From an uncultured archaeon (GTDB lineage: Archaea; Halobacteriota; Methanosarcinia; Methanosarcinales; Methanoperedenaceae), in NCBI GenBank assembly GCA_902386135.1, contig CABMIB010000081.1:1-64000 (forward strand): DNA of 64,000 nt. Reading direction: 5' to 3'. Positions 1 through 64,000 of this stretch are shown here, one piece after another (within the stretch, counting starts at the first letter, position 1; each line of letters opens with the position of its first letter). The position numbers were made by a program, and so were the translations under genes. The notes beneath the pieces are model-generated. The model had not been told where the DNA came from and ran no database searches. It saw only the letters and a program-made list of their open reading frames with translations.

Positions 1-1
1 A

Positions 2-118
2 GATGAAGTTCTTGGATCTACACTACCGCAATCCTTGGAAGACCTCAAGAGACAGACTACAAAATATTACCGAACAAAGAGATTCAAACTTGATTTGTAT
101 AAATATTTATGTCACTGA
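2..118 (+). CDS. 3' end of an unidentified gene (partial)
   Basis: The frame starting at base 2 is open from the window edge to a TGA at 116-118 and gives 38 residues ending FKLDLYKYLCH. It is basic and has no start in the window, so it could be the tail of a gene lying to the left. I do not recognise the family. The assignment rests only on an open frame of modest length, so it may be non-coding. Confidence 0.25.
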   Translation, partial: DEVLGSTLPQSLEDLKRQTTKYYRTKRFKLDLYKYLCH

Positions 119-168
119 GGATAGATACAGCAGTGTATCTTTAACGAGTGAGAGAGTGGAGGAAAATT

Positions 169-459
169 ATGGCATATTTAATGTTTCGAGGTAAAGTCAA
201 AGACTATGAAACGTGGAAACCTATGTTCGATGGGTTAGCTGATATCCGCAAAGAGTATGGTGCTAAAGGGGGACGTCTCTTCCGTATTGCTGATAACCCG
301 AATGAGCTTGTGGTTCTCATGGAATGGGAAAGCATTGAAAAAGCGAGAAAATACACCCAGTCCGAGCATATAAAAAAAGCATTTGAGCGTGGGGGTGTCA
401 TTGGTAAGCCTGAGTCTTTGTTCTCCTTCTTAGAAGAAGTTGAACAGGTGTCCGTATAA
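169..459 (+). CDS. Small dimeric alpha/beta-barrel (ABM-like) protein
   Basis: The 96-residue product begins MAYLMFRGKVKDYETWK and has the antibiotic-biosynthesis-monooxygenase-like ferredoxin fold pattern: a first strand followed by a 'DYETWKP' helix, a central LVVLMEWES strand, then a helix with 'ARKYTQSEHIKKAFERGGV'. Such proteins are small cytoplasmic dimers; many members have no known substrate. I chose the ATG at 169 because a GTGGAGG Shine-Dalgarno-like run lies at 156-162; an upstream ATG at 148 would put that run inside the gene. It appears to be a single-gene transcript. The fold call is fairly secure, the function is not. Confidence 0.75.
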   Translation: MAYLMFRGKVKDYETWKPMFDGLADIRKEYGAKGGRLFRIADNPNELVVLMEWESIEKARKYTQSEHIKKAFERGGVIGKPESLFSFLEEVEQVSV

Positions 460-1097
460 TTAACGGACACTGAACACATCGTAATGGACTAATAGTTACG
501 GATAGGTTAAAAGCCATCTGTAACTTTTACAGAATGCCATTATTGACTATTCAGACAGGCTCTTAGGGATATTCCACGGAAAATTCGCAGTTCACTGGTT
601 TTCCGATTATTTAAGAGCCTGGCTATAAGGTAAGAGTTCCCCATCTCAGGAAGTGGCGATCACCTGTGGGCGCCGGGCTGCTTCAATGGTTCTGTGGGGA
701 ATGGACGGGAGGTGGTCGGCAAGTGTATTGGAATACAGGTATTAATGTGAAAAAGGCTATGTGTGGATATCGTACATTTATACGGGGTTATGGTAAATTG
801 TAGTCACGTTTATTGTTAAAATAACGATGCTGTTAACTTAATGTTAATATTCGGCAGCATATTAGGTAAATCACGATCTCTCACCGCAAAGAACGCAAAG
901 TTCGCAAAGAGTTATTATTGCTATCCTTTGCGCTCTTTGCGAACTTTGCGGTGTTTTATCTGTTCCTCTTTCCGATAAAACACAAAAAGGTTGTACAATA
1001 TTAATCTTAAGTTAACACCATCAAAATAACTTACGATACACATTTATATCCGCTCATCAATTTATAAGTGGGTCTAAACATCAAAGGAGAATTCAAT
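460..1097. other. Long intergenic region with a coding-like fragment
   Basis: No full gene is visible in these 638 bases. From 524 to 628 on the plus strand a frame without a start codon reads as protein-like sequence (it includes FHGKFAVHWFSDYLRAWL before a TAA), which could be the remnant of a lost gene. An inverted repeat lies at 882-953. The 3' part is AT-rich and should carry the promoter of the gene that starts at 1098. Confidence 0.5.
882..953. repeat. Imperfect inverted repeat built from CGCAAAG units
   Basis: The left arm (882-911) holds CACCGCAAAG, AACGCAAAG and TTCGCAAAGAG in series. The right arm (925-953) carries CTCTTTGCGAACTTTGCGGTG, the reverse complement of most of the left arm. 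About 13 bases separate them. The arms could form a long hairpin. I read it as a dispersed palindromic (REP-like) element rather than a terminator, because it has no T-tract and lies more than 400 bases from the gene on its left. Confidence 0.7.
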
Positions 1098-2111
1098 GTG
1101 ACAAAAGATATTGAAGAAATTACTCTTGCATTAACTTTATTGGGTGTCGTAACAGCAGTTGTATTAAAAATTAATGATTTTTTCAATAATAATGTTATTA
1201 TATTGAATGCTAACCTATATGGTTTTGTTAATGGTTTGATAACTTTTTTGTTAGTAGAATTTTTGATAATTTTTTTGTTTTTTATTTTCAAAGGGATTTC
1301 AATATATATAGAGCCTCAAAAAAGGAATGATGACTTTAAAAAAAATACACGAATGTTATTTAAACTCAGCTTTATTTACGCTTTTGTCTGGTTTATTGAT
1401 TCAATTTTTATTTTTATTTTTATTTTTATTACGACTGTATATTACAATTATTTGCCACCATGGTATAATAAAATCGCCTATTTGTATGGTTTTTCTATTA
1501 TCCTTATAAGTCTTTGGTTATTTTTTGATTTATTGGGTAGTGGAATAACCGAAAAAATCAAAGAAATTCATAGAAATTTAATTGAGCAAAACTATAGACT
1601 GCCAATTCTTTTTATTATCATAGGTATTTTGCTTATAATTTTCCAAGATTTATATTCTCGCTTATTATTAGACATCGTGATATTACCTTCATATCTTTTA
1701 GCAGGTTCTTATTCGATAGAAGAATTTCCACAATCAATTGATAATGCTGATAATTTAACCTTTACAATCAAAGAAACAGGTATTCCGTACAATTTTAATT
1801 ATATAAGGTTAGATAAAATAAACTCCAATAGCAACCTTACACAGTATGTTGATAACATTAAAATAAACAGAACTCAAGAAACTCAATCCAATGAGACATT
1901 CATGTTGGGAGAAAACTATTATGGTATATGGTATTTGGTCATCAATACTTCCAGATTACAGTGTAAATTCCATTCTGGAACTTACATGTTACATGCTGAA
2001 GTTACAGATGAACCATCAGAAAATTCTACATTTGGGGTAATTCAAAAACGAGCTGACAAACTGTTCTATATAGCACCAAAAAATGCAAATTGCTCTTTTA
2101 ATTCAACATAG
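1098..2111 (+). CDS. AT-rich five-TM membrane protein with extracytoplasmic domain
   Basis: I do not recognise this protein. It has about five hydrophobic segments within the first ~185 residues (for example ITFLLVEFLIIFLFFIF and LFIIIGILLIIF), followed by a ~150-residue hydrophilic C-terminal domain with at least seven N-x-S/T sequons (NLT, NRT, NET, NTS, NST). The sequons suggest that the C-terminal domain faces outside and is N-glycosylated. I prefer the GTG at 1098, about 7 bases after AAAGGAG (1084-1090), to a GTG at 1068. Base composition is clearly more AT-rich than the housekeeping genes nearby, which suggests acquisition by transfer or weak constraint. Confidence 0.7.
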   Translation: MTKDIEEITLALTLLGVVTAVVLKINDFFNNNVIILNANLYGFVNGLITFLLVEFLIIFLFFIFKGISIYIEPQKRNDDFKKNTRMLFKLSFIYAFVWFIDSIFIFIFIFITTVYYNYLPPWYNKIAYLYGFSIILISLWLFFDLLGSGITEKIKEIHRNLIEQNYRLPILFIIIGILLIIFQDLYSRLLLDIVILPSYLLAGSYSIEEFPQSIDNADNLTFTIKETGIPYNFNYIRLDKINSNSNLTQYVDNIKINRTQETQSNETFMLGENYYGIWYLVINTSRLQCKFHSGTYMLHAEVTDEPSENSTFGVIQKRADKLFYIAPKNANCSFNST

Positions 2112-2250
2112 CATTAAGAAACATACCTTTTTACACTGTTGCCTGAGTATAGCGGTAACTTTATAATAACTAATTATTCTATATGTTCCAAGCAAAAAAC
2201 TGCATATAATTTTTTTGTAATACGCATATTTAATAAAGACAAACAAGCCA

Positions 2251-2487
2251 TCACCGCTTCCTCATCCTCTTCTCAATAACCCCCGGCCATATCGACGCCG
2301 CCACTATCATCGAAAGTATGAACACGAACACCATTCCTCCGTAAACATCCACGGTCGTGTACATCATATTATTGTGCATTATACTCTCCCGCACCTTCTG
2401 CATGGCAAGAGTATAGAACAGGAGCTCAACAATAACAGATGTGGCAAGGCTTGCAAATAAACTGTAGAGCCCAAGATTTTTTTCCAT
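2251..2487 (-). CDS. Small two-TM membrane protein next to copA
   Basis: The 78-residue protein has two hydrophobic segments (LYSLFASLATSVIVELLFY near residues 7-26 and VFVFILSMIVAASIWPG near 53-69) joined by a loop rich in Met, His and Asn (MHNNMMY). The C-terminus is basic (EKRMRKR), so both ends are probably cytoplasmic. It starts four bases after the copA stop on the same strand and is almost certainly co-transcribed. A role in copper handling is suggested only by that linkage and the Met-rich loop. I do not recognise the family. Confidence 0.65.
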   Translation of the reverse strand: MEKNLGLYSLFASLATSVIVELLFYTLAMQKVRESIMHNNMMYTTVDVYGGMVFVFILSMIVAASIWPGVIEKRMRKR

Positions 2488-2491
2488 AGAT

Positions 2492-5272
2492 TCACCCCTT
2501 CAATTTAGCGCGTTTCATCAGGAGCGTGTTCGTCGTTACGGTAACGGAGCTTGCAGCCATCGCAGCAGCAGCAAGCGCCGGATTTATCAGGTACGGCGGA
2601 TGAGTGAAAGGATACAGGATACCCATTGCTATCGGGATGCCCACAGAGTTATAGAAGAAAGCCCAGAAGAGGTTCTGCTTTATCTTATTGAGCGTGAGTT
2701 TGCTAAGCTTGATCGCTTTCGCCACGTCCCGCACATCGTTCCTTATCAGGACTATCTGTGCAGATTCTATTGCCACGTCGGTACCGCTGCCTATTGCGAT
2801 CCCCACGTCCGACTGCATCAGCGCCGGGGCATCGTTTATGCCATCGCCCACCATCGCTACCTTTTTGCCTTCAGCCTGGAGTTTCTTGACCTCTGAAGCT
2901 TTGTCTTCCGGAAGCACCTCTGCCAGCACGGTATCAATGCCGACCTGCTTTCCGATTGCGTCCGCAGTCCTCCTGTTATCGCCTGTTATCATCGCCACAC
3001 TGTATCCCATTTTTCGCAGCTCATGTACAGCATCTTTAGAGTTCTCCTTCAGGGTATCCGCAACTGCGACTATCCCCATTAGCTCGCTGTCCAGTGATAC
3101 CAGCATTGCAGTCTTCCCGTCGTGTTCGAGTTTCTCCATCCTGCTGTCTGCGGGCAGTATGTCTATGCCATTCTCCATCATCAGCTTGCGTGTGCCGATC
3201 ATGAGCCTCTTTCCGCCGTATTTCACTTCCACGCCCCTTCCCGGTATCGCCCTGAACGCCTCCGCATCCGGGACATCAATGCCGCGCGCCTTTGCGCCTT
3301 TGAGTATAGCCTCACCGAGCGGGTGCTCAGACCCCTTCTCGGCGATTGCCGCAAGCTTGAGCACTTCGCTCTCAGTACCTCTGGTCGCTACAATGTCGGT
3401 AAGCGCAGGTTCTCCTTTTGTCAGGGTGCCCGTCTTATCAAATACTATGGTATCCAACTTCTGCGCTCTCTCAAGCGCCTCGCCACCTTTGATGAGAATT
3501 CCGTTCTCAGCGCCTTTACCAGTCCCGACCATGATAGCTGTCGGCGTCGCAAGTCCCACTGCGCAGGGGCAGGAAATGATCAACACGGTTATGGATATCA
3601 GCAGCGAGAACAGGAAAGGAGAAATTGTTCCCATCCCGTAAGTAACTGGCACATTGAAATATTCAAACCCGATGAAGAACCAGAAAAAGAACGTAAGCAG
3701 AGCCAGAGCATGTACTGCAAGGATGAAATGCCCTGCGACTATATCAGCAAGCTTCTGGATAGGCGCTTTTTGTGTCTGTGCGTTCTCAACAAGCTGGATT
3801 ATCTGTGCCAGAGCAGTATCTGCGCCGACCTTGGTGGCTGTGAATTTTATCATGCCTGTCTTGTTCATGGTAGCGCCGATAACTTCCGAGCCTGCGGTCT
3901 TCTCCACGGGTATGCTCTCACCTGTTATCATGGACTCATCCACAGCAGTAAGACCTTCAACCACCTTACCATCAACAGGTATCTTCTCACCCGGACGGAC
4001 GACCACGGTATCGCCTACCTTCACGCTCTCAACAGGTATTTCTTTCTCCTCCCCGTTCACAATGATTCGGGCGGTCTTTGCCTGCAATCCCATGAGTTTG
4101 CGGATAGCTTCGGAAGTCTTTCCTTTGGTGAGTGCCTCAAGGTAGCGTCCGAGAACTATGAACATAATGAGCAGGGCTGCGGTATCGTAGTATGTATGCT
4201 TGTATGCCTCGCCAAGATTAAAGAAGGTCCCGGCTACGCTGATGACATAGGCTGCTCCCGTTCCCGTTGCGATAAGCAGGTTCATATCCGTCACGCCGTG
4301 CTTCAGTCCTTTGTACGTACCTTCGAAGAACTGGCGCCCCGGGAATAACATTACGATAGTAGCAAGAATGAAAAGCACTATATCATTTTGGAAAAATTTA
4401 GGAGAGTAAGGTGCAAGCCATGCTATGTTGCGTCCCATATCGCCGAGTGATATCGGGACCGCGAGGATCAGGGCGATTATAAAATTTATCTTCTGCTTTT
4501 TTATCTCCGTCTCCCTGGCTCTCTGCTCCCTGTCCGCATCTCCCTTCACCAATTTCTCTGACGCTGTATAACCCACATCCTCCACAGCTTTTTTGATGCC
4601 AGAGACCGGGATGATCTCAGGGTCGTATGTTATCTTTGCCTGTTCAAGAGGGAAACTCACGTTAGCTGAGACGATGCCTTCTGTCTTCAGAAGAGCTTTC
4701 TCGATGTTGATGGCACACGATGCACAGTGCATTCCGCCAATCTTGAGCGTGATATCGCGCTTTACCACCCCGTATCCAATGTCGGTTACGGCTTTCTCCA
4801 GAGTTTTCGGGTTCACCTGTGCAGGGTCGTATTCCACCATCGCCCGCTCAAGCGAGAAATTGACCGAGACTTTCTTAACTCCATTTACCTTGTTAAGCGC
4901 CCGCTCGATGTTCTGGGCGCACGAGGCGCAGCTCATACCCGTAATGCCCAGGGTTAATTTTCTTAACTCGCTCGCTCCGGCTGTTTCTGCCCCGGTTACC
5001 TCTTTTACCTCAGGCGGGATAGCAGACTGTTCGGCCGGTAATGGAACCGGACATGCCTGTGGCTCTTCAAGGACCAGGTATCCTGTGTCTGCAATAGCCC
5101 TTTTTATTGTTTCAAGGTCTGTTATGGAAGTATCGAATGAGACTTTTACTTCGCCTTTTTTAAAATCGGCTTTTGCTTTTTTGACTCCTTTAACGCTAAC
5201 GGCAGCGTCATGGATCACTTTTTCGCAGTGCTCACACATCATGCCTTTGATTTTTATGATAACGTCTTCCAA
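2492..5272 (-). CDS. copA: Copper-exporting P1B-type ATPase CopA
   Basis: This 926-residue membrane pump exports Cu(I) at the cost of ATP. It has three N-terminal heavy-metal-binding domains, each with a CxxC (MMCEHC near residue 11, MSCASC near 114, MHCASC near 183). The membrane part carries the CPC metal-binding motif ([14 protein letters not shown]). The phosphorylation motif is [12 protein letters not shown], the nucleotide-binding HP is in GSEHPLG, and the hinge is [13 protein letters not shown] followed by LATP fits Cu(I) or Ag(I) rather than Zn or Cd. Three metal-binding domains are more than the usual one or two. A small membrane protein follows four bases downstream; the gene is divergent from the flippase-like gene at 5441. 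Confidence 0.96.
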
Positions 5273-5304
5273 TGTATTTCTCCGGACTTTATTTTACAAT
5301 GTTA

Positions 5305-5316
5305 TAGTATATATTT
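5305..5316 (-). promoter_or_regulatory. Probable TATA box for copA
   Basis: On the minus strand the sequence AAATATATACTA lies about 35-45 bases upstream of the copA ATG. An archaeal TATA element at this distance would start transcription about 10 bases before the ATG, giving a very short leader. No classical copper-operator palindrome is obvious. The call rests on base pattern and position alone. Confidence 0.35.
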
Positions 5317-5440
5317 AGTTATGTCCTTTATGGTTTAAAAAATAAAAAAAATCATGGATGGAACCTTAATTTATTAAAAATCAACCCCTGTTTTCTAATA
5401 CAAAGCATTTAACCATGAAAGACGATATTATGGCTATACG

Positions 5441-6394
5441 ATGAGAACTCGCAGTATTTTTGTTCAAATAATCGCAGGCGTATTAATAATTGCTTTTATT
5501 TTAAGTAAACTCGATATAAAAGAAATAGTTTCCGTTCTTATAAAAACCAATTATTTATTTTTCATTTTGGCCTGTATATCATATTTATTCTTGAATATCA
5601 TCCTTGCAGGCCGCCTTAACTACCTGTTAATACGGATCGGATATGAAATCAGGTTTCCTACCGTATTCCTCTCACATATGGGCGGGATGATCGTAGGCGA
5701 TATAACTCCCGGACGGAGCGGGTATTTTTTGACTCCACCCATACTGAAAAAAAATGCTGGAACCAGGATAACCGACGGGATGGCATGCATTTTCGCACCG
5801 CAGGGCATTGAATTTATACTCAAGGTGGCAGGGGCTGTCGCGGCTGTATTCTACATTTCCTCACGTACACCTATCAGTAAAGACCTGCTTATTTCGGTAA
5901 GTATAGGCGCTGTTCTCCTGCTTGTTGCGGGAATTTTAATGTTGATGATATCATGGCATAGTGAGAGCATGACTTCAAAATTTATCGGTAAGCTGCCTTT
6001 TTTCAAAAGATTCACGGAAAAACTTTCGTTTTTTAAAGAACGCAGTATCCAGATAAAAGGCAGCATCAACGCTATTTTAATATTATATATGATCGGATGG
6101 GTTTTTGCAGGTTTGCAGTGGTTTTACCTGGGAAAAGCCCTTGGGATCCAGCTTCCGTTCTTTGCTTTCTTTTTACTTCACCCTCTGATAACCATACTGA
6201 TGTTCGTGCCCATATCTCCGGCGGGCCTGGGTTTAATGGAAGGCGGGATGATCCTGGTCTTTTCATTGTTCGGGATTCTTCCCGCGACGGCACTTGCGTT
6301 CTCGGTTCTGGTGAGAATAAGTATACTTCTGGTCGATCTGATAGGTTTAAAAACAGTACTGTCTTCCCTTCATTATTCCGACTTTATTACCTGA
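5441..6394 (+). CDS. Flippase-like (lysylphosphatidylglycerol synthase TM region) membrane protein
   Basis: The 317-residue polytopic protein matches the UPF0104 / LPG-synthase transmembrane family (YbhN- and AglD-like). It has about eight hydrophobic segments and the family's conserved features: a long first loop with NIILAGRLNYLL, the GDITPGRSGYF motif near residue 90, and a late 'PISPAGLGLMEGGM' motif near residue 265. Family members move or modify lipids or lipid-linked sugars at the membrane; the substrate here cannot be read from sequence. It stands alone between divergent copA and a convergent transporter, only 3 bases from that gene's stop. Confidence 0.85.
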   Translation: MRTRSIFVQIIAGVLIIAFILSKLDIKEIVSVLIKTNYLFFILACISYLFLNIILAGRLNYLLIRIGYEIRFPTVFLSHMGGMIVGDITPGRSGYFLTPPILKKNAGTRITDGMACIFAPQGIEFILKVAGAVAAVFYISSRTPISKDLLISVSIGAVLLLVAGILMLMISWHSESMTSKFIGKLPFFKRFTEKLSFFKERSIQIKGSINAILILYMIGWVFAGLQWFYLGKALGIQLPFFAFFLLHPLITILMFVPISPAGLGLMEGGMILVFSLFGILPATALAFSVLVRISILLVDLIGLKTVLSSLHYSDFIT

Positions 6395-6397
6395 CGC

Positions 6398-8398
6398 CTA
6401 CACCTTGATCGGCAGTATGATAAAAGGGATCCCCTGGGAATACAACTCTTTTTGCGAGGCAAAAACGGTGTAGTTATGAAGCCACCGCGAGAGCAATGAA
6501 CCATTCGGGAAAACGATCTGCCCGCCAAAGAAGACAGCATTCGGAAAACGCTCTAAGATCCTCGGTGCCATCTTTACTATCTCATCAACAACATCAGTGC
6601 CTATCGAAGTGAAACCTTCACCATAATAACCATGCTGCTGAATGAAGGTTACATAGCGACTTATTTCATCTTTTACCTGGGTCTGGAGGCTCTCGATCTC
6701 TTCCGTCCCTTTGAAAACACCGGCATCGATCACACCGATATGGACAAAGATAAAATTTTTGTATATCCCTCCGAATAACCTGAATATACTTGAGAGTGCC
6801 TGGAGTCCTAACCCGTTAAAACCATTCACAAGCAAGACCGCAGTTTTAGCCTGTGGATCAAATTCATGTATCTGTTTCCCGTTTTTAATTATACCGAGAA
6901 TATCTCCTGAATGTGAAGAATTAACCGCCGGTACAAGGTTATTCAGTTTTTTAATAAGTTTAGCAGTATTATCGTAATGGCTTCTTATGACGATTACTAC
7001 CCCGACAAATGCAGCGATAATAAGCAGGGTTATCCAGCCGCCTTCATTAAATTTGACTATGATCACCGAAACAAGTATGAAAACCGTCATAACCAGCCCG
7101 ATGCCATTGATCAGGAGTTTCTTCTTCCACTGTTTAACTCTCTCCCTAAATTTCCACCAGTAGCGCACCATTCCGGCCTGGGAGAGGATAAATGTGATAA
7201 AGACCGCGATGCTGTAAAGCACGACGAGGAATATAACCGAACCCTGCGTGAGAAGTATCATTGCCAGTGCAGCTACACCCATTATCAGAACTCCGTTCTG
7301 TGTCACAAAACGGTCGCTCAGTGTGGCGAACTTCGTCGGGACCCAGCGATCCAGAGCCATATTTGCCAGCACCCTCGGGCCGTCCAGGAATCCTGTCTGG
7401 GCTGCCACGAAAAGCAATACGGCTTCCGAAATGAGCGTCACGAGCACAAAGTAATATCCGGGATTCCCCCAACCTTTCGCAATACTTTCGAATAGAACGG
7501 CATTCAAGGTCTTGCCGGACTGCGGCCCAACGCTGTAAAAGATATATGCGAACATCAATCCGATTACCATGAATGCTAAGGAAATTGCCATAAAGCGCAT
7601 GGTACGTTTGGCGGTCTGCACCCTGGGTTCCCTGAGTATCGGCATTGCATTGCTGACAGCTTCAATTCCCGTATACGTTCCCGCACCCATACTATAGGAG
7701 TGCAGGATAAGGAAGAGCATCCCAGCGAACCCGATTTCAAGACTGACGTTATTAACATCAGCCGCAGTACTATTCATCACTACATGCAGGTTCGTCAGGT
7801 GCGTGCCGAATGCGTATATTATCACAAAAACATGTGTGATTATAAAGAGCATGAAGATAGGTACCAAGGAAAGCACGGATTCTTTTGCTCCCCGCAGGTT
7901 CAATAGTATGAGCATGAAAATTACCATTATTGCGAACTCGAGTTTGAACGAATGCCAGCCTATAGGGAAAAAGCTGAAAATCGCATCCACACCGCTTGCA
8001 ATAGAAATGGCGATAGTAAGTACATAGTCAATGAGCAGCGCGCAGCCGGATAGCATCCCGAAACCCGGAGATAGTAATTTGCTGGCAACGAGATATCCGC
8101 CGCCGCCTGTGGGAAAAAGTTCGACTATTTGAGAGTAGCTCGTACTGATTACAAAGATGGTCAGTGTTATGGCAAGAGCCACAAAGATGGCCAGGTATGT
8201 ATGCTGCCCCAGTGCCAGGAAGGCTTCTTCAGGACCATAGGAGGAGGAGGAGAGGGCATCTGACCCCAACCCGACCCAGGCAAAAAGCGCTATCAGTGAA
8301 AGTTTATGAAAAATTTTTGAATCAAAAGGATTGCGCGCCTCACCTATAATCAGAGTCTTCAATCGCTTAGCCAGGGGAGGCTTCGATTGCATTTGCAT
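6398..8398 (-). CDS. APC-superfamily permease (KimA-like) with C-terminal soluble domain
   Basis: The 666-residue protein has about twelve membrane helices in residues ~25-480, then a ~180-residue soluble tail. The N-terminal motif GLGSDALSSSSYGPEEAFLA and the following LFPTGGGGYLVASKLL match the COG0531 permeases of the APC superfamily, and more closely the KimA-type potassium importers, which share the 'DALSS..YG.E' and 'P.GGG.Y..A' signatures and a cytoplasmic C-terminal domain. Transport of K+ or of amino acids are both possible. The first helix begins after a basic segment (RLKTLIIGEARNPFD). No partner gene is nearby. Confidence 0.85.
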   Translation of the reverse strand: MQMQSKPPLAKRLKTLIIGEARNPFDSKIFHKLSLIALFAWVGLGSDALSSSSYGPEEAFLALGQHTYLAIFVALAITLTIFVISTSYSQIVELFPTGGGGYLVASKLLSPGFGMLSGCALLIDYVLTIAISIASGVDAIFSFFPIGWHSFKLEFAIMVIFMLILLNLRGAKESVLSLVPIFMLFIITHVFVIIYAFGTHLTNLHVVMNSTAADVNNVSLEIGFAGMLFLILHSYSMGAGTYTGIEAVSNAMPILREPRVQTAKRTMRFMAISLAFMVIGLMFAYIFYSVGPQSGKTLNAVLFESIAKGWGNPGYYFVLVTLISEAVLLFVAAQTGFLDGPRVLANMALDRWVPTKFATLSDRFVTQNGVLIMGVAALAMILLTQGSVIFLVVLYSIAVFITFILSQAGMVRYWWKFRERVKQWKKKLLINGIGLVMTVFILVSVIIVKFNEGGWITLLIIAAFVGVVIVIRSHYDNTAKLIKKLNNLVPAVNSSHSGDILGIIKNGKQIHEFDPQAKTAVLLVNGFNGLGLQALSSIFRLFGGIYKNFIFVHIGVIDAGVFKGTEEIESLQTQVKDEISRYVTFIQQHGYYGEGFTSIGTDVVDEIVKMAPRILERFPNAVFFGGQIVFPNGSLLSRWLHNYTVFASQKELYSQGIPFIILPIKV

Positions 8399-8522
8399 AA
8401 TATCTCTGGGTATTCATAACAATCTTATATAAGGGTTTGGCAGAAAAGTGAAGGTCTACCTAAAAAATAACAAAGTGTGCGTGCGATCATAAACCGCCCG
8501 CACTCTCGAATGGATTTTTGGG

Positions 8523-9890
8523 TTATTTATGTGGAACGAAGCCGTCAGAGAGCGTATTCAAGAACGCTACGATGTCCTCCTCCTCTTCATCGGTCAGTCC
8601 TAGGTGACCAACCTTTGGATTTGCATTCAATGCTACCTCAGGTAATGGCCAACAATTTTTACCGATCTCACTGCCACTAAAGCCACAAACAGGCAAGACG
8701 TCTCTGGTATTATAGAAATGGACTACATCTTGTAAGCTGCTGAAGAAACCGTTATGCATATATCTTTTTACAAATGTTTCATTTGGTCTTTTATCTACAT
8801 TTCTCAAAGTTGGCACTTTAAATTTGCCATAATTTATCCTTTGATATTTCAACAAGTTCGGATCATTTTGTATATGGCCGGCAAGACCTGGATCTATATA
8901 TGCAGCTCCTAACGGATTAAACTCTGTTTCATTATAGAAAGGATTTTGCGGATTTCTAGGAGTTCCTGGATCTCCGTAGATGAAGTTTGTAAACAATGGA
9001 TGTTTTCCATCATGACCAAGATCTGCTATATGACATTGATCGCATATGGCTTTTCCTTTAAATAACTCCAGCCCTTTCATTTCTTTGGCGGTCAATTTAA
9101 CTTTCCCATCCAGATATGCATCATATTTTGAAGTAAATGGACTTACCTCTTTAGATGCCTCGAAAGCAACGATTGAGAATGCTATATCATCAAATGCTTT
9201 TTTCTTATCATCGCAGGCATTGCTTCCCCATACTTGCTTAAATAGATCTACATAACTGGACGTACATACTTTATCCACAACTACATCTCCATTTGGATTG
9301 TTCATCTCCAGAGGATTTAGGAAAGGTCCAGTAGCTTGATCTGCAGCGGCGGTCCCTCTTATTTCTCCCGTTGCCCTGCCATCCCAGAATTCTCCTCCTA
9401 CGAATGCTCCAGTAGTTGCATTATCTAAACGGAAATTTGGTGCAAATGTCGAGTATGCAATTGTAGGTGGCTTGCGATTTCCAAATCTTGATACATTTGC
9501 TCCATGATAAACTCCCCCTCTAAGTACGTTTGATGCTTCATTTGGACCAGTCCAACCTACATCTTTACCATGACAATCCTCACAAGCCTGACCTTTTGGT
9601 TCTGATAAATTGGCATCGAAGAATATAAGTTCCCCAAGTAACTCTTTGGGTGTGAGCTTTTGTTCTTTTTTCCTATCTTTAGCTATCATTTCCTCAGGTG
9701 TGAGCTTTGATTCTACATTCCCCACCTTATCGATCGCCTTAGAAATCACTTCTTCAGGCGTAATTTTCAATCCTATACTCCCCGCTTTAGCAGTTATTGC
9801 ATTCGATGTCGGTTCAATCGCCGCTGCAGTTCCCACTGCAGAGGTGATCAGCAAAACCGCCACACAAATCCAGATTTTTTTACTTAGCAA
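8523..9890 (-). CDS. Di-heme cytochrome c peroxidase / MauG-family protein, secreted
   Basis: The 455-residue protein has an N-terminal signal peptide (ICVAVLLITSAVGTAAA) and two heme c motifs: CEDCH near residue 105 and CDQCH near residue 285. The first is followed by a region with FGNRKPPTIAYSTFAPNF and the second by the family motif YMHNGFFSSLQDVVHFYN, both typical of bacterial di-heme peroxidases and MauG. Likely role: peroxide reduction or oxidation of another protein outside the membrane. Unusual is the region between signal peptide and heme 1, which holds three copies of a short motif (ITPEEVISK, LTPEEMIAK, LTPKELLGE). The gene stands alone; such proteins are more usual in bacteria, so transfer is likely. 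Confidence 0.9.
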   Translation of the reverse strand: MLSKKIWICVAVLLITSAVGTAAAIEPTSNAITAKAGSIGLKITPEEVISKAIDKVGNVESKLTPEEMIAKDRKKEQKLTPKELLGELIFFDANLSEPKGQACEDCHGKDVGWTGPNEASNVLRGGVYHGANVSRFGNRKPPTIAYSTFAPNFRLDNATTGAFVGGEFWDGRATGEIRGTAAADQATGPFLNPLEMNNPNGDVVVDKVCTSSYVDLFKQVWGSNACDDKKKAFDDIAFSIVAFEASKEVSPFTSKYDAYLDGKVKLTAKEMKGLELFKGKAICDQCHIADLGHDGKHPLFTNFIYGDPGTPRNPQNPFYNETEFNPLGAAYIDPGLAGHIQNDPNLLKYQRINYGKFKVPTLRNVDKRPNETFVKRYMHNGFFSSLQDVVHFYNTRDVLPVCGFSGSEIGKNCWPLPEVALNANPKVGHLGLTDEEEEDIVAFLNTLSDGFVPHK

Positions 9891-10151
9891 AGTCGATCAC
9901 TCCTCGTTTATCTTTTTATCTTTTCCGGAAAATAAAACAGGTTATAAATAGTAACAACTAACCACGACTATTCCCTGTTTCCATAAGCATCCTATCGAAA
10001 TTAAGATGTACTAGATACCACTTTCCCGAAAGTCTACAGTTTCCAGTAGACCGAATTTAATCTATTTTGTTGTGATATATAGCTTGCGCTTGGTTCACTA
10101 GCTTCAGCATAATGCATAAAAACGAAAGCTGGCTCGAAGGGCTTCTTAAAA

Positions 10152-10865
10152 TCAAAATATCTCAGGCACTATCCTTTTAGCCACTTCCATATAAGCCGCC
10201 ACGAGGTCTCCCTTATCGAACCTGAACACGTCCTTATCAAGCGATTCACCTGTGGTCTTGTCCCAGAAGCGGCAGGTATCGCATGATATCTCATCAGCCA
10301 GCACTATTTCGCCGCCGCGCCTTCCGAACTCAAGCTTGAAATCAGGAAGCAGCAGATTTTTCTTGTCCAGATATCCGACAAGTATCGAATTTATCTTAAG
10401 CGCGATCTTTCTTATCTTCAGGAGCTCTTCTTTCGTGGCAAGCCCCAGGGCCAGCGCAATATCGTCATTGATCATAGGGTCGCCGTGTTCATCGCTCTTG
10501 TAATCGAAAAGCAATATCGGAGGATCAAGTTTTTGCCCTGTCTTGAACGGGTATTTCTTCGTAAGAGAGCCAGCCGCGATATTCCTGACGATGACCTCGA
10601 TCTTTATGATATCAACAGAATCCACTGCCATCTCGTTATCCGATAACATGCTGTCAAAATGTGTCCTGATGCCCTTCTCCTCAAGCAGCTTGAAGAGCTT
10701 TGCAGATATCTGGGCGTTGTAATAACCTTTTTTCGGTGCTTCGCTTTTTTTCTTGCCGTCAAAAGCTGTCAGGCTGTCCCTGAACTCCATTATCAGCTTT
10801 TTCGGATCATCGGTCTTAAACACTGTCTTGGCTTTGCCGGAATAAAGCGCTTCAAGCTTAATCAT
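10152..10865 (-). CDS. purC: SAICAR synthetase PurC
   Basis: The enzyme joins aspartate to CAIR in purine synthesis, using ATP. The 237-residue product from the ATG at 10865 begins [18 protein letters not shown], the normal family N-terminus with the glycine-containing phosphate-binding strand, and contains [18 protein letters not shown] and [12 protein letters not shown] with [14 protein letters not shown], all signature segments. The frame stays open upstream to 10997, but those 44 residues do not belong to the family and overlap a repeated element; AGGGGG just before 10865 supports the shorter start. No other purine gene is adjacent. Confidence 0.95.
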
Positions 10866-10934
10866 AGCCCCCTGATAGGATTTTGAGGGATATAATGGTA
10901 TTGATATCGTGTGCTTTGCACTTGAAGTTGCATC

Positions 10935-10976
10935 TGCGCCTAAAGTCGTTAAAAATCGAGAGTTCATAGCAAAGCC
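10935..10976 (+). repeat. Dispersed element, copy 1
   Basis: The segment from TGCGCCTAAAG to GCAAAGCC aligns with a second copy at 11897-11939 at roughly 70 percent identity by eye. Shared blocks are CCTAAAGTC, GTTAAAAAT / TGTAAAAAT and GCAAAGCC. The two copies flank the AT-rich gene at 11195-11818 in the same orientation. Confidence 0.5.
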
Positions 10977-10999
10977 ACTGTTATATAGCCTATCCAATA

Positions 11000-11065
11000 A
11001 TTAGACAGGATAACAGGATTAACAGGATGAAATGTAAAAAATCTATCTTGTTAATCCTGTCCAAT
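11000..11065. repeat. Inverted repeat with ACAGGATTAACA core
   Basis: The left part (11000-11028) reads ATTAGACAGGATAACAGG and on to ATTAACAGGAT; the right part (11044-11065), reverse-complemented, reads ATTGGACAGGATTAACAAGA. Arms of about 20 bases, with a few mismatches, are separated by a short AT-rich loop. It could form a strong hairpin. Its position upstream of both flanking genes makes a terminator role unlikely; it resembles widely dispersed palindromic repeats. Confidence 0.6.
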
Positions 11066-11194
11066 AGCTGAATTTTAACCCTGAAGACAATAGGTAATTT
11101 GAAAAGTTGGAATTATTGGATGGGTTCAATGTTATGATAAGTCTTAAATACTTTAGTTAAATAAAAATGCATAACATCTGGATGTTCAAATAAA

Positions 11195-11818
11195 ATGATG
11201 AAAATTAAAATTACAGAAGGATTTATAAATAATATAAAATCTGGAAGCTATGTACTTGTCGAAAGCAAAAATACAATTTATTTTCCAGATTATATAATGT
11301 ACCCCAGTCACACCTACGTATACATTGAAGACATTCTACCTGTAAGCAAAAAAATCAAATTTAGATTTTGTGAATCAGAAGAATACCTTTGGGCTAAATA
11401 TCATTCAGATAAAAAAAGACTTGAACATCTCATATTAATCAGAGATCTTACGGTAGCAGAAAAATTGGAATTCAAAGTTATTGATTATTTGGAGGGTGTA
11501 AATCATAATTGGGAAGAATACTCAAAAGAAGAAATTGAGTATGTAAATACATACCTAAAATATAGAAAAGATATTGGAAGGTCTGTCCCAAAAATTACAA
11601 TATCAAATATAATCAATATTAGTGGGGGTGCTGGTGCTGCCCTTCTCGGTGCCGTCGTTGCTTTAAATAATTATCCAAGTCAAAGTCCTATTGTTATATC
11701 GGCTTTTATAATTTTTATATTTGTGATATATTTATTATTCAGACAAAATTACAACGAATCTAAAGAATACCGTTTTTTGTTAGAGTTGAAAGCAAAAGAC
11801 TTGGGTTTAAATAAGTAA
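11195..11818 (+). CDS. AT-rich hypothetical protein with C-terminal membrane hairpin
   Basis: I do not recognise this 207-residue protein. The first ~135 residues are soluble and charged. Two hydrophobic segments follow: GGAGAALLGAVVALN (near residues 144-158) and IVISAFIIFIFVIYLLF (near 166-182), then a charged tail. This gives a membrane-anchored cytoplasmic domain. The coding region is markedly AT-rich and is flanked on both sides by copies of the same ~42-bp element, which suggests an inserted block. A second in-frame ATG follows directly (MMKIK), so the start is uncertain by one codon. Confidence 0.6.
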   Translation: MMKIKITEGFINNIKSGSYVLVESKNTIYFPDYIMYPSHTYVYIEDILPVSKKIKFRFCESEEYLWAKYHSDKKRLEHLILIRDLTVAEKLEFKVIDYLEGVNHNWEEYSKEEIEYVNTYLKYRKDIGRSVPKITISNIINISGGAGAALLGAVVALNNYPSQSPIVISAFIIFIFVIYLLFRQNYNESKEYRFLLELKAKDLGLNK

Positions 11819-11896
11819 ATCAATCCAGAGATTATTTGGGCTGCAATAGCAGGGTACTAATACTTAAAAACAGGCTTGCGCCTAAAGTTCATTATC

Positions 11897-11939
11897 TACA
11901 CCTAAAGTCTGTAAAAATTAAGGGTTTAGGTGCAAAGCC
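11897..11939 (+). repeat. Dispersed element, copy 2, with internal hairpin
   Basis: This partner of the copy at 10935-10976 contains a perfect 8-bp inverted repeat, CACCTAAA (11899-11906) and TTTAGGTG (11925-11932), which copy 1 keeps only in part. Just before it, GCGCCTAAAG at about 11879 repeats the first block once more. Confidence 0.5.
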
Positions 11940-12057
11940 GATAACTGGGGCTTGGGGTTCTTACCGACAACGATATATTTGGCTGGCATGAGTATAGCTT
12001 AAGTACAGTTTAAGTGTTTAGAGCCGAAACTAATAATTTGTTCAGACTTAGAGAATT

Positions 12058-12552
12058 ATGGATATATTAGACGGTTTTGAAGAACTCACAGCAGAAGGGC
12101 AGCATTCAGAAATTAAAGTACCCCTGATGCACGTGGAATTATCTTTCAAGGTCAGGTACTTCCTGAACAGGGCAGGAGTGGGCTACTGCGGATTATTGAT
12201 CAGCGCCGTCAAAGGAATGGGCTTGAAAGGGAAACTAGAAGCGGTCGCGGCAAAAGCGTATATAGGGAGGACTGTTTACGTTTTCTTATCCGAGCTTAAT
12301 GACGGAAAGAAGCTAATTACAGTGCCGGCGCTGTTCGAGAAGGAACCCACGTTCGATGAGAAATTGGATCTAAGCGACTTGATCGTAAATACGTATTTTC
12401 ATGCGGATTTTAAAAAGTCCCCTCAAGAAGTTTATAAAGAGCATATGTGCGCCCTGATAGGTAAAGAGCTATCGGATGATAAAGACAGTCTTCGCCGGGG
12501 CATTCTTGGGCTTCCGGCGAAAGGGATTGAGATATTGAAAAGTTACAAATAA
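12058..12552 (+). CDS. Conserved-looking hypothetical protein, cytoplasmic
   Basis: The 164-residue product has no signal peptide or clear membrane helix. Its amino acid use is that of a normal soluble protein: an N-terminal acidic stretch, then VELSFKVRYFLNRAG and YCGLLISAVKGMGLKGKLEAVAAKAYIGRTVYVFLSE, broken here only for description. The middle is Gly- and Ala-rich and moderately hydrophobic. I do not recognise the family. It is convergent with the flavoprotein gene, whose stop is 22 bases away. Confidence 0.65.
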   Translation: MDILDGFEELTAEGQHSEIKVPLMHVELSFKVRYFLNRAGVGYCGLLISAVKGMGLKGKLEAVAAKAYIGRTVYVFLSELNDGKKLITVPALFEKEPTFDEKLDLSDLIVNTYFHADFKKSPQEVYKEHMCALIGKELSDDKDSLRRGILGLPAKGIEILKSYK

Positions 12553-12574
12553 GAGAATGAACGGCGGGATGTGC

Positions 12575-14245
12575 TCAATATTCCCTGGGCTTCGGCTGGT
12601 ACATCGTGATATTCACGGGCTTGTATTCCATACGCGGACCGTCGGGCGTGAAAGCGGCAAGCGTATGCCTGAGCCAGTTCTTATCATCCCTCACAGGATA
12701 ATCGGTGCGATAATGGGAGCCACGGCTCTCCCTGCGCGCCAGCGCCCCCAGGCAAATAACCTGCCCGATGTCCAGCATACCTTCAAGCTCTAATGCATTC
12801 ACCAGTTCCTGGTTAAAAACCGTGCCTTTATTCCTGACGTACACATTCCTGAAACGGCTTTTAAGCTCGCTGAGCTTCTCGGATGCAGCTTTTAGATTCT
12901 GCTCATCCCTGAAAATCCCGACTTTCTCATCCATTACAGTCCGAAGCTCGTCGCGGATAGTGTAGAAAGCTTCTCCCTCTTTTCGGTTCAATAACTCCGA
13001 GATTTTATCCGACTCCTCTTTTACGGCGTTTTCAATCGCTGCAGGAGCTTCAAAGTCTTTCGTTTTTACATAATTCCTTGCATTGTCCCCGGCTATTTTT
13101 CCGAATACGACCGTCTCAAGCAGCGAGTTCCCGCCGAGCCTGTTCGCGCCGTGAACGCTGATGCATGAACATTCGCCGCATGCATAGAAACCCGGAACAG
13201 CGGTCCCGCAGGTCTTGTTTGAGGCTATGCCGCCCATGGAATAATGCTGCCCGGGCTGGACAGGTATGGGTTTTTCAATCGGGTCGATGTTCGCAAAATC
13301 TATCGCTATCTGTCTTATCCCGGGCAGGCGCTCTTTGATATTCCGCTCGCCGATGTGCATCAGTTCGAGGTTCACGAACCCGCCTTCAAAGCCCCTGCCT
13401 TCGTTTATCTCGGTCTGGATGGCGCGCGCCACTATATCCCTGGGCGCAAGCTCAAGCATATGGGGAGAGTAGCGCTGCATGAACCGCTCCCTGTTCCTGT
13501 TCATAAGAAAACCGCCCTCTCCGCGTGCGCCTTCAGTTATCAGGATGTTAGTACCGTAAAGCGTAGTGGGGTGGAACTGCACGAATTCCACGTCCTCAAG
13601 CGCCACACCACCGCGGTATGCTACGGCGCACCCGAACCCTGTGTTTATCACGGAATTAGTAGAACGTTTGTATATCCTTCCGTATCCGCCTGTGGCGAAG
13701 ATAACTGCCTTTGCCTGGAATCCTGCGATCTCGCCGCTCGCTATGTTATATCCCACTACGCCGGCGCATTTTTTAGTATCGACTACAAGCCGCGTTACAA
13801 GCCATTCACTATAAACCTTGATGTCATTTTTAAGCGCCTGCTCATACATCGTGTGCAACAGGTGGTGTCCTGTCCTATCTTCGGCATAGGCCGTGCGCGG
13901 GTATCCGGCGCCTCCGAACGGGCGCTGGGCTATCTTCCCGTCCACTCTTGAAAAAAGCGTGCCCCAGTGCTCCATTTCGATAACCCTCTCCGGCGCTTCC
14001 ATGCAGAGCACCTCAACAGCGTCCTGGTCTGCAAGATAATCGCTGCCTTTTATGGTATCGAATGCATGGTCCACCCATCTGTCATTCTTTGCCAGAACTG
14101 CGTTTATTCCTCCCTGCGCCGAGACCGAGTGCGAGCGCAGGGGATGGACTTTTGAAATGACGGCTATATCCGCAGGCTTTGCAGCCAGGGCTGCGCGCAA
14201 ACCTGCAAGACCACCACCCACTATGATAATGTCATGCCTGAACAT
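12575..14245 (-). CDS. sdhA: Succinate dehydrogenase / fumarate reductase flavoprotein subunit
   Basis: The protein is the FAD subunit of the succinate/fumarate oxidoreductase family. It shows the dinucleotide-binding start [31 protein letters not shown] (the His of RSH is the usual covalent FAD site), the active-site segment [20 protein letters not shown] and the capping-domain end [18 protein letters not shown]. Length is about 556 residues, normal for the family, and the tail [17 protein letters not shown] is also typical. I start at the ATG of MFRHDII (14245); a TTG four codons upstream is possible. No iron-sulfur (SdhB/TfrB) or membrane subunit is adjacent, so its partner must be elsewhere. 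It could be the thiol:fumarate reductase subunit TfrA of methanogens. Confidence 0.9.
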
Positions 14246-14334
14246 ATTGTTATTCAAAGATTCGTCTTATCTATATAGATAGTATTACCCGCATCCATTA
14301 AATATATGCCCGATGTTTGCCTATGAAAGGGGAC

Positions 14335-15918
14335 ATGAAGTATATCATAGTCACAGGCGGTGTGATGAGTGGTCTTGGAAAGGGTATAACAGCGGCTTCC
14401 ATCGGGCGTATTCTGAAAAACAAGGGTTTCAATGTAACTGCTATCAAAATTGACCCGTACATCAATATCGACGCCGGGACCATGAGCCCGTACCAGCACG
14501 GTGAGGTGTTCGTACTGAAAGACGGGGCTGAGGTGGACCTTGACCTCGGCAACTACGAACGTTTCCTTGATATTGAACTCACGCGCGAACATAACATCAC
14601 GACAGGGCAGGTGTACCTGACAGTCATAGACAAAGAGCGGCGCGGGGATTATCTCGGAAAGACCGTGCAGATCATCCCCCATGTCACCAACGAGATTAAA
14701 GAGCGCATCAGGAGAGTGGCTAAAAAAAGCGGCGCCGATATCTGTATCATAGAGGTTGGCGGTACAGTGGGCGATATAGAGAGCATGCCTTTCCTTGAGT
14801 CCATGCGCCAGATGCACAGCGAAGAAAAGGATGAAAATATAGCATTCATACATGTGACTTTAGTGCCGCTTGATACGCAGGGTGAGCAGAAGACAAAGCC
14901 AACGCAGCACTCGGTGAAAGAACTCCGAAGCCTTGGTCTCCAGCCCGATGCGATAGTAGCGCGGTGCAAGGAACCTGTGCTGGCAGATACAAAATCAAAG
15001 ATAGCTCTTTTCTGCGACGTGCCCGAGAAGGCCGTGGTAAGCGCGCACGATGCACGTGATATATATTATGTCCCGACCATGATGGAACAGGAAGGTCTTT
15101 CTGATTATTTGATGGAAAAACTCAAGCTCACGCCGAAGGAAGAGTCCCATGAATGGGACGAGCTGATGAAAAAGATGGCTTCCATCGATAAGGAAATACG
15201 CGTCGCTGTTGTCGGGAAGTATGCGCATCTCGGCGATTCTTACATCAGCATAAACGAGGCGCTAAAACACGGCGGGATAGAATGCGGATGCCGCGTCAGG
15301 ATTGACTGGATCGATGCTGAGGAGTTCGAGAAGAACCCTGAGTCGATCGATACACTTGGGAAATACAATGGGATACTTGTCCCCGGCGGATTCGGCGTGC
15401 GCGGAACTGAGGGCAAGATTCTTGCGATAAAATACGCGCGTGAACACGACATCCCGTATCTTGGGCTGTGCCTTGGCATGCAGCTTGCTGTGATCGAGTT
15501 CGCGCGGGACATGCTTGGATTGAAGGATGCGAACAGCTCGGAGCTTGCAAAGACCGAGCACCCTGTCATCGACCTCCTGCCTGAACAGGAGAGCGTTAAA
15601 AACATGGGCGGCACAATGCGTCTTGGGAATTGCGATGCGATATTAACAAACGGTTCGCTTGCACAGAAAATATATGGCACTACATGTCTTACCGAGCGCC
15701 ACAGGCACAGGTATGAGGTGAACCCGAAGTATATTCCCCAGATCGAGGCAAAGGGCATGAAGTTCACAGGGAAGAACGACCACAGGATGGAAATAGCTGA
15801 GATACCGGGACATAAGTTCTTCTTCAGCTCGCAGTTCCATCCCGAATTCAAGTCAAGACCGGGAAAGCCGTCGCCGCCGTTCCTGGCGTTCGTGAAGGCG
15901 GCGCTGGGGAGATGCTGA
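14335..15918 (+). CDS. pyrG: CTP synthase PyrG
   Basis: The enzyme aminates UTP to CTP with glutamine as nitrogen donor. The N-terminal synthetase domain begins [20 protein letters not shown] (P-loop) and continues with [14 protein letters not shown]. The C-terminal class I glutaminase domain has the oxyanion loop PGGFGVRG, nucleophile Cys in [10 protein letters not shown] and the His/Glu pair in [12 protein letters not shown]. Full length, 527 residues. I choose the ATG at 14335 because AAAGGGG lies just before it; in-frame starts at 14317 (TTG) and 14323 would only add residues outside the family. It is divergent from the flavoprotein gene. Confidence 0.96.
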
Positions 15919-15998
15919 GGTTTTGAAGATATTAAATCGTACGGAAATCACAGCAACAGCGGCGGTTTTTCACTAATTAAAAATAAAATGACCTGTTT

Positions 15999-16514
15999 TT
16001 AAACCATCGAACGCCGCAGCACGGTACGGACCCTGGCTTTCAGTTCGCGAATGTTAAAAGGCTTTGTAATATAGTCATCCGCCCCTATATCCAGTCCTTC
16101 GATCTTGTCATTTAATCCCCCTCTCCCTGTCAGCATAATGATAGGAATGAGTTTTGTCAGCGGATCTTTTCTCAGCCTGTTGCATATCTCATAGCCATTC
16201 ATATCAGGGAGCATTATGTCCAGCAGGATCAAATCAGGGATTTCCAGACGTGCTTTCTCGATCGCATCATGACCGGTATTGGCTTTAACAACATTGTAAC
16301 CCTCGGATTCAAGGGATATTCCTAGTGAATCAGTTATATCTTTCTCATCATCAACTACCAGTATTTTGGTCCGGGTATCTGACAGATGCTCTATCCTTCT
16401 CCGTACATCATTCTTCCCTAAACCGAGCTTTGAAGCTATCTCATTTTCGGTAATGTCGGGGTTCTGCTTTACAAGCTCAAGTATCTGATTATCGATTGGG
16501 TCTTGCTTTCCCAC
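15999..16514 (-). CDS. HTH-receiver response regulator (orphan)
   Basis: The 171-residue protein joins an N-terminal winged-helix-like HTH (residues ~5-45, with ENEIASKLGLGKNDVRRRI) to a C-terminal receiver domain (~48-168). The receiver has the acidic pair in VVDDEKD, the phospho-acceptor Asp in LILLDIMLPDMNG, the Thr in IIMLTGR and Lys in DYITKPFN. The order HTH-then-receiver is the reverse of most DNA-binding response regulators. Its closest relative in the window is the regulator at 20197. No kinase gene is adjacent, so it may share the kinase at 18373 or have another partner. Confidence 0.9.
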   Translation of the reverse strand: MGKQDPIDNQILELVKQNPDITENEIASKLGLGKNDVRRRIEHLSDTRTKILVVDDEKDITDSLGISLESEGYNVVKANTGHDAIEKARLEIPDLILLDIMLPDMNGYEICNRLRKDPLTKLIPIIMLTGRGGLNDKIEGLDIGADDYITKPFNIRELKARVRTVLRRSMV

Positions 16515-16759
16515 GACTACATCTATTTAACAACTTCTACTTAGCACTTTCGATTTATTGCTATGGTTATGGTTTAGAGTTTGATGCAGATAAACTTAAG
16601 TCATACGTACGATTATAATTATTTGATTGTTTATGCAAATGGAAGTCAAAGGAATTGCGAAGCTTGTGACATACGGGACTGCTGTAAGACTAAAAAGTTA
16701 TAATAGAATTGAGATGATTTAAAAAATCGGTGAATACTGGATTACAGGAGTATATAATT

Positions 16760-17029
16760 ATGGATAAGCTAAAACTTAAAATTTTACCTAAGGTATCTTT
16801 AATAACATTCATTACGGGACTGGTAATAATTATCAATAGTGCTGGATGGGGAAGTGAAGCAGCAAGTGCATTTGTAAGGGCACACGGTGGCGGCATAGAT
16901 GCAACCCAATATTCAGCTATTCTTCAAGGGTCGATAAATTCATACTGTATAATGGGAGCAGTTCTCTTATTTATCGGTGGTTTAGGCTGCTTGATGTTCA
17001 TCACATTTTTTGAAATGCAAAAACAATAG
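16760..17029 (+). CDS. Small two-TM membrane protein
   Basis: The 89-residue protein has two hydrophobic segments: VSLITFITGLVIIINSAGW (near residues 11-30) and YCIMGAVLLFIGGLGCLMFI (near 61-80), with a ~30-residue loop (AASAFVRAHGGGIDATQY) between them. The start is the ATG at 16760, preceded by CAGGAG at 16745-16750. I do not recognise the family. It sits between two signal-transduction genes on the other strand and has no operon partner. Confidence 0.6.
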   Translation: MDKLKLKILPKVSLITFITGLVIIINSAGWGSEAASAFVRAHGGGIDATQYSAILQGSINSYCIMGAVLLFIGGLGCLMFITFFEMQKQ

Positions 17030-17177
17030 AAGATGAACTAACATGCTTGTTAGGAAAGTGAAAACTAATGATTCCTAAAGCATTAAAAAGATTTATTATC
17101 AAGCCTTCGGTCAAGAAAACGAGGGCAGGTTGGTGGTGACTTTACAGAAAAACCCGAATTTTACCTAAGAACTATCG

Positions 17178-17339
17178 CTAGTAGCTGTAATTGATAGAGA
17201 AGTTTTTGGACCTGCGCAATTCTTTCCCATCATGATCAAGAACTGATTTTTTAGAATTTGAATCACTTGCCATGTCGTCGATTTTGGTATCTCCCGCTTC
17301 CAAGAATTTACAGGCATATTTTCCTGTCACGCAACTCAC
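17178..17339 (-). CDS. Possible 53-residue ORF overlapping the end of the binding-protein gene
   Basis: A GTG at 17339-17337 overlaps the TGA stop of the upstream gene by four bases (GTGA), a common coupling arrangement. The frame gives a hydrophilic 53-residue peptide with two cysteines (SCVTGKYACKFLEAGD) and ends in TAG at 17178. I do not recognise it. It may be a real coupled small gene or the out-of-frame remnant of sequence once fused to the binding protein. Confidence 0.25.
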   Translation of the reverse strand: MSCVTGKYACKFLEAGDTKIDDMASDSNSKKSVLDHDGKELRRSKNFSINYSY

Positions 17340-18370
17340 ACCGACCTTATCTCAAACCCCTCGAACATCTTCCTCATCACCACATCCTGGATCGAGCCAA
17401 AACCCGGAGTGGCTATCGTACTATTGCTCATATCATCTATAGAGCGTATATCAGAATCCGCTCTCACCACAAGCGCAGTGCCTCCTGAATTCACTCCACC
17501 GACTATATAGAGCCTCCCGTTATCATTTATCCAGTATCTCAAAAGCGGGGTCGTGCCGAATGCCGCTGCATCCAACTCCCGGTGGGCGAAGGCATTCGTT
17601 ATTGCCAGTCCGTTCCTGAACCTCATGAACTGGAGGTTTTTATCCGGAATGAGACCAACCTTTTCAAAATACCCCTCTTTTTGCGCTACGTATACTGCAA
17701 GATAATGGATATTGCCGTCTATAAACCCGAACCTTAGGCTTCCGTTAACTGCCGGCGGTGTCCATCCCGGGTCGGCATCCAGTTTTTTCTTGATATTGTC
17801 GTAATATCTGTCAAGGATTATACTCGATAGAAATCCATCAACATCATCCCGGCGATTTTTAAAACCCCCTGCTTTATCCAGTACATTAAATGCCATCTTC
17901 ATCTCGTTTTTATCAGGGAATTCAATATATATTGTTTTGTTGATCGCTTCCGAGGCGACCTGAGTATCAACTCTTGTAAATTCAGAGCCGTATCTTACGA
18001 CCTTTTCCCGGTTTACCGGGTCGTTGATGAATCTCGTGCTTTTTATATGCGCCCACACAAGGGCTTTGATCATATCTTCGTTCGTAATATATTCAGATAC
18101 TGCCAGGACGCATCCGGGATGGTTTGCCCATATGTCCTCTGAATTGACCAGGTACCTGCCGTAACCATCGGCTACAGCCTTTGCAGGATAAGGCTCCCAT
18201 GAAATGAAACCTGCTATTGTTCCATTCGCAAGCGCGGCGCTCATCTCATCGGCGGTCATTGAGACCACATATACCGTCTTTTTAGCATGGGGCTTCTCAT
18301 AGAGACTGATCCCAGCATACGATAGTGAGAGTATAATTATTATAATTACAATATAAATATGTTTTTTCAT
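17336..18370 (-). CDS. Substrate-binding-like protein with its two halves in swapped order
   Basis: The 344-residue protein has an N-terminal membrane segment (IYIVIIIIILSLSYAGISLY) and no lipobox. Residues ~32-190 (IAGFISWEPYPAKAV, SEDIWANHPGCVLAV, STRFINDPVNREKV) match the second half of NrtA/SsuA/TauA-type periplasmic binding proteins. Residues ~210-344 (YLAVYVAQKEGYFEKVGL, GGVNSGGTALVVRADSD, TPGFGSIQDVVMRKMFE) match the first half. So the fold appears circularly permuted, or is one internal slice of a tandem-domain protein. It follows a sensor kinase by two bases, so it may be a sensory ligand binder rather than a transporter part; no permease or ATPase of that system is nearby. Confidence 0.75.
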   Translation of the reverse strand: MKKHIYIVIIIIILSLSYAGISLYEKPHAKKTVYVVSMTADEMSAALANGTIAGFISWEPYPAKAVADGYGRYLVNSEDIWANHPGCVLAVSEYITNEDMIKALVWAHIKSTRFINDPVNREKVVRYGSEFTRVDTQVASEAINKTIYIEFPDKNEMKMAFNVLDKAGGFKNRRDDVDGFLSSIILDRYYDNIKKKLDADPGWTPPAVNGSLRFGFIDGNIHYLAVYVAQKEGYFEKVGLIPDKNLQFMRFRNGLAITNAFAHRELDAAAFGTTPLLRYWINDNGRLYIVGGVNSGGTALVVRADSDIRSIDDMSNSTIATPGFGSIQDVVMRKMFEGFEIRSV

Positions 18371-18372
18371 TT

Positions 18373-20175
18373 TTAACCAAACTTCTTCAATCCGAAAAAG
18401 AAAGTACTGCCTTCTCCAGGCTCGCTTTCCACATATATTTCACTGCCGTGCGCTTTGATAATTCCACTGGATATTGAAAGCCCAAGCCCGCTGCCACCTA
18501 TTTTCCTTCGAGACGTACTGTCCACCTGATAAAATTTGTCAAATATCTTCACTAATTTATTTTTCTCTATCCCCATACCGGTATCTTTAACTCTGATCAT
18601 AATGCTATCCTGATCATCTTTTGCCGACAGAAGGATTCTTCCTTCATTTTGTGTGAATTTCAACGCGTTACCTAGGAGATTATTCAACACTATAATAAGC
18701 TTTTCCCTGTCTCCAAGTACTGGAGAAAGGTTCTTGGGAATATCAACTGAAATCGTAATATTTTTTTTCAATGCAAGAGGTCGGATATTCTCAAGCGCTA
18801 CTGTTGCTATTTCATGAAAGTTCGCCCGCTCAAAATGATATTCCATTTTCCCGGCTTCGATCTTAGAAAAGTCAAGGATATCGTTTATCAACCTGGTCAA
18901 CCTGTCTACACTCAATATAATGTTCTCAAGCATCTCTTTCTCTACATTGGATTCCTTAACCTCTTCAGATTCAAGGAATTCGGCTGAGGTCCTTATTGCA
19001 GAAAGAGGCGTCTTTAACTCATGAGAGACCAAAGAGATGAAATCTGATTTCAAGCTATCGAGTTTTTTTAACTCCTCGTTGGCAATAATTAGTTCCCTGT
19101 TCTTTTCTTCCAGATCTTTATTTGCTGTCTCGATTTTGGTTTCAAGCTTTTTTCTTATGTCTAACAGTTCTTTTGCGGTTTGATTAAATATTTCTGTCAG
19201 CTCCCCTATCTCATTATTTGAAGAGACAGATATAGCTTTAAAATGCCCCCTTACAAGACTGTGGGCTCCATCTTTCAGGGATTCTATGGGTTTTGTAAGT
19301 CTTTTTGACATAACGAAAGCTAAAAGTATTACACAGAAGATCGCAAGAAAAGATATACCCGTAGTCAGCCTTCCCAGAGCCAGAACATCAGCATACGCCT
19401 CATCTTTGTTCATCTCCACTACGAGCCCCCATCTGTAAAGCGGTAGCCAATAATAAGAACCCAGCACGTCTTCACCTTTATAGTTGGTATATTCACCTAC
19501 CCCTCTCTTTTCGTACGTCACTTCTTTGACTGCAAAATTGTTGTTGATATTTTCAAGCAGGATTTTAGATCTGTTCTCGTGAAAGATCAGTTCCCCTTTA
19601 TTGTTAACTATGAATACCTCCCCTAATTTTCCGATATCAATGCTCTCGATTACTGTGTACAGGTTCTCCATACTGACTCTTGCACCCAGTATTCCAGTGA
19701 TTGTATCATTCCTTTTGACCGGGTTTGTGATTATTATTTCAGGCAAACCTGTGATGCCGGACAATGAAACATCCGATATGTACAGTTTTCCCTTCAATGC
19801 TTCTGCAAAATAACGCTCTTTAGCTGCATTTCCGGTGCGGTCCAGAGTTGAGAAAGTGATGTTCCCATCCGGATTGAGTAGAAAGAACTCTTCATATACG
19901 CCTTTGTGTTCATTTTCGAATGTAAACAGGTACCCTTGGAGTTTTTCTTTTTCCGTGTTTTCAGCTATTGTGGAAATAATAAGCACATCGTCCTTTCTTG
20001 CAGCCATCCAGTCATCAATTGCACGACCGGTATTTTCGGTCGCAACAAGCAGGTTTGTCATCACGGAGTCCCGGATAGCTTCTTTACTGTAATCGTAAGA
20101 TACGTAAACAACGGCAGACAGCGGTAGCACGGATATAATCAGGAAAAAGATGATCTGTTCAGACCGTATTCTCAC
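18373..20175 (-). CDS. Cache-domain sensor histidine kinase
   Basis: The 600-residue membrane kinase has a first TM segment (residues ~8-27, IIFFLIISVLPLSAVVYVSY), an extracytoplasmic double-Cache-like domain (~30-270, with LGARVSMENLY), a second TM (~272-292), a HAMP linker, and a coiled coil (KIETANKDLEEKNRELI). The HisKA box FISLVSHELKTPLSAIRT carries the phospho-accepting His. The ATP-binding domain has LNNLLGNALKFTQ (N box), VKDTGMGIEKN (G1) and GGSGLGLSIS (G2). It lies 21 bases after a response-regulator gene and 2 bases before the binding-protein-like gene, so the three form one signalling operon. The ligand is unknown. Confidence 0.93.
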   Translation of the reverse strand: MRIRSEQIIFFLIISVLPLSAVVYVSYDYSKEAIRDSVMTNLLVATENTGRAIDDWMAARKDDVLIISTIAENTEKEKLQGYLFTFENEHKGVYEEFFLLNPDGNITFSTLDRTGNAAKERYFAEALKGKLYISDVSLSGITGLPEIIITNPVKRNDTITGILGARVSMENLYTVIESIDIGKLGEVFIVNNKGELIFHENRSKILLENINNNFAVKEVTYEKRGVGEYTNYKGEDVLGSYYWLPLYRWGLVVEMNKDEAYADVLALGRLTTGISFLAIFCVILLAFVMSKRLTKPIESLKDGAHSLVRGHFKAISVSSNNEIGELTEIFNQTAKELLDIRKKLETKIETANKDLEEKNRELIIANEELKKLDSLKSDFISLVSHELKTPLSAIRTSAEFLESEEVKESNVEKEMLENIILSVDRLTRLINDILDFSKIEAGKMEYHFERANFHEIATVALENIRPLALKKNITISVDIPKNLSPVLGDREKLIIVLNNLLGNALKFTQNEGRILLSAKDDQDSIMIRVKDTGMGIEKNKLVKIFDKFYQVDSTSRRKIGGSGLGLSISSGIIKAHGSEIYVESEPGEGSTFFFGLKKFG

Positions 20176-20196
20176 ATGTCTGCCCCCTGATTTGGA

Positions 20197-20709
20197 TTAT
20201 ACATTTTTTGATCTTCTAAGTACACTTTTTATACGGGCTTTTAGTTCATTGAGATTGAAAGGTTTCGTTACATAATCGTCCGCACCAATCTCAAGCCCTT
20301 TCACTTTATTATTTATTTCATCCCTGGCTGTTAACATGATTATAGGTATTTTCTCTGTAAGCGCATTTTTTCTTAACTGACCGCATACCTCAATTCCGTC
20401 CATCCCCGGCAGCATAAGGTCAAGGATTATCAATTCCGGCATCTCGGTCTTTGACTTCTTTATTGCTTCGTAACCGTCACAGGCTTCGATAACTATGTAA
20501 TCTTCTGCTTCAAGGGATCTCTTTAACGGGAGAAGTGTAGCCATCTCGTCGTCCACGATTAATATCTTTTGTCGTGTATCAGAGAAACTTCTGATCCTTC
20601 TTTCAACTTCATCTTTCGGGATTCCAAGTATGCGGGATATCTTCGAATTGGAGATATTTTCGTCATTTTTTATTAATTCAACGATTTTAGCATCGATATT
20701 TTTTTCCAT
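20197..20709 (-). CDS. HTH-receiver response regulator (kinase-linked)
   Basis: At 170 residues this is a paralogue of the protein at 15999, with the same order: an N-terminal HTH (ISNSKISRILGIPKDEVERR, residues ~20-40) then a receiver (~48-168). The receiver has VVDDE-type acidic residues (LIVDDEM), phospho-acceptor Asp in LIILDLMLPGMDG, and TKPFNLNELKARI. It is the first gene of the operon with the Cache kinase and is its likely partner. The short HTH resembles AsnC-type DNA-binding modules, so direct control of transcription is plausible. Confidence 0.9.
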   Translation of the reverse strand: MEKNIDAKIVELIKNDENISNSKISRILGIPKDEVERRIRSFSDTRQKILIVDDEMATLLPLKRSLEAEDYIVIEACDGYEAIKKSKTEMPELIILDLMLPGMDGIEVCGQLRKNALTEKIPIIMLTARDEINNKVKGLEIGADDYVTKPFNLNELKARIKSVLRRSKNV

Positions 20710-20770
20710 AGTTTACCACCAGCATTATTCATCATGAATTCTAAAATAATATTAACTCGCAAATAACCTT

Positions 20771-21103
20771 TTAATCACCCTTTATCTTTTTTATTTCTTT
20801 TGCTTCAGTTGATGGTGATTGACCGTTCAGCGCCGGTTCCAATTCCTCATAGAACTTCATCAGAAGTTTTGTGGCTTTATGTTCTTCATTTAGATAGAAT
20901 GATCGAATCTGTTTTCCGATCTTTTTCTCAATAACTATGTTATTCTCCAGAAGAGGTTCAAGTACCCTTGCCACACTGGAATGGTATAGCCCTGTACCTT
21001 GCGCTATTCCTGAAAGATAATTAATCTCTCCCCTGTTTTTCATGAGATATTCCAGCACGGTCATTTGTGCCGTTTTACCAAACAACTTTTCAAGCGGGCT
21101 CAT
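20771..21103 (-). CDS. Winged-helix transcriptional regulator
   Basis: The 110-residue protein has a winged-helix pattern: KTAQMTVLEYLMKNRGEINY, then recognition-helix-like TGLYHSSVARVLEPLLENN and a wing IVIEKKIGKQIRSFYLNE. It has no effector domain, so it may act as a simple DNA-binding switch. The ATG at 21103 is chosen because GAGGAT lies 6-11 bases upstream; a TTG at 21133 would include that site. It is divergent from the surface-protein operon at 21381, and its first 29 codons plus the shared promoter region are duplicated at 24504. It is the obvious candidate regulator of both promoters. Confidence 0.85.
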   Translation of the reverse strand: MSPLEKLFGKTAQMTVLEYLMKNRGEINYLSGIAQGTGLYHSSVARVLEPLLENNIVIEKKIGKQIRSFYLNEEHKATKLLMKFYEELEPALNGQSPSTEAKEIKKIKGD

Positions 21104-21345
21104 AGTTTTATCCTCATTGTGCCAATTTGCCAAACAACTCTTAGTCGCTCCTATTTTAACATATTTGAGTATTTATTCATATAGTTATGGCTATTCGTTC
21201 ATATAGCTTTGTGTATTAATATTACAAGATATGCGTATTAAAACATATAGTTAGATTTTAATTACACTAACTTGACGATTAATAGAAAGGTTTAAGTATC
21301 AAGACTCTATAACTAATGATTAAGGTTCGTCTCAACAGACTTGCC
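21017..21345. repeat. Duplicated regulatory region, copy A
   Basis: These ~329 bases match 24504-24833 at about 94 percent identity by eye, with one single-base length difference. The unit covers the first 29 codons of the winged-helix regulator (minus strand), the whole regulator-to-surface-gene spacer, and the putative plus-strand promoter. The match stops about 35 bases before each downstream start codon, so only the control region is shared, not the coding sequence of the surface genes. Confidence 0.95.
21178..21250. promoter_or_regulatory. Three phased CATATAG boxes (candidate operators)
   Basis: CATATAG occurs at 21178-21184, 21200-21206 and 21244-21250. The start-to-start distances are 22 and 44 bases, about two and four helical turns, so the boxes lie on one face of the DNA. 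In the second copy of the region the first two boxes are kept at the same spacing (24665 and 24687) and the third has become CATAGAG (24731). They sit between the regulator start and the downstream promoter, as expected for binding sites of the adjacent regulator. A TATA-like TTTAAGTA lies at about 21292-21299. Confidence 0.5.
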
Positions 21346-21380
21346 TGAAAAACGTTTTTAGAATATTCAGGAGGATCGGT

Positions 21381-22532
21381 ATGATTGAACGGTTAGCTGA
21401 TGCTATCTCAGGCATGCTTAAAAGTACATCCGAATGCTTGCCATCAGCCGTATATGCACACTTCAGCAAAAGAAAAGTACTACATACTGCGGTATTGTTG
21501 ATCTTTTGCATCTTTACATTCGTGAACCCGGCAACTGCAAGTCTTCAAGTAGCGGATTTTTTCTCAGATTTTACAAGCAGCGAGGTTACTATAAAATCCA
21601 ACCAATCCCACCAGGGGAAGGCAATCTTTGAGCTCATGCATGACAGGAAAGCAGTAGAATCCCATGAAGTACCTTTTAAAGCGGATGCAGGAGAAACCGT
21701 ATCAAAGGTAATATTATGGCAGAATAAACCCCAGTACGATTATTATACTGCTAAAGTGAGCATATATAACGATACGAAACTTCATGACAGTAAATCCTAT
21801 GAAGTATCTTACGGGACTGTTGCCCTGCCCAGTTTTCATGTAGTGGATTTTTCGCCCTCGAATAACGGGGTACAACTGATGCTCCGTCCTTTCAATCCGA
21901 GCGTTGCCGATATAAAGATCGAACTTCTCGATAACAATGATATTGTATATGCGGAAACAAAAGAAGACGTATCTCTCACAGCGAATGCCGCAGAGGTAAA
22001 AATAACCTGGCCGTTCCTGCTTACCGATAATAAGGAATATACAGCCCGCGCAAAGGTATTAACCCACAGGCTCCATGCCGAACCTCTGATCAATACCTAC
22101 ATAGCATCCTTCACAGCGAATGATGATATCGAGATCCTCCGGGATGACGTCGAAGTTGATGAATACGGTGCCAGCGTAACACTTCGCGGCAAATCCCAGG
22201 TTCCTTTTGACGGGTTCATTGATGTGTCTGCAAAGAACAGGGCGACAAACGAAACAAAAACATACCGACAGCAACTGGAAGAAATACTTGTATCAGGGAA
22301 AGAAGATACTGCCGGAGTTGTATGGAACGGACTTGCACCGGGGACTTACGATATCACGATAAAGGCTGTAAACCAGCAGAAAGTCGCACTTGATAAATAT
22401 GAAACTGTCCTGCGCATCCCTGAAGTGGCTAAAGCTGCGCAAACTCCGCCTGACAAAAGCGCCCCTGGATTCACGGCGTTCGTTCTCCTGGTAGTCGTAC
22501 TAGTGGCAGCAAGGATACGGCGGGGTGGGTAA
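21381..22532 (+). CDS. Secreted PGF-CTERM-type surface protein
   Basis: The 383-residue protein has an internal signal-like segment (VLHTAVLLIFCIFTFVNPATA, residues ~33-53) after a ~30-residue leader, then about 300 residues of beta-rich sequence that read as tandem Ig-like domains. The C-terminus is a proline/serine linker, the tripeptide APGF, a hydrophobic stretch (TAFVLLVVVLVAA) and basic RIRRGG, the layout of an archaeosortase A (PGF-CTERM) sorting signal. It would be cut there and attached to a membrane lipid. GGAGGATC precedes the ATG. Its stop overlaps the start of the MacB-like permease, so it probably works with that exporter. Confidence 0.8.
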   Translation: MIERLADAISGMLKSTSECLPSAVYAHFSKRKVLHTAVLLIFCIFTFVNPATASLQVADFFSDFTSSEVTIKSNQSHQGKAIFELMHDRKAVESHEVPFKADAGETVSKVILWQNKPQYDYYTAKVSIYNDTKLHDSKSYEVSYGTVALPSFHVVDFSPSNNGVQLMLRPFNPSVADIKIELLDNNDIVYAETKEDVSLTANAAEVKITWPFLLTDNKEYTARAKVLTHRLHAEPLINTYIASFTANDDIEILRDDVEVDEYGASVTLRGKSQVPFDGFIDVSAKNRATNETKTYRQQLEEILVSGKEDTAGVVWNGLAPGTYDITIKAVNQQKVALDKYETVLRIPEVAKAAQTPPDKSAPGFTAFVLLVVVLVAARIRRGG

Positions 22533-23688
22533 GGTGTTCGATCTCATCCTCCGAAGCCTCGCTCAGAGGAAAATGAGAACAGGGCTTACCATATTCGGCA
22601 TAGCCCTGGGCATCTTTGCCGTTATAGTAATGGGTGGGATGTCGGAACATATGACGCTCATTGTTGATAAGTCGTTAGATCTAATGGCAGATAGTATCCA
22701 GGTGCAGCCGGATGGAACAATGGGCGGCATCGGCACAATTAACGATTCAAAAGTCAGGCAGGTCAAAAGAGTACCTGGGGTCAGAGATGCCTCCGGAATA
22801 TTAATTGCTGCGCTTGATCCGGAAGGAGGAGGCGGTGGATTCGGAGGTGGAGATATGGTTTTTGGTGTTCTTCCTGAAAAACAAATGAAGGATGCAAAGC
22901 TCACTGCAGGCAGATATCTTATGCCCGGTGACGGCTATAAGGCAGTTATAGGCAGCAGCATTGCCCGGAAGTTCAATCTCAAGGTCGGGGATGAACTTGA
23001 ATTAAAAAGTAAAAGGTTGCAGCGCACATCATCCATAACCCATACAAGGAACATTACTGTTGTAGGCATAACGGAATATACCGGCTCTATTTTTGATTCT
23101 GCGGTGCAGATGCCCCTTGATAAGGCGCAAAAGTTTTATGGAATGGAAAACACCGTATCATTCATTTATGCCGACCCTGCTCCAGGTACAGACCCTGAGG
23201 ACCTTGCAAAAAGGATAGAGCTAAGCGTGGATAACGTAAAAAGCGAATCACCCGAACAGCTCAGGAAAAGGTTCAAGGAACAACTTGTCGTTTTCAGCCT
23301 GATCACCATAAGCGCAGCAGTGCTTGCAGCCATAATAGGGGGCTTGAGCGTTATGAATACGATGCTGATGTCGGTTTCTGAGAGAACAAAAGAATTCGGG
23401 CTTATGAAAGCATTGGGCGCTGAACGAAAGAATATTCTTTTCATGACCATGGGAGAAGCCGGGCTTATGGGAATAATCGGCGGAATTTCAGGCATAGCCG
23501 CAGGTGGAATTCTGACCTATTATTTGAACGGAGTCTTTGAATCCCAGGGATCCGCCCTATTCTCTGTAACCCCAAGGCTTGCAGTAATCGCGCTATTGTT
23601 CGCCATAACACTCGGAATAGTTTGCGGCACCTATCCTGCGTACCGCGCCACGAAAATGAGCCCGATGGAGGCGCTGCGATATGAGTAA
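22525..23688 (+). CDS. MacB/FtsX-like ABC transporter permease
   Basis: The 387-residue protein has the MacB layout: an N-terminal TM helix after SLAQRKMRTGLTIFGIALG, a ~220-residue extracytoplasmic domain (residues ~45-270), then three C-terminal helices with the FtsX motif 'SERTKEFGLMKALGAERKNI'. A glycine-rich insert (EGGGGGFGGG) lies near residue 95. Such permeases couple ATP hydrolysis in the cytoplasm to mechanical work on substrates outside, for example pulling lipoproteins or peptides from the membrane. It overlaps the PGF-CTERM gene by 8 bases upstream and the ATPase gene by 8 bases downstream. Confidence 0.9.
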   Translation: MGKVFDLILRSLAQRKMRTGLTIFGIALGIFAVIVMGGMSEHMTLIVDKSLDLMADSIQVQPDGTMGGIGTINDSKVRQVKRVPGVRDASGILIAALDPEGGGGGFGGGDMVFGVLPEKQMKDAKLTAGRYLMPGDGYKAVIGSSIARKFNLKVGDELELKSKRLQRTSSITHTRNITVVGITEYTGSIFDSAVQMPLDKAQKFYGMENTVSFIYADPAPGTDPEDLAKRIELSVDNVKSESPEQLRKRFKEQLVVFSLITISAAVLAAIIGGLSVMNTMLMSVSERTKEFGLMKALGAERKNILFMTMGEAGLMGIIGGISGIAAGGILTYYLNGVFESQGSALFSVTPRLAVIALLFAITLGIVCGTYPAYRATKMSPMEALRYE

Positions 23689-24403
23689 TGATGGAAATAA
23701 CGGTAACAGCAAAGGACCGATACTTAGCATCAGGAATATTAAGAAAACGTATAATCAGGGCAAGATTCCTGTGCATGCGCTTGATGATGTCAGTTTTGAC
23801 GTAAAGAAGGGTGAGTTCATAAGCATAGTCGGACCTTCGGGAAGCGGGAAATCAACTCTCCTCTCAATTATAGGGCTTCTTGACAGACCCACGGAAGGCA
23901 GCGTCTTTATCGATAGCATGGAGATAACAAAAGCAAAAGAGAGCGAGGCTCCGCGAATACGCAGGGAAAAGATCGGGTTTGTGTTCCAGCATTTCAACCT
24001 CCTGCCCGCGCTCACAGCCATGGAGAACGTGGACATTGCTATGCGTTTTTCCGGAATTCCGGGCGGCAAGAGAAAAGAGAGGGCGTTCCAGCTGCTTACC
24101 CAGATAGGGCTTGGCGACCGGGTGAAACACAGACCATCGGAAATGTCAGGAGGACAGCAGCAGCGGGTGGCTATTGCACGGGCGATAGCGAATAATCCTT
24201 CTATCATCCTTGCTGATGAACCCACGGGAGCGGTCGATACAAAGACGCGCGAAGTGATTGTTGAACTCTTAAAAGAGCTCAGCAAAGGGGGACAGACCAT
24301 CATTGTGGTGACCCATGATATGGATGTGGCGCGGCAAACGGACAGGATAATTACGATGCGGGACGGAAGAATTGCCAGCGATACAGGGAGTGAGATGAAA
24401 TGA
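23681..24403 (+). CDS. MacB/LolD-like ABC transporter ATPase
   Basis: This 240-residue ATPase carries Walker A GPSGSGKST, a Q-loop (VFQHFNLLPALTAMENV), the ABC signature MSGGQQQRVAIARA, Walker B IILADEPTGAVD and the switch His in VVTHDMDVARQTD. Its length and 'FNLLP.LTA.ENV' motif are those of the LolD/MacB/FtsE group. It pairs with the permease whose stop overlaps its start. Together with the PGF-CTERM protein the three genes form one operon, with the surface protein perhaps acting as the external partner of the pump. Confidence 0.95.
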   Translation: MSNDGNNGNSKGPILSIRNIKKTYNQGKIPVHALDDVSFDVKKGEFISIVGPSGSGKSTLLSIIGLLDRPTEGSVFIDSMEITKAKESEAPRIRREKIGFVFQHFNLLPALTAMENVDIAMRFSGIPGGKRKERAFQLLTQIGLGDRVKHRPSEMSGGQQQRVAIARAIANNPSIILADEPTGAVDTKTREVIVELLKELSKGGQTIIVVTHDMDVARQTDRIITMRDGRIASDTGSEMK

Positions 24404-24497
24404 GAAACAGGGGAGGGATTTAGTTTATCTCTTTCTTTTTCACCTTTGTTTCCTGTAAGCGTGTTGGCAGGATTGATTTATTAGGTTATTAAATCCG

Positions 24498-24590
24498 TTA
24501 ATAATAATTAATCTCTCCCCTGTTTTTCATGAGATATTCCAGCACGGTCATTTGTGCCGTTTTACCAAACAACTTTTCAAGCGGGCTCAT
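24498..24590 (-). pseudogene. Truncated copy of the winged-helix regulator
   Basis: From the ATG at 24590 the frame repeats the first 29 residues of the regulator at 20771-21103 (MSPLEKLFGKTAQ...GEINY) and then ends after one more Tyr at a TAA. It was carried along with the duplicated promoter and cannot encode a DNA-binding domain. The start and its GAGGAT site are intact, so a 30-residue peptide could still be made. Confidence 0.85.
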
Positions 24591-24833
24591 AGTTTTATCC
24601 TCATTGTGCCAATTTGCCAAATAACTCTTAGTCGCTCCTATTTTAACATATTTGAGTATTTATTCATATAGTTATGGCTATTAACTCATATAGCTTTGTG
24701 TATTAATAGTACAAGCTGTATGTATAAAAGCATAGAGATTAGATTTTAATTGCACTAACTTGACGATTAATAGAAATGTTTAAGTATCAAGACTCTATAA
24801 CTAATGATTAAGGTTTGTCTGGATAGACACGCC
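24504..24833. repeat. Duplicated regulatory region, copy B
   Basis: This is the partner of the region at 21017-21345. The differences cluster in one ~30-base stretch around the third CATATAG box and at the last ~13 bases. The promoter-proximal block TTGACGATTAATAGAAA and the following TTTAAGTATCAAGACTC are conserved, which suggests that the element still functions. Confidence 0.95.
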
Positions 24834-24868
24834 AAAAAATTATAATATCTGTGATTAGGAGGAACAGT

Positions 24869-26140
24869 ATGAATAAATATGCAAGTATAGTGGCTGCAAT
24901 TCTTGTCCTGGGTATGTTTGCAGGCATAGAAGCAGGCAACATAATACCAGTTCAGGCACAAGATACAGCCGTGCAAGGAGTAAGCGCTCCCGCTCCTGTG
25001 ACGCCTGCGGTGGCAGAGCAGACAGGAAACTTCACAAAGATTGATATATCACCACAATATGGCAATTTCAGATTGCAGCCTGGTGAAAATAAAGAAATAA
25101 CAGTAACAGTCAGGAACAAAGAGAAAAAAGCAGTCAATGTTAAACCCAATACCGTAATTTTACCATACGGTGGGTATGTTGTGGATCCAGAGTGGGTAAC
25201 AGTTACCCCGGGCAGCACAGAGATACCTGCCGGAGGCAGCCAGAAATTCATAATAAAGGCTTCGGTGCCAAAAGATGCATCCATAGGGAATTCCGGTCTC
25301 CAGATCGCTTTTACTGACGAAGTGATGCCCACGCCCTATCCGCAGCCTATCCCCAATTATATCCATGCCTTCCAGCTTTCAATCGATGTCTGGACACCGC
25401 CCAAGATCCAGATAATGATGCCTTATATAAACGACCAGCTTGAGGCAGGGAAAGAGTATAATTATGATATAAAGCTGAAAAATACTGGAGACCAGGCGAT
25501 AGGGATCAATCCAAAGTTGGGGAGCGATATGCTCTACGGCGGCCCTTACGGTATGACTGCACCTGCTCTAACCGAGGATTCAATAACGATAACAGCACCC
25601 CAGAGAATTCAGGCAGGCGCTACGGAAACGGTAAAGCTACACGTCAAGGTGCCTTCTGATGCTAAAGGTTATTATAACGGCTATATAGATCTGGAAATAG
25701 ATGACCCATCGATTAGAGATTGGGAAGGAAGGGTACAACTTAGTTTCAATATCTGGAAGCAGCCAACAGAAAACTTTATCAAGAACTTCAGCCTGAAAGA
25801 GTCAGTTCCCATAACAATAGAGATCAGCTCAAACAACTACTACGGCTATCCTCCTATAAATGGTCAGGGAACAAATGCAAAGGTACCCTCATTTGACACA
25901 AGCCTTGAAGGTCCGGGAGGAAAGGCTCCGCTAAATGTCACCAAGACCGTAATAAAAGGTAACGTAAACATGGGAGGCGACAGACCGCCATGGGAGATTG
26001 ACAGCGCGTCCATATACCAGGAGATGGGAATCCAGTACGTGGTAACATATAGAACCAATGGCTCACCTGGCGAATGGAAGCTTTCGGTGCTGCCCATGAA
26101 CACTCAGGGGTTTGATTACTCCATAACAATTGGAGGGTAA
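24869..26140 (+). CDS. Secreted Ig-like/COG1361-type surface protein
   Basis: The 423-residue protein starts with a signal peptide (YASIVAAILVLGMFAGIEAG) and a Pro/Ala linker, followed by beta-rich domains with repeated features of NEW3/COG1361 S-layer-related modules: 'LQPGENKEITVTVRNKEKK' near residue 75, 'LEAGKEYNYDIKLKNTGDQ' near 195 and 'IQAGATETVKLHVKVPSDA' near 250. It has no C-terminal TM or PGF-like tail in frame and may be freely secreted or bound to another protein. TAGGAGGA gives a strong ribosome site 5 bases from the ATG. Its promoter is the duplicated control region, so it is probably co-regulated with the operon at 21381. Confidence 0.8.
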   Translation: MNKYASIVAAILVLGMFAGIEAGNIIPVQAQDTAVQGVSAPAPVTPAVAEQTGNFTKIDISPQYGNFRLQPGENKEITVTVRNKEKKAVNVKPNTVILPYGGYVVDPEWVTVTPGSTEIPAGGSQKFIIKASVPKDASIGNSGLQIAFTDEVMPTPYPQPIPNYIHAFQLSIDVWTPPKIQIMMPYINDQLEAGKEYNYDIKLKNTGDQAIGINPKLGSDMLYGGPYGMTAPALTEDSITITAPQRIQAGATETVKLHVKVPSDAKGYYNGYIDLEIDDPSIRDWEGRVQLSFNIWKQPTENFIKNFSLKESVPITIEISSNNYYGYPPINGQGTNAKVPSFDTSLEGPGGKAPLNVTKTVIKGNVNMGGDRPPWEIDSASIYQEMGIQYVVTYRTNGSPGEWKLSVLPMNTQGFDYSITIGG

Positions 26141-26190
26141 CCCAACCCCCTCCTTTTTTATACCAACTTATCTGCAATGGCTGTGAGAAC

Positions 26191-26277
26191 ATGAATAAAA
26201 ACCATGAGCCAATTCCGCTGCTACTCGCCATAATCACGCTTGTCTTAAAACAGATTTTCGGAAAAAGAAGGGATTGA
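26191..26277 (+). CDS. Possible 28-residue hydrophobic ORF
   Basis: A short frame encodes a peptide with a hydrophobic middle (IPLLLAIITLVLKQIF) and a basic end (GKRRD). This resembles the anchor-plus-basic-tail end of sortase-processed proteins. It lies 50 bases after a secreted-protein gene that lacks such a tail, so it may be a tail cut off by mutation rather than a gene. No clear ribosome site precedes it. Confidence 0.2.
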   Translation: MNKNHEPIPLLLAIITLVLKQIFGKRRD

Positions 26278-26353
26278 GCGATAGTATGAATGACAGGGTT
26301 CTCAAGTCACAGCAGTTTAAGATTGAAAAGATAATCAAAAGGAAGATGGAACC

Positions 26354-26941
26354 ATGGCAACAAAAATAAAAATCGTAATCGGACTTATTGTTATAATATT
26401 AACCATCGGTATTGGATTCAGTTTAAGCCAGAAACAGCCGGATGTAAAACCTTCATGGATGCATCAAGTGCAATGGTCGGATAAGCCGGATGGTGCTGCA
26501 AAAATAGAAGAACTGCTTTGGACAGAACTGACGCCTTATAAAATAGAATATGAAACAGTAAATATAAGCGCCAGCACTGCGAGCGAAGGATTGCGCCTGA
26601 AAGTAATAGCTACTGCAAAAGACACAGATAAACAGGATATCTATGATTTCGTGTATGATGGCAAGGAATTACTCCTGACTGGCTATCTCCTTGAGGCAAT
26701 ACCTTTCCAATACAGGAATGAAGCAATCGGCATCGCTCTTGGAAACCAGAAAGTTGCGGCTTCAGTTTCCAGTGCCGGCGCTCCAACCGTAAGGCGGATC
26801 CTTCCAAAGACATCTGAAAAATTCTATGCGCCCAAAACGCTGTTAAGCGTAACATGGGGAGGGGTTTCTGCACTTATCGACCCTGATGAGCAGAAGGTTG
26901 TGCAGGTTTGGAAAGCAGGTGCACAGCAGGGTAATAAATGA
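26354..26941 (+). CDS. Membrane-anchored hypothetical protein
   Basis: The 195-residue protein has one N-terminal TM segment (IKIVIGLIVIILTIGIGFSL) without an obvious cleavage site, and then a ~165-residue outside domain with mixed alpha/beta pattern (SEGLRLKVIATAKDTDKQ, TLLSVTWGGVSALIDPDE). I do not recognise the family. AAGGAAGATGG lies just before the start. It belongs to the run of plus-strand envelope genes here. A further short frame overlaps its stop (ATGA at 26938) and contains LLAVYTAGGRE, which could be a remnant of a hydrophobic anchor. Confidence 0.65.
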   Translation: MATKIKIVIGLIVIILTIGIGFSLSQKQPDVKPSWMHQVQWSDKPDGAAKIEELLWTELTPYKIEYETVNISASTASEGLRLKVIATAKDTDKQDIYDFVYDGKELLLTGYLLEAIPFQYRNEAIGIALGNQKVAASVSSAGAPTVRRILPKTSEKFYAPKTLLSVTWGGVSALIDPDEQKVVQVWKAGAQQGNK

Positions 26942-27213
26942 TGGCAATAGCAAAGCTTCTGGCAGTATATACGGCCGGCGGGAGGGAAGGTGAAAAGAGG
27001 GATATCAATGAACATCGGCTGTCATCGTCTCAACAGTAACGGAAAAAAGCAAGAAACCTTAAAACTTGATGCAAGAGTGAAAGTGGATTACATGCAGAAA
27101 TTAAAAAGTTTACATAATTGAAGGAATATTAAACAACACTTCTTCGGAATATAAAACAGTCCTCTTAACAGAAGAATTGAACAATATCATGGAGTTAAGA
27201 GAGCAATCTGGGT
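26942..27213. other. Short intergenic stretch, no gene seen
   Basis: These 272 bases hold no supported gene. They include only short frames and AT-rich sequence before a coupled small ORF. Confidence 0.5.
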
Positions 27214-27357
27214 ATGATCATATTTAAGCCGAAAGTTTATGGGTTGGGTAGAATGGGCACCGAAGGATTTGTAATAGGAGAAACAGAATTGATAATTTTT
27301 GCAATATTGATTATAATTTTTGTTTATCTAGTGTGGAAATATTCGAGATTGAAATAA
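27214..27357 (+). CDS. Small single-TM protein coupled to the next gene
   Basis: A 47-residue frame holds one hydrophobic segment (ELIIFAILIIIFVYLVWKY) near its C-terminus, ending SRLK. Its TAA stop shares a base with the ATG of the following gene (TAATG at 27355-27359), an arrangement typical of translational coupling. An internal ATG at 27253 would give a 34-residue version. I do not recognise the protein. Coupling and hydrophobicity are the only support. Confidence 0.4.
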   Translation: MIIFKPKVYGLGRMGTEGFVIGETELIIFAILIIIFVYLVWKYSRLK

Positions 27358-27815
27358 TGAAAATAAATGAATTAATAAAACATATGAAAAGGAAAAAATT
27401 AATTATAGGCATCATAATATTAATAACCGTCTTGCTGATAGTAAAGGAAATTATTGATTATCTCCCTTATTTCATCGGAGGAGCACCTTTACCAGTTTTT
27501 GGCATATCTAATTTCGATTCAGAAAACCATAGTGTAAATGTTCAAATTTTTGATTCAAATAATAGATCTCTTTTCGACAAAACCTATGAATTAGGGGATT
27601 CGCGATCAGAAGCCTACACGGCACAATATCCTGAAAAAGGATGGAAAGATGTTCACGAAAAAGATAGGTTATTTCCAAAAGGGACTTACACATTTATAGT
27701 GACAATGAATACTAATGTTAGTAAGACACAACAAATAAAAATGGAGGACGACAGGCTTGCCTCTATCAGAATAGAAAACAATGGAAATATAGTTATAGAA
27801 AACCCAATTTCGTAA
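27357..27815 (+). CDS. Membrane-anchored paralogue 1
   Basis: The 152-residue protein has an N-terminal basic stretch and TM anchor (KLIIGIIILITVLLIVKEI) and an outside domain with GISNFDSENHSVNVQIFDSN and KDRLFPKGTYTFIVT. This is a single Ig-like beta-sandwich pattern. It is clearly paralogous to the gene at 27901: both share 'NHSVN.Q.FDSNN', 'KTYELG' and 'KDRLFPKG.YTFI'. Just after its stop, in another frame, lies a sequence resembling a PGF-CTERM tail, so an ancestral longer form may have been cell-surface-sorted. Function unknown. Confidence 0.7.
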   Translation: MKINELIKHMKRKKLIIGIIILITVLLIVKEIIDYLPYFIGGAPLPVFGISNFDSENHSVNVQIFDSNNRSLFDKTYELGDSRSEAYTAQYPEKGWKDVHEKDRLFPKGTYTFIVTMNTNVSKTQQIKMEDDRLASIRIENNGNIVIENPIS

Positions 27816-27892
27816 AGACATCTGGATTTGAGATAGTTTCGGTAATAATAACACTTTCAGCAGAATATGTATTGGGGAGAAAGAGAAGGTGA
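27812..27892 (+). pseudogene. Out-of-frame PGF-CTERM-like tail remnant
   Basis: In the frame set by 27812, the sequence after the preceding gene reads TSGFEIVSVIITLSAEYV then LGRKRR and a TGA at 27890-27892. This mirrors the genuine tail of the S-layer protein at 28991-30955 (TPGFEVVLSITTILAVYI then AGRKMK). The match in spacing, hydrophobic stretch and basic end is strong, but it is out of frame with the gene before it. I infer a frameshift that cut off the sorting signal. Confidence 0.55.
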
Positions 27893-27900
27893 AAGAAAAT

Positions 27901-28344
27901 ATGACAAGAAAAAAATTAATTATAGGTATAATAGTATTGATAGCTGCCGTGCTGATACTAAAAGAAGTTGTTGCATATTGGCCTTATTTCATGGTGGGCA
28001 CTCCTCTTGGAGTTTTTGAAATAAGTAACAGGGATTCAACAAACCATAGCGTGAATATTCAAGTATTTGATTCAAACAATAAATTTCTTCTTAATAAAAC
28101 CTACGAATTAGGACATTCACAACCAGGACAATGGGTACCTGAACAATTCATACAATACCCTGAAAATGGATGGAAAAGTGTGCATGACAAAGATAGATTA
28201 TTTCCAAAAGGAAATTACACATTTATAATAACATTAGATAATAATACTGCCCAGACTTTTCAAGAAGAAATAGACACATGGAAGGCAGCTCATATTGATA
28301 TAGACAACAACGGAAATCTGAGCGTAGGAGCAGTAGTATCATAA
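27901..28344 (+). CDS. Membrane-anchored paralogue 2
   Basis: The 147-residue protein has a TM anchor (KLIIGIIVLIAAVLILKEV) and the same outside domain as its neighbour (FEISNRDSTNHSVNIQVFD, KDRLFPKGNYTFIITLDNN), with a slightly longer loop (GQWVPEQFIQYP). I take the ATG at 27901, with AAGGTG upstream; a GTG four codons earlier is also possible. It has no C-terminal sorting tail. A signal peptidase gene follows after three bases, so the two are probably on one transcript. The two paralogues arose by tandem duplication. Confidence 0.7.
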   Translation: MTRKKLIIGIIVLIAAVLILKEVVAYWPYFMVGTPLGVFEISNRDSTNHSVNIQVFDSNNKFLLNKTYELGHSQPGQWVPEQFIQYPENGWKSVHDKDRLFPKGNYTFIITLDNNTAQTFQEEIDTWKAAHIDIDNNGNLSVGAVVS

Positions 28345-28347
28345 GAT

Positions 28348-28941
28348 ATGAAAGTGATAATTATGGAACTGAGAGAAAGAATTAAATATTTCAAAGAAAG
28401 TGATAATTTCTGGATAGGGCTTTTGCGGGATTTCCTATCTGTTCTTATAGTTCTTGTGATGATTTCATCGCTCTTCTACATCACAATGGGACGATTTTCA
28501 CCTATGGTCGCTGTGGAGAGCGGCAGCATGATGCCTCATATGCAGATCGGGGATTACATATTTATTCAAAATGTTGATCGCGCGAAAATAATCACATATG
28601 ATGTAGGAAAAGAAATGGGTTATTCATCTTTTGATGAATATGGCGATGTCATTCTATACAAACCGCTCGGAAAAGATAGTATAACACCAATTATCCACCG
28701 TGCCATGTATTACGTTGAAAAGGGGGAGGCTATGTGGTCAGGGGGTCCTTCGGCGCCGCATTCGGGTTATATTACAAAGGGAGATAACTCGAAGACCAAT
28801 CCATCATACGACCAGCAGGGAAGCATCAGCTATATGCAGCCCGTGAAAAAAGAGTGGGTCATAGGAGTGGCTCGATTCGACCGCATACCATTGCTGGGGT
28901 GCGCTTCACTGGCTTCACGCGGGATTTTCACGTGCTTTTAG
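28348..28941 (+). CDS. Signal peptidase I, archaeal type
   Basis: The 197-residue membrane protease cleaves signal peptides from exported proteins (family S26B). The catalytic Ser is in VESGSMMPHMQIGDYIF; the His that replaces the bacterial Lys is in PIIHRAMYYV; the Asp is in GYITKGDNSKTNP. One TM segment (LLRDFLSVLIVLVMISSLFY) precedes the catalytic domain. The region after the active site ends with a hydrophobic, Cys-containing tail rather than a clear second TM. Its place inside a block of exported-protein genes suggests a dedicated peptidase, since a housekeeping copy is usually located elsewhere. An in-frame ATG five codons downstream is an alternative start. Confidence 0.9.
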   Translation: MKVIIMELRERIKYFKESDNFWIGLLRDFLSVLIVLVMISSLFYITMGRFSPMVAVESGSMMPHMQIGDYIFIQNVDRAKIITYDVGKEMGYSSFDEYGDVILYKPLGKDSITPIIHRAMYYVEKGEAMWSGGPSAPHSGYITKGDNSKTNPSYDQQGSISYMQPVKKEWVIGVARFDRIPLLGCASLASRGIFTCF

Positions 28942-28990
28942 AACTGGTGACTACAGAAGAGTTAGAAAAAGGTAAACAGGAGGAGAATAT

Positions 28991-30955
28991 ATGGATAAAG
29001 GATCAGGATTTGCGTTGGTGCCGATATTTGTAATTGTGTTTCTGGCATGCGCCGCCCAGGCAGCCGCACCAGTCAGCCCCCCTGAATCCCGCTTTGTGTG
29101 GGAGCCCGGAGAAAACCAGACATTCACATGGACGACAGCAAACTTTGACGGATTCTATTACGATGCGCAAAGCAGAGCAGGCAAAGAATCCCTTACCATA
29201 ATGCTTGATAACATAAAAGACAGGTCTATACCAAAAGACGGTATAGTATATTCTACAACGGTTGAAACAGTCACAGCCCGATACAGTCCGTTCGGAGAAT
29301 ATTCAGTTATTGGATTATTGGGAGAAAAATACCTGGCGGGATATCCGGAAGGTAAGAGCAATATTACAGTTAAAAGCGGGATAAACCTCAACCAGCTCCA
29401 TAGCATACTGATTGATGACGATGCCAGTTATTCCCTGACTATGGGAAGCAACCTGACCCTGAGTGAGGGTTATGTCCTTGAAATAACAGAGGTGAATATA
29501 ACTGGCGCTTCAGTGATTCTTTCACTAAAAAAAGATGAAATTAAGGTAGATACAGGCACAAGGAAAGTAGAAGCTGGGAAAAATTATATTTATAAGGCGC
29601 AGGGATTGCCGATCATTGCTGTCCATATTGACTCTGTTTTTCAAGGAAAAGAAAACGCCTCGGTCACAATAAATGGTATTTTCCAGGTATCGCAATACGA
29701 AACGCTGGTCAGGAAAGGAGATAATCCTTTTGGAGTTATGTGGGTGACTAATATATCCGATAATGGTATTACAATGAAAAATGCAGCTGGTATCGTGGAA
29801 TTGAAGCCCGGACAAATTATCGATATTGGCGAAATCAATATGGGCGAATTAAAATTGAAAGTGGCGGATTCGAATACTCTCAGGATTCATTTATATCAAT
29901 ATTGGCTCAATGAAAAAAGTGAACACAGAGGAGCTACAGGTTCAAACAACCTTGCCGCATGGGACGGTTTAAACTATGCAGGGTTCTTGTACGATGCAGA
30001 TTCAGGTAATTATTCAGAGTTGCTTGCGATAACAAATTTAACAGGCAGGAAAATACCCGAAGGCGGTCTCACATATACAAGTTACAGGCTGAGGAAGGTG
30101 CCTTACGCTATTACTAAAATAAAAGGCATAAAATCCGCAGGAACGGACGAGTCGTATGTCACATTCAGACTGGGCGGGAAAAAATATACTGCAAGAAACA
30201 ACGGGTTTGCAGAATTATTGATAGCGCATGGTGACAGTATATCTGAAAAAAAGATACTTGTTGGGAGGCCACCATGGTTTGAAGGGGAGTTGGCACATGG
30301 ACGGCCGTTACCATGGGAACCTGGAATGGACACATGGGAACTGGGCGAAGGATACGCCCTGACGGTTAAGTCCATTGATATAGTGTCTAATCCAAGAAAA
30401 GCACGGCTGGTACTCAGCAAGAATGGCGTTGAACTTGATGATGTATGGTTGTCAAGTGAAAATGCTTATAGATATTTCCAGCCGGGAGAAACCCGAACTC
30501 CGAAACTCATCACATACCTTGATGCCGTTTTTGCAGGCGCCTCGGTCGATGCGATACAGCTGCGATACACCTGGTTCGTGTCGGATAACGTCACTCAAAT
30601 TAAAAAGGGCGACTGGTTGGGTGTATTCAATGTCACTGTAATGGAGCCAGATCGGAGAGAATTAAAGAACAGGGAACCGATCGAACTCAAAGCCGGAAGC
30701 AGCGTAAACCTGTTCGGGAATCTCAGCTTTTTTGTGGAGAATTCGGATGAACTCAGGTTCTATCCGACTAATATGGTAATACCGGATGAGGTTACCGAAA
30801 ATTCTGTTTCGAATCCCTCTGATTTGACCACTCCTGTTATGATTACTCCATTTGTGACTAACCCGGGCAGGACAGAAAATACCCCTGGATTTGAGGTAGT
30901 TCTTTCAATCACGACAATCCTGGCAGTGTATATCGCCGGACGGAAGATGAAGTAA
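28991..30955 (+). CDS. Tandem S-layer-domain protein with PGF-CTERM tail
   Basis: The 654-residue protein has a signal peptide (VPIFVIVFLACAAQAAA) and two copies of the Methanosarcina-type S-layer domain. Copy one runs from ~residue 33 (WTTANFDGFYYDAQSRAG) and copy two from ~residue 315 (AWDGLNYAGFLYDADSGN); both hold the 'L..I..L..R.IP..G..Y' motif and later 'GE.Y.L....I'. The C-terminus has TPGFEVVLSITTILAVYI followed by AGRKMK, an archaeosortase-type signal. It is therefore likely a structural surface-layer protein anchored to lipid after cleavage. AGGAGGA lies 6 bases before the ATG. A lipoprotein gene follows after 14 bases. Confidence 0.87.
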   Translation: MDKGSGFALVPIFVIVFLACAAQAAAPVSPPESRFVWEPGENQTFTWTTANFDGFYYDAQSRAGKESLTIMLDNIKDRSIPKDGIVYSTTVETVTARYSPFGEYSVIGLLGEKYLAGYPEGKSNITVKSGINLNQLHSILIDDDASYSLTMGSNLTLSEGYVLEITEVNITGASVILSLKKDEIKVDTGTRKVEAGKNYIYKAQGLPIIAVHIDSVFQGKENASVTINGIFQVSQYETLVRKGDNPFGVMWVTNISDNGITMKNAAGIVELKPGQIIDIGEINMGELKLKVADSNTLRIHLYQYWLNEKSEHRGATGSNNLAAWDGLNYAGFLYDADSGNYSELLAITNLTGRKIPEGGLTYTSYRLRKVPYAITKIKGIKSAGTDESYVTFRLGGKKYTARNNGFAELLIAHGDSISEKKILVGRPPWFEGELAHGRPLPWEPGMDTWELGEGYALTVKSIDIVSNPRKARLVLSKNGVELDDVWLSSENAYRYFQPGETRTPKLITYLDAVFAGASVDAIQLRYTWFVSDNVTQIKKGDWLGVFNVTVMEPDRRELKNREPIELKAGSSVNLFGNLSFFVENSDELRFYPTNMVIPDEVTENSVSNPSDLTTPVMITPFVTNPGRTENTPGFEVVLSITTILAVYIAGRKMK

Positions 30956-30969
30956 AAAGGAGAAATGAT

Positions 30970-32439
30970 ATGGTATCAAGGAACAAAATTGTAACAACCG
31001 TTATAATATCGCTATCACTATCGGTTTTATTCAGCGGATGTATCGAGGAAAAGAAGATAGTTCAGGCTCCTGGCTCAATACAGAAAGAAGCAGTGGATGT
31101 CTCATCTCAAAATTTAACCCAATCATCAAAAGAAGAAAATATACCTGAAATTAGCATAACTTCTTTCTCAAGCATATACAAGCATGATAATTCAGATAAT
31201 GAAGATATTTATTTATTCAGTTGGGAAAATGTGCCTGGAAACGAAAGTCACGGATTGCTGAATTATCTCAAGAACGATCTCCATATTGACTGGGTGGAAA
31301 ATGCGCAAATCACCAAAGATGGTAAGGAGAATAAAACTATCCGTGTTTTTACTAATGAAAACTCGATAGAGATAATGTTATATAATGAGAGCGTACTCCT
31401 GAAAAGGGATAGAGGTTATGAAAACTACAATTTGTGGGTAAAAGAAGAAAATGGCACACAAAACGTATATAACAAAAAATACGGGAATAAATATGCTATT
31501 TCGGAAAGATATTATGCAGTGTATAATCTTTCAATAAAAAATAATGGGTCAAGTCCCTTATATTTTAAACTGAATGGACTGCGCCTGCATGAGGGTGACC
31601 TGATTTTCAATACTTCGACCCTCGAACCTTTTGACAGTTCAAGTCTATTGGAAGTATTGCAGGACCTCGAAAAAGAAAATAAATTACAGGATGCAACTCT
31701 GCTTCCCCGTCAAAGTTTAAATGGAACAGTGGCTTTTCGCGTTAATTCCCTGTATAATAAATCATTTTTACTGAAGTACGATACAATGGCTGTAACCTCA
31801 GCATCTTTTGAGAAAATCGTCGAAGCCCTCACAGCAGCAGAATATTTCAATTATTCAATAGCACTGGGCATACCTCCATACAACCTTTGTCGCGAAATCA
31901 ATGGAACGAGAGGCTCCAATGAACCGATATTTGATGATTTGAATGAAATCTCATGTGAAACCTGGGCGAACTGGGTGAACAGAAGTATTTTCGAAGTCTA
32001 TAAAAAGTCTGACCCTGAGCGAATGCGAAAGTCGCAGCTTATACCCACGACAGAGATGGTCTATGCATTAAGGGTCATACCTGAAAGGAATATAACAATG
32101 TCTCCTGTTACAAAACGGTTCGATAGGTCACATCTTCTTGTTACCGATGATACAGGAGAGGAAATCATCAATACATCCAGTATTGAAGGAATGGCGGTTC
32201 TTAGCAACCAGACCTATACATTCAGGCCCCGGCTGATGCTAAATTTTCCAGGGATGAATATTTCCAATGCTTCTGTAGTGCAGATTTCATTCAAAGCCAG
32301 TTATATTACCAAGTTCCCTTTTTCGGGGACTATTGGGGAAACCGGTAGATTGAGCTATATTAACCAGGATGTCATATTAGATGATAAATTAAATATAATC
32401 GTGGTAAGATATTATCCCCTTCAATTTCATGCAGGCTGA
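30970..32439 (+). CDS. Lipobox-containing exported protein
   Basis: The 489-residue protein has an N-terminal hydrophobic segment ending in LFSGC (residues ~20-24), a lipobox where the Cys would be lipid-modified after signal removal. The rest is hydrophilic, acidic and rich in Asn, with many N-x-S/T sequons, as expected for a glycosylated surface lipoprotein. A few cysteines occur in the second half (SCETW, NLCREIN). I do not recognise the domain. It follows the S-layer gene by 14 bases with AAAGGAG before the ATG, so it is probably co-transcribed and may be a surface partner. Confidence 0.75.
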   Translation: MVSRNKIVTTVIISLSLSVLFSGCIEEKKIVQAPGSIQKEAVDVSSQNLTQSSKEENIPEISITSFSSIYKHDNSDNEDIYLFSWENVPGNESHGLLNYLKNDLHIDWVENAQITKDGKENKTIRVFTNENSIEIMLYNESVLLKRDRGYENYNLWVKEENGTQNVYNKKYGNKYAISERYYAVYNLSIKNNGSSPLYFKLNGLRLHEGDLIFNTSTLEPFDSSSLLEVLQDLEKENKLQDATLLPRQSLNGTVAFRVNSLYNKSFLLKYDTMAVTSASFEKIVEALTAAEYFNYSIALGIPPYNLCREINGTRGSNEPIFDDLNEISCETWANWVNRSIFEVYKKSDPERMRKSQLIPTTEMVYALRVIPERNITMSPVTKRFDRSHLLVTDDTGEEIINTSSIEGMAVLSNQTYTFRPRLMLNFPGMNISNASVVQISFKASYITKFPFSGTIGETGRLSYINQDVILDDKLNIIVVRYYPLQFHAG

Positions 32440-32487
32440 GGCGGCATGTTTTCCAAATTGGGAGCTGAGTAAAGAAGATAAGAAATC

Positions 32488-32703
32488 GTGAGCGCAAAAT
32501 TGATATTTGTCACCGTGTTTATTTTAGGAATAATAGCCCTATCACTATTATTGCTTGCAGGAAGTGCTGGCGCAGTACCATCCGAAGACTGGAACAGGAC
32601 ATTCAGAGGCGCAGGTAATCCCTCCGCTTACTCAGTCCAGCAGACCGCAGATGGAGGATATTTCATTTCGGGCTCTACCGCCTGTCAGGTCTTGCACATG
32701 TAG
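32488..32703 (+). pseudogene. Truncated secreted beta-propeller gene
   Basis: The 71-residue frame holds a complete signal peptide (IFVTVFILGIIALSLLLLAG) and the first blade of a propeller-type repeat, WNRTFRGAGNPSAYSVQQTA then DGGYFISGSTA. In full-length archaeal relatives that motif repeats many times. Here the frame ends a few residues after the first repeat and no further repeat follows before the convergent malate dehydrogenase gene. I read it as the 5' stump of a deleted gene; the short secreted peptide could still be made. Confidence 0.7.
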
Positions 32704-32754
32704 GTGGGATGAGCATTCAACATTAGCTTCCAGCCATTCATACTTTTGATTATT

Positions 32755-33684
32755 TCAACTTAAAGCATTTACCGAAGCAATCCCTGCCATAACAGCCTCA
32801 GCCGAGCTATCAAGCGCTTTTCTTTCCTCAGCGGTCAGTTTCAGCTCAATGATATCTTCCACCCCGCGCCTCCCGAGCTTAACAGGAACGCCGAGGTAGA
32901 TGTCCTTTTCGCCGTACTCGCCGTTAAGGTAGGCGCATATAGGCATGATGCGCTTCGTATCCTTTACTACCGCCTCCACCATATTCGTCACTGCGGCTGA
33001 AGGCGCATAAAAGGCACTCCCTGTTTTCAGGAGATTAACGATCTCAGCCCCGCCATTGACAGTCCTATCCACAAGGCGCCGGATGGTGTCTTCTGGCATC
33101 AGTTCCGTAACCGGCACACCAGAGACGGTCGTGAACCTCGGTAACGGGACCATCGTATCGCCGTGCCCGCCCAGCACCATCGCACTTATATCCCGCACCG
33201 AGCAGTTAAGTTCCATCGCGATAAAAGAGGCGAACCTTCCCGAATCCAGGACGCCGCTCATGCCGAACACGCGCGCCGGCTCAAAACCTGTGGTCTTCAT
33301 GGTGACGTACGTCATTAAATCAAGCGGGTTGGTGACAGTGATAATTATCGAATCAGGCGCGTATTTTGCGATATTCTGCGAAACCTCCCTGATGATCTTG
33401 GTATTTATTTTTAACAGGTCTTCGCGCGTCATGCCGGGTTTTCTTGCTATTCCCGCTGTGATAACAACAACATCCGAGCCTTCGATATCCTTATAATCGT
33501 TAGTGCCGGTGATATTTGAATCGTATCCGAAAAGAGGTCCAGCTTCCAGAAGGTCAAGGGCTTTTCCCTGGGGCAGCCCCTCTACGATATCTGTCAAAAC
33601 AACGTCCCCAAGTTCTTTCTCAGCTATCCTCTGCGCGGCTGTAGCGCCGACTGCGCCGGCGCCAATGATTGTGATTTTCGTCAT
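32755..33684 (-). CDS. mdh: Malate dehydrogenase
   Basis: The ~309-residue NAD(P)-dependent enzyme interconverts malate and oxaloacetate. It begins MTKITIIGAGAVGATAAQ (Rossmann GxGxxG), has the substrate loop ITAGIARKPGMTREDLL whose first Arg favours malate over lactate, VTNPLDLMTYV, GMSGVLDSGRFASFIA and the catalytic His in LGGHGDTMVPLPR. The length is normal for the LDH-like MDH group. I choose the ATG at 33684 because GGTGG directly precedes it; the GTG nine bases upstream is that ribosome site. No other carbon-cycle gene is adjacent. Confidence 0.94.
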   Translation of the reverse strand: MTKITIIGAGAVGATAAQRIAEKELGDVVLTDIVEGLPQGKALDLLEAGPLFGYDSNITGTNDYKDIEGSDVVVITAGIARKPGMTREDLLKINTKIIREVSQNIAKYAPDSIIITVTNPLDLMTYVTMKTTGFEPARVFGMSGVLDSGRFASFIAMELNCSVRDISAMVLGGHGDTMVPLPRFTTVSGVPVTELMPEDTIRRLVDRTVNGGAEIVNLLKTGSAFYAPSAAVTNMVEAVVKDTKRIMPICAYLNGEYGEKDIYLGVPVKLGRRGVEDIIELKLTAEERKALDSSAEAVMAGIASVNALS

Positions 33685-33813
33685 AGTTTCCACCTGATTT
33701 TGTGTTATTAGGGGTTCTAAAGATGATAATATTTGTGTTCTGGCACAGTGACTACCTTTAAATCCTTCAAAATCATATTTAACATAAGGGAGTAGAGTGT
33801 TGCTTTATATCAG

Positions 33814-34404
33814 TTGGATGGTGTAATCAGTGTGACAATAGGTGAAAATGCAATAATACCTTTTCATAGACCGGGTTCGAAAGAGAAACTATTCTTTTTA
33901 TCCTCCGGAATAATAGTGAGCATCCCTCTTACGCTCTTTGTGAGTGCATTCTCAAACCATTTTTGCTTCTTACTGCCTGTACTTTATGGCGAAATGTGTG
34001 CAACTGCAATTTTTGCGCCGTTTATTGAGGAGTTCGCGAAAGTTTACCCCCTTTTTTACAGGCACGGAGAAACAGAACGATCAATTTTTACTCTCGGCTT
34101 TCTGGTCGGCCTGGGATTCGGGATAACCGAATTCCTGATATACGTGATAGGGGCAGGAGCACCGATATATATCAGATTACCAGGGATTTTCTTCCACGCA
34201 GCAAGCACATCGATAACATCTTACGGTGTTGCAATAAAAAGGGCTGTGCCGTTTTATCTGGTCGCCGTACTGTTCCATTTATTATATAATTTTTTTACAT
34301 TCCTTGGTCCGCTCTGGCTGATAGGCGGTCCGGTTGCTTTAATAATAGTATACTACCTCTCCTGGTACTTATACGGCAAAACCAGGGAGAGACTGGTGAT
34401 TTAA
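33814..34404 (+). CDS. PrsW-like intramembrane protease
   Basis: The 196-residue polytopic protein carries the PrsW/CAAX-type active-site set: APFIEEFAKVYPL (EE-x-x-K), FGITEFLIYV (second Glu), FFHAASTSITSYG (His) and LFHLLYNFFT (second His). About six hydrophobic segments fit a small intramembrane metalloprotease. In bacteria PrsW cuts the anti-sigma factor RsiW; archaea lack that system, so the substrate here is unknown. The start is uncertain: TTG at 33814 or GTG at 33832. It is divergent from malate dehydrogenase and convergent with the PH-like gene. Confidence 0.8.
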   Translation: MDGVISVTIGENAIIPFHRPGSKEKLFFLSSGIIVSIPLTLFVSAFSNHFCFLLPVLYGEMCATAIFAPFIEEFAKVYPLFYRHGETERSIFTLGFLVGLGFGITEFLIYVIGAGAPIYIRLPGIFFHAASTSITSYGVAIKRAVPFYLVAVLFHLLYNFFTFLGPLWLIGGPVALIIVYYLSWYLYGKTRERLVI

Positions 34405-34455
34405 TGAATAAGCTATTATGCAAACGTCCATGATAATGGTATAACGGTAAATCTT

Positions 34456-35001
34456 TTACAATCCTGGCTGCCTGGTTATCTTCTTCCATGCTTCCACTTT
34501 CCCGTCATCGCCTACCACAACAGCATACCTGTCGTGGTTGGACAGGATAATATTCCATGCACCTGCAAAATGTTTTATTTCATCCACTTTAAGACCGCTG
34601 GATTTTTTTTCCATAAAATCCAGAGCAATTCGCTCTGCTTCTTCTAATGAGATACCTCCTGTCTCTCCTTTCGGAACTTCAACAGGCATCAGAATATCTC
34701 CTTTCTGCAAAGAGTGAATCATATCTATAATTTTTTTTGCTTTTGCTGGCACGGCAAATTCAGAAAAAATGGTACGTTCGCTGTTCTCTTCTACATATTT
34801 TATATCGATACCGGTCCCGAACAAAAAGCTCTTGCTGAATTTCACGTCAATAATATCTTTTATCCGCATCGATTTTGTTCTCTCTCCGAATACCCTGAAC
34901 CCGCGGTCTATAAAAAGGCGGAAGTTCGTTAAAACCAGAACTCCGCCACCTATCCGGGCATAGCCAACAGTGTATTCATCTTTATCCAGTTTTAGTTCCA
35001 T
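34456..35001 (-). CDS. PH-like domain plus PepSY-like domain protein
   Basis: The 181-residue soluble protein has an N-terminal part (residues ~1-105) with GGGVLVLTNFRLFIDRGF and IKDIIDVKFSK, the pattern of short PH/GRAM-like domains, which often bind membranes or proteins. The C-terminal part (~115-175) reads SLEEAERIALDFMEKKSSG and DRYAVVVGDDGKVEAWKKI, like a PepSY-type fold. Both are pattern-based guesses and the function is unknown. It lies 36 bases before the cytochrome gene in map order but would be transcribed after it on the same strand. Confidence 0.6.
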   Translation of the reverse strand: MELKLDKDEYTVGYARIGGGVLVLTNFRLFIDRGFRVFGERTKSMRIKDIIDVKFSKSFLFGTGIDIKYVEENSERTIFSEFAVPAKAKKIIDMIHSLQKGDILMPVEVPKGETGGISLEEAERIALDFMEKKSSGLKVDEIKHFAGAWNIILSNHDRYAVVVGDDGKVEAWKKITRQPGL

Positions 35002-35037
35002 GTTCTCATTTTATATCAGGGATATATTTCTTCGCCG

Positions 35038-36252
35038 CTATCTCTGTGACTTCTCTCTTCTAATTACCAGTATGGCTGCTATTATGGCTATAAGGGATCC
35101 CATCCATCCGATGGCAGGCGCTCCTTTTGGCGTTGACTGAACTGCTGCAGTCTCATTTAACATCGTCCTGTTGCTGACACTTGCCAATTCCACATTCACG
35201 GATTCCGTTTCAGTAGTAATAATCTCTGCTTCCAATTGGTATGTCAGCGAGGCATGGATATTTATTTCATCTGTACCGTTCGGCGCATTGAACTCAAAGA
35301 CTTCAATTCTGCTCTCTCCCGGCTTGAACCGGTTATCCTTCGCCACAGCTACTGCCTTCCAGAAGTCAGATACCTCGTTATTATACTGGTCGACAATGGT
35401 CTTGGCGTAGACCTTCTGACCGCTATAGATATCCCGCCCCTGCCTGTCGCTTGCATTAAAGTCCAGAACGACCTTTCGAGAGGGAAGACCGCTCGGGATC
35501 ATGTGGCCAACGTTATCATTGGTAATATTGAGAGTAACTTTAACCCTGTTTCCTGTCCTCTGGATACTGGAATTTATCTGAAATGCATTCTCCAGGAACT
35601 GACCTGTGTGTCCACCGTACCAGAAGTGCTGGTAAACCTTTTCCCGCATTGTTCCGTTCTTCGCTGCAGCCCCGGATTTTGTCTCCATATGGCAGTCCTG
35701 GCACTGCTTGCCCTCGGCTGCATAGGGTCCTTCCTTCCATTCAGTATAGGTCTGGGAAATCGGCACGCCGTTGATCGAGAAATCATGGCACCCTGCGCAG
35801 AACTCTGATTTTGTGTGCAGCCCTGAGTATGCAGAAGTATGTGCATCGGTCTTTGAATCCGTATAAGGACCCTGCATCGGATTGCTTTGACTGAAGTTAT
35901 AACTGTTATTCTCAACTCCGGTGACGGTATGGCAGAAACTGCAGGTGACACCTTCAACCGATATCGATTTTGTCAAGTTGAGATCGTTCGTTATTCTTGT
36001 TGTGGGGGAGTGGCAGGTCAGGCAGTAACTCCTGTATTTCGGGTCGGATTCAAGTGCACGCAAGTATGCTGCCTCGAAGATCGGGTCATTTACTGCCAGG
36101 GCGTGCATCGAACGCGACCATTCATCATACCGCTCCTGGTGGCAGTTGGCACAGGAGTAGCTAATCTGGAATTCCCCCTCAGCATGTACCGCAGGAATTA
36201 TCCACATCAACATCAGACCAATTACAGCTCCAAATATTACTTTTACACTCAT
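35038..36252 (-). CDS. Pentaheme c-type cytochrome with C-terminal membrane anchor
   Basis: The 404-residue exported protein has a signal peptide (IGLMLMWIIPAVHAEG) and five CxxCH heme sites: CANCH (~residue 34), CLTCH (~78), CSFCH (~105), CAGCH (~153) and CQDCH (~184). The heme part resembles cytochrome c554-like multiheme proteins. Residues ~220-350 form a beta-rich domain with many sequons (NVGHMIPSGLPSRKVVLDF), and the C-terminus is a single TM (IGWMGSLIAIIAAILVI) with basic end RREKSQR. It is thus held on the outer face of the membrane. It lies 107 bases downstream of an F420-type flavoprotein gene on the same strand, so the two may share transcription and electrons. Confidence 0.92.
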   Translation of the reverse strand: MSVKVIFGAVIGLMLMWIIPAVHAEGEFQISYSCANCHQERYDEWSRSMHALAVNDPIFEAAYLRALESDPKYRSYCLTCHSPTTRITNDLNLTKSISVEGVTCSFCHTVTGVENNSYNFSQSNPMQGPYTDSKTDAHTSAYSGLHTKSEFCAGCHDFSINGVPISQTYTEWKEGPYAAEGKQCQDCHMETKSGAAAKNGTMREKVYQHFWYGGHTGQFLENAFQINSSIQRTGNRVKVTLNITNDNVGHMIPSGLPSRKVVLDFNASDRQGRDIYSGQKVYAKTIVDQYNNEVSDFWKAVAVAKDNRFKPGESRIEVFEFNAPNGTDEINIHASLTYQLEAEIITTETESVNVELASVSNRTMLNETAAVQSTPKGAPAIGWMGSLIAIIAAILVIRREKSQR

Positions 36253-36359
36253 ACAATTCCTCCCATCTTAGATTACTTTTCCAACATTATTATTCGTGTC
36301 GGTCATCTCCATGTGCCATGCAGGCATCATTCAAAGCGATAATAAGATCGCCATATTCA

Positions 36360-37547
36360 TTACCACAGGGCTTGTGACCCTTTCTCCTTAGCTGTTTCTC
36401 TTATGATAGGCTCCAAAATCGCGGTATAGTCATAATCATTCACAATCGTTTCAGCGGCTACCATATCGCTGGTTACTTTTGATGCCGTCTCTCTTGTTTT
36501 CTCACCGATCTTTAATTTCTTTTTAAGTGCTGCCACCTTCCTTAGATGTTCTATATCTTTCAATTCTTTTTTTACCAGAAGGCCGGATGCCACGGCTGAA
36601 TCCAGTAGTTTTTTCCCGAGTTCCGTCCTGACAATCGTGGTATTCCAGCCATCTTCACTTCCCACTGACCCTATAGAGATATCAGCGTATTCTGCTGCAT
36701 AATCATGGCAGGGAAGACAACCAAGCATGCTGTATTTATGCAGTTCTTTTAAGCTATAGGTGTGTATCGCGATTTTATCTTCTACCGTTACTTCATGGAT
36801 TATCATCTTGCCCTTCACATCCACTTTCACGATATTGCCCGGCTTTATTTTCTGGTCATCCTTCAGGAATTCGTTGAAAAGCCCGCGGTAATTGAAAGCT
36901 TCCATGCAGAATATGCCTATCCTTAGCTTATGTATATCACTGAACTCTTTAAAATCAGGGGAGCTATCAATAAGATGCTCTGCTATGGTCACGCAGGGCA
37001 TCCCAACTATTGCAAGTTTTTTAAATCCGGCTTTAATTGCATCCCGCCAGCAGGTGAGGACAGATGCCTCTGAAAGCTTGGTGCCTGCAAAATCGAGTAT
37101 CTCCAGTGAAGTTGCAGCTAGTCTGGGTTTCCCGATCCATCCTTTGTCTTTATCAACAAGCAGGGCTGAATCGATGACCTCATCCTTCATTCCCTGAAGA
37201 AGCAAAGAAGTAACAGTGCCTCCGATCTGTGCTTTCTTCAAGACAGCCTCATCTGTGCTCCTTGTAGAACAGATCTCAAGATAAGGACCCAGGAGCTCAT
37301 CCTTGGTTTGCCCTCCCTTAACAGGGGGTTTGGGATTTGTTGTTGAGTTGTTGGGATTTATAACTGGGCAGACCTGCAGGTCTTTATCAAACACTATACT
37401 CTCTTCATCGAAGACAAGTTCCCCGTCTTTAAAACCAACTCCGGGGCTCGGGTTCACGCACACGCATGCACCGCAGTAAACGCAGCAATCCCTTGCAACA
37501 GGTTTTACGAGCCTGCTGTCAGCATGTTTTTCTATATCCAGGTACAT
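36360..37547 (-). CDS. F420 hydrogenase/dehydrogenase beta-subunit (FrhB/FpoF) family protein
   Basis: The protein (about 395 residues) belongs to the FAD- and iron-sulfur-containing family that exchanges electrons with coenzyme F420. The N-terminus has a cysteine cluster (CCVYCGACVCVNPSPGVGF) for a 4Fe-4S centre. The middle has GMPCVTIAEHL, and near residue ~290 the family signature CLPCHDYAAEYADISIGSVG followed by SEDGWNTTIVRTE. The ATG at 37547 has AGGAGG seven bases upstream, which favours it over an upstream TTG-type start. It follows a two-cluster ferredoxin gene by two bases. It is longer than FrhB (~290) because of a helical C-terminal extension. Likely substrate is F420H2, but other deazaflavin or thiol partners are possible. 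Confidence 0.88.
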   Translation of the reverse strand: MYLDIEKHADSRLVKPVARDCCVYCGACVCVNPSPGVGFKDGELVFDEESIVFDKDLQVCPVINPNNSTTNPKPPVKGGQTKDELLGPYLEICSTRSTDEAVLKKAQIGGTVTSLLLQGMKDEVIDSALLVDKDKGWIGKPRLAATSLEILDFAGTKLSEASVLTCWRDAIKAGFKKLAIVGMPCVTIAEHLIDSSPDFKEFSDIHKLRIGIFCMEAFNYRGLFNEFLKDDQKIKPGNIVKVDVKGKMIIHEVTVEDKIAIHTYSLKELHKYSMLGCLPCHDYAAEYADISIGSVGSEDGWNTTIVRTELGKKLLDSAVASGLLVKKELKDIEHLRKVAALKKKLKIGEKTRETASKVTSDMVAAETIVNDYDYTAILEPIIRETAKEKGSQALW

Positions 37548-37549
37548 TT

Positions 37550-37798
37550 TCAGGCCTCCTTCTGGGTTACCTCGATTATCCCTACAGGACACTGGTTCTC
37601 ACATATCCGGCAGCCAAAGCACATTTCTTCAGCAACCACTTCTGTGATAGTCCCCATCCACTGCGGTATCCTTTCCTCATACTCAGGCCCCTTAAAATCC
37701 GTGGGTTTTAGCTTGAACACCCGTCGCGGGCACAGGTCCTCGCATATACCGCACGCGAAGCACTGGGACTGGTTAACATATACGTTATATCTGGGCAT
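37550..37798 (-). CDS. Two-cluster [4Fe-4S] ferredoxin
   Basis: The 82-residue protein has two CxxCxxCxxxC motifs: CFACGICEDLCPRR near residue 13 and CFGCRICENQCPVG near residue 57, enough for two 4Fe-4S clusters. The ~30-residue insert between them (FKGPEYEERIPQWMGTI) is longer than in classic bacterial ferredoxins. Starting at MPRYNVYVNQSQ, it has no signal peptide and is cytoplasmic. It lies between the membrane protein gene and the F420-type flavoprotein gene with tight spacing, so it likely carries electrons between these two. Confidence 0.92.
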   Translation of the reverse strand: MPRYNVYVNQSQCFACGICEDLCPRRVFKLKPTDFKGPEYEERIPQWMGTITEVVAEEMCFGCRICENQCPVGIIEVTQKEA

Positions 37799-37849
37799 AC
37801 AAATCCTCCAGAAAGGACCTTAAGTGGTCCTCTTCGGAAAGTGGATGTT

Positions 37850-38734
37850 TCATCCCAACCTACCAAGGGTTGATGCATATTCATCCAATATCTGATTGAT
37901 TGTATTTTGAGCGGCCTTCATTCCAGCAACATTGCCGTTCTTTGCGGAATTCGTAAGAGCGGTGAATGCATCGTCGATCTGCGAACTTTTCGCGCTGTCC
38001 CATGACTTCAAGCTGTCTCCGAGTCTGTCATGGGCAGTATCGGCTTCCTGTGCTTTAGTGAGGGCAGTTGAATTGTCCCCCTTTTGCGCTGCATTTATGG
38101 CATCGTCCATTGCAGTTTTTACATCTTTAATCGTATCAGCATTTGATAAAGGAATTAAATATGTGCTCATAAAAAACTCGGAGCCTTTTGCTTCCCAGAG
38201 CGGCCCGATTGAATATGGAACCAGTACAGCGACAAGTGTCAGAGCCGTAAGCCCTGTCGCAACCATGTACTTGGTCTTGCTGGCATCGGTATCCGTCATA
38301 AGCTTGTACACCAGGGTTATAATACCAAGCACGAAAGCCGGTATAAAAACGCCAGTGTTCCAATCAGCCTGCACCCTTGGGACGATAAATATACCTATAA
38401 GTCCAACTGCAATGAGTATTAAAACATCTCTTCCTATTATCCATGCTTCCCAGAGGATATCAGCACCGAGCCGGAGAGTCATCCGGTTTAAATATCTTAA
38501 GACCATAGGTCTTGCGATATGCAGGCTGAGCGCCATAAAGAGCATTATTATTATGCTCGGAAAAAGCGTAACAATTATGAACCATTCTGAATAATCCATC
38601 CATCCCTTCATCATAAGAGCGTTTCCGCTCAGAGCCGGGCCCGCATTCTCTTGTGCCATGGCAACCCCAACAAAGAAGGTTGCCATCAATACCAGTATTG
38701 CTAAATTCAATACCTTAAAGTTCCCTATCTTCAT
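37850..38734 (-). CDS. Polytopic membrane protein with helical C-terminal domain
   Basis: The 294-residue protein has a signal-peptide-like start (LNLAILVLMATFFVGVAMAQ), then about five TM helices (for example EWFIIVTLFPSIIIMLFMAL, DVLILIAVGLIGIFIVP, GVFIPAFVLGIITLVYKL). It ends in a ~90-residue soluble domain of amphipathic helices (TAMDDAINAAQKGDNSTALT) that looks like a four-helix bundle. I do not recognise the family. The ATG at 38734 has GAGGT upstream. It is the first gene of the cluster with the ferredoxin and F420-type protein, and could be the membrane docking subunit. One TM-proximal His (SLHIARPMV) is visible, which is not enough to claim a cytochrome b. Confidence 0.75.
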   Translation of the reverse strand: MKIGNFKVLNLAILVLMATFFVGVAMAQENAGPALSGNALMMKGWMDYSEWFIIVTLFPSIIIMLFMALSLHIARPMVLRYLNRMTLRLGADILWEAWIIGRDVLILIAVGLIGIFIVPRVQADWNTGVFIPAFVLGIITLVYKLMTDTDASKTKYMVATGLTALTLVAVLVPYSIGPLWEAKGSEFFMSTYLIPLSNADTIKDVKTAMDDAINAAQKGDNSTALTKAQEADTAHDRLGDSLKSWDSAKSSQIDDAFTALTNSAKNGNVAGMKAAQNTINQILDEYASTLGRLG

Positions 38735-38938
38735 ATTTATTATACCTCGCTGGCTTAAAGCCGGTTTCATTCTTAGGTACACATTATATTTATAAATATT
38801 CAATGAATAAAATTATTGTCCTTCAGGAACAAAAGTATAGTAACAAAAACATTTGTTTTTGTACCGCAGGAAGAAAAGTAACGATTAAACGTAAAGATTA
38901 AAGGTAATAACGATTAATATAAAGCATACTAATACAAA
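38735..38938. promoter_or_regulatory. Divergent promoter region with palindrome
   Basis: For the minus-strand operon a TATA-like ATTTATAAATA lies at about 38787-38797, some 55 bases from the ATG. For the plus-strand regulator, TTAATATAAA at 38914-38923 lies so close to the ATG at 38939 that its mRNA would be almost leaderless. Between them is the perfect palindrome ACAAAAACATTTGTTTTTGT (38843-38862), a candidate operator. TAACGATTAA occurs twice (about 38879 and 38907). Confidence 0.5.
38843..38862. promoter_or_regulatory. Perfect 9-bp-arm palindrome, candidate operator
   Basis: ACAAAAACA and TGTTTTTGT flank a TT spacer, giving a fully symmetric 20-base site. It sits in the middle of the spacer between the HTH-RDD regulator and the electron-transfer operon, where a dimeric regulator could control both. 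Binding by the neighbouring regulator is inference. Confidence 0.5.
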
Positions 38939-39664
38939 ATGACCATTGAACAAATAAATGATATAAAAACGGTAGAGTTTTTTAAAGTCCTTTCCCATGA
39001 AATCAGGGTGAACATAATATCTCTTCTTCATGAGAACATAGAGATGTCTTACACAGAGATTCTACACACACTTAATCTTGAGGAAGGAAATCTGAATTTT
39101 CATCTGAGGAAGATGAAAGGTTTTGTTGAACTTACGGAGAAAAAGAATTACAAGCTCTCAGATTACGGGAAAATTGCCCACAGCATGCTCCAGGGAGTGG
39201 ACGCAAGATTGTGGAAAGATGCAAAGGAAATAATAAAAACTGATGACATCAGGATGTTTTCTGTCCAGATTTTAATGAGAAGAACTGTGGCTGCACTGAT
39301 AGATTTTACATTATTCGTGTTCTTTGGGGTAGTCCTTTTTCTTGTATTAAACCATGGAATAAAATTCGACGTGTATGCCTTCCTTGTTGTCATATATCTT
39401 CAATTGACCCTTCAATTTGCATATGCCTCCTTTGTTGTCATGGAAGCATACAATGGGCAGACGATCGGAAAATATCTGATGAGAATCAGGGTTGTAAAAA
39501 CAAATGGAGATAAAATCACCATTCTGGAAAGTGCCATAAGAAATATCGGGAAGGTATTCTTGCTCCCGCTGGACATCCTGATAGGGGTGTTCTTTTACAG
39601 GAAAAAAGGTTATATTAAGTTCATGGATTATTATACACAAACAACGGTTGAAAGGGTTATTTGA
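38939..39664 (+). CDS. Membrane-bound HTH-RDD transcriptional regulator
   Basis: The 241-residue protein fuses an ArsR-like winged-helix DNA-binding domain to an RDD-type membrane domain. The DNA-binding part spans residues ~10-85 (FFKVLSHEIRVNIISLLHEN, EGNLNFHLRKMKGFVEL). The RDD part starts at ~115 with RRTVAALIDFTLFVFFGVV and contains GQTIGKYLMRIRVV and SAIRNIGKVFLLPLDILIG, the family's conserved Arg/Asp/Asp-like positions. About three TM helices tether the DNA-binding domain to the membrane, a one-component sensor design. It is divergent from the electron-transfer operon and separated from it by a palindrome, so it probably regulates that operon. Confidence 0.85.
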   Translation: MTIEQINDIKTVEFFKVLSHEIRVNIISLLHENIEMSYTEILHTLNLEEGNLNFHLRKMKGFVELTEKKNYKLSDYGKIAHSMLQGVDARLWKDAKEIIKTDDIRMFSVQILMRRTVAALIDFTLFVFFGVVLFLVLNHGIKFDVYAFLVVIYLQLTLQFAYASFVVMEAYNGQTIGKYLMRIRVVKTNGDKITILESAIRNIGKVFLLPLDILIGVFFYRKKGYIKFMDYYTQTTVERVI

Positions 39665-39763
39665 ATTAATCTTTTTACAGGCATAACTTTACGACACCAG
39701 TTTTTCATATCACTTATCGATATCATAATGCTTTTGTTTACAGGCGATTTATGAGGATACTCT

Positions 39764-41062
39764 ATGGAAATCTCCATCACACTGCTTATTATTTCTATAC
39801 TGTTCGGCTTCCTCCTCGGCATCATCTCAGGTCTCACTCCCGGCATCCACGTCAATAACTTTGCCCTTATCCTCGTCGCACTATCCCCTCTTTTCCTCGA
39901 TCTGGGTTTCGCGCCTTTCTATATCGCCGTGATAATCCTTGCAAATTCAGTTACTCAAACGTTCCTGGACATAATCCCTTCTATCTTCCTGGGCGCGCCT
40001 GAGGCCGATACCGCTCTTGCCGTACTGCCCGGGCATGCGCTGCTTATGGAAGGGCGGGGTGCTGAAGCCGTGCGGCTGTCTGCGATCGGAAGCGCAGGGG
40101 CTGTTGTAGCGGCCCTGCTCATGGCTGTTCCGCTCGGGTTTTTCTTCATGAACATCTACGGCACGATAGAGGCATACATAGGCTGGATCCTCGTTTTAAT
40201 TGTCGTTGTAATGATAGTAACGGAGAACGGGGAGGTTGTCGAAGGTCAGGGGTCGCTGGTGCATCTCAAATTCAAGGGCTATGCAGTTGTGCTTTTCATT
40301 ATTTCCGGGCTGCTTGGCATGTTCGCATTTGATAATACTGATAAGATGTCACCCCTTGTTACGTTCGGAGAACCCTCTATCCTTCTTCCTCTCCTTTCAG
40401 GTTTGTTCGGCGCCTCCATGCTCGTCCTCAGCCTGATGACAAAATCAGAGATACCGCCGCAGCAGAAGGCGTGCAGGTTCGTACTGCCCGGGAAAAGGAT
40501 CATAAGAGGCATGCTGACAGGCAGCGCTGCAGGCTCATTCGTGGCGTGGCTTCCAGGCGTCTCCTCTGCCGTGGGCACGATAATCGCAAGGCTGCTGGTG
40601 CGCGAGGAGAAGGATGCGGATTCATCCAAGGAGTTCATGATATCGTTGAGCGGCGCCAATACCGCCAATGCGATTTTCAGCTTAGTTGCACTGTTCGTCA
40701 TCCAGAGGGCAAGAAGCGGCGCGATGGTTGCGATTAACGGGCTGATCAATGTAAACGAGTGGGAGCTTTCAACTATCATAATCTTATTGATTGTGATCAT
40801 ATATATCTCAATAATCTCTTATTATACCACAATCTATCTGGGAGACAGGATAGCAGGGTTTCTTTCAAAAATCAATTACTCAAAACTATGCGCGGCAGTT
40901 CTCGCAGGTCTTACTTTGATGGTCATAATGTTTACAGGATGGTTCGGGCTTGTTATTTTCCTGATATCAACGCCCGTAGGGATGATCGCATCATTTGCGA
41001 AAATAAGAAAGACACATGCCATGGGTGTGATTTTACTGCCCGTAATAACGTATTTCTTTTAA
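39764..41062 (+). CDS. TctA/DUF112-like membrane transporter
   Basis: The 432-residue protein has about ten TM helices and the two signature loops of the TctA family: GLLxG-type FLLGIISGLTPGIHVNNF near the N-terminus and FLGAPEADTALAVLPGHAL near residue 75. A second half echoes the first (GMLTGSAAGSFVAWLPGVSS near 250). In bacteria the large subunit TctA works with TctB and a binding protein to import tricarboxylates; archaeal members usually stand alone, and no partner is visible here. The substrate is unknown. ATGAGGA precedes the ATG by 6 bases. It lies 99 bases downstream of the RDD regulator. Confidence 0.85.
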   Translation: MEISITLLIISILFGFLLGIISGLTPGIHVNNFALILVALSPLFLDLGFAPFYIAVIILANSVTQTFLDIIPSIFLGAPEADTALAVLPGHALLMEGRGAEAVRLSAIGSAGAVVAALLMAVPLGFFFMNIYGTIEAYIGWILVLIVVVMIVTENGEVVEGQGSLVHLKFKGYAVVLFIISGLLGMFAFDNTDKMSPLVTFGEPSILLPLLSGLFGASMLVLSLMTKSEIPPQQKACRFVLPGKRIIRGMLTGSAAGSFVAWLPGVSSAVGTIIARLLVREEKDADSSKEFMISLSGANTANAIFSLVALFVIQRARSGAMVAINGLINVNEWELSTIIILLIVIIYISIISYYTTIYLGDRIAGFLSKINYSKLCAAVLAGLTLMVIMFTGWFGLVIFLISTPVGMIASFAKIRKTHAMGVILLPVITYFF

Positions 41063-41156
41063 AAGGAATTTTGAGCGGCGCTAAACGCAGGGAAAACTAT
41101 ATTACGGCTATTTATAATAACTGACAATCACTGTTTCTGAAAAAAAGGTGGTAAAA

Positions 41157-43145
41157 ATGGCGGTTAAATCGTTATCGATTGAAAAACAGATGAGAAGTGC
41201 CAGAAGAGCACTTGATGACGCAACTGAAGAAATGATCAAACACGCAGAAAGCCTCGGTATCGAGACTGTTTTTAACAGGCAGGCAAAATACGACGAATCC
41301 TTCCTGGGAATCGAAAAATCCAGATGCTATTTCGGGACTTCGGGCGTTTGCTGCCGGCAGTGCGTGATGGGTCCGTGCAGGATATGGCTTGAAGACATGC
41401 CCATGATATACAGGCTGTCTGCTGCTAAATTAAATAAGGGAACCTGCGGCGCAAGCGTGGATACCATCGTGGCAAGGAACCTGCTTATGATGGTCGGAAG
41501 AGGCACGGCTGCCCATGCTTCCCATGCGCTGCATGTCGCTTCGACGCTTCTTAAAACGGCACAGAATAAAACATCCTATGAAATAAAAGAGCCTGAAAAA
41601 CTCAGGTCGATTGCCGCAAAATTAAACATTGATACGGCGCAGGATACTGAGAGTGTAGCCATAGAAGCTGCATCTGTGGCTATTTCTGACCTGGTGCATG
41701 ATAAAAGCGCCATGGAATTTGCAACCTCATACTGCCCTGCCAGTACGGGCAAAACCCTTCTTGGTCTTGGAGCTATCCCCGGTTCTGTTGGCAGCGAGCT
41801 CCTGGCTGAAGGGCATGAGACCTCTATGGGCACGATGGCAGACCCGGTATCGCTCATATTACATGCTGCAAGGCTTGGCGTGGCTGATATAGCGTCCCTT
41901 ATCATAAGCTCTGAATTCCAGGATGTCCTGTTCGGGATACCGGCGCCCGTGCAGTCAAAAATCGGGTTCAATGTGCTTGATGCGAATAAAGTGAACGTGG
42001 TCATACATGGTCATGTACCGCTGTTATCCGAAAAACTCGTTGAGTTGTCCGAAGATGAAGAACTCCTGAAAAGTGCCAGAGCCTCCGGCGCATCCGGGAT
42101 AAATATCGTGGGCTGCTGCTGCACCGGGAACGAGGTGCTGATGAGGCACGGCGTTCCCCTGGCTGGCAGCAACCTCCAGCAGGAACTGGTGATAGCGACA
42201 GGACTGGTCGAGGCGTTCGTTGCTGATATCCAGTGCATTTACCCGAACGTGGAGAACGTTGCAGGAAAGTTCCATACAAAGATAATCACGACAATGAAAG
42301 AGGCACGGCTGCCCGGCGCTTTGCATATACCCTTCGAAGAAGAGCACGCAGATGAAGCCGCAAGGGATATTCTTGCGACGGCTGTTGCGAATTTCCAGAA
42401 AAGAGGTAAAAACACCTACCTTCCGAAAGGAGAGCCAAAGAACCTGATTGCAGGCTTCTCGGTAGAGACATGCCTTGGAGTACTTTCAAAAATCAACCCC
42501 GCAGACCCTTTGAAGCCGCTCATCGATAACATAGCATCCGGCAACATCTACGGCGCTGTCCTGCTTGCCGGCTGCACAAGTTCCAAGGTCACGGCCGACG
42601 CAAGCCATGTGACGATAGCTAAAGCCCTCATGAAGCAGAATGTGCTCGTTATAGCGACCGGCTGCGCTGCTCAGGCGTGTGCAAGGGCAGGGCTGCTTAC
42701 ACCTGAAGCTTCTCAGTACGCTGGCGACAGGTTAAAGGGCGTGCTGGGATTGCTCGGGGAAACTGCGGGGCTTGGAAAGCCGCTGCCTCCGGTGTGGCAC
42801 TTCGGGAGCTGCGTGGACAACGGACGGGTGGTCATTCTTGCAGGAGCCCTGGCAGAAAAGCTTGGTGTTCCCGTAAAGGATTTACCGATAGCGGCCTCAG
42901 CCGCAGAATGGATGACCGAGAAAGCCGCCGCTATAGGCACAGGCGCAGTTGCGCTCGGGCTTACGGTGCATCTCGGGGTCACGCCGCCAGTCTTCGGAAG
43001 CCCGGCTGTGGTCTCTTTGCTCACACAGAAATCGGAAGAGCTCTTTGGCGGGAAGTTCATCGTTGAAGTTGATCCGGCAAAAGCCGCGCAGCTGCTCCTG
43101 GAACATATAAAAGAGAAAAGAGGAAAGCTGGGACTGGCTTTATGA
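41157..43145 (+). CDS. cooS: Anaerobic Ni-CO dehydrogenase CooS
   Basis: This ~662-residue enzyme interconverts CO and CO2 at a nickel-iron-sulfur C-cluster. The N-terminal cysteines for the D and B clusters are in RCYFGTSGVCCRQCVMGPCR and KGTCGAS. C-cluster ligands are visible in order: His in VVIHGHVPLLSE, Cys in INIVGCCCTGNE, Cys in DIQCIYPNV, Cys in LLAGCTSSK, Cys in VIATGCAAQA and Cys in HFGSCVDN. All expected ligands appear present, so it should be active. It is the bacterial-type monofunctional CODH, not the archaeal CdhA. No CooF, CooC or hydrogenase gene is adjacent. AAAAGGTGG precedes the ATG at 41157. Confidence 0.96.
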   Translation: MAVKSLSIEKQMRSARRALDDATEEMIKHAESLGIETVFNRQAKYDESFLGIEKSRCYFGTSGVCCRQCVMGPCRIWLEDMPMIYRLSAAKLNKGTCGASVDTIVARNLLMMVGRGTAAHASHALHVASTLLKTAQNKTSYEIKEPEKLRSIAAKLNIDTAQDTESVAIEAASVAISDLVHDKSAMEFATSYCPASTGKTLLGLGAIPGSVGSELLAEGHETSMGTMADPVSLILHAARLGVADIASLIISSEFQDVLFGIPAPVQSKIGFNVLDANKVNVVIHGHVPLLSEKLVELSEDEELLKSARASGASGINIVGCCCTGNEVLMRHGVPLAGSNLQQELVIATGLVEAFVADIQCIYPNVENVAGKFHTKIITTMKEARLPGALHIPFEEEHADEAARDILATAVANFQKRGKNTYLPKGEPKNLIAGFSVETCLGVLSKINPADPLKPLIDNIASGNIYGAVLLAGCTSSKVTADASHVTIAKALMKQNVLVIATGCAAQACARAGLLTPEASQYAGDRLKGVLGLLGETAGLGKPLPPVWHFGSCVDNGRVVILAGALAEKLGVPVKDLPIAASAAEWMTEKAAAIGTGAVALGLTVHLGVTPPVFGSPAVVSLLTQKSEELFGGKFIVEVDPAKAAQLLLEHIKEKRGKLGLAL

Positions 43146-43228
43146 CGCGCTCAGTTCATACTTGAATATTTCTTTTTTTCACAAGCCCTATGGAAAACTA
43201 TTTCACTTTATGACACAAAGTAGATATA

Positions 43229-43474
43229 GTGGTAAAAGTGCCATTCAAGACCATAAAGATCAAAGATGAAACATACGAAAGCCTGAATGTCTTCATAGGG
43301 GAACTTAGAAAAGAGCTGAAAAAGCCAGTATCAACGGATGAAGCATTAAAACGCCTCCTGAATATCAGGAAAAAGAAGCCAAGCCAGTATGCTGGGGGCT
43401 GGAAGATGGACGAAAAGGAAGTTAAAGAGATCAGGCAAAAACTCAAGGAGAGCTGGAACAAATGGGAATTGTAG
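43229..43474 (+). CDS. vapB: VapB-type antitoxin
   Basis: The 81-residue protein begins with FKTIKIKDETYESLNVFIGE, the N-terminal DNA-binding pattern of archaeal VapB antitoxins of the DUF217-like group. Its C-terminal half (EKEVKEIRQKLKESWNKWEL) is an amphipathic helix that would bind and block the toxin. It starts at a GTG and overlaps the toxin gene by 13 bases, the usual antitoxin-first order. Such pairs repress their own transcription. Confidence 0.88.
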   Translation: MVKVPFKTIKIKDETYESLNVFIGELRKELKKPVSTDEALKRLLNIRKKKPSQYAGGWKMDEKEVKEIRQKLKESWNKWEL

Positions 43475-43854
43475 TGGACACCGATATTCTTATCGACCTG
43501 TTGCGAAAAAAGGAATACGCGATCGATAAAATAAAAGAGCTTGAGAATAAGGACGAGCTTGCCACTACAGACATAAATGCCTTCGAGCTTTACTTCGGCG
43601 CATATAACTCCAAGGAAAAGAACAGAAACCTTTCATCAACGAGGGGACTCCTTAAAACTCTGACGTTACTTCACACACATGAAGGCTCAATGGAAATTGC
43701 AGGCAGACTCCTTGCTGAGCGAAAAGCAAGAGGCAGACTCATAGAGATAAGAGATTTGCTTATAGCTGCTGTAACCCTGCAGAAAGGATATAATCTGCTC
43801 ACAGGGAATATGGAACATTTCAGAGGGATAGAAGGACTTGTACTTGTTGATTAA
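43462..43854 (+). CDS. vapC: VapC toxin (PIN-domain RNase)
   Basis: This 130-residue PIN-domain ribonuclease has the acidic metal site: Asp in VVDTDILIDLLR (residue ~6), Glu in INAFELYFGA (~43) and Asp in IEIRDLLIAAVT (~97), plus the late TGNMEHF segment. It would cut RNA when freed from VapB. All key acidic residues appear intact, so it should be active. It overlaps the antitoxin gene. Confidence 0.92.
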   Translation: MGIVVDTDILIDLLRKKEYAIDKIKELENKDELATTDINAFELYFGAYNSKEKNRNLSSTRGLLKTLTLLHTHEGSMEIAGRLLAERKARGRLIEIRDLLIAAVTLQKGYNLLTGNMEHFRGIEGLVLVD

Positions 43855-43890
43855 TTTAAAGTGTAACGTGGCGTACCTATCCGAGGAGAG

Positions 43891-44085
43891 ATGAGTTCAA
43901 TTTCAATAGAAACAGACAATGAGAACAAACTCACTGTCCAGGAATACGTCCGCTATATAAAGATAAAAGAGAAAATCCAGGAATTTTTAGACCGTGAAAA
44001 TGTAAAGGATATGCTGCGTGATTCTGAAAGTTCCTTAAACGGTCTCACTATTGATTTAGTCGTAAAGTTCTCGATCAATAAATGA
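43891..44085 (+). CDS. Small acidic hypothetical protein
   Basis: The 64-residue product is hydrophilic with a mix of Lys and Glu (YIKIKEKIQEFLDRENVK) and probably forms two helices with a short strand (LTIDLVVKFSINK). GAGGAG precedes the ATG closely. It lies 36 bases after the toxin gene on the same strand. I do not recognise it; it could be a third gene of that operon or an independent small protein. Confidence 0.45.
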   Translation: MSSISIETDNENKLTVQEYVRYIKIKEKIQEFLDRENVKDMLRDSESSLNGLTIDLVVKFSINK

Positions 44086-44130
44086 CTTGATGTTTGTGAA
44101 AAGATCCTAACAGGCGATCGAAAGTTTTAC

Positions 44131-44158
44131 AGGTTTTTTACGCAAAGCCGAAAAACCT
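44131..44158 (-). terminator. Hairpin at the 3' end of the release-factor gene
   Basis: AGGTTTTT (44131-44138) and AAAAACCT (44151-44158) form an 8-bp stem around a 12-base loop that includes GCAAAGCC. It begins at the stop codon of the aRF1 gene and lies between convergent genes. T-rich sequence within the stem on either strand fits a bidirectional transcription stop. Confidence 0.4.
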
Positions 44159-45405
44159 TAAATCCCTGTCTTATACCTCAGGATAGCACCTATCCCGCCG
44201 AATGCAGTCAGGAGCTGGTTCCCTTCTTCAAAATCACTTGAGATGAAAACTGTATTCGTACTCATCTGGTCAGCCAGCGTGGATAGCTCTTCCACGATAT
44301 CCACCGACTCTGCGACCTTCAGGCTTGACCCGCACTTCGGGCAATTGCCGGGCTGGTACTGCTCATCTCCGGATTTTTTCGTGATGGTTTTCTTTTCCTG
44401 GTAATCGCAGTTCGTGCATTTTATAGTAAGGCGGGCTTTCCTGAGTTCATCCGACAGCAGCAGGATATCCACGGAGCCCATCTGCAGGTTTTTTCTCACC
44501 TGTTCCTCACCGTAAGATGCAAGACCTGTATCGCTTACGAGTTCTTTCAGGAAGCGCTCCATGTATTTTTTCTCCTGCACCACTTCGACATCCTGCAAAG
44601 CTTCGCCCAGTTTATCGAACAGCTCGAACAATCCCGATTCATCGGTGTACGCTACATCGAAAAGCCCAAGAATCTTCTTCTGTATCTCATGGTGCAGGAA
44701 TTCGCCGCTTTCGAACTCTTCCTTTGTCGGCGAAGGTCCGCCTATGAAAACACCCTCGAAATCTTTCTGGTCAACCCCGAGGAAGACCTCGCTTGCAGCT
44801 TCCCCGATGCGGGTGTAGAATTCATTTATTGCGATAAGGCGCAGTTGCTGGAACCTGTGGGAACTCTGGCCTCCTTTTCGCTGTTTGCCGGGTACGGTGG
44901 AAGTGAGGTGCGCCAAGGCCTCGATATGCTTCCCGCGCAGTAAACCCACTGTCGCCTCGCGCCTGTCAAGGACTATGAGACCGTATGTCTTTTTTTCATG
45001 CAGCATATCCTCAAGCGGCGTAAGAAGGAAAGAGGAATCGCAGTGATACTTATAAGATACGATAGGTTCAGGCGGCTCGATTATAAATGTCTCCATATCT
45101 GTTTTGTTCGCGCCTATGTCCACGGCGCCGCAGAAGATGACAACGCCGTTCTCAGGCGCTTTCGGGATCAGTTTGAGCCTTGACAGCAGTGACTCGATTG
45201 CGCCCTGCACGTTCTGCCTTGTCACCCTTGATTTGATGTTCGATGCCTGCCCGAACTCTTCCCGCAGCTGTGATGCTACTTCGTGTACCTGCTTGTCGTG
45301 CGGGATATAGAGCGAGATTAGTTCGGTGCCCCTTCCTTTTTTGTCACGGAGCGCCTCAAGCGTCCTTTTGAATTCGTATTTTTTATGTGCTTCTGATTCG
45401 ACCAT
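44158..45405 (-). CDS. prf1: Peptide chain release factor aRF1
   Basis: aRF1 recognises all three stop codons and releases the finished protein. The 415-residue product has the stop-decoding motif in GQASNIKSRVTRQNVQ (NIKS), the catalytic GGQ in RKGGQSSHRFQQLRL, and a C-terminal domain with a CxxC...CxxC zinc-type site (IKCTNCDYQ and GNCPKCGSS). The length is normal for archaea. It is a strong marker that the window is archaeal. Transcribed alone; the upstream spacer is long. Confidence 0.96.
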   Translation of the reverse strand: MVESEAHKKYEFKRTLEALRDKKGRGTELISLYIPHDKQVHEVASQLREEFGQASNIKSRVTRQNVQGAIESLLSRLKLIPKAPENGVVIFCGAVDIGANKTDMETFIIEPPEPIVSYKYHCDSSFLLTPLEDMLHEKKTYGLIVLDRREATVGLLRGKHIEALAHLTSTVPGKQRKGGQSSHRFQQLRLIAINEFYTRIGEAASEVFLGVDQKDFEGVFIGGPSPTKEEFESGEFLHHEIQKKILGLFDVAYTDESGLFELFDKLGEALQDVEVVQEKKYMERFLKELVSDTGLASYGEEQVRKNLQMGSVDILLLSDELRKARLTIKCTNCDYQEKKTITKKSGDEQYQPGNCPKCGSSLKVAESVDIVEELSTLADQMSTNTVFISSDFEEGNQLLTAFGGIGAILRYKTGI

Positions 45406-45855
45406 TTAGTTAAGCTTCCCCCAAAAAAAGGAGATTTTTTCGTTCTCTTTCATATCCTCTAATATAGATAAATGTTGAGTAATAAACACAAACACTAAAG
45501 GAAATAACCGGTCTGCATTGTTATGCAGTATTCTTTCTTCAAGATGTAATGTTGATATGCACCTGATAGCATTAATAATTACCCACACCACAGTACTTCC
45601 GATTTAAGGGAGTCCAATTAACGTGGGGCATATACGATAGTGTGCAGGATTCTTATCGAAGGGATACCATCATTAAAACTTATTATACAGGCGTATTTTC
45701 TTCTTGGTCAGTACCGCAGATAATGTTGCCCGCCACGTGGATGCAGGAAGGGCTGGCGGTAATTGTAATAACACTGCTTGCTTTGTTCTGGTAAAGAGCA
45801 GGCATATTTTGCCTAAAGATTTAAATCATACAAATGCATAGTTAACAGCGTTAAC
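45406..45855. other. Intergenic region with one possible small ORF
   Basis: These 450 bases hold the promoter of aRF1 at the left end (AT-rich, about 45425-45500), a possible 50-residue ORF (45642-45794), and AT-rich sequence before the HTH gene at 45856. I see no RNA gene. Confidence 0.5.
45642..45794 (+). CDS. Possible small membrane peptide
   Basis: From a GTG at 45642 a frame gives 50 residues with a hydrophobic C-terminus (LAVIVITLLALFW) immediately before the TAA. The frame looks coding in composition (WSVPQIMLPATWMQEG), but there is no convincing ribosome site. It may be a small single-TM protein or a decayed gene end. Confidence 0.3.
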   Translation: MQDSYRRDTIIKTYYTGVFSSWSVPQIMLPATWMQEGLAVIVITLLALFW

Positions 45856-46176
45856 ATGCCGAAAACAACAGATAAACACCTTTATTCGGAAACGGCGCAG
45901 GTGCAGGACGTTTATACCAAAAAGATAGAGCATCTGTCTCCTTCGGTGAAGCTTGTTTTCAAAGTGCTTGAGTACAAGGGGCTTATGACACAGAAAGAGC
46001 TTGTTGCCGAGAGTTACCTTCCGCCGCGCACTGTCCGGTACGCCCTGAGCAGGTTGAAAAAAGAAGGCATACTTGAAGAGCGGCTCTATTACAAGGACGC
46101 GCGCCAGTGCCTGTACGGCGTGAAGAGCCCGGAGCAGGGTGAGCTGATAGCGAACTTTGCATGCGGCGCGGTGTAA
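45856..46176 (+). CDS. Winged-helix transcriptional regulator
   Basis: The 106-residue protein is mostly one winged-helix domain: SVKLVFKVLEYKGLMTQKEL, then the recognition helix in LPPRTVRYALSRLKKEGILE and a wing (RLYYKDARQCLYGVK). It resembles MarR/TrmB-like archaeal regulators with no ligand domain. The N-terminal ~25 residues (TDKHLYSETAQVQDVYTKK) may aid dimer formation. It stands alone, so its target cannot be read from context. Confidence 0.8.
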   Translation: MPKTTDKHLYSETAQVQDVYTKKIEHLSPSVKLVFKVLEYKGLMTQKELVAESYLPPRTVRYALSRLKKEGILEERLYYKDARQCLYGVKSPEQGELIANFACGAV

Positions 46177-46244
46177 TCCTGCGAGACTGTTTGCAATGAT
46201 TCTAAAGGAAAATAGGAGGAAGTAGTTGATATCCTGCTTCCTGC

Positions 46245-47669
46245 CTACCGCTTCCCTGGCTTGATATTCTGGTTGAGGCTGAAAAAGTTCGTAGGGTCAT
46301 ACTTATTCTTCAGCGCCACAAGCCGCTCGTACTTCTCTTTACCGTAGGCGGCCATGACCCTATCCGCGCCTTCAGTCATCAGGAAGTTAACGTATACGCC
46401 GCCAGTAGCGAAGGGCTGCACCGCATTCCAGAGGTCTTTAGCCCATTTGATATTTTCTTCATCCTTCGTGATGTCTGACCACATTGAGTTGATGTTAATG
46501 ATAAAGGGCGCATCACGGTGACTATATGGGGTTTCATCGTCGCTGACCCGATTCACGGCTCCAACCAGATGACCCATAAGTATCTTCGACATCGATGAAG
46601 GTCTTTTGGCAGCATAATCGACAAGGGTATCAATGGCTTCATCGCTGAAACCTTTCAGGTACTCTGACTTCCAGTAATTCTGCCAGCCTGGTGGATTCGC
46701 TGCGTCGAGCATGGACTGCAATGCAACATAGGGCTTCGGGCCAACCAGATCTACCTCTGGAGGTCCGAACTTTCTGAGAGATTGAATTATACGTTCTCCC
46801 TCCTCGATTGCTCCGACATAGCAGATGATAACAGCGAGCACTGGCGTTCCTTGAATACGTTCTGGTAGATGTGGCGCCTTCGGTGCTGTTACGAAACCGA
46901 GGAAAAGGGACAACTCTTCGGGAGCTTTGGCGACATAATCACGGTAAAACCGAAGAACCTCTTTGGCATTCGCAAGATGATGGAGCAGCATGCCTCCCAG
47001 AATCATTGGACCGACTGGGTGGAGTTTGAACTCGAACGATGTGACAATCCCGAAGTTCCCGCCACCACCTCTTATACCCCAGAAGAGGTCGGAGTTCTCG
47101 GTCTTGCTGGCAATCAGTAACCTGCCCTCTCCAGTGACTACATCTACCGACAGGAGGTTATCGACGGTCAGACCGTATTTTCGCGAGAGGTAACCGAACC
47201 CGCCGCCAATAGTGAAACCGGCAATACCTGTCGTGGATTGGATGCCGCCAGGAAGAGCAAGACCGAATGCCTGCGTCTCGCGGTCGAACTCACCCCACGT
47301 CAGACCTGCCTGGGCGCGGGCTGTGCGGGCAGCCGGGTCGACCCTCATCCCTTTCATCCGCGACAGGTCAATAACGATACCTCCATCGCATACTGCATTT
47401 CCTGCGACGTTATGCCCTCCGCCTCGCACCGCCACAAGAAGCTTGTTGGCGCGGGCGAAATTTACCGCGCTGATAACATCAGCAACCCCGGTACAGCGAA
47501 CGATCAATGCGGGGCGTTTATCAATCATCCCGTTCCAGACCTTGCGGGCAGCATCGTAGCCGCTGTCTTCCGGCTTTATTAGTTCGCCGCGTATACTTAC
47601 CTTGAATTCTTGAACAGCCGCTTCGTCAAGGGACGTGCCCTTACTGGTTGTAATTTGTTTTTCTACCAT
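46245..47669 (-). CDS. FAD-linked oxidoreductase (BBE-like)
   Basis: The 474-residue protein belongs to the FAD_binding_4 plus BBE family. The FAD domain has VAVRGGGHNVAGNAV, where the His is the usual covalent flavin site, then GIAGFTIGGGFGYLSRKYG and GIRGGGGNFGIVTSFEFKL. The C-terminal BBE segment reads YDPTNFFSLNQNIKPG. The second, cysteinyl flavin link of bicovalent members is missing, as the corresponding stretch is GGIQSTTGIAG without Cys. Such enzymes oxidise sugars or secondary metabolites and are common in soil bacteria, so lateral transfer is likely. It stands alone; the substrate is unknown. Confidence 0.9.
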   Translation of the reverse strand: MVEKQITTSKGTSLDEAAVQEFKVSIRGELIKPEDSGYDAARKVWNGMIDKRPALIVRCTGVADVISAVNFARANKLLVAVRGGGHNVAGNAVCDGGIVIDLSRMKGMRVDPAARTARAQAGLTWGEFDRETQAFGLALPGGIQSTTGIAGFTIGGGFGYLSRKYGLTVDNLLSVDVVTGEGRLLIASKTENSDLFWGIRGGGGNFGIVTSFEFKLHPVGPMILGGMLLHHLANAKEVLRFYRDYVAKAPEELSLFLGFVTAPKAPHLPERIQGTPVLAVIICYVGAIEEGERIIQSLRKFGPPEVDLVGPKPYVALQSMLDAANPPGWQNYWKSEYLKGFSDEAIDTLVDYAAKRPSSMSKILMGHLVGAVNRVSDDETPYSHRDAPFIININSMWSDITKDEENIKWAKDLWNAVQPFATGGVYVNFLMTEGADRVMAAYGKEKYERLVALKNKYDPTNFFSLNQNIKPGKR

Positions 47670-47928
47670 AATTTCCCCCTTTGAAGTATGGACTCAATGC
47701 GTTCGATTTGTATGTGATCGATAATTTTCATCATAAGTTAACCCCCTTTAGTTCTCCAATTTGATGGAGACTCTTATGGTATTATTTGTTTTTTTTGGTA
47801 TATATAATTTGATTTTCTGCTGTTAAACATTTTTTTATTTAGGAGGTCAAGTAGACAGCGTATCAGCTTCTTTTAAAATAATGGATCTAACAGTTAATTT
47901 TATTGGCTTAATCTATCTTTATTCAACT

Positions 47929-48486
47929 TCAGAACCCTGTCAGAAATGATAATCCAAAAATTATAAACAAAGCACCAGCGCCCAACTTTATTTTTGATAG
48001 AGGCACGAGCTCACGCAGCTTCTTTCCAAGGAATATACCGAGCAGGCTTATTGATGCAAGAGCCAGAACCGCCCCGGCAAATACCAGATACAGCGAATCA
48101 TATTTCGCAGCCAGTGTAATAGCGGAAAGCTGGGTTTTGTCCCCCATCTCGGCAAGAGTTATCATGCTGAACGTGGAGAGCAACGGATTGTCCACCGTCG
48201 GTTTCTCGTCTTCGTCGTCCTCTCTGGAATATAGCATCCAGATACCGAAACCCACGAACAGCAGACCTGCGCCAATCTTAATCAAAGCAGGATTAACTAT
48301 CCGTAACAACGTCTCGCCCACGAGCACGCCCAGCCCTGTAACAAGTGTAAAAGCAAGTATGACGCCTGCGAAAACTTTGACCCTGTCATAGCCTGCGGAT
48401 AATGCGATCACGGTAAGCTGGGTTTTATCGCCAAATTCTGCGATCGCGATGAGACTGAAGGTTGTTAGAAGTGGGGTCAGGTCCAT
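47929..48486 (-). CDS. Gdt1/MneA-family cation (Mn2+/Ca2+) transporter
   Basis: The 185-residue membrane protein has six TM helices in two inverted repeats. Each repeat carries the UPF0016 signature E-x-G-D-K-T: IAEFGDKTQLTVIALSAGY near residue 17 and LAEMGDKTQLSAITLAAKY near residue 112. Acidic residues in these motifs bind the cation. Family members export manganese in bacteria and move Mn2+ or Ca2+ in eukaryotes. A charged loop (SREDDEDEKPT) separates the repeats. No regulator is adjacent. Confidence 0.92.
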   Translation of the reverse strand: MDLTPLLTTFSLIAIAEFGDKTQLTVIALSAGYDRVKVFAGVILAFTLVTGLGVLVGETLLRIVNPALIKIGAGLLFVGFGIWMLYSREDDEDEKPTVDNPLLSTFSMITLAEMGDKTQLSAITLAAKYDSLYLVFAGAVLALASISLLGIFLGKKLRELVPLSKIKLGAGALFIIFGLSFLTGF

Positions 48487-48537
48487 AAAACTCGTATTTT
48501 CATTGCTAAAGTAACCTGCATGTTATTATCAGTTTCT

Positions 48538-48945
48538 CTATTTCCTATTATTAACTTTTAAATTTAAGATTTCCAGAACCATTTCAGGTCCATTTAGTTT
48601 CAGCAACAATTCATCTAAGACCTCAAGACCCAACAGGATTTCGTTACAATCAGGCATTGTCCAAACATCAACGTCCATTTTAAGATTTTCTACACAAAGC
48701 TTCGCCGGCGCACTCCTGATCTTTAATACCATCCCGGCGACGGTTTCTAATATGGGAAATTCTGATGCAGGATGCTCGTATTTTCGGAAACCAAGCTTTT
48801 TGTATAATCTGGTGGGTATGAGAAGACCTCCATCAAATCCTGTATCAACAGTCATGGTTAAATCTTCGCTTTTAGATTCTCCAACCAGAGTACCCCTGAT
48901 TACAGGATGTAATCTCTCGTTAATTACTTCATAATCGTATTTCAT
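48538..48945 (-). CDS. Retropepsin-like aspartyl protease (clan AA)
   Basis: The 135-residue soluble protein has one aspartyl-protease half: the active-site motif TMTVDTGFDGGLLIPTRLY near residue 32 and the hydrophobic psi-loop signature ILLGLEVLDELLLKLNG near residue 104. A protein of this size would have to dimerise, as viral retropepsins do. It lacks a signal peptide, so it acts in the cytoplasm. Its start overlaps the stop of the upstream small gene by four bases, so the two are co-translated. The substrate is unknown. Confidence 0.8.
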   Translation of the reverse strand: MKYDYEVINERLHPVIRGTLVGESKSEDLTMTVDTGFDGGLLIPTRLYKKLGFRKYEHPASEFPILETVAGMVLKIRSAPAKLCVENLKMDVDVWTMPDCNEILLGLEVLDELLLKLNGPEMVLEILNLKVNNRK

Positions 48946-49328
48946 TCGTGTTCTCTCGTTGCTATTCTCAGAGAGCTTCCAAGTAATTTTGCGCGCAAGG
49001 GCTTTTTTGTAATTCTTGTAACCAGCGCGCTCTTATAAGGAGAAGCCAGAGCCCATGCCTTTTCCAAAGTATCTTCTGCTCCAAGGAATTTGCCATCCGC
49101 GATAACAGCATACTTGCCTGAATATTGCTTCTCCAACTGCTTTTTCATCTTTCTATAAGTCAGGTCATTCATTACCTGTTCTTCTGATATATCATCTGAT
49201 TTAGATGCCCATGTGCTGATTGCTTCTTCAAATGCTCTGCTCAGGCTGACATTTTTCCTTGCCGCAGCGCTTTTGAAAAGCCTGTATCTTTTTTCATCGA
49301 CTTTTCTCAGGTGGACATTTATTGACAT
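48942..49328 (-). CDS. RHH-like / DUF5678-like partner of the aspartyl protease
   Basis: The 128-residue protein has an N-terminal segment like a ribbon-helix-helix DNA-binding module (RLFKSAAARKNVSLSRAFEE, residues ~15-35) and a middle segment like DUF5678 (SGKYAVIADGKFLGAEDTLE, ~70-90). Its C-terminus is basic. Its stop overlaps the start of the protease gene. The arrangement looks like an antitoxin-first operon, but with a protease-like second gene instead of a nuclease. It may be a regulator and substrate or inhibitor of the protease. Confidence 0.65.
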   Translation of the reverse strand: MSINVHLRKVDEKRYRLFKSAAARKNVSLSRAFEEAISTWASKSDDISEEQVMNDLTYRKMKKQLEKQYSGKYAVIADGKFLGAEDTLEKAWALASPYKSALVTRITKKPLRAKLLGSSLRIATREHE

Positions 49329-49443
49329 AGAGGTAAGAATGGTTGATTTGGTTGATATAGTTTACATTTAAGAATATATCTTTCATATCAGAAGGTTTAT
49401 TATAATTAAACTCTGATAAACGAAATAATAAAGGAAATAAGTT

Positions 49444-50655
49444 ATGGTTACCAATGAAGAATTTCAATCATTTTTCAATCAAGCATTTAGTAACCTAAAA
49501 AACTTCTATATAAAAAGTCATAGTCTTAAGAATGATGATGAAATCTCACCGAATGAGAGAGCCTTAAAAATCGCTATCTCAAGTCTACCTTGTGCGATAA
49601 AGTTCATTGAGCTAAAAATCGACCCGGGCGAGCATAAGAATGTAAAAGATGAATCGTGTTATTTGATTAGATATGATCTTACTAAATTTCAGGATAATTC
49701 TGTGGAATTCATAGGACAATTTGGTATTGAGGATGAAGCATCCTTGGTTCAAATTATATCAGGAAATTTTGGATTAGATGAAGAGGATGCAAAGCATTAT
49801 ATTTCAGATCTCACTAAAGAGTTTAATGTAATTGGGACTTCATATGATTATTTTTATATCCAATTTACGCCTTTCAACATTCTAAAACGACCAAATGAAT
49901 TTGCAAATAGCTTAATTGATATTTTCATAATATTTTTAGCAGATGAATTAATCAAGTTATTTAAAAATGAGGTAGAGATAGATTTTAAAAATCTTTATAA
50001 CCTCAAAAAAGATACCATACTACCATTTTCAGAGTTTGTCGCTAAAGATAAGATTATCGAAGGTTTAGTTAAAATCGAAGGTGGTAAGCCATCCATATTA
50101 AGCGTCGAAGATTTTCAGTCCGATGTGGCAGATATCCAATTGATCCCAACTGTTCCTGAACATGTTAGAAGGGTTTTCAATTGCGCTAAAGAACTGTATA
50201 TATTTGGCTACTTTAAATACTGTTTTTTCACAGTTTCAAACCATTATGCATATTTAGCTTTAGAATCGGCTATTAAGAATAAATATAATAAGTGGCTCGG
50301 TAACAAAGCTATTTTAATTAATAAAATGGGAGATTCAATTGAGATGGCATCTCCAACATATAGAAAAATTCAAGAATTTTGTTCGAAAGATAGGAAAAAC
50401 TGGAGGTGCGATCAGATAACCGTCAACGGAGAACCGTTTCCATTTTCGATGAAAAAACTTCTTGATTGGCTTGTAAGTAAAGGTATTATTGGAATGTGGG
50501 AAAAAAACATGTTTGATGCGGGAATTTATTTACGAAATAGCTTGTCTCATCTCGAATTCGCGCCAATATTATTTCCAAGTTCACATACCTTAAAAAATAT
50601 TGCTCAAGATATAAATAAACTTTATCACAAGCAATTAAGACCTCCTGAGCTTTGA
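49444..50655 (+). CDS. AT-rich protein with C-terminal HEPN-like motif
   Basis: I do not recognise this 403-residue protein overall. It is soluble, AT-rich in codons and Lys/Asn-rich. Near the C-terminus lies AGIYLRNSLSHLEF, where R-N-S-L-S-H fits the R-x4-H motif of HEPN ribonucleases, and helices before it (YCFFTVSNHYAYLALESAIK) could form the HEPN bundle. The N-terminal ~200 residues show a mixed alpha/beta pattern with no known motif. It stands alone, with AAAGGA before the ATG. An RNA-targeting or defence-related role is possible but unproven. Confidence 0.6.
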   Translation: MVTNEEFQSFFNQAFSNLKNFYIKSHSLKNDDEISPNERALKIAISSLPCAIKFIELKIDPGEHKNVKDESCYLIRYDLTKFQDNSVEFIGQFGIEDEASLVQIISGNFGLDEEDAKHYISDLTKEFNVIGTSYDYFYIQFTPFNILKRPNEFANSLIDIFIIFLADELIKLFKNEVEIDFKNLYNLKKDTILPFSEFVAKDKIIEGLVKIEGGKPSILSVEDFQSDVADIQLIPTVPEHVRRVFNCAKELYIFGYFKYCFFTVSNHYAYLALESAIKNKYNKWLGNKAILINKMGDSIEMASPTYRKIQEFCSKDRKNWRCDQITVNGEPFPFSMKKLLDWLVSKGIIGMWEKNMFDAGIYLRNSLSHLEFAPILFPSSHTLKNIAQDINKLYHKQLRPPEL

Positions 50656-50735
50656 CTAAGCATTTGAATTTTCGATCTTTAGAATGTGTTTCGTATTTTG
50701 AATCATCAATAGTATTTCCAGACTAACCTCAAAGC

Positions 50736-51119
50736 TCATTTCTTCTTCTCAAACTGCAATATATACAAATCCGGTCTCGGCGTCTTCCCCTCGCCCCTTG
50801 CAAACTCAGGATAGCACCGCGGGCACAGCACGCGCCAGTTAAGCGATGCCACAATAGAACTCCCGGGCACGAGCCGCGCGAATGTCACGGTCGATTTGAC
50901 ATCGAGGTTCGAGGCTATTTCCTTGAGGAGAGGAAGAATCTGCGGCTCGAATACTTCAAGGTCGTCCACTTCAAGCCCCCTTGTGTTCGCAGTTATCCCG
51001 GCGCATCCGCAGGGGAGCGCGAACATATCAAGCTCGATCAAAAGTATCGGTCTGCCTATCAGTTTTCTTAGTTTGTCTTCAAATTCTGCCCTGTTCTTTA
51101 ATAGCTCTGCTGTGATCAT
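50736..51119 (-). CDS. Small archaeal protein with two CxC/CxxC sites
   Basis: The 127-residue protein has helices at the start (LLKNRAEFEDKLRKLIGRP), a cysteine pair in LPCGCAGITAN near residue 38, and a second pair in LCPRCYPEF near residue 103. These four cysteines could bind zinc or a cluster. I do not recognise the family; composition is normal and the reading frame clean. It is transcribed alone. Confidence 0.7.
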   Translation of the reverse strand: MITAELLKNRAEFEDKLRKLIGRPILLIELDMFALPCGCAGITANTRGLEVDDLEVFEPQILPLLKEIASNLDVKSTVTFARLVPGSSIVASLNWRVLCPRCYPEFARGEGKTPRPDLYILQFEKKK

Positions 51120-51253
51120 TTGGCGAATAATGAGCTACTTAACACTTAAGCTTTACTAAAATGTGCATACTTAATGCGGTTTTGCTATACCATTTTACTG
51201 CTGGTATTAATTAATTCTTAACTTCATTAGTTATTCACAATAAGGCGAGATAT

Positions 51254-51460
51254 TTATCTGTTACATTCTGGACAAGGAACCAAACCATCATTACATTTTG
51301 GATTTGTGCAAGGTTTTCTTCTTGTGATTCCCCCACCCTTAAATGGAATACCGAAAATATCTGTTTCTATTTCTATGTATCCACGTCCATTACAGCCTCT
51401 ACATTCTATATATCCACGTCCACCACAGCGTCCACAATTATCTTCAATTATTATACGCAT
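51254..51460 (-). CDS. Orphan DnaJ-type zinc-finger protein
   Basis: The 68-residue protein is almost wholly cysteine motifs: CGRCGGRG, CRGCNGRG, CTNPKCNDG and CPEC at the end, the pattern of the DnaJ central zinc domain (CxxCxGxG repeated) with two zinc sites. There is no J domain or C-terminal substrate domain. Isolated domains of this kind act as protein-binding or disulfide-related factors in some systems. A Gly-rich strand (IFGIPFKGGGI) links the two halves. It is AT-rich and stands alone. Confidence 0.75.
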   Translation of the reverse strand: MRIIIEDNCGRCGGRGYIECRGCNGRGYIEIETDIFGIPFKGGGITRRKPCTNPKCNDGLVPCPECNR

Positions 51461-51567
51461 GATATTTTAATTACTTCTCAATCATATATGTCTTTCGGTA
51501 ATAAAAAATTGACATAATAGATTAACTAACCTTACACTTAAGTATTACTATATCCAATTTTATTCAG

Positions 51568-52407
51568 ATGAGCTTTCTAACAAGGTTTGCGCGCCAGTGG
51601 ATTGCTGGCGAGACGCTGGATGATGCCATCGCCCGGGCGAAGAAAGAGAACAATGCAGGGATACGCGCCATCATCAATTTTCTCGGGGAGCATGTAAAAG
51701 ACGAGGCAGAAGCGGATAATAACGTAGAGGAGAACCTGCGGATACTCAGGGCGATAGAAGAATCAAAAACCAGTGCTTCGCTCTCCATAAAGCTAACGCA
51801 GCTCGGGCTTGATATCGATAAGAGCCTCTGTTTATCGAAAGTAGATAAAATCGTCAGTGCTGCATCATCAAAAAACATTTTTGTCTGGATAGATATGGAG
51901 AACTCGCCTTATACGCAGGATACCATTGGTATCTATCTTGACATCATTAAAAAATATAAGGGCGTGGGCATTGTGATACAGGCTAACCTGAAAAGAAGCG
52001 AGGGTGACGTAGCTATAATAGTGGCATCGGCTGGCATAGTCCGTCTTGTCAAGGGCGCGTACATGGAGAGAGAGGAGATAGCATACACGAGCAGGAGCGA
52101 TATAACGCGCAACTTCTCAAAGCTCATGGCGTATCTATTCTATAAGAGCCCTTTTTTTGCTATTGCAACCCATGATGATCGATTGATTAACGAAGCGATA
52201 GAGGCAAATAAGATTCATCAAAAGATGATTGAGTTCCAGATGCTTATGGGAGTGAGGGATGAGCTTAAACGCAAGCTTGTAAAAGAAGGTTTTACGGTTG
52301 TTGATTATATTCCTTATGGAAAGAACTGGTTCCCGTATACAACGCGCAGAATACGGGAGAGGAAGCGGAATATATTGCTGATAGTGAGATCTGTGTTTGA
52401 TATTTAA
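51568..52407 (+). CDS. Proline dehydrogenase
   Basis: The 279-residue flavoenzyme oxidises proline to pyrroline-5-carboxylate. It carries the family's ordered barrel motifs: SLSIKLTQLGLDID, FVWIDMENSPYTQ, VIQANLKRSEGD, IVRLVKGAYMEREE, FAIATHDDRLIN, EFQMLMGVRDEL and the C-terminal substrate segment YIPYGKNWFPYTTRRIRER. Monofunctional length. No pyrroline-carboxylate dehydrogenase is adjacent. It starts with ATG and is convergent with the MptD-like gene, 5 bases away. Confidence 0.93.
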   Translation: MSFLTRFARQWIAGETLDDAIARAKKENNAGIRAIINFLGEHVKDEAEADNNVEENLRILRAIEESKTSASLSIKLTQLGLDIDKSLCLSKVDKIVSAASSKNIFVWIDMENSPYTQDTIGIYLDIIKKYKGVGIVIQANLKRSEGDVAIIVASAGIVRLVKGAYMEREEIAYTSRSDITRNFSKLMAYLFYKSPFFAIATHDDRLINEAIEANKIHQKMIEFQMLMGVRDELKRKLVKEGFTVVDYIPYGKNWFPYTTRRIRERKRNILLIVRSVFDI

Positions 52408-52412
52408 CGGTC

Positions 52413-52769
52413 TTACATTTCCTCAATCTTCTTTATGCTCATCAGCGGATAATCCTGCGCCTCATCATACGCAAGCTCCGTCTGCGCTATCGTATTCTTA
52501 TACAATATCTGCAAGCTTACATTCAGCATCCGCCCTTCCAGTTCGCAGTATTTGAACTTCGGGTTCAGCTTCTTTTGCACCATCTCGCGGTCGATCGAAA
52601 CACTGATGCTTCTAACGTACGGCTGAAGAGCCACGCTTTGCTCGATTGTCCTTTCAAGATCATCGATCGTCTCAAGACTGATGGGCATGCCGACGAACTG
52701 GTGGTACAGCGCGCCAAGTTTTATCCCGGCTTCAAACACCGCTCTGTCACGTTCATTTATTTCTGTCAT
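52413..52769 (-). CDS. mptD: MptD-like dihydroneopterin aldolase (DUF381)
   Basis: The 118-residue protein matches my memory of the archaeal DUF381 family: RDRAVFEAGIKLGALYHQFVG at the N-terminus (21-residue block, shown here only by its ends RDRAVFE and LYHQFVG), PISLETIDDLERTIEQS in the middle, and KYCELEGRMLNVSLQILYK near residue 74. MptD makes 6-hydroxymethyl-dihydropterin for the C1 carrier tetrahydromethanopterin. It overlaps the end of the upstream pssA gene by 17 bases and is the last gene of the lipid/archaeosortase operon. Confidence 0.75.
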   Translation of the reverse strand: MTEINERDRAVFEAGIKLGALYHQFVGMPISLETIDDLERTIEQSVALQPYVRSISVSIDREMVQKKLNPKFKYCELEGRMLNVSLQILYKNTIAQTELAYDEAQDYPLMSIKKIEEM

Positions 52770-53433
52770 ACAACCTCCTCCATGCCGGGCTCAGAATATA
52801 TACGAATGCCAGCGCAAATAAGAGCAGGGAGACAAGCTTGACCATGCCTGCATAGCCCAGATAAAAACCAGCGATATCTATTACAAGAAGTATCCCCAGG
52901 GGCGCCAGAATAGACGGCTTTTTTACTTTGGGATAGCCTATCGTACTGACCATGAGCAGGGATAAGAGGACAAGGAGAAGAGGAAATATGTATTCGAAAT
53001 ACCGCACGTAATCCCTCATAAGAAGGAACAGAGCGACAATGAAACCGCCTGATGTTATGGGAATCCCCTCAAAACCGTCTTTTTTACCAGCAATGTTGAA
53101 CCGGGCAAGGCGCAGTATGCCGCACACCAAAAAAAATCCTGAAAATACCCATGCCGCCTGGCTGCCGATAAAAACAAAAGCCGCGGTTGCAGGCGCAACT
53201 CCGAACGCTATCACATCGGCAAGCGAATCAAGGTTCGCACCGAGAACGCCTGTGCCTGTGTACCTCGCGAACGCGCCGTCCGCGCCGTCCGCGATCACCG
53301 CAAGAAGGATCAGTACAAGAGCCTCATCAAGCTTGCCCTGAGCTGTCATTATCACGGATGCGAACCCGAGGAGCGCGTTTATCAGCGTGATTATATCCGC
53401 AGGCTTGATAAGTTTAAGGATGTTCTCGCTCAT
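52753..53433 (-). CDS. pssA: Archaetidylserine synthase (CDP-alcohol phosphotransferase)
   Basis: The 226-residue membrane enzyme has the CDP-alcohol phosphotransferase motif DG-x2-xxAR-x8-G-x3-D-x3-D in ADGADGAFARYTGTGVLGA followed by NLDSLADVIAFGV, with every expected Asp. It has about six TM helices. The archaeal form makes archaetidylserine from CDP-archaeol and serine. The next gene in transcription order upstream is the matching decarboxylase, 12 bases away, which supports that substrate. Confidence 0.9.
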   Translation of the reverse strand: MSENILKLIKPADIITLINALLGFASVIMTAQGKLDEALVLILLAVIADGADGAFARYTGTGVLGANLDSLADVIAFGVAPATAAFVFIGSQAAWVFSGFFLVCGILRLARFNIAGKKDGFEGIPITSGGFIVALFLLMRDYVRYFEYIFPLLLVLLSLLMVSTIGYPKVKKPSILAPLGILLVIDIAGFYLGYAGMVKLVSLLLFALAFVYILSPAWRRLYDRNK

Positions 53434-53445
53434 ATCTACCTCTCT

Positions 53446-54078
53446 TTATCTCTGTATTTTCTCTTTTTTCATTGCTATCACGGTCTCACCTGCTTTTACC
53501 TTATCATCCGGTTTAGCCGTGAACTCGTATCCCTGTGGTATTATCACGTCCGCACGCGAGCCGAAGCGTATCATACCGATGCGCTGACCCCTTTTTACAT
53601 GGCTTCCTTCGCTGATGTAGGATACGATGCGCCGGGTGAGGACGCCCGCGATCTGCGTCAGCTCAAGATTTCCATGCTCCGTACTTATTACGACATGGTT
53701 GCGCTCGTTCACCTGCGAATCCTTATTGAACGCAGGAATATATCCGCCCGGTTTATAATCGATCTGCGTGACCGTGCCTGCAAGCGGGGCTCGGTTCACA
53801 TGGACATTATGTATGTTCATAAAAATGCTGATAGTCCCGTCCTTTATGGAGATCACCCTACCATCCGCCGGAGAAACGGCATCATCCTCATCCCCGGAGG
53901 GAGTGCGTTCCGGGTCGCGGAAAAACACGAAGAAAAAGAGCGCCAGTACGGCCCCGATAATGAACAGGAACAAAAAAAGATATGATACAAGCCCCCCGGA
54001 AAGCGTTGAAATATACCCGGTCAAAGCGGTGAACAGAAGAGCGCCGCCGATCCATGGGAGCGAGCCTTTAGCCACCAT
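53446..54078 (-). CDS. asd: Archaetidylserine decarboxylase
   Basis: The 210-residue pyruvoyl enzyme turns archaetidylserine into archaetidylethanolamine. It has two N-terminal TM segments (GALLFTALTGYISTLSGGL and SYLFLFLFIIGAVLALFFFV), then FFRDPERTP, AVSPADGRVISI, NIHNVHVNRAPLAG and the self-cleavage site MIRFGSRADVI, where the Gly-Ser bond is cut to make the pyruvoyl group. Its start overlaps the archaeosortase gene by 11 bases. A short, archaeal-type PSD. Confidence 0.92.
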   Translation of the reverse strand: MVAKGSLPWIGGALLFTALTGYISTLSGGLVSYLFLFLFIIGAVLALFFFVFFRDPERTPSGDEDDAVSPADGRVISIKDGTISIFMNIHNVHVNRAPLAGTVTQIDYKPGGYIPAFNKDSQVNERNHVVISTEHGNLELTQIAGVLTRRIVSYISEGSHVKRGQRIGMIRFGSRADVIIPQGYEFTAKPDDKVKAGETVIAMKKEKIQR

Positions 54079-54883
54079 GCTTGAATATGCCTCCGAACAG
54101 GTTTAAAATACCGTCTATCATATCGACGATCTCGGGAAGGATTTTCATAACAGCATAGGCTATCAGGAAGAGCGCGATAAGAGAACCTACCTTTGCTATC
54201 ACGGTGTGCGCAATATAGAAACTTGTTTCCGGGTCGCCGAACCAGGTCATCCCGTACGCATCGACTATGAAAACGTTCCTTATCAGGTTCAAGCCGTAGA
54301 TCACGGGGACCGATATAAGGAAGGCTGCAGCCTGCCTTTTGAACGGCGCGTTGACGCTTGCGATTATACCGGTGAACAGGGCTATGCTTTCGATGGCTGT
54401 ACATGCAAGGATGATCTCAACCTTGTATCCGTTCACAGCTATCAGGTTCCAGTCAACCCTCGTCATCGTCACCCCGAAAAGCGAGGCAACCCGGATCGTC
54501 TGGTCAGCCACAGTCGATATGAGCCAGATGTTCATCGTCTGGATCTCGGAAAAAGCGAAATAAGAGATTCCGCCTATAGCTGCGGCAGTGGTTGCCATGA
54601 AAAGCGAAGTTGTGGTACTCACGCCATTTGTATCCCTGAATATTCTTTTGTCCTGCCGTATCAGGATATAGCCAATAAAAACACAGATAACAGCGGTGAG
54701 TAGGGTCAGGGCTACATTGACATAGTCCTCCACCTCAGCGTAATGCTGCCACTGGAAAGCCCAGTGCACAGCGAAAAAAGCCCATCCAGCGCCCGCGACA
54801 GTGAATTTGAGCCTGTAATTCCTGGGGATGATCGAGGCTATTATAAGCAATCCAAGCGCCAACCAGAGGATGTTTTCTATCAT
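54068..54883 (-). CDS. artA: Archaeosortase A
   Basis: The 271-residue membrane protein has about seven TM helices and the exosortase/archaeosortase active site in order: Cys in ILACTAIESIALF (residue ~161), Arg in YGLNLIRNVFIV (~202) and His in SFYIAHTVIAKVGS (~228). ArtA cuts PGF-CTERM proteins and, as shown in haloarchaea, is linked to attachment of an archaetidyl-type lipid. Here its gene overlaps the archaetidylserine decarboxylase gene, matching that link, and two PGF-CTERM-type proteins are encoded at 21.4 and 29-31 kb. It is cotranscribed with a geranylgeranyl reductase-family gene upstream. Confidence 0.92.
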   Translation of the reverse strand: MIENILWLALGLLIIASIIPRNYRLKFTVAGAGWAFFAVHWAFQWQHYAEVEDYVNVALTLLTAVICVFIGYILIRQDKRIFRDTNGVSTTTSLFMATTAAAIGGISYFAFSEIQTMNIWLISTVADQTIRVASLFGVTMTRVDWNLIAVNGYKVEIILACTAIESIALFTGIIASVNAPFKRQAAAFLISVPVIYGLNLIRNVFIVDAYGMTWFGDPETSFYIAHTVIAKVGSLIALFLIAYAVMKILPEIVDMIDGILNLFGGIFKHGG

Positions 54884-54925
54884 ATGACTGACACCTATAA
54901 ACCATAGAGGAATATATAGTTTTTA

Positions 54926-55936
54926 TCAGGAGACCAGAGTTTTAATCAGGAAACGTATATCTTTTATCCCGGGTTTTTTATTTTCTTTTGTCAGAATACC
55001 TTCCACAAGCTTATTAAACCTCTCGTTATCCCTGATAGATTTTGTGAACAGCTCAAGGGCCCTGTCGTTTGACAACATCCGGGAAATCAAAGCCAGTGTT
55101 GAGAAATCAAACTCTTTTCTCCAGCAGGATTCATAATCTGTAAGCACATTTTTATCTTCGGTCACACCCGATATGATTTCTGCGGCTATCTCGCCTGAGC
55201 GCCGGGCATAATATATGCCCTCGCCTTCGAATGGTGACACGAACCCTGCCGCATCACCTGCAAGAAGAATCCTTTCTGAGAATGTTTTTTTAACAGGTCC
55301 AAGCGGTATCAAACTTTTTTCGCCGGGAATATCCGGGTATCCGCTCAGCGATGATGTGCCTGTAAGCACGCAGTCCTTTTTTGGCGTACTCCACGAGTAA
55401 CCGCCGTGCATCAGGTTCATCTCAAAATAATCACCGGGTTCCAGATATTTTTTCTGCTGCACACAGAAGGCATACCTCTCCGGACCTCCGCAAAGGCGGC
55501 TTAGATCCGATACACCTGATGCGACAATCGCATAATCTGCGAGTATTTGCCCTTTTGTTGTCCTGATTGCCACAGAGGAGCCATTTTCCTCTAACGACAG
55601 GGCCGTATCTTTTCTCAGTCCGGCTCCGGCAGATATGGCTTCATTAAGGTTAAAAGAATCATATGCACTGCGGTCTATAGAATACTCAACCGCTTTCCTG
55701 TATGTTATTTCAGCCCTGATATCGCGAAATGACAGCCTGACACCCTTCAGCTTCCTTTCAACGTAAGATTCATCCACCCCGTACTTCCTGACATACTGCG
55801 CCGTCAGGATACCTGCACATATCTTTTTTTTGTCGCACGGGTCTATTATCAGGGTTTTATGGCCGAGGGAAGAGAGCTTTTCTGCTGCGAAAGAACCCGC
55901 AGGTCCTGCGCCTATGACCGCAACGTCATACCTCAT
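54926..55936 (-). CDS. Geranylgeranyl reductase-family flavoprotein
   Basis: The 336-residue protein has an N-terminal FAD site (VAVIGAGPAGSFAAEKLSS), the family's Cys-containing loop (DKKKICAGILTAQYV) and the second FAD segment ILLAGDAAGFVSPFEGEGIY. This is the geranylgeranyl reductase pattern; archaeal members saturate the isoprenoid chains of membrane lipids. It is shorter than the classic digeranylgeranylglycerophospholipid reductase (~390-400), so another isoprenoid substrate is possible. It overlaps the upstream membrane-protein gene by 11 bases and precedes artA by 42 bases, in a lipid-centred operon. Confidence 0.87.
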   Translation of the reverse strand: MRYDVAVIGAGPAGSFAAEKLSSLGHKTLIIDPCDKKKICAGILTAQYVRKYGVDESYVERKLKGVRLSFRDIRAEITYRKAVEYSIDRSAYDSFNLNEAISAGAGLRKDTALSLEENGSSVAIRTTKGQILADYAIVASGVSDLSRLCGGPERYAFCVQQKKYLEPGDYFEMNLMHGGYSWSTPKKDCVLTGTSSLSGYPDIPGEKSLIPLGPVKKTFSERILLAGDAAGFVSPFEGEGIYYARRSGEIAAEIISGVTEDKNVLTDYESCWRKEFDFSTLALISRMLSNDRALELFTKSIRDNERFNKLVEGILTKENKKPGIKDIRFLIKTLVS

Positions 55937-56444
55937 GCGCAGCCCTCCGCGTTATCCTGTCTGTCAGCATATACGCTGCATCGAAAGCAAGAAGGACAAT
56001 TAAGGCGTTCAATCCCAACATATTCAGGACAACAAGTACCAGAATCCCTACTTTCAGGATTAACCTGTATTTGAAAATAGGTTCCAGGAATCTCGGAGCG
56101 TGTATTAAATCTCGTATCTCATCAAGGGCTGCAAGCGCCGCTACGGGCAGTACGAGAAAGGAGAGCTTTATCCCGTATAAAAAAATCACAACAAGTATTG
56201 CGCCAAGACCGAAATAATGTCCCATGCTGTTTATTTTGCCTGTCAATAGATTCCCGAGGATTATGCCGCCGAAAAGAAGTGCCGAGTCTGTATCGGATAT
56301 CATAAGATACCCCATTAATAAACCGTAAGCGAGCCCGCAGGGTATTGCATAAAAGTTATGGAAAAGATTTTTATCCTCAATATCATCGGTCAGTTTAATT
56401 AGTGAACCTGAAAGAAAACCCGGAATCAAGATGAAAAAAGACAT
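55926..56444 (-). CDS. Polytopic membrane protein, first gene of lipid operon
   Basis: The 172-residue protein has about five TM segments (FFILIPGFLSGSLIKL, GLAYGLLMGYLMI, LLFGGIILGNLLTG, YFGLGAILVVIFLYGIKL, VGILVLVVLNMLGLNALI). It carries acidic loops LTDDIEDKNL near the start and ALDEIRDLIHA in the middle, which recall the metal-binding Asp pairs of prenyl-transfer enzymes, but I cannot place it in a family. It overlaps the reductase gene downstream by 11 bases, so a role in membrane-lipid synthesis is inferred from context. Confidence 0.65.
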   Translation of the reverse strand: MSFFILIPGFLSGSLIKLTDDIEDKNLFHNFYAIPCGLAYGLLMGYLMISDTDSALLFGGIILGNLLTGKINSMGHYFGLGAILVVIFLYGIKLSFLVLPVAALAALDEIRDLIHAPRFLEPIFKYRLILKVGILVLVVLNMLGLNALIVLLAFDAAYMLTDRITRRAAHEV

Positions 56445-56558
56445 GTATCATAGCCTGCTTTCAATAAAGAAATAGGTTACTGTGGATAGAAAACTTATCT
56501 TTTTATCCGAAAGCATCAGATTATATTTATACATAATGACATGAATTAAAGAGATTAT

Positions 56559-56828
56559 ATGAAAAAACTTTACGAAAGTTTTATCAAAAGAAGGGGTATG
56601 CGCAGCATACGCCTAGACTGGATAAAGCGAGGTGTCGCTAAACCTTTAAGAAAGGTTTATCAAAAACCGTCGCGCCGCTTTACTTCGCACACACGTATGC
56701 CTGCGGGCATACGTGGATACCGGATAAAGCGAAGTGTCGCTAAACCTTTACGAAAGTTTTATCAAACGAAGGGGTATGGTCACAAGACCATACCCCTAGA
56801 CCGGATAAAGCGAGGTGTCGCTTTATGA
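56559..56828 (+). CDS. Possible repeat-encoded upstream ORF coupled to argH
   Basis: An open frame of 89 residues runs through the hairpin array and ends in a TGA that overlaps the argH ATG (ATGA at 56825-56828). Its product is very basic and repetitive (AKPLRKVYQ, AKPLRKFYQ, IKRGVAKPL, IKRSVAKPL). The frame may be open only because the repeat unit is. Coupling to argH could nevertheless make it act as a leader ORF that sets argH translation. Confidence 0.3.
   Translation: MKKLYESFIKRRGMRSIRLDWIKRGVAKPLRKVYQKPSRRFTSHTRMPAGIRGYRIKRSVAKPLRKFYQTKGYGHKTIPLDRIKRGVAL
56566..56826 (+). repeat. Array of composite hairpin repeats ending in the argH start
   Basis: Three unit types alternate. Unit A, GGATAAAGCGAGGTGTCGCT, lies at 56620, 56722 (one change) and 56803. 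Unit B, an AAACTTTACGAAAGTTTTA-type hairpin, lies at about 56566, 56640 and 56742. Unit C is a stem that varies in sequence: GTATGC/GCATAC (56596-56610), CGTATGCC/GGCATACG (56694-56713), and GGGGTATGGTC/GACCATACCCC (56771-56796). The stems of C and B change on both sides together, so pairing is kept. The last unit A extends to ATAAAGCGA-GGTG-TCGCTTTAT (56805-56826), which includes the first two bases of the argH ATG. Confidence 0.85.
56812..56826 (+). promoter_or_regulatory. argH ribosome binding site inside a hairpin loop
   Basis: The Shine-Dalgarno-like GAGGTG (56812-56817) is mostly the GGTG loop of a perfect 9-bp hairpin (56805-56826), and the AT of the argH ATG pairs in the distal end of the stem. 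Spacing from GGTG to ATG is 7 bases, which is ideal. The same GAGGTG is repeated in the upstream copies. Translation of argH would need the stem to open. Confidence 0.55.
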
Positions 56829-58291
56829 ATATACTAAGACGAGGGCGACTGTCTGTAGAGCCGGACAAGGATATCAATAACTTCACTTCATCCATGGAAG
56901 CGGATAAGCGCATATTCGATGCGGATATCGACATAGACAAGGCGCATGTGATTATGCTGAGGGAGCAGGACATCATCAAGACAGATGATTGCTCAGCCAT
57001 ACTTTCGGGTCTTGATAAAATAAAAAAAGAGGGCATTTCAGCCCTGGATACATCCTACGAAGATGTCCACATAGCCCTTGAAGCGCGGCTTATAGAACTC
57101 GTAGGCGAAGACACGGGCGGCAGGATGCATTCAGCCCGTTCGAGGAACGATGAAGTCGCTGCATGTATCAGGCTTTCGCTCCGCAGTGAACTCATAGACC
57201 TGATGGAAGAAGTACACGACCTCATCTCTGCAATGCTCAATACCGCCGCAAAGCACCATGAGACCATCATGCCGGGGTACACGCATACCCAGCATGCCCA
57301 GCCCACCACGCTTGCACATCACCTGCTGGCACATGCCAGTGCAAATCTTCGCGACCTTGAACGGTTAAAAGGCGCCTATGAGCGAACGAACAGGAATCCT
57401 CTTGGGGCGGCTGCGTTTGCTTCCACAGGCTTCCCGATAAACAGGAAGAGAACAGCAGAGCTTCTCGGATTCGATTCCGTGCTTGAGAATTCGATGGATG
57501 CTGTAAGCACGCGTGATTTCATGATAGAGAGCCTGGGCTGCTTTGCCAATCTGATGACAGACCTGAGCCGCCTTGCAGAAGAACTCATCCTCTGGAGCTC
57601 GTCGGAATTTGATTTCATCGAACTGGACGATAAATACTCCTCCACATCATCCATAATGCCGCAGAAAAAGAACCCGGATATCGCAGAACTCATGCGCGCA
57701 AAGACAGGGACTGTCGACGGCGCACTCATGTCGGTGTTAACGATATGCAAGGCCCTTCCCTATAGTTATGACCGCGATCTCCAGGAAGCCACACCCCATC
57801 TCTGGCGCGCCACGGATAACGTAAGGTCTTCTGTGCGCATGGCGCAGGGTATGATAAGTACCATGAAGCTCAAAAAAGAGAACCTGGAAAGCGCACTAGA
57901 TAAAGGGTTCATGACTGCCACAGAACTTGCGGACACTATTGTTCGCACCACAGGCATTCCGTTCAGGACAGCGCATCACATCGTAGGCTCATGCGCCAGA
58001 ACCGGGAAAACCCCGACTCTTGCGGATGTCGATGAACTCTCGCTAAAGATCCTTAACGAGAAATTAAGCGACAGGGGTCTTTCTGAAAAAGATATCCGGG
58101 AAGCCCTTGACCCGGCAGAGAATATAAAGAAAAGAAGTGTTCCGGGCGGTCCTGCGCCGAAAGAAACAAAGCGCCAGGTAACCCTGATAAAGAAAAAGCT
58201 GGCAGGGTTCGGAGGAGATACCAAACTTATCCGGAAAAAGATTAATGGGGCATCAGCAAAACTTGAAAAAGCCAGTCTTCAGTATTCCTGA
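56825..58291 (+). CDS. argH: Argininosuccinate lyase ArgH
   Basis: The 488-residue enzyme splits argininosuccinate into arginine and fumarate. It has the superfamily signature STSSIMPQKKNPDIAELMR near residue 275, the RMHSARSRNDEVAA segment near residue 98, and THTQHAQPTTLAHHLLAHA near 158 with the catalytic His. The C-terminus is the usual ASL helical end (VPGGPAPKETKRQV). The ATG at 56825 is supported by GAGGTG seven bases upstream, inside the last copy of a hairpin array. Transcribed alone, with no other arg gene adjacent. Confidence 0.96.
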   Translation: MNILRRGRLSVEPDKDINNFTSSMEADKRIFDADIDIDKAHVIMLREQDIIKTDDCSAILSGLDKIKKEGISALDTSYEDVHIALEARLIELVGEDTGGRMHSARSRNDEVAACIRLSLRSELIDLMEEVHDLISAMLNTAAKHHETIMPGYTHTQHAQPTTLAHHLLAHASANLRDLERLKGAYERTNRNPLGAAAFASTGFPINRKRTAELLGFDSVLENSMDAVSTRDFMIESLGCFANLMTDLSRLAEELILWSSSEFDFIELDDKYSSTSSIMPQKKNPDIAELMRAKTGTVDGALMSVLTICKALPYSYDRDLQEATPHLWRATDNVRSSVRMAQGMISTMKLKKENLESALDKGFMTATELADTIVRTTGIPFRTAHHIVGSCARTGKTPTLADVDELSLKILNEKLSDRGLSEKDIREALDPAENIKKRSVPGGPAPKETKRQVTLIKKKLAGFGGDTKLIRKKINGASAKLEKASLQYS

Positions 58292-58374
58292 ATCAAACAC
58301 CCGTCTCAAAAATATAGTATGGGAAAGATTAATACCAGAAATAATCCTACTACTGTCGTACTAAAGAGGCAAAC

Positions 58375-59496
58375 ATGACTGAGGAAACCACCGGGATTAC
58401 AATAATTGCCGAGGAGAAAAAGGAACAGAATGCTATCACTGTGCCCCAATCTAACGGCAAGCGCGCTTTCTGTGTAGCCCTGCCTGTATCAGGGGGAAAA
58501 CCATTAAAATTGACAGGTGATAACCCGCATGAGTTTATACCTTTCCTAAAAGAATCATCTATAGCCTGGTTAAACTTCCCTGTAGAAGATATAAAGAAAG
58601 ACGCTGATATCATTGCAATGTCCCTGGGTTTCAGTTCTTCCCTTGTACCCACGCTTCTCTCCAGTTATCTGTCAGCATACGAAGACCGAGACACTGAAAT
58701 GGGGTTAATGCTGCCTGCTGTGATGGTTAAGAAGTTCGATGTTCTTATCAGCCCGGTATTAATTTTAATAAGAAAAGACCTGATTGTCACGATACACGTT
58801 GAAAATGTAAATCGCCTGATCCGACTTTCCAGGTATGCCGATGCCTTCATGAGGAAAATCAAACCCAACCTCACACAAGAGGACAAATTGTCGATAATTC
58901 TCACAAGAATAATCGATGAGAATAATAACTTGAATTTTGAGCATCTGCGGGAGCTTGAAGCGCAGGGAGATGAATTGAGCAAAAATCTTCTTGACCCGAT
59001 GGCGTCAAGAGGAATGATCGCGCCGGAAATATATAATATGAAACATGCCCTTATAAGCTACCTGGATACGCTCTGGGCTACCCTTGATGTCATTAATTCC
59101 CTCCGCCACGGTGATGCTGAACTCATTACGGATAACCCCAAGCTGCTGGCCCGCATAGGGATACTTTCAGACGACGTGAACAGGCATATCTCGCTCAGCG
59201 AACATATGTCAGAGGTGCTCGCTTCAGGTCTTGAGGTGCTCCAGAGCATCTATAACAACCAGCTCCAGATACTGAACAACAGGCTTGCTTTTGTCATGAC
59301 ATGGCTTACAATACTGGGTACGGCGGTGCTCGTACCGAACACTCTTGCGACTATACTCAGTAATCCCGCCTTTGCCCTCGGACCTGCGGACAGGGTATGG
59401 TATTCGGTTCTTCTCTTTGTGTCCACGATACTTGCAACATGGGCTGCCTACTGGTGGGTTAAAAAGAAAAGTTTGCTGCCAATTAAAGTGGACTGA
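58375..59496 (+). CDS. CorA-like divalent cation transporter
   Basis: The 373-residue protein has a large cytoplasmic N-terminal domain (~residues 1-300) with mixed strands then long helices (LLDPMASRGMIAPEIY, SEHMSEVLASGLEVLQSIYN). Two C-terminal TM helices follow (FVMTWLTILGTAVLVPNTLA and WYSVLLFVSTILATWAAYW) and a basic end. This is the CorA layout. The usual GMN signature between the helices is replaced by VPNT, so selectivity may differ (Zn or other metals, or a Mg2+ variant). GAGG precedes the ATG. Convergent with the PD40 gene, with no gap. Confidence 0.85.
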   Translation: MTEETTGITIIAEEKKEQNAITVPQSNGKRAFCVALPVSGGKPLKLTGDNPHEFIPFLKESSIAWLNFPVEDIKKDADIIAMSLGFSSSLVPTLLSSYLSAYEDRDTEMGLMLPAVMVKKFDVLISPVLILIRKDLIVTIHVENVNRLIRLSRYADAFMRKIKPNLTQEDKLSIILTRIIDENNNLNFEHLRELEAQGDELSKNLLDPMASRGMIAPEIYNMKHALISYLDTLWATLDVINSLRHGDAELITDNPKLLARIGILSDDVNRHISLSEHMSEVLASGLEVLQSIYNNQLQILNNRLAFVMTWLTILGTAVLVPNTLATILSNPAFALGPADRVWYSVLLFVSTILATWAAYWWVKKKSLLPIKVD

Positions 59497-60615
59497 TCAT
59501 TTTTTAGAAAGGGTATTTGCAATTATCAGGATCACCAGCAGCACTATAGCTATTATGACCAGCATCAGGAGCATAGTAGTCAGGTCCACTCCGCCTGCTG
59601 CCGGTGTCCCCGTGGCGATTGGGGTCGGATGTGCTGTCTTCGTTACAGTCGGTGCTGTCGCTGTCGGGGTTATTACGGTTGGCGCAGGCGTGGCTGTTAT
59701 GCCGGCCGTGTCTCCAATAGTGATTTTCACTATGCCGGAGGGATTTATCCCCACATATGAGAACTTCCTGCCGTCACTGCTGAACGACGGGCTTCTTTGC
59801 CTGTAATCTCCATCGACAAACAGCCTTTTATTAGTCCCGTCCTGGTTTATTGCAAAGACATTTTCACCCGATGATGTCAGGTTTTCGTAAGAAACGTATG
59901 TTATGGTGCCGTCCGGGCCCCAGACAGGGTAATTCTTTTTTATCTCGTTAAAGGTAAGCTGTCTTTTACCGGTCCCGTTTACATCTACTATGAAAAGTTC
60001 CTCTTTCAGTCTGCTGTTATATGACACGTACACTATATTTTTTCCATCAGGACTTATTGCAGGGCTCCACTGTCTTGAGTCATCATTAAGTAACTGCCTC
60101 TTTCCTGTGCCGTCTGAATTGACGATATACATTTTTTGTCTCTGCACATCATCAGGCGACGTATATGCCAGAGACTTGCCGTCAGGGCTCCATGATGGAG
60201 CGGCCCATACAGGCGGTTTATCTTCAGACGAGCTGCCCTGCCTTGTATTATCAGGGATAAGCTGCTTGTTATCGGTGCCGTCAGGGTTCATGACGAATAT
60301 CTTTTCAAGCCCGTCTTTCCCGAACGATACGTAGGCGATTTTATCAGGTCCCCATGCAATCCCCCATTTTTTATTGACATCGCTGGTGAGCTTTGTTTCC
60401 CCGGTGCCATCTGCGTTTATGACGAATACCTGCTGGTTGTGTGCATCGTCATAAGCAACATAGGCGATCTTCGTTCCATCGGGACTGAGAGCAGGGTCCC
60501 ATAGCTGGGTTTCAGCTATATCGAGTTTCCTTAAGTTCTCTACGGAAACCAGAGCTGCTGCGCTGGTGGCAGTGAGCAGTATGATGAAAATCCCTAATGC
60601 CGGTACTTTTTGCAT
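59497..60615 (-). CDS. Secreted PD40/TolB-type beta-propeller with C-terminal anchor
   Basis: The 372-residue protein has a signal peptide (LGIFIILLTATSAAALV) and about six repeats of the PD40/WD40-like motif, each with 'W.PDG..IAYVS' and 'FVINADGTG..QLT' (for example ALSPDGTKIAYVAYDD, ISPDGKNIVYVSYNS). These form a six-bladed propeller. A ~50-residue Thr/Pro-rich linker (TATPAPTVITPTATAPTV) leads to a TM anchor (TTMLLMLVIIAIVLLVILII) and a short basic tail. It would sit on the outer face of the membrane as a binding protein. The anchor has no PGF motif. Confidence 0.88.
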   Translation of the reverse strand: MQKVPALGIFIILLTATSAAALVSVENLRKLDIAETQLWDPALSPDGTKIAYVAYDDAHNQQVFVINADGTGETKLTSDVNKKWGIAWGPDKIAYVSFGKDGLEKIFVMNPDGTDNKQLIPDNTRQGSSSEDKPPVWAAPSWSPDGKSLAYTSPDDVQRQKMYIVNSDGTGKRQLLNDDSRQWSPAISPDGKNIVYVSYNSRLKEELFIVDVNGTGKRQLTFNEIKKNYPVWGPDGTITYVSYENLTSSGENVFAINQDGTNKRLFVDGDYRQRSPSFSSDGRKFSYVGINPSGIVKITIGDTAGITATPAPTVITPTATAPTVTKTAHPTPIATGTPAAGGVDLTTMLLMLVIIAIVLLVILIIANTLSKK

Positions 60616-60658
60616 AAGCTTAAATTATATGTGAAACATGATAAATGTTACTCAATAT

Positions 60659-61672
60659 TTATATTCCGAGGGCTTTATTTGTCTTCTTTATTGAACTTGC
60701 CCCGTCTTTTTCTATTTCAAGCATTGCCCTGATAGCATCCACGTTCTCAGGAACCACATCAGATTCCTGGTGTATCGCCTGGAAGAAGTATAGTTCGCCT
60801 TTGTTTATTGCAATCGAGTCTTTCCATACAACATTCTCCCACATATCCCCTCTCGGTCTTCCCAGGTCTTTGGCGAATTCCATTGCCTCGGCCGTTGATT
60901 TTATCCTGTCCTTGCTGCTCACAAGCCTTATGCGCGGTCTTTCTTTCAGGACTTTTATGATATCATCTTCGGCGCATGTCTTTTTTAATTCGATGTTCAG
61001 CGCATGAAGATGCATGAGGGTAGTGGAGGTCTTCACGGCCATCGTTGTGATATCGATATGCGGAAGGATCGAGTTCACATCAGGGCCGTGGTGTGAAGGA
61101 AGCTTGATCGGATCGGGGATGAGGGCGTTTATCGGGCCTGTCTTGATATCATTGGGGTCTGCGGCGCGCCTCATCAGCGTCACCCTGGCTTTCTTTACCC
61201 CGAATGCGGTATCAAGAGCGTATAAAACCCTTACAAGCCCGGTAGTGTTGCATGAGACAACTCTGGTAAAATCCCTGCCAAGAGCCTCGCTGTAATTTGC
61301 CTCCGAGTTGAATGAGAATCCAGTCAGCTCATGCTCTTCCCCACCCTGCCAGATAGCCTTGACCCCGTGCTTTTCATAAAGTTTTTTGTATTCCTCCCCG
61401 GTATCGCCGGGCGTTGCATCAACTACTAGCTCAGCTTTGTCCAGTAACTCTTCAAGCGTGCCGCTGACTTCCATTTTCGATTTCTTAAAATCCTCGATGT
61501 TTTCTTTTGCAGCGGCATAAAGTGCATACCCCTTATCCAGCGCGATCTTAGCTTCAAAGCTCGGTCTTGTCTTTACAATACCGACGATTTCCATGTCATC
61601 CTGGGCAGCCACCGCGTCTGCCACACGTTTCCCTATTGTTCCGTAACCGTTAATCGCTACTTTCGCCGTCAT
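60659..61672 (-). CDS. gap: Type II glyceraldehyde-3-phosphate dehydrogenase
   Basis: The 337-residue archaeal-type enzyme oxidises glyceraldehyde-3-phosphate with phosphate and NAD(P). It begins TAKVAINGYGTIGKRVADA (Rossmann GxGxxG), has the catalytic Cys in RVVSCNTTGLVRVLYALD near residue 140, and MRRAADPNDIKTGPINAL downstream. This type is distinct from bacterial GapA and is an archaeal marker. It lies 43 bases past the end of the PD40 gene in map order and is preceded in transcription by a CooT-like small gene, 31 bases upstream. Confidence 0.95.
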   Translation of the reverse strand: MTAKVAINGYGTIGKRVADAVAAQDDMEIVGIVKTRPSFEAKIALDKGYALYAAAKENIEDFKKSKMEVSGTLEELLDKAELVVDATPGDTGEEYKKLYEKHGVKAIWQGGEEHELTGFSFNSEANYSEALGRDFTRVVSCNTTGLVRVLYALDTAFGVKKARVTLMRRAADPNDIKTGPINALIPDPIKLPSHHGPDVNSILPHIDITTMAVKTSTTLMHLHALNIELKKTCAEDDIIKVLKERPRIRLVSSKDRIKSTAEAMEFAKDLGRPRGDMWENVVWKDSIAINKGELYFFQAIHQESDVVPENVDAIRAMLEIEKDGASSIKKTNKALGI

Positions 61673-61703
61673 CTTTTTAATTCTCCCAGCCTCACATTAA
61701 TTA

Positions 61704-61874
61704 TCAATCTATTATAGCTTCCTGTTTTGTTATATTAATATCCTTTATTTTGCCTGAAACGGTCTTTGTTTCACCCAGCATGCCGTACAGTTTGATCGAA
61801 TCTTTGTCTGCAGTTATCCTTACGACATCTTCCATTATGGTCTTTCCTTCGAGAATTACCTTTAGTTCGCACAT
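61704..61874 (-). CDS. CooT-family nickel-binding small protein
   Basis: This 56-residue protein starts MCELKVILEGKTIMEDVVRI, the typical start of the CooT family, in which the Met-Cys N-terminus binds one nickel at the interface of a dimer. The rest is a small beta-barrel pattern (DSIKLYGMLGETKTVSGKIK). CooT helps deliver nickel to CO dehydrogenase in bacteria that grow on CO. The gene lies upstream of and in line with gap. The CooS gene of this genome is about 18 kb away, which fits a shared nickel need. It is too short to stand out without looking for it. Confidence 0.8.
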   Translation of the reverse strand: MCELKVILEGKTIMEDVVRITADKDSIKLYGMLGETKTVSGKIKDINITKQEAIID

Positions 61875-61984
61875 GACCGTTAATTTGTCTTGTTGATATT
61901 AAGATTTATCATACCCTGCAACTATAATGGAGTGGAGACTTTGATATCGCCGAACTGAAGGGACTGATAATACCGGACAATACC

Positions 61985-62833
61985 GTGATGGAGGAGCACT
62001 CTATTATAGTGGACGGTGACGTCCTGGTCGGAAATTATGCAGAACTGGGCTACGGCCTTATCGCAAAGACCGTAGTGGCAGGAGAGCATGTGAAGATCAC
62101 CGGCAGCGTAATCAGTGAGAACGATGTAAGGATAGACCTGTGGTCTGAGATAACAGGGGATGTGAGGACAAAGACCGATGCATATCTTGGCGAATTTGTC
62201 AATATTTCGGGAAAACTCTTTGCCGCAGGCAACCTTGATGTCGGGAACAATGTGAAGATCACCGGCGGCTATGAGGTAAAAGGATGGCTTGTCGTCCGCA
62301 ACCCCCTGCCTGTCGTCATGTTCATATTCTTTTACATGATGGCTTTGCTGCGCCTGGGTAACGAAGAAGAGGTCGAGAAGGCGCTTGAAGAGATGTTCTC
62401 GGATGATGCGCCGTCTGAAAGGCTCATGTCAATACCCAACAGGACGAAGATAAGCCTTGAAGCCATTAAAACCACATCACGCGCCGTAATTGGCAGCCAC
62501 TGCCGCCTTCTGGGCAATGTCCGCGCCCGCTCAGCCTCGGTAGGTAACCATGTGACTGTGTTCGGCAGCATCCGGACTACCGGCGGCATCACTACTGGCG
62601 CCGCGTGTACCATACACGGCAACCTTGACTCAAGAGAGACTGTGAAAATAGGAAGGAATTGCAGGGTTCTTGGCAAAGTGACAGCGAATTCGGTAGTAGT
62701 ACATGAAACTGCAAAGGTTGACGGGAGCCTGATAGCCGCCAATGGCGTGACGGTGGAGAAAGATGATCTTGAGGGGCTGAACGATACTGAGAAACGGCTG
62801 TTTTATGGGTTTACGATGCTGGAAATTACCTGA
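61985..62833 (+). CDS. Bactofilin-like polymer-forming protein
   Basis: The 282-residue protein is mostly left-handed or bactofilin-type beta-helix repeats: VDGDVLVGNYAELGYGLIA, GEHVKITGSVISENDVRID, GEFVNISGKLFAAGNLDVG, and in the second half GSHCRLLGNVRARSASVGN and GRNCRVLGKVTANSVVVHE. A hydrophobic segment (PVVMFIFFYMMALLRLG, ~residues 107-123) and an acidic linker split the two helical halves, so it may be membrane-attached. Such proteins polymerise into scaffolds. The start is uncertain: GTG/ATG at 61985 or a few codons upstream, since the protein-like frame runs 60 bases further. Confidence 0.8.
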   Translation: MMEEHSIIVDGDVLVGNYAELGYGLIAKTVVAGEHVKITGSVISENDVRIDLWSEITGDVRTKTDAYLGEFVNISGKLFAAGNLDVGNNVKITGGYEVKGWLVVRNPLPVVMFIFFYMMALLRLGNEEEVEKALEEMFSDDAPSERLMSIPNRTKISLEAIKTTSRAVIGSHCRLLGNVRARSASVGNHVTVFGSIRTTGGITTGAACTIHGNLDSRETVKIGRNCRVLGKVTANSVVVHETAKVDGSLIAANGVTVEKDDLEGLNDTEKRLFYGFTMLEIT

Positions 62834-63653
62834 TTCCAGGTCATTCCCCTATCCTGTATATATTGAGTGGGTCTTGCCGGGATTATTCTGCCTTTGAGGG
62901 AGAATTTTACCCTGACCGTCGTCAAGTAATTTTAATTATGGGTTATTGGTCTATTATAGTACACCATATATCGTTATAGTCGACTATAGCTATGCACTGC
63001 ATTATGCTGGTTTTAGAAAAGTAATACATACCAATCTAATTTTAAATGGTCTGGAATACCCATTCTTGGCCACATTTACGAGCCAGAGTATATAGTTTTC
63101 ATTACTATGTGTAATGGCAATATTTCAGGTTCCTGCGGATTTCCGGCCCAAATCTAAGGCTTTTCGGGATAGAACTACTTATTCTCAGGAGCAGGTATTT
63201 TTTTATTAACAGACTTGCGCCCCGAAAGCCGCGCATTAAGCTTATTCAGGTGTTTGATAAGCCTTTTGACCCTAAATGACCCTAAAAATCATTTTATAGA
63301 TCCGTACAGTCAGGCATTTTCGACCCGCGGCACCATTGTGACCATACTCGGCCTTTTAGTAAAGGCAGCGCCTTCAAAAGAGTAGTATAATAGAGTAGTA
63401 TAATAGATGCATAATAGATGCCAGCCTTATTCGCTTTATCTGTGGAGTGTGGTCAGTTTCTGGAATTCCCAAGGAACATCTATTATTTTGGCGGTACGAG
63501 TTAGTGAAGAGTTTTTCAAGCAGCATATTGTTTTCTTAAAGCAAACATTGATTTACTGGTTCGCAGCGTTGTGTTTTATTATAATGGAATAAATATTATA
63601 ATACATAAATTAACTCTAAAAGTGTATTAATTTATAGTTTAAAAACTATAGTC
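62834..63653. other. 820-bp AT-rich intergenic region
   Basis: No gene is supported. A 61-residue frame at 63407-63592 has no homology that I recognise and no ribosome site. There is a short direct repeat GACCCTAAA at about 63268 and 63278, a run of TATAATAGAG/TATAATAGATG-type near-repeats (about 63383-63420), and a self-complementary AT-rich stretch near 62950-62990. Nothing suggests an RNA gene. Confidence 0.5.
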
Positions 63654-64000
63654 CTAATACACGGTAACACTCTTCACGCCTTTTATCCTCGTCAGCGTAT
63701 TCACGAGCCCACCGCTAACCTTTCCCTCCGTGATAATCGTAAGCATGGGATTTTCAGTAAGGTAAGGGTCATCAGATACAGCCTGCCTGATAACTACCCC
63801 GTGTTCCGCTACCGCGGTCGCCACAGCGCCCAGCAGCCCTTTGCGCGCGGCATTGTCGGGTAGGATGATGATTACGCCAAGACCGAGATACGGCGCAACG
63901 TCCCGGAGGAACGGGATAGTCCTGACATTGCGGAATATCTGCATAAGCTGGGCGTCGTTCAGGATTGTCTCACAGGTGGCATCGACCACCCTCCTGTCCA
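63654..64000 (-). CDS. ACT-domain regulator, 3' part (runs off the right edge)
   Basis: The frame is open to the window edge, so the gene starts beyond base 64000. The visible part has an ACT-domain pattern: GLGVIIILPDNAARKGLLGA near its middle and NPMLTIITEGKVSGGLVNTL at the end, closing with GVKSVTVY. The preceding helix (NDAQLMQIFRNVRTIPFLRD) suggests an upstream HTH. This matches the archaeal COG2150 proteins, predicted regulators of amino acid metabolism. The possible GTG at 63989 is probably internal, because protein-like codons (DRRVVDATC) continue past it. Confidence 0.75.
   Translation of the reverse strand, partial: DRRVVDATCETILNDAQLMQIFRNVRTIPFLRDVAPYLGLGVIIILPDNAARKGLLGAVATAVAEHGVVIRQAVSDDPYLTENPMLTIITEGKVSGGLVNTLTRIKGVKSVTVY

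Follow-up and report, generated by a model that had tools for sequence, protein, structure and literature searches.

The stem-loop array in front of argH in the window (the whole 64,000-nucleotide stretch analysed here) is very probably one copy of a dispersed, modular and palindromic mini-cistron of Ca. Methanoperedens, which would insert at NTGA start sites and persist through translation coupled to that of the invaded gene. Its presence in some genomes and absence from others, together with its scattered copies, indicate that the element is probably mobile. A literature search found no paper describing it.

Inspection of the sequence bore out the preliminary description of three kinds of hairpin that alternate before argH, with stems differing from copy to copy. 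The array strand has a folding energy of -109.7 kcal/mol, compared with -70.7 kcal/mol for shuffles (z = -9.4). Its terminal A unit is a 9-bp hairpin (ATAAAGCGA/GGTG/TCGCTTTAT; -10.7 kcal/mol) around the inserted SD sequence GAGGTG, and the AT of the argH ATG sits in its stem. GAGGTG had been placed in the loop of this hairpin; the hairpin does stand at the argH start codon, but only part of GAGGTG lies in the loop. Two features had gone unnoticed in the preliminary description: the left edge of the array is itself an ATG, and from it the ORF listing gives a single frame of 89 codons spanning the entire array and ending in an overlap with argH (Table 1). Successive A units are 102 and 81 nt apart, both distances being divisible by three. 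The 16S 3' end was sought in this assembly and not found. An origin of the array from a tRNA or tmRNA was set aside, none being found within the window.

Table 1 Features of the argH locus, and positions of a second hairpin family at other loci.
Feature	Positions	Strand	Basis or remark
TATA-like promoter stretch TTATATTTATACA	56521..56533	+	Common to filled and empty argH loci; putative promoter
Original argH start-codon position, now mini-ORF start	56559..56561	+	Empty argH orthologues have the leader ...GAATTAAAGAGAATTT followed by ATGAATATA at the same place
Leader mini-cistron, 89 aa, MKKLYESFIKRRG...DRIKRGVAL and stop, read through all modules	56559..56828	+	ORF listing; 58/61 homologous inserts in frame and open
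Module B1, hairpin AAAACTTT-ACG-AAAGTTTT + ATCAAA	56564..56588	+	
Module C1, hairpin GTATGC-GCA-GCATAC	56596..56610	+	
Internal module A1, GATAAAGCGAGGTGTCGCT	56621..56639	+	
Module B2, AAACCTTT-AAG-AAAGGTTT + ATCAAA	56640..56664	+	
Module D (AACCGTCGCGCC...), containing C2 hairpin CACGTATGCC-TGCG-GGCATACGTG (56692-56715)	56665..56722	+	93% match over 147 nt to a copy on contig C41 of this genome
Internal module A2, GATAAAGCGAAGTGTCGCT	56723..56741	+	
Module B3, AAACCTTT-ACG-AAAGTTTT + ATCAAA	56742..56766	+	
Module C3, hairpin AGGGGTATGGTC-ACAA-GACCATACCCCT	56770..56797	+	
Terminal module A3, 9-bp hairpin, GAGGTG (56812-56817) around loop, 7 nt before argH ATG	56805..56826	+	
ATGA, overlap of argH start codon (56825-56827) and mini-ORF stop TGA (56826-56828)	56825..56828	+	NTGA here in 60/61 inserts
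argH (argininosuccinate lyase), 488 aa	56825..58291	+	
Hairpin family at nusA-like gene	L221 958-1160 (G022 contig C11); L225 880-1090 (G005 contig C70)		

The array is present at argH in 7 of 26 readable genomes. In many array-free genomes argH runs uninterrupted from ...GAATTAAAGAGAATTT into ATGAATATA, whereas filled loci have this leader, then ATGAAAAAACTTT...GAGGTGTCGCTTT, and only after that ATGAATATA; filled and empty loci diverge exactly at the ATG. Because argH of array-free relatives starts where the array begins, this comparison identifies the array as an insertion placed precisely at the argH start codon, giving the gene a second SD sequence and ATG. The same comparison shows an equally precise insertion at rpl14, filled in 6 of 27 genomes (GAGGTGGCAAA ATGAAAAACTTT...GAGGTGTCGCTTT followed by ATGAGAGG) and otherwise starting directly at GAGGTGGCAAA joined to ATGAGAGG, or at close variants. 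The sets of genomes filled at argH and at rpl14 differ; in G008, the closest relative at 92% ArgH identity, argH is filled and rpl14 empty. At one locus (L090) a native TTG start is retained at the left edge with an ATG at the right, and at two rpl14 loci (L086 and L194) two tandem mini-cistrons are joined by ATGA overlaps.

The preliminary description had also considered a mobile hairpin that landed on the native leader and replaced it. The landing comes close to what we found; the replacement does not, since the TATA-like stretch, leader and original start codon are all kept and now serve the mini-ORF, the insert bringing the second SD sequence and ATG. As the TATA-like stretch is common to filled and empty argH loci, transcription most likely starts before the array. 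Minimal inserts of 38 nt lie between both start codons at rpl14 (MKNFMNIKRGVAL) and at another gene of G014 (L193 and L163); apparently without B and C hairpins, they are probably deletion derivatives.

Only in Ca. Methanoperedens do modules of this kind occur, and there they occupy start codons in at least 27 gene families, rpl14, uL5, uL15 and RNA polymerase A'' among them. A search of 84,980 species genomes with an exact 22-mer whose last bases are ATG gave 68 matches, all of them in contigs bearing the title Methanoperedens (58) or that of uncultured archaeon LFW-280 (10). Matches occurred in 20 of 23 genus relatives and in none of 16 sister-family genomes, and the core 17-mer was absent from 2.9 million viral contigs. 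Further copies in the genome of the window lie ahead of rpl14, a BcrAD-type ATPase gene and a phosphoesterase gene (names by sequence inspection). A structured leader dedicated to the control of argH, as the preliminary description had proposed, is hard to reconcile with this distribution. Strong folding, covarying stems and an SD sequence within a hairpin would suit a riboswitch-like or protein-binding cis-regulatory leader evolved for this gene, but the modules precede at least 27 unrelated gene families, most relatives lack the array at argH, and module number and order vary. We consider such a leader highly improbable, and the empty sites and spread of host genes have already largely refuted it. 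An Rfam search of the array region gave no family match up to E = 1.

Other right-end modules leading into ATG (TAAAGGGGCGTAACCCTTTATGA, GTTAACCGGGACGTCGGTTAAAGATG) were seen at L039, L053, L222 and, in G000, on contig C41 near 5205-5240. A second hairpin family (TTTGATGAACCCGTCTAAAAAGGAGTGATTATCAATGGGTTCATCAAA) occurs at the start of a nusA-like gene (Table 1), with its own short ORF (MNPSKKE, then stop) and an SD sequence before the ATG.

Some sites were gathered by a pattern that itself ends in ATG, so the share at start codons is to be taken from an unselected search of five genomes. In this search, with internal units not counted and, for G005, module joints also excluded, terminal ends lay next to NTG in 3/3 cases in G000, 4/4 in G014, 14/15 in G001, 9/10 in G022 and 14/24 in G005. 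Units scattered at random with no link to start codons, which the preliminary description had named as evidence against its reading, are thus not the picture obtained: most terminal units adjoin a start codon, despite about 10 extragenic copies in G005. These extragenic copies, lying inside other palindromic repeats, would be accommodated by random insertion followed by purifying selection, with only start-codon and extragenic copies surviving. We nevertheless regard this as rather unlikely, given that in most genomes the insertion is exactly at NTGA and not elsewhere in leaders or 3' regions, that the terminal ends in G000, G014 and G001 adjoin NTG in the proportions above, and that one extragenic junction likewise has TGA on its left (CTGA followed by TACGAACTC in the empty palindrome).

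The intergenic palindrome CTCGTACGAACTGATACGAACTCACGCCGCCGGAGTTCGTACGAG is found in G005, G015, G009 and G001, numbering some 6 to 10 in G005 and G015, and the hairpin element sits in it at this CTGA/TACGAACTC junction without target duplication. No target duplication was seen in two extragenic palindromes carrying insertions; the 7-nt repeats ACGAACT and ATCCGTG, considered as candidate duplications, are part of the invaded palindromes, as their empty copies reveal. Most genomes have Y1 transposase genes, whether or not they carry the element, and element-like flanks were absent from all eight Y1 loci checked; no association of Y1/RAYT with the element was seen, and no mobilising enzyme was found.

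Insertion at start codons is accompanied by a constraint on reading frame. The right ends followed by NTG number 85, and in 61 of these the left NTG boundary is recognisable from sequence. Although these inserts vary in length between 38 and 340 nt, 58 of the 61 keep the frame and stay open up to the second start codon. These inserts are not independent, many copies being orthologous; counted by gene family, 26 of 27 are in frame (p = 7e-12 against one third), and counted by distinct insert length, 27 of 30. The right start codon reads NTGA in 60/61, whereas A follows ATG in 40% of ordinary nearby genes (p = 7e-23), and the left ATG is overlapped by the upstream gene as ATGA in 23/61. Extragenic copies are less constrained, with an in-frame length in 6/10 (Fisher p = 0.006).

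The B module carries the same constraint in its loop. With six As after the ATG, the triplets TAA, TAG and TGA are avoided in 11 of 12 loops; with five, the loop is AGG, AAG, GAG or GGG in 35 of 40 (Fisher p = 8e-7 for frame dependence), and the single loop violating stop avoidance precedes no gene. Judged by these letters, the loop varies with the number of As just as avoidance of stop codons would require. Depending on context, module B is read in three frames, giving the peptides KNFRKVLSK, KKLYESFIKR and KPLRKVYQK. Because the peptide changes with the frame, it is openness rather than peptide sequence that the copies indicate to be conserved, and the mini-ORF peptide itself appears unimportant. 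Since three of the 61 inserts are out of frame, including the argH insert of G008, a close relative, coupling is not essential at every site. At the G008 locus (L030, 1437-1606) the first mini-ORF stops in the C hairpin loop at TTGTGA; a GTG overlapping this stop could possibly restart the frame into argH, making a two-step chain.

Covariation of the stems extends beyond the window, with 14 different C-type stems across the genus, all of them perfectly paired; several positions show two or three kinds of base pair. Loops are found in both orientations (GAA/TTC, CGCA/TGCG and GCAA/TTGC), which leans towards hairpin inversion or copying. The preliminary description had taken compensatory change to mean either a selected structure or a copying mechanism, and the covariation is compatible with either; together with the two-way loops it would fit structure selection, hairpin inversion or both. 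Template switching or hairpin inversion that copies one arm onto the other, producing covariation independently of selection on RNA structure, has in our judgement an even chance of being correct. Repeated inversion would give perfect stems of differing sequence and loops in both orientations, and perfect stems are kept also in extragenic copies. Arm copying leaves the start-codon position and the maintenance of frame unexplained, but is compatible with a coupled mini-cistron rather than an alternative to it. The clearest selected property of the element is the maintenance of frame.

We propose that the native promoter, leader and start codon stay in place to the left of the inserted mini-cistron, where leader and start codon would now initiate the mini-ORF. 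The insert adds a hairpin-rich segment, open from the native start codon, whose final hairpin carries an SD sequence (GAGGTG); the new start codon behind this hairpin shares bases with the stop of the insert's own ORF (ATGA). A ribosome on the mini-ORF would melt the SD hairpin and end at the TGA, and argH could then be translated by termination-reinitiation or by newly exposed initiation. Experiments in the archaeon Haloferax, and work in E. coli, have established termination-reinitiation at ATGA overlaps (PMC6728339). The invaded gene is thus probably still translated, through coupling. With the SD hairpin melted and ribosomes handed on to the host gene, insertion would therefore be nearly transparent to expression and could persist even in essential operons.

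Some copies of an insert selfish by origin might since have become translational attenuators, setting expression of the gene behind them through a basic mini-peptide or ribosome stalling. The conserved basic C-terminus RIKRGVAL and the presence of copies at the same genes in several species are consistent with this, but the A hairpin and its SD sequence account for this C-terminus, the peptide is otherwise not conserved (module B being read in different frames), and the host genes have no pathway in common; we therefore think attenuation improbable. A broader form of the coupled mini-cistron, which we put forward tentatively and with less than even confidence, is a structured mobile family that targets NTGA starts, perhaps by recognising SD-ATG, stacks or nests in frame, and rebuilds the translation start of essential genes including those for ribosomal proteins and RNA polymerase.

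The argH array illustrates how a dispersed element may enter the site in an operon under the tightest constraint, an essential gene's start codon, at what seems a small cost, probably because translational coupling is preserved. The family offers dozens of natural pairs of insertion and empty site for the study of termination-reinitiation, and many Methanoperedens operons hold small ORFs likely to have been missed by annotation.

Among known systems the element most resembles the mycobacterial interspersed repetitive units (MIRU; Supply et al. 1997). A 2025 review describes these as apparently mobile repeats at start codons with an ORF coupled at -4 nt, the NTGA overlap being proposed to keep the burden of insertion low (PMC12548453). 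It too is a short dispersed repeat, present at many start sites within one genome, with its own ORF coupled to the host gene: the ORF stop overlaps the host start by -4 nt (NTGA in 60/61, open and in frame in 58/61), and insertion at NTGA/DTGA is indicated by the empty and filled sites of argH and rpl14 and by the A after the start codon (60/61 against a background of 40%). It differs in being archaeal, strongly palindromic and built of several exchangeable hairpins, with the SD sequence in a hairpin. MIRUs, to our knowledge, were originally described as lacking dyad symmetry, whereas the present element is made of perfect hairpins throughout. On these shared features it appears to work like a MIRU, yet because it is archaeal and palindromic, as well as modular, we do not file it as one; it would carry the MIRU concept over to archaea and to elements that are palindromic and structured as RNA.

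Rickettsia palindromic elements (RPEs) are likewise palindromic repeats, and they too preserve an open frame on entering a coding context (PMC10969869). RPEs, however, join the host protein, whereas the present element creates an ORF of its own, which terminates at the host ATG. Intergenic palindromes of the REP/BIME, BOX and MITE types share modular hairpins, dispersal and extragenic copies; we know of none with a mini-ORF coupled at start codons, and no link between the present element and RAYT was seen at the eight Y1 loci. Natural uORF coupling and synthetic bicistronic designs also rely on a hairpin-hidden SD sequence that becomes accessible when a short leader ORF ending at ATGA is translated, but the leader described here is a dispersed repeat rather than a gene-specific one.
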